NCBI GenBank assembly: GCA_945871415.1
Contig: CAMBWG010000050.1
Coordinates: forward strand, 1 to 10,306
DNA: 10,306 bases
From: an uncultured Desulfovibrio sp.
Lineage (GTDB): Bacteria > Desulfobacterota > Desulfovibrionia > Desulfovibrionales > Desulfovibrionaceae
Direction: 5' to 3'
Positions 1-10,306 of the stretch are shown here, in pieces. The translations under genes and the position numbers were made by a program. Numbering within the stretch: position 1 is the stretch's first letter; every line of letters begins with the position of its first letter. The notes under the pieces were generated by a model, which saw only the letters and a program-made list of their open reading frames with translations, was not told the origin of the DNA and ran no database searches.

Positions 1-53
1 AACGACAGGCCGTATGGTTTGAAATGCACAGCATTTCAAACTGAAAATGCTCC
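1..53 (-). repeat. Partial copy of the 147-bp structured intergenic repeat
   Basis: This is the AGAGCATTTTCAG-side end of the repeat described at 54-200, cut by the left edge of the window. Positions 1-52 are identical to 148-199, an exact 147-bp offset, so the two copies are in direct tandem. It carries the first hairpin, stem 18-27 with 31-40 (TTTGAAATGC / GCATTTCAAA, 3-nt loop). Perfect identity over 52 bp suggests a recent tandem duplication, or more units further left. Strand is given as the direction in which the AGAGCATTTT end reads first. Confidence 0.85.
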
Positions 54-200
54 AGAGCGTTTCGACTTTGAAAAAAGGTGAAACGCGAGGCGGCGGCACA
101 GCGCCGCCCGGCCAAAAGTGAGCGGAAAAACCGCGTTTTTTCCGCGAAACGACAGGCCGTATGGTTTGAAATGCACAGCATTTCAAACTGAAAATGCTCT
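54..200 (-). repeat. 147-bp structured intergenic repeat, complete copy A
   Basis: This is a complete unit bounded by AGAGC at 54 and GCTCT at 200. The outermost 20 bases of the two ends are imperfect inverted repeats, 16 of 20 matching by eye. Hairpin 1 has stem 165-174 with 178-187. Hairpin 2 has stem 122-130 with 137-145 (GCGGAAAAA / TTTTTCCGC). A GC-rich hairpin (GGCGGC / GCCGCC) lies around 89-106, and a weaker A/T-rich hairpin lies next to the 54 end. It is inverted relative to the copies at 3858 and 5398 and sits beyond the fmt terminator. There is no coding frame: the frame open in the other two copies is broken here by a one-base indel in an A-run. The name of the family is not known to me; MITE-like or REP/BIME-like are the closest descriptions. 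Confidence 0.85.
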
Positions 201-494
201 AAAAGATCGCTTCCCCCTTTTTTGGGGCGAAAAGGGGTCTGGAACAAAAAAAGCCCTTTTTGCGACATAGACATCAAAAAAGAAAAAACAGCGCCCTGAA
301 ACGGACGCTGTGACAGACTTCTTTTCAGGAACATTTTTGAGAATGCCGCGTGCGCATTGCTTTGCAGGGCTGTCAGACCGGACATCCCGACTTTCCCGTT
401 TCCTGGCGCAGGGTACGGAAGACAAGGGCGGGCAGTTGCCGCAGTGCTTACGCTCACGAAAACAGGCCCGCCGCAAAGACATGCAGACCTGCCA
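201..494. other. Non-coding stretch downstream of fmt
   Basis: This 294-bp gap holds no credible gene. The one long minus-strand open frame (183-482) runs through the terminator and into the repeat, is rich in Arg and Cys, and has no recognisable domain. Besides the terminator at 276-311 there is a perfect 8-bp hairpin, CCCCTTTT at 214-221 with AAAAGGGG at 230-237. It has no T-run on either side, so it is not a standard intrinsic terminator. No promoter is convincing. Confidence 0.6.
276..311 (-). terminator. Rho-independent terminator of the aspS-def-fmt unit
   Basis: Read on the minus strand, ACAGCG (311-306) pairs with CGCTGT (293-288). The stem extends inward by three more pairs, one of them a G-U. 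The loop is 6 nt, and a T-rich tract (TTTTTTCTTTTTT, 288-276) follows directly. This is a textbook intrinsic terminator. It lies about 185 nt past the fmt stop codon. On the plus strand no T-run follows the stem, so it acts in one direction only. Confidence 0.88.
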
Positions 495-1493
495 TCAGGC
501 GGGACACTCGGCACGGCCGCACAACCCCTTGCCTTCGGGACGGACAAAACCATTGACGAAGGCCCGGGCTTCCATGTCCTTCTTGCCCTGAGGACGCACG
601 CTCCCCAGCGCATACCAGGCATCGATACAGGCGACGCGCAGCAGAGAACCGTCCCAGAAGACGCTGCCGGGCAGAATGCGCGGCAACGGGATATCCCGCA
701 GGATCTTTCCCGGCCCCAGTTGCAGAAGCTGGGCATCCTTGCCGTCAAAGTGGAAAAGAGAACGCGCGCCGGGCCAGGGAGTGACGGCCCGGATACGGGC
801 ATCAACGGCCGCGACAGGCGCATTCCAGTCCACATAGCCGTCCGCCTTGGAGAGCTTGGCCGCATAGGTGGCCTGCGTCTCGTCCTGCGGCACGGCATGG
901 GCCGTACCCGCTGCAAACTGATCAAGAACGGAAAGCAGCAGACGCCCGCCCGTTTCGGCCAGTGCGTCATGCAGCGTGCCGCCCGTATGCCCGGCCAGAG
1001 GCAGAGCTTCCTGCGCATAAACAGGTCCGGCATCAAGTGCCGGTACGATTTCCATAATGGAAACACCTGTTTGCGCGCCCTCCTCCCAGTTTTCCATCAG
1101 CGCGCGCTGGATGGGGGCGGCACCGCGATAGCGCGGCAGAAGGGACGTATGCACATTGAGCGGAGGGAAGCGCGGCGTCTCGATGACAGCCCCGGGCAGC
1201 AGCAGGCCGTAGGCCGCCACAAGAAGGAAATCCGGCTGATATTCCGCCAGCTTGCGGCAGGCTTCCTCCTCTTTGAAGTTAAGAGGCTGCTCCACGGGCA
1301 GCCCCAGCGACTGGGCCAGCACCTTGACCGGAGAAGGGGTCAGCTTATGACCGCGTCCAGCCGGGCGATCCGGCTGGGTATAAACGGCCACAATCCGCCC
1401 GGCCGGCCAGCCGGCCACGGCGCGAAGCACCGTGGCGGCCAGCTCGGGCGTCCCCATGAAGACTATGCGGAAGCACTCTTTCGTTTCAGCCAT
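495..1493 (-). CDS. fmt: Methionyl-tRNA formyltransferase
   Basis: The protein transfers a formyl group from 10-formyltetrahydrofolate to the amino group of methionyl-initiator tRNA in the cytosol, making the fMet-tRNA used to start translation. It has 332 residues, close to the usual 310-330. The N-terminal Rossmann-type domain starts with RIVFMGTPE (9-17). The tRNA-binding loop QPDRPAGRG lies at 40-48. The family signature SLLPRYRGAAPIQRA (117-131) is present, with the catalytic triad expected of this fold at Asn113, His115 and Asp154. The C-terminal OB-like tRNA-binding domain begins near SKADGYVDW (about 218). The ATG at 1493 overlaps the end of def by 31 nt and is preceded by AAGG with a 7-nt spacer inside def. 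It fits the family N-terminus, so translational coupling to def is likely. It is the last gene before the terminator at 276-311. Confidence 0.96.
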   Translation of the reverse strand: MAETKECFRIVFMGTPELAATVLRAVAGWPAGRIVAVYTQPDRPAGRGHKLTPSPVKVLAQSLGLPVEQPLNFKEEEACRKLAEYQPDFLLVAAYGLLLPGAVIETPRFPPLNVHTSLLPRYRGAAPIQRALMENWEEGAQTGVSIMEIVPALDAGPVYAQEALPLAGHTGGTLHDALAETGGRLLLSVLDQFAAGTAHAVPQDETQATYAAKLSKADGYVDWNAPVAAVDARIRAVTPWPGARSLFHFDGKDAQLLQLGPGKILRDIPLPRILPGSVFWDGSLLRVACIDAWYALGSVRPQGKKDMEARAFVNGFVRPEGKGLCGRAECPA

Positions 1494-1990
1494 TTTTTGA
1501 CCTTGCTGTCATAGAGGCTTCGCCGCAGCCGGCTGATACGATCAATGAACAGCACGCCGTCCAGATGATCATATTCATGCTGCACAACAATGGCGGCGAA
1601 GCCTTCCAGATCTTCGTCAATGCTGTTGCCGTCAAGACCCGTGGCCTTGAGGTGCACGGTGGACGCGCGCTTGACGGTAGCCCGGTAGTTCATGGGGACG
1701 GAAAGGCATCCTTCCTGCTCGCTGGGGATCATGTCCTCTCCCAGCGTCAGCTCGGGATTGATCAGGACGCGCGGATGGCGTTCGCTTCCTTCCTCGCCGA
1801 TATCGGGGTCCATGACGAGCATGCGGATATTGCGCCCCACCTGCGGGGCGGCCAGTCCCACGCCCGGCGCATCATACATGGTTTCGATCATGTCCGCGGC
1901 CAGCTGGCGCAGCTCGTCGGTAATTTCCGTCACGGGCTCGCATTTTTGCTCCAGGCGCGGATCTGGGTAGGTAACGATCTCCAGCTTCAT
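1463..1990 (-). CDS. def: Peptide deformylase
   Basis: This metalloenzyme removes the formyl group from the N-terminal methionine of new proteins, reversing the mark added through the product of the downstream fmt. Its 175 residues are typical. All three family motifs are intact: motif I GVGLAAPQVG (43-52), motif II EGCLSVP (93-99), and motif III QHEYDHLDG (137-145). The metal ligands should be Cys95, His138 and His142, with Glu139 as catalytic base. The lysine- and arginine-rich tail (WLKRKSASA) covers the overlap with fmt. The gene starts 4 nt after the aspS stop codon and ends 31 nt inside fmt, so the three genes form one transcript. No strong Shine-Dalgarno precedes the ATG (only GGCGGAA in the end of aspS), so reinitiation by ribosomes finishing aspS is plausible. 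Confidence 0.97.
   Translation of the reverse strand: MKLEIVTYPDPRLEQKCEPVTEITDELRQLAADMIETMYDAPGVGLAAPQVGRNIRMLVMDPDIGEEGSERHPRVLINPELTLGEDMIPSEQEGCLSVPMNYRATVKRASTVHLKATGLDGNSIDEDLEGFAAIVVQHEYDHLDGVLFIDRISRLRRSLYDSKVKKWLKRKSASA
1501..1504 (-). promoter_or_regulatory. Ribosome-binding site of fmt, inside def
   Basis: On the minus strand AAGG lies 7 nt before the fmt ATG at 1493, within the def reading frame. It supports this start and therefore the 31-nt def-fmt overlap. Confidence 0.6.
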
Positions 1991-1994
1991 GGTC

Positions 1995-3845
1995 TTATTC
2001 CGCCGTCTTGCCGCCCTCGGCAGCCTTTTCCGTTTCGCGCAGGCGCAAACCCAGCTCGCGCAGCTGCTTGGAAGACACGGGCGACGGCGCCTGCGTCATA
2101 AGGCAGGTGGCCTTCTGCGTCTTGGGGAAGGCAATAACGTCGCGGATGCTCTGGGCATCGGCCAGCAGCATGACCAGACGGTCAAGGCCGAAGGCCAGAC
2201 CGCCGTGCGGCGGCGCGCCCTGCTCAAGGGCGTTGAGCAGGAAGCCGAACTGTTCCTCAGCCTGCGTAGGCGTAAAGCCCAGAGCCTCGAACATACGGCG
2301 CTGCACCTCGCCGGAATGAATACGAATGGAACCGCCGCCCACTTCGTTGCCGTTGAGCACCATGTCGTAAGCGCGGGCCTTGGCCTTTGCGGGGTCCGTT
2401 TTCATGAGCTCCATGTGACCGGGAGCGGGCGAGGTGAAGGGATGATGGCAGGCCACATAGCGCTTCTCTTCCTCGTCGTATTCATACAGCGGGAAGTCCG
2501 TCACCCAGAGGAAGTTGAACGTACCCGCGGGGATCAGGCCCAGACGACCGGCCAGATGCACGCGCAGGTTGCCCAGCGCGGCGTTGACCATATCGGGTTC
2601 GCCGGCCTGGAAGAAAACGATATCGCCGACCTTGAGATCCAGCGCCTTCTTGATGCCTTCGCGCTCGGCCTCGGAAAGGAACTTGGCAATGGGAGACTGC
2701 CATTCGTCGGCCTTGATCTTGATCCACGCCAGGCCCTGAGCGCCGTAGATTTTGACGAACTCGGTATAGCCGTCAATGTCCTTGCGGCTCATGGATTCGC
2801 CGCCTTCCACCTTCATGGCCTTGACCAGACGGGCCTGCGCAAAGAGCTTGAAGCCGGAACCGCGCACGATGTCGGTAATATCCACAAGCTCCATGCCGAA
2901 ACGGGTGTCGGGTTTGTCCACGCCATAGCGGCTCATGGCTTCGTCCCACGTCATGCGCGGGAAGGGACGGGGAAGGTCAATGTTCATGACATCCTTGAAG
3001 ACGCGGGCCATGAGCCCTTCGGCCATGTTCATAACCCGGTTTTCGTCCACAAAGCTCATTTCAATATCGACCTGCGTGAATTCCGGCTGCCGGTCGGCAC
3101 GCAGGTCTTCGTCACGGAAGCAGCGGACAATCTGGAAATAGCGATCCAGACCGCCCACCATGAGCAGCTGCTTGAAAAGCTGAGGCGACTGCGGCAGCGC
3201 GTAGAAGCTGCCGTTGTTCAGGCGGCTGGGCACGAGGAAATCGCGCGCGCCTTCGGGCGTGGACTTGGTCAGAATGGGCGTTTCCACCTCAATGAAACCG
3301 TCTTCGTCAAGCTGGCGGCGGATGGCCTGCGCCACGCGGTGACGCAGACGCAGATTGGCCTGCATGCGCGGACGGCGCAGATCGAGATAGCGCCAGGCAA
3401 GACGCAGGTTTTCGCCCGCATCGGTGCGATCCTCAATGGGGAAGGGCGGCGTTTTGGAAGTATTGAGCAGCTTCCATTCATGGGCCACCACTTCGATTTC
3501 CCCGGTGGGCAACTGAGGATTGGTCATGCCTTCAGGGCGCGGACGCACCTTGCCTTTGATGGCCAGCACATATTCGGAACGCAGGATATGGGCGTTCTCA
3601 TGCGCCGCGGGGGCAATATCCGGGCTGAAAACCACCTGCGTCAGACCTTCACGATCGCGCAGGTCCACGAAAATCAGACCGCCGTGGTCACGACGGTACT
3701 GCACCCAGCCCATGAGGCAGACTTCGGCGCCGTCGTCGGCGGCGGTCAGCTGCGCGCAGGTATGCGTCCGGGTCCAGTCGCCCAGCTCCTCGATAAACTT
3801 CTGATGTTCCTGTTGAATATCCTGACTTTGCGTTTCTTCGCTCAT
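1995..3845 (-). CDS. aspS: Aspartyl-tRNA synthetase (probably non-discriminating, Asp/Asn)
   Basis: This class IIb synthetase attaches aspartate to tRNA. It has 616 residues, slightly longer than E. coli AspRS (about 590) because of an extra N-terminal segment of some 24 residues. The order is: N-terminal OB anticodon-binding domain (about 26-125, [15 protein letters not shown]); catalytic core with QSPQLFKQ (219-226), motif 2 ([14 protein letters not shown], 243-256) and motif 3 (GLAFGLDR, 549-556); the bacterial insertion (GAD) domain at about 310-445; and GGGSIRIH at 503-510. His54 and Gly106 occupy the positions where E. coli has Leu and Lys. His and Gly there are the pattern of non-discriminating enzymes such as that of Pseudomonas aeruginosa, which also charge tRNA-Asn with Asp. 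That specificity is inferred. The start is supported by AAAGGA six bases upstream. It leads the aspS-def-fmt unit. Confidence 0.97.
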
Positions 3846-3851
3846 TGTCTG

Positions 3852-3857
3852 TCCTTT
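3852..3857 (-). promoter_or_regulatory. Shine-Dalgarno of aspS, abutting the repeat element
   Basis: Minus-strand AAAGGA lies 6 nt before the aspS ATG (3845). It fixes the start of the extended N-terminus. The repeat copy at 3858-4004 begins at the very next base, so the element supplies all of the leader immediately upstream of this site. Confidence 0.8.
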
Positions 3858-4004
3858 AGAACATTTTTAGTTTGAAACACTGTGCGTTTCAAACCATGCT
3901 GCCTTTCGCTTTCGCAAAAAAGCGCTGCTTTTCCGCGCACTTCAGGCAGAGCGGCGCTCTGCCGCCGCCTCGCGCTTCACCTTTTTCAAAGGTGAAACGC
4001 GCTC
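3858..4004 (+). repeat. 147-bp structured intergenic repeat, copy C (aspS leader)
   Basis: This has the same unit length as the other copies but is the most diverged, with degenerate ends (AGAAC at 3858, GCTCG at 4004). Hairpin 1 has stem 3871-3880 with 3884-3893; the one A/C mismatch on the plus strand becomes a G-U pair in the transcribed minus-strand RNA. The third hairpin has changed sequence but is still strong (GGCAGAGC / GCTCTGCC, around 3943-3961). The A/T-rich fourth hairpin, TTCACCTTT / AAAGGTGAA, is perfect at about 3976-3996. No hairpin is followed by a T-run, so none looks like an intrinsic terminator. The copy fills most of the hisS-aspS gap and stops directly at the aspS Shine-Dalgarno. 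Confidence 0.82.
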
Positions 4005-4045
4005 GTGTGAAATACACGCCGTCTTGCGGGCCGTTGTTTTTTCCG

Positions 4046-4103
4046 TCCGGGGCAGAAAGACCGAAACATGTCGACACCCCCGGAGGCCGCCGGACGCTCC
4101 GGC
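4046..4103 (-). other. Two GC hairpins just downstream of hisS
   Basis: Seven bases after the hisS stop codon, GCCGGA (4089-4094) pairs with TCCGGC (4098-4103) around a 3-nt loop. Next to it TCCGGGG (4046-4052) pairs with CCCCGGA (4078-4084) around a larger loop. Neither stem is followed by a T-run on the transcribed strand; A-rich sequence follows the second. They may stabilise the hisS mRNA end or weaken read-through into aspS, but they are not standard terminators. No clear promoter for aspS is visible between here and the repeat. Confidence 0.35.
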
Positions 4104-4109
4104 ACTGCC

Positions 4110-5369
4110 CTACTCCGCTTCCAGCGCGGCGGCAAGATCATTCATGGGCACAAGGCGCTGTTCGCCGGAATCCATATGCTTGACCTGTACGGCCTCCTGC
4201 GCGGCCTCGTCGGGGCCGAGGATGAGGCAGTGGCGGGCATTGCATTTCCCCGCCTGGCGCATCTGGCTCTTGAAACCCGCGTCGGAAAAACACATTTCGC
4301 CGCTCAGCCCGGCTTCCCGCAGCCGCTGCGTCAAAGCAAAGCCCTGATGCCGCCGCTGTTCTCCATCGTCGCCGGGCAGCACAACAAGGAAAAAGTCCTT
4401 GCGGGGGGCCTCCTGTTCGGCCAGCAGCAGGGCAACGCGCTCCATGCCCATGGCAAAACCCACGCCGGGCACATCGGGGCCGCCCAGACTTTTCACAAGA
4501 CCGTCATAACGTCCGCCCCCGGCAACGGCGGACTGCGCGCCGATGCTGCCGCTCACGACTTCAAAGGTGGTGCGGCAATAGTAGTCCAGCCCGCGCACCA
4601 GCCGGTCGTCCTGCTCAAAAGGAACGCCCTGTTCACGCAGCAAATCCAGCACGATATCAAAGTGAGCTTTACATTCGGGGCAGTTGTGCTCCAGCAGGCG
4701 GGGAGCGCCTTCGGTCAGCTCCTTGCAGCCGGGCTGTTTGCAGTCCAGCACCCGCAGGGGATTGGTCTCCAGACGGCGGGCGCAGTCCTCGCACAGACCG
4801 TCGGCCTTATCCCGCAGATAGGCAACCAGCGCTTCCTTGAAAGCGGGGCGACAGCGGGAACAGCCCAGGGAATTGATTTTAAGGCTCACGTCCTTAAGGC
4901 CCAGCGCCCGGATATAGCGTGTCAGCATCATGATCAGATCTGCGTCGGCATAGGGGCTGTCCGACCCCAGACATTCGCAGTTAATCTGATGGAACTGCCG
5001 CATACGCCCCTTTTGCGGCCGTTCGTAGCGGAACATGGGGCCGGTGGTGAACAGACGGCTGACGCTTTCGCGCGTATGCAGAGAGGATTCGATATACGCC
5101 CGCATGACGCCCGCCGTCGCTTCGGGGCGCATGGTCATCATCCGCCCCTTGCGATCAGGAAAGGTGAACATTTCCTTCTGCACCACGTCGGTTTCCTCGC
5201 CGATGGACCGTTTGAAAAGATCCGTGTACTCCAGAACCGGCGTGCGCAATTCCACAAAACCGCACTGTCCGAAAATACGCCGCGCCAACGTTTCCATCCG
5301 GGTGAACACGTCGGAATCCGGCGGAAACATGTCGGCAAAGCCCTTGATGCGCGTGGCGTTACAAGCCAT
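4110..5369 (-). CDS. hisS: Histidyl-tRNA synthetase
   Basis: This class II synthetase attaches histidine to tRNA-His in the cytosol. Its 419 residues match the bacterial norm (about 420). Motif 2 lies at 112-128 (MFRYERPQKGRMRQFHQ), the histidine-specific motif RGLDYY at 259-264, GGGRYDG at 284-290, and motif 3 GVGFAMGMER at 302-311. A C-terminal anticodon-binding domain follows from about 325. Between motif 2 and the histidine-specific motif sits a cysteine-rich stretch with C170-x2-C173, C193-x2-C196, C210-x4-C215 and C230-x2-C233. This could bind zinc and is, from memory, seen in other HisRS proteins, though not in E. coli. The ATG at 5369 follows AAAGGA by 8 nt. The gene lies between purF and aspS, with a repeat copy on each side. 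Confidence 0.97.
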   Translation of the reverse strand: MACNATRIKGFADMFPPDSDVFTRMETLARRIFGQCGFVELRTPVLEYTDLFKRSIGEETDVVQKEMFTFPDRKGRMMTMRPEATAGVMRAYIESSLHTRESVSRLFTTGPMFRYERPQKGRMRQFHQINCECLGSDSPYADADLIMMLTRYIRALGLKDVSLKINSLGCSRCRPAFKEALVAYLRDKADGLCEDCARRLETNPLRVLDCKQPGCKELTEGAPRLLEHNCPECKAHFDIVLDLLREQGVPFEQDDRLVRGLDYYCRTTFEVVSGSIGAQSAVAGGGRYDGLVKSLGGPDVPGVGFAMGMERVALLLAEQEAPRKDFFLVVLPGDDGEQRRHQGFALTQRLREAGLSGEMCFSDAGFKSQMRQAGKCNARHCLILGPDEAAQEAVQVKHMDSGEQRLVPMNDLAAALEAE

Positions 5370-5377
5370 TTTTTCTA

Positions 5378-5383
5378 TCCTTT
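5378..5383 (-). promoter_or_regulatory. Shine-Dalgarno of hisS
   Basis: Minus-strand AAAGGA lies 8 nt before the hisS ATG at 5369. Only 14 nt separate it from the repeat copy at 5398-5544. Confidence 0.75.
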
Positions 5384-5397
5384 ATGCTACAGCTTCC

Positions 5398-5544
5398 AGA
5401 GCATTTTCAGTTTGAAACGCGTGGCGTTTCAAAACATACGACCTGTCGTTTCGCGGAAAAAGCGCAGTTTTTCCACTCAGTTCGGGCCGGGCGGCATACT
5501 GGCCGCCGCATCGCGCTTCACCTTTTTCAAAGGTGAAGCGCTCT
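5398..5544 (+). repeat. 147-bp structured intergenic repeat, copy B (hisS leader)
   Basis: This copy has intact ends, AGAGC at 5398 and GCTCT at 5544. Hairpin 1 has stem 5411-5420 with 5424-5433 (TTTGAAACGC / GCGTTTCAAA). Hairpin 2 has stem 5453-5461 with 5468-5476, with one plus-strand C/A mismatch that is G-U in minus-strand RNA. The third is GGCGGC / GCCGCC around 5490-5507. Hairpin 4 is a perfect 13-bp stem, 5513-5525 with 5529-5541. The copy fills nearly the whole 184-bp purF-hisS gap, leaving 9 bp on the purF side and 28 bp on the hisS side. Any promoter or terminator between these genes would therefore have to be in the element itself. Confidence 0.87.
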
Positions 5545-5553
5545 ACCGGGCGT

Positions 5554-6960
5554 TTACGACGAAACCTTGCCGCAGGCGCCCTCGAGACGATATTTGCCGC
5601 ATTCCTTGCAGGGTACGGGATAGTCACCGGTGAAACAGGCCAGACAATAGCTGTCCGAATGCATGACGGAACGCAGCAGACCTTCCACGCTCAGATAATG
5701 CAGGGAGTCCACATTGAAGATGGACTTCATCTCTTCCAGCGTATGATTGGCCGCAATAAGTTCCTTGGGAGAAGCAAAGTCAATGCCGTAGAAACAGGGG
5801 AACTTGACCGGCGGACAGGAAATGCGGATATGCACTTCCTTGGCGCCCAGCTCGCGCAGCTTCTTGACGCGGGTGATCATGGTCGTGCCGCGCACGATGG
5901 AGTCATCCACAATGCAGATGCGCTTGCCGTCAATCATGGCCTGCACGGGGTTGATCTTCACCCTTACGCCGAAGTTGCGCATACCCTGCGAAGGCTGAAT
6001 GAAGGTGCGGCCCACATAGTGATTGCGGATCATGGCATGTTCGTAGGGCAGTTCCGCGCACTGGGCAAAGCCCACGGCCGGATACACGCCCGAATCCGGG
6101 AAGGGAAGCACAAGATCCGCATCGGGCGAGGATTCATAGGCCAGCTGCCAGCCCATATTCTTACGACAGACATATACCTGCTCATTAAAAATATAGGAGT
6201 CCGGACGGGCAAAATAGACCAGCTCGAAAATGCACTGGCGGGGCTTTTCCGGCAGGGGGCCGTCCAGCTTCTCGCTGTGTTCGCCCTGAGCGTCGACAAT
6301 GTAGACTTCGCCCGGCGCGATGCTGCGTTCGTAATCGGCTTCCAGCAGGTCAAAGGCGCAGGTTTCGGAGGCAAACACCGGAGCCCCGTCAAGACGCCCC
6401 AGCGCCAGAGGATGAAAACCGAAGGGGTCGCGCACCGCCACCATGACGTCGTCGCAGAGCACCAGCAGGCAATAGGCCCCGCGCACGCGGGAACAGGCCT
6501 CGCGCACGGCATCGGGCAGATCCTTGTGCCGGAGCGCCCGCACCAGCAGGTGCATGAATACTTCCGTATCGTTGGTGGTGGAGAAGATGGCGCCCTCGTT
6601 TTCCAGTTCCGTGCGCAGCGCTTCGGTATTGGTCAGATTGCCGTTGTGCGCCACGGCAATATCCTTGCCTTTATAATGGGCAAGGAAGGGCTGGGCATTA
6701 CGCAGATAGGAACGCCCCGTGGTGGAATAACGCACATGCCCCACGGCGGTCTCGCCGGTCAGCCCCTGAAGATCGGCTTCCGTAAACACGTCGGGCACAA
6801 GACCCATACCCTTGTGCTCATGCATGCCGCCCGAGTCGCGGGAAATGATGCCCGCGCTTTCCTGGCCGCGATGCTGTTGGGCGTACAGGCCGAAGTAGGT
6901 CAGACGGGCCGCATCCTCGTGTCCGTAAATGCCGAATAGGCCGCATTCATGCTTGATCAT
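5554..6960 (-). CDS. purF: Amidophosphoribosyltransferase, iron-sulfur type
   Basis: This enzyme makes 5-phosphoribosylamine from PRPP and glutamine, the first committed step of purine synthesis. The chosen start gives 468 residues beginning MIKHECGLFG. Cys6 is the expected glutaminase nucleophile, exposed after removal of a short propeptide as in Bacillus subtilis PurF. The N-terminal glutaminase domain (6 to about 235) has HRGQES (30-35) and AHNGNL (105-110 region). The phosphoribosyltransferase domain has the PRPP motif ICIVDDSIVRGTT (348-360). Four cysteines aligning with the B. subtilis 4Fe-4S ligands are present: Cys243, Cys389, Cys439 and Cys442. The C-terminus adds three more (Cys451, Cys454, Cys463). 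An in-frame ATG at 7029 would add 23 residues unlike the family, so 6960 is preferred; its GGGGA at 4-nt spacing is a modest ribosome site. It stands alone among non-purine genes. Confidence 0.95.
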   Translation of the reverse strand: MIKHECGLFGIYGHEDAARLTYFGLYAQQHRGQESAGIISRDSGGMHEHKGMGLVPDVFTEADLQGLTGETAVGHVRYSTTGRSYLRNAQPFLAHYKGKDIAVAHNGNLTNTEALRTELENEGAIFSTTNDTEVFMHLLVRALRHKDLPDAVREACSRVRGAYCLLVLCDDVMVAVRDPFGFHPLALGRLDGAPVFASETCAFDLLEADYERSIAPGEVYIVDAQGEHSEKLDGPLPEKPRQCIFELVYFARPDSYIFNEQVYVCRKNMGWQLAYESSPDADLVLPFPDSGVYPAVGFAQCAELPYEHAMIRNHYVGRTFIQPSQGMRNFGVRVKINPVQAMIDGKRICIVDDSIVRGTTMITRVKKLRELGAKEVHIRISCPPVKFPCFYGIDFASPKELIAANHTLEEMKSIFNVDSLHYLSVEGLLRSVMHSDSYCLACFTGDYPVPCKECGKYRLEGACGKVSS

Positions 6961-7097
6961 GATTTCCCCGCTGCCCCCGCACCGGCTGCGAAGGCGCTCC
7001 CTTGGAGCATGTGTTTGACTGTTCGCCATTCTTCAGGTGCAGTACGCTCCGTCCTGCCTGCCGCAAAAACGCCGTTGCCGCATGACGACTTTGCCGG

Positions 7098-7123
7098 AAA
7101 AAAGGCCCGCAGTCGTCGCGGCC
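7098..7123 (-). terminator. Candidate terminator after the gyrA-lipoprotein unit
   Basis: On the minus strand GGCCGC (7123-7118) can pair with GCGGGCC (7110-7104) with one bulged base. The loop is 7 nt and TTTTTT (7103-7098) follows. An outer stem, GCCGGAAAA (7093-7101) with TTTTCCGGC (7134-7142), could enclose it, so the region is strongly structured. It lies about 95 nt past the lipoprotein stop codon and about 140 nt before purF. The bulge and the competing outer stem lower confidence. The remainder of the 6961-7217 gap shows no convincing promoter. Confidence 0.42.
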
Positions 7124-7217
7124 GACGCCCCTGTTTTCCGGCGTCGTTCCCCCGCGGGCGCAACCTCGCCCGGGAACGGCCCCGCGGTTCCCGCAACGGC
7201 AACCGCAACGAAAAGCG

Positions 7218-8000
7218 TCACTTTTTTCTGTTCTTTTTCAAGTACGCAATGCGATTGTCGATGACGCCGGGATTCGGGTAGATGTCGCGTATGGCCTCGA
7301 ACTGCGTCAGAGCCTCGTCGGTTTTGCCGAGCTGCTCCAGCGCGTCGCCCAGCACAAAACCGGCCAGCGCCCGCAGTTCTCCCTGCGGTTCGTCATCCAC
7401 AATCTGCCGCGCCAGATCCGCCGCCTCATTCCAGCTGCCGCGCGCCAGATACTGATCCGCCAGATCATACGTGCACATGCTCTTTGCCTCGTCTGGCAGC
7501 GGCAGGGCCAGACATTGCTGCAAGGCCTCTTCAGCTGCTTCAAAACGGCGCAGATGAAAGAACATGGCTCCCAGATGCCGATAGCCGTACAGGCTTTCTT
7601 CGGGCGGCAGGCCCGCCACGTTGAGATAGGCAATCCAGGTATCCGCCGCCCTGTCATAGCGGCGTAACCGCTCATTCAGCCGACCGATGCGAAGCAGGAT
7701 CTCCCGGCTCTTGGCATCGTCGTCGGCGAATTCTTCCAGCATGGCATCCAGATAGTCAAGGTTTGTGCGCGGATCGCCGCTGGCTTCCAGCACGGTCAAC
7801 AGGGCGTTCCAGGCCTGCCAGCGCAGTTCCGGCTTGCGTTCGTCCCGGAGGTAGCGGCCAAGAAGACGTTCCGCCCGGGACCACTGCCGTTCCGCAATGG
7901 CCGTGCGCGCCGCCTGCAAATCGTCGCCGTCCTCCAGAGGAGCGCGGCAGGCGCCCAGCAGCAGCACGCAGCAGAGAACGCCCGCCAGACCCGCCCGCAT
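7218..8000 (-). CDS. Tetratricopeptide-repeat lipoprotein, function unknown
   Basis: The 260-residue product begins with a hydrophobic signal peptide (about 3-17) ending in the lipobox LGAC, so Cys18 should be lipidated by Lgt and LspA after export. Position +2 is Arg, not Asp, which fits outer-membrane or periplasm-facing sorting under the E. coli rule. The rest is helical with several TPR-like units at roughly 27-54, 100-127, 138-167, 175-204 and 210-243 (for example GAMFFHLRRFEAAEEALQQC). The last resembles ...LGKTDEALTQFEAIRDIYPN. The tail is basic (KKNRKK). Such proteins are usually protein-protein scaffolds; the length resembles BamD but I see no specific BamD signature, so no function is assigned. 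The gene starts 3 nt after the gyrA stop, with a strong GGAGG eight bases before the ATG inside gyrA, so it is co-transcribed with gyrA. Confidence 0.88.
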   Translation of the reverse strand: MRAGLAGVLCCVLLLGACRAPLEDGDDLQAARTAIAERQWSRAERLLGRYLRDERKPELRWQAWNALLTVLEASGDPRTNLDYLDAMLEEFADDDAKSREILLRIGRLNERLRRYDRAADTWIAYLNVAGLPPEESLYGYRHLGAMFFHLRRFEAAEEALQQCLALPLPDEAKSMCTYDLADQYLARGSWNEAADLARQIVDDEPQGELRALAGFVLGDALEQLGKTDEALTQFEAIRDIYPNPGVIDNRIAYLKKNRKK

Positions 8001-8003
8001 GGA

Positions 8004-10306
<2,303 letters not shown>

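Follow-up and report, generated by a model that had tools for sequence, protein, structure and literature searches.

A short multi-hairpin repeat with IS630-like ends dispersed through a Desulfovibrio genome and its relatives

The large intergenic spaces of an aminoacyl-tRNA synthetase region in an uncultured gut Desulfovibrio are occupied by copies of one short, hairpin-rich sequence, which raises the question of what this sequence is, how it came to lie there and why its hairpins persist. The window, meaning the whole stretch of DNA analysed, is the entire contig C50 of 10,306 bp from a 2.56-Mb draft genome (435 contigs, 79% complete), labelled G000 here, of which 780,332 bp were sampled. 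Its gene content by Pfam is fmt, def, aspS, hisS, a purF-like gene, a TPR protein gene and gyrA, all on the minus strand. The closest named genome is that of Candidatus Desulfovibrio intestinigallinarum (L053; 93.5% DNA identity over 10.1 kb), a name which the excerpted source gives to a chicken-gut MAG (PMC8035907). L053 belongs to G095, which matches G021 in its listed places and scores, and G021 was therefore treated as the same genome.

Copies in the window and across the genome

A profile search of the window recovered the three complete copies and the partial copy at the left edge that a first-pass annotation had described (Table 1), and none beyond 5544, as it had also stated. Its borders were borne out for 54-200 and 5398-5544, while the remaining complete copy ends at 4003 and not at 4004: position 4004 belongs to the flank, and the profile match itself stops at 4002. 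At 146 bp this copy departs from the constant length of 147 bp first proposed, and length elsewhere is near-constant, lying between 141 and 148 bp in 97 of the 115 full copies of G000 and in 93 of 108 in G021. The left end of the 3858 copy lies 13 bases from the aspS start codon. Since the window is a complete contig of a draft, the copy at 1-53 is truncated by the contig end. The terminal repeats are similar, not identical, with AGAGCATTTTCAGTTTGAAA on one side and AGAGCGTTTCAACTTTGAAA or a sequence close to it on the other. Folding was better than that of shuffled sequences in all six strand folds of the three window copies (z -3.66 to -7.24); the real fold was equalled by 1 of 200 shuffles in one of the six and by 0 of 200 in the other five.

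Table 1 Features of the window with the element copies, and the parts of the copy at 5398
Feature	Positions	Strand	Basis or detail
Truncated element copy, left-end part (profile 2-52)	1..53	-	Profile search
Full element copy, head to tail with the 1..53 copy	54..200	-	Profile search
aspS	1995..3845	-	Pfam (context)
Full element copy between hisS and aspS	3858..4003	+	Profile and junctions
hisS	4110..5369	-	Context
Full element copy between purF and hisS	5398..5544	+	Profile search
Left terminal repeat, 5398 copy	5398..5417	+	Sequence
Hairpin 1, 5398 copy (TTTGAAAcGC/GCgTTTCAAA)	5410..5434	+	Folding
Hairpin 2, 5398 copy	5439..5489	+	Outer stem 5439-5443/5485-5489, conserved internal loop, inner stem 5453-5476
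Hairpin 3 (GC-rich), 5398 copy	5490..5507	+	Folding
Hairpin 4, 5398 copy, overlaps right terminal repeat	5513..5541	+	Folding
Right terminal repeat, 5398 copy	5525..5544	-	Sequence
purF-like glutamine amidotransferase/phosphoribosyltransferase gene	5554..7029	-	Context

An iterated profile identified 231 non-overlapping copies and fragments in the 780,332 bp of G000, 115 of them full, which amounts to 296 per Mb and 3.4% of bases; the same profile gave 0 matches on letter-shuffled and 0 on reversed G000 sequence. Compared with the copy at 3858, the closest other G000 copy matches at E 1.6e-41. By extrapolation the whole G000 assembly would hold about 750 copies and fragments. The density within the window is ordinary for its genome, and the association with the synthetase region that had first been remarked on is incidental to an element found genome-wide. 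The mark that had been proposed for a discrete element, numerous intergenic copies that vary little in length and have AGAGC ends, is indeed seen elsewhere in the genome.

Relative to open reading frames (ORFs) placed by a custom simple dicodon gene caller (called coding share 82% in G000 and 80% in G021), only 3 of 223 full copies lie mostly within a called ORF (3/115 in G000, 0/108 in G021), and it is likely that copies inside genes have been removed by selection. In G000, gaps between convergent genes hold 26 of the 102 classed copies but make up 68 of the 555 gene pairs, an enrichment with p 0.001.

Junctions, empty sites and a candidate source of transposase

Among 219 full copies with both flanks, taken from G000 and G021, TA is present at both junctions in 71, at one in 97 and at neither in 51, whereas at control offsets 2 to 11 bases further out no copy has TA on both sides. 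Within the same 219 copies junction TA has been lost chiefly where CTAG forms: it is retained at the left end in 34% after C versus 79% after T, and at the right end in 40% before G versus 67% otherwise, the altered forms being mostly CCAG, CTGG and CCGG. The observed-to-expected ratio of CTAG is 0.50 in one and 0.54 in the other of the two genomes, G000 and G021. Vsr repair was considered as the source of this junction decay and is unsupported, Vsr being absent from searches of G000, G021 and G002 and present in G089 and G084.

Comparison of flanks was usable for 111 G000 copies against G021 stretches and for 100 G021 copies against G000 stretches. Both flanks could be placed for 20 of the former (15 shared, 5 empty) and 27 of the latter (15 shared, 5 empty, 7 other), where shared is a loose class that means merely some element between the flanks. 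Inspection by eye of 17 sites unshared between the sister species revealed two clean empty sites with a single TA (L232:2193 and L222:6153, the latter sorted as other by the script), two that are nearly clean (L232:8957 and L178:944), one clean on one side only (L239:11427) and one that keeps a short element remnant (L232:2914); most of the 17 have no clean empty-site reading. Empty orthologous sites in relatives, proposed at the outset as the sign of mobility, were therefore found, two of them clean. The copies beside hisS and aspS in the window are both present in L053 and both absent from L054 (pieces of about 84 to 88% identity), in which the unaligned gap before hisS measures 33 bp versus 180 bp in the window. 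The L053 place corresponding to window 54-200 has no element copy. No G000 copy has a same-length neighbour of at least 98% identity, compared with 5 of 101 in G021, which gives no sign of recent movement within G000 itself.

Searches with DDE_3 led to a 993-bp IS630 element in G021 (L043 1397-2389) with the ends TA-GAGCGTTTCAACTTTGAAA and TA-GAGCAATTCAACTTTGAAA. The first of these, GAGCGTTTCAACTTTGAAA, equals the right end of the element copy on G000 contig C10 over 20 bases, and the second, GAGCAATTCAACTTTGAAA, differs from it at two places; the ends of the window copies differ slightly more from those of the IS630. The G021 element has two overlapping frames with matches to the IS630 transposase model of NCBIfam; one scores above the curated cut-off and the other below it. 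A 91% relative with TA-flanked ends and a single frame of 322 amino acids is found in G089, where a copy of the short element lies head to tail with it. Further pieces at 95 to 100% identity were identified in G021 (six, 94 to 277 bp) and in G084 (one). In G000 a trace of 52 bp at 98% identity stands at the start of contig C160, and searches with DDE_3 and with the IS sequence found no whole IS630 of the matching kind there. The IS-sequence search also gave nothing in the element-rich relatives G083, G088 and G046 and a short weak match only in G086, so that in these genomes the enzyme is missing, lost or a different one. In G002 the left end of one element copy, AGAGCATTTTGCTTTT, is identical to an end of a G002 IS630 copy, and the other element copy differs by one base at its left end; where both can be compared, element ends thus appear to follow the local IS630.

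Two further IS630-related sequences were observed. A 136-bp derivative with both outer parts of the IS630 constitutes a second non-autonomous form (L290 1476-1611 in G000:C234, and similar loci); it is found in the genomes that also have pieces of the IS630, with 3 matches in the 780-kb G000 sample. A DDE_3-like frame of about 280 amino acids, which adjoins a sigma-54-type regulator and is seemingly one and the same in G000 (L041, contig C172) and G021 (L045, contig C84), is perhaps a settled IS630 relative; in G000 element ends were not found around it.

The element is short and non-coding, has terminal inverted repeats, is present in many copies and has orthologous empty sites with a single target, all of which are features of a miniature inverted-repeat transposable element (MITE). 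The duplicated TA target, and the ends in common with the IS630 of a near genome (G021, G089), point to mobilisation by IS630. On the observed copy number, near-constant length, border TA, few clean empty sites, intergenic placement and a near-relative IS630 with the same ends, we regard it as highly probable that the element is an IS630-type (Tc1/mariner-like) MITE, probably moved in trans by an IS630 transposase; an element to which no named family could at first be assigned is now tied to the IS630 family. A transposase made elsewhere would act on the ends of about 20 bp (TA-GAGC...GCTC-TA) and would move the element in trans, duplicating the TA target. The enzyme of the larger IS630 element is probably the one that does so, and the window's own genome presumably holds a working copy. 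Counted against this reading are the 51 of 219 copies without TA, the unclean state of most unshared sites, the failure to find a whole IS630 of this kind in G000 or in several element-rich relatives and the lack of near-identical copies of equal length in G000, as well as a lean towards one strand and an orientation opposite to genes (both treated below), which are not required of a purely selfish passenger.

Hairpins between species and in resident copies

The interior of a MITE is commonly viewed as leftover DNA free to decay. With a central copy as query, relatives of the element were found in 32 of 79 Desulfovibrio genomes (E 1e-3); the 3858 copy, which is more diverged, had matches in 6 of 41 relatives. 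A covariance model built from 19 rows of nine genomes extended this to 38 of the 79 genomes and, in a draw from the class, to 23 of 149, of which 20 belong to the genus itself and three to other genera within its family. The single-contig genomes G045 and G079 are among the genomes that bear it. Measured with the covariance model, 17 of 18 closely examined loci are 145 to 151 bp long and the remaining one 135; as the same model found the loci, length is partly built in. Elements of the G045 type fold with small hairpins that are additional or displaced, and the exact topology therefore varies. One central copy had no match in phage and plasmid collections. A diverged copy in G024 (contig C17) lies just beyond the end of a CRISPR-like array of about 36-bp repeats (L011 1024-1420).

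Alignment A2 comprises 13 of 20 loci and the 3858 copy, with G045 left out because its hairpin 2 is laid out differently. Pairing is retained in 89.6% of its 788 cells, and two-sided changes are seen in 28 of the 42 pairs. The structure has a covariation score of 0.376, compared with 0.135 when the alignment is shuffled and 0.066-0.107 when the partners are slid; it was taken from the first row, which favours it over the slid ones. Length, the order of the hairpins and the internal-loop letters around hairpin 2 all persist between species.

Resident copies behave differently. Pairs were counted within species, among 228 near-full copies from G000 and G021, on the fold of their consensus. The rare changes in stems are mostly ones that disrupt a pair (194 other letters, 31 A-C and 15 G-T among the rare non-pairing ones), and transition rates in stems resemble those of unpaired columns. 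RNAalifold yielded no usable structure from the alignment of these 228 copies. A first count for strand bias, 561 G-T to 399 A-C, was set aside, most of the G-T coming from two poorly supported pairs of hairpin 2 (47/87 and 48/86). With these two and the end-to-end pairs removed, the within-species count is 263 G-T to 363 A-C, a split of 15 to 26 by pair (p 0.12) and 54 to 97 by copy.

The structure is thus renewed between families and lost in resident copies, with no clear RNA strand. As stems change on both arms between species and resident copies lose pairing, the hairpins seem to be retained in the jumping lineage rather than at each site. The best account is that they are kept in lineages that go on jumping, through an effect on transposition or on host tolerance, and do not serve as a host RNA device at each site. 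We tentatively consider a genus-wide MITE family whose multi-hairpin DNA body is selected in the jumping lineage, with new stem letters in each species, ends that track the local IS630, and an unchanged length and hairpin order. If this is true, the hairpins would contribute to transposition itself or help to spare the host damage, and would do so at the DNA level rather than as RNA of the resident site.

The main rival for the step of hairpin retention is correction of one arm by the other through template switching at quasi-palindromes during replication, which would renew hairpins without selection on structure in an otherwise ordinary IS630 MITE. We hold this to be plausible, if short of an even chance. 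It is consistent with both arms changing together through few intermediates (between families 117 cells are altered on both sides, compared with 20 G-T and 25 A-C among the 788) and with the lack of a clear strand preference, but it leaves unexplained the features that persist between species, namely length, hairpin order and the hairpin 2 internal-loop letters, and also why the arms of resident copies drift apart. Selection on the lineage and template-switch correction would both give a structure that is renewed and yet not kept in residents, and the data fit either.

A structured RNA or a regulatory leader maintained site by site, such as an element that stabilises mRNA or an outward-facing promoter serving hisS and aspS, is an improbable reading. 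Such a role would be in keeping with the orientation of full copies between co-directional genes, where opposite exceeds same by 42:22 in G000 (p 0.017) and 41:19 in G021 (p 0.006), and of fragments (33:19, p 0.07, and 27:9, p 0.004); these counts are not independent in the two species, which have insertions in common, and the bias does not rise with divergence (41:21 in young and 42:20 in old copies). The reverse strand folds better in 14 of the 18 loci of relatives. An outward promoter-like word, TTGAAA-18-GAAAAT (or AAAAAT), is present in the left end of all four window copies, which hold 4 of the 5 such matches in the window where 1.4 would be expected; we treat it as a weak lead only. However, pairing is freely lost in resident copies, insertions come and go at orthologous sites, and Rfam gave no family at or above gathering score for the window and nine loci, with sub-gathering matches only.

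Spread as REP/BIME-type repeats by a REP-associated (Y1) transposase, which would suit dispersed, intergenic, hairpin-forming copies, appears very unlikely in view of a fixed two-ended unit, not alternating REPs, whose inverted-repeat ends and TA junctions match IS630. The first-pass annotation had offered a MITE or a BIME-type composite; the fixed ends, single unit and own terminal repeats uphold the former and tell against the latter.

Relation to known elements and consequences for assembly

Correia elements are linked to IS630-like transposition and to TA. The IS630-type MITE described here looks like RUP and Correia elements in the way it would work, and its conserved multi-hairpin body looks new among such elements. 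RUP of Streptococcus pneumoniae (IS630-Spn1; 107 bp, 108 copies) is, in the excerpted account, likewise small, intergenic and non-coding, with IS630-like ends and a TA target, whereas the Desulfovibrio element is about 146 bp long, has far more copies and keeps a multi-hairpin body between species (PMC2229807). Correia/NEMIS of Neisseria share the size class (about 107 and about 155 bp), shorter deletion forms and a long form that is mostly intergenic, and promoters and RNase III processing have been proposed for them; they appear to differ in sequence, no four-stem body is described in the excerpts of that source, and the Desulfovibrio element is not classed with them (PMC2229807). The CIR repeats of alpha-proteobacteria are also intergenic with a proposed fold kept between species, but by the same partial account have two arms and unclear mobility, in contrast to four stems, TA junctions and empty sites (PMC2229807). 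Repeats of Borrelia plasmids are intergenic with stems that change on both arms between orthologs, but appear in the excerpted text as short single stem-loops with no shown transposon ends, the author merely suggesting that a MITE link be sought (PMC2674063). A literature search of open-licence papers (titles and the starts of abstracts) found no description of the element, nor any MITE with a multi-hairpin body renewed by paired changes.

In many Desulfovibrio species the element retains a string of hairpins whose letters have changed, and it takes up 3.4% of the sampled genome of the window. Sites with and without a copy, complete genomes and a candidate transposase are all available, so that the purpose of a MITE interior is directly testable. 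The copies also matter for genome assembly: among 61 G000 contig stretches, 10 begin and 8 end at most 5 bases from a copy. A second dispersed repeat, which is GC-rich (GGGGGAAGGAACCCC...GTCGATG...CGGCCTGCGGCC...; L053 about 15960-16200, the G000 stretches L022, L034 and L031, and others), has 24 matches in the 780-kb G000 sample and frequently adjoins sites of the element.
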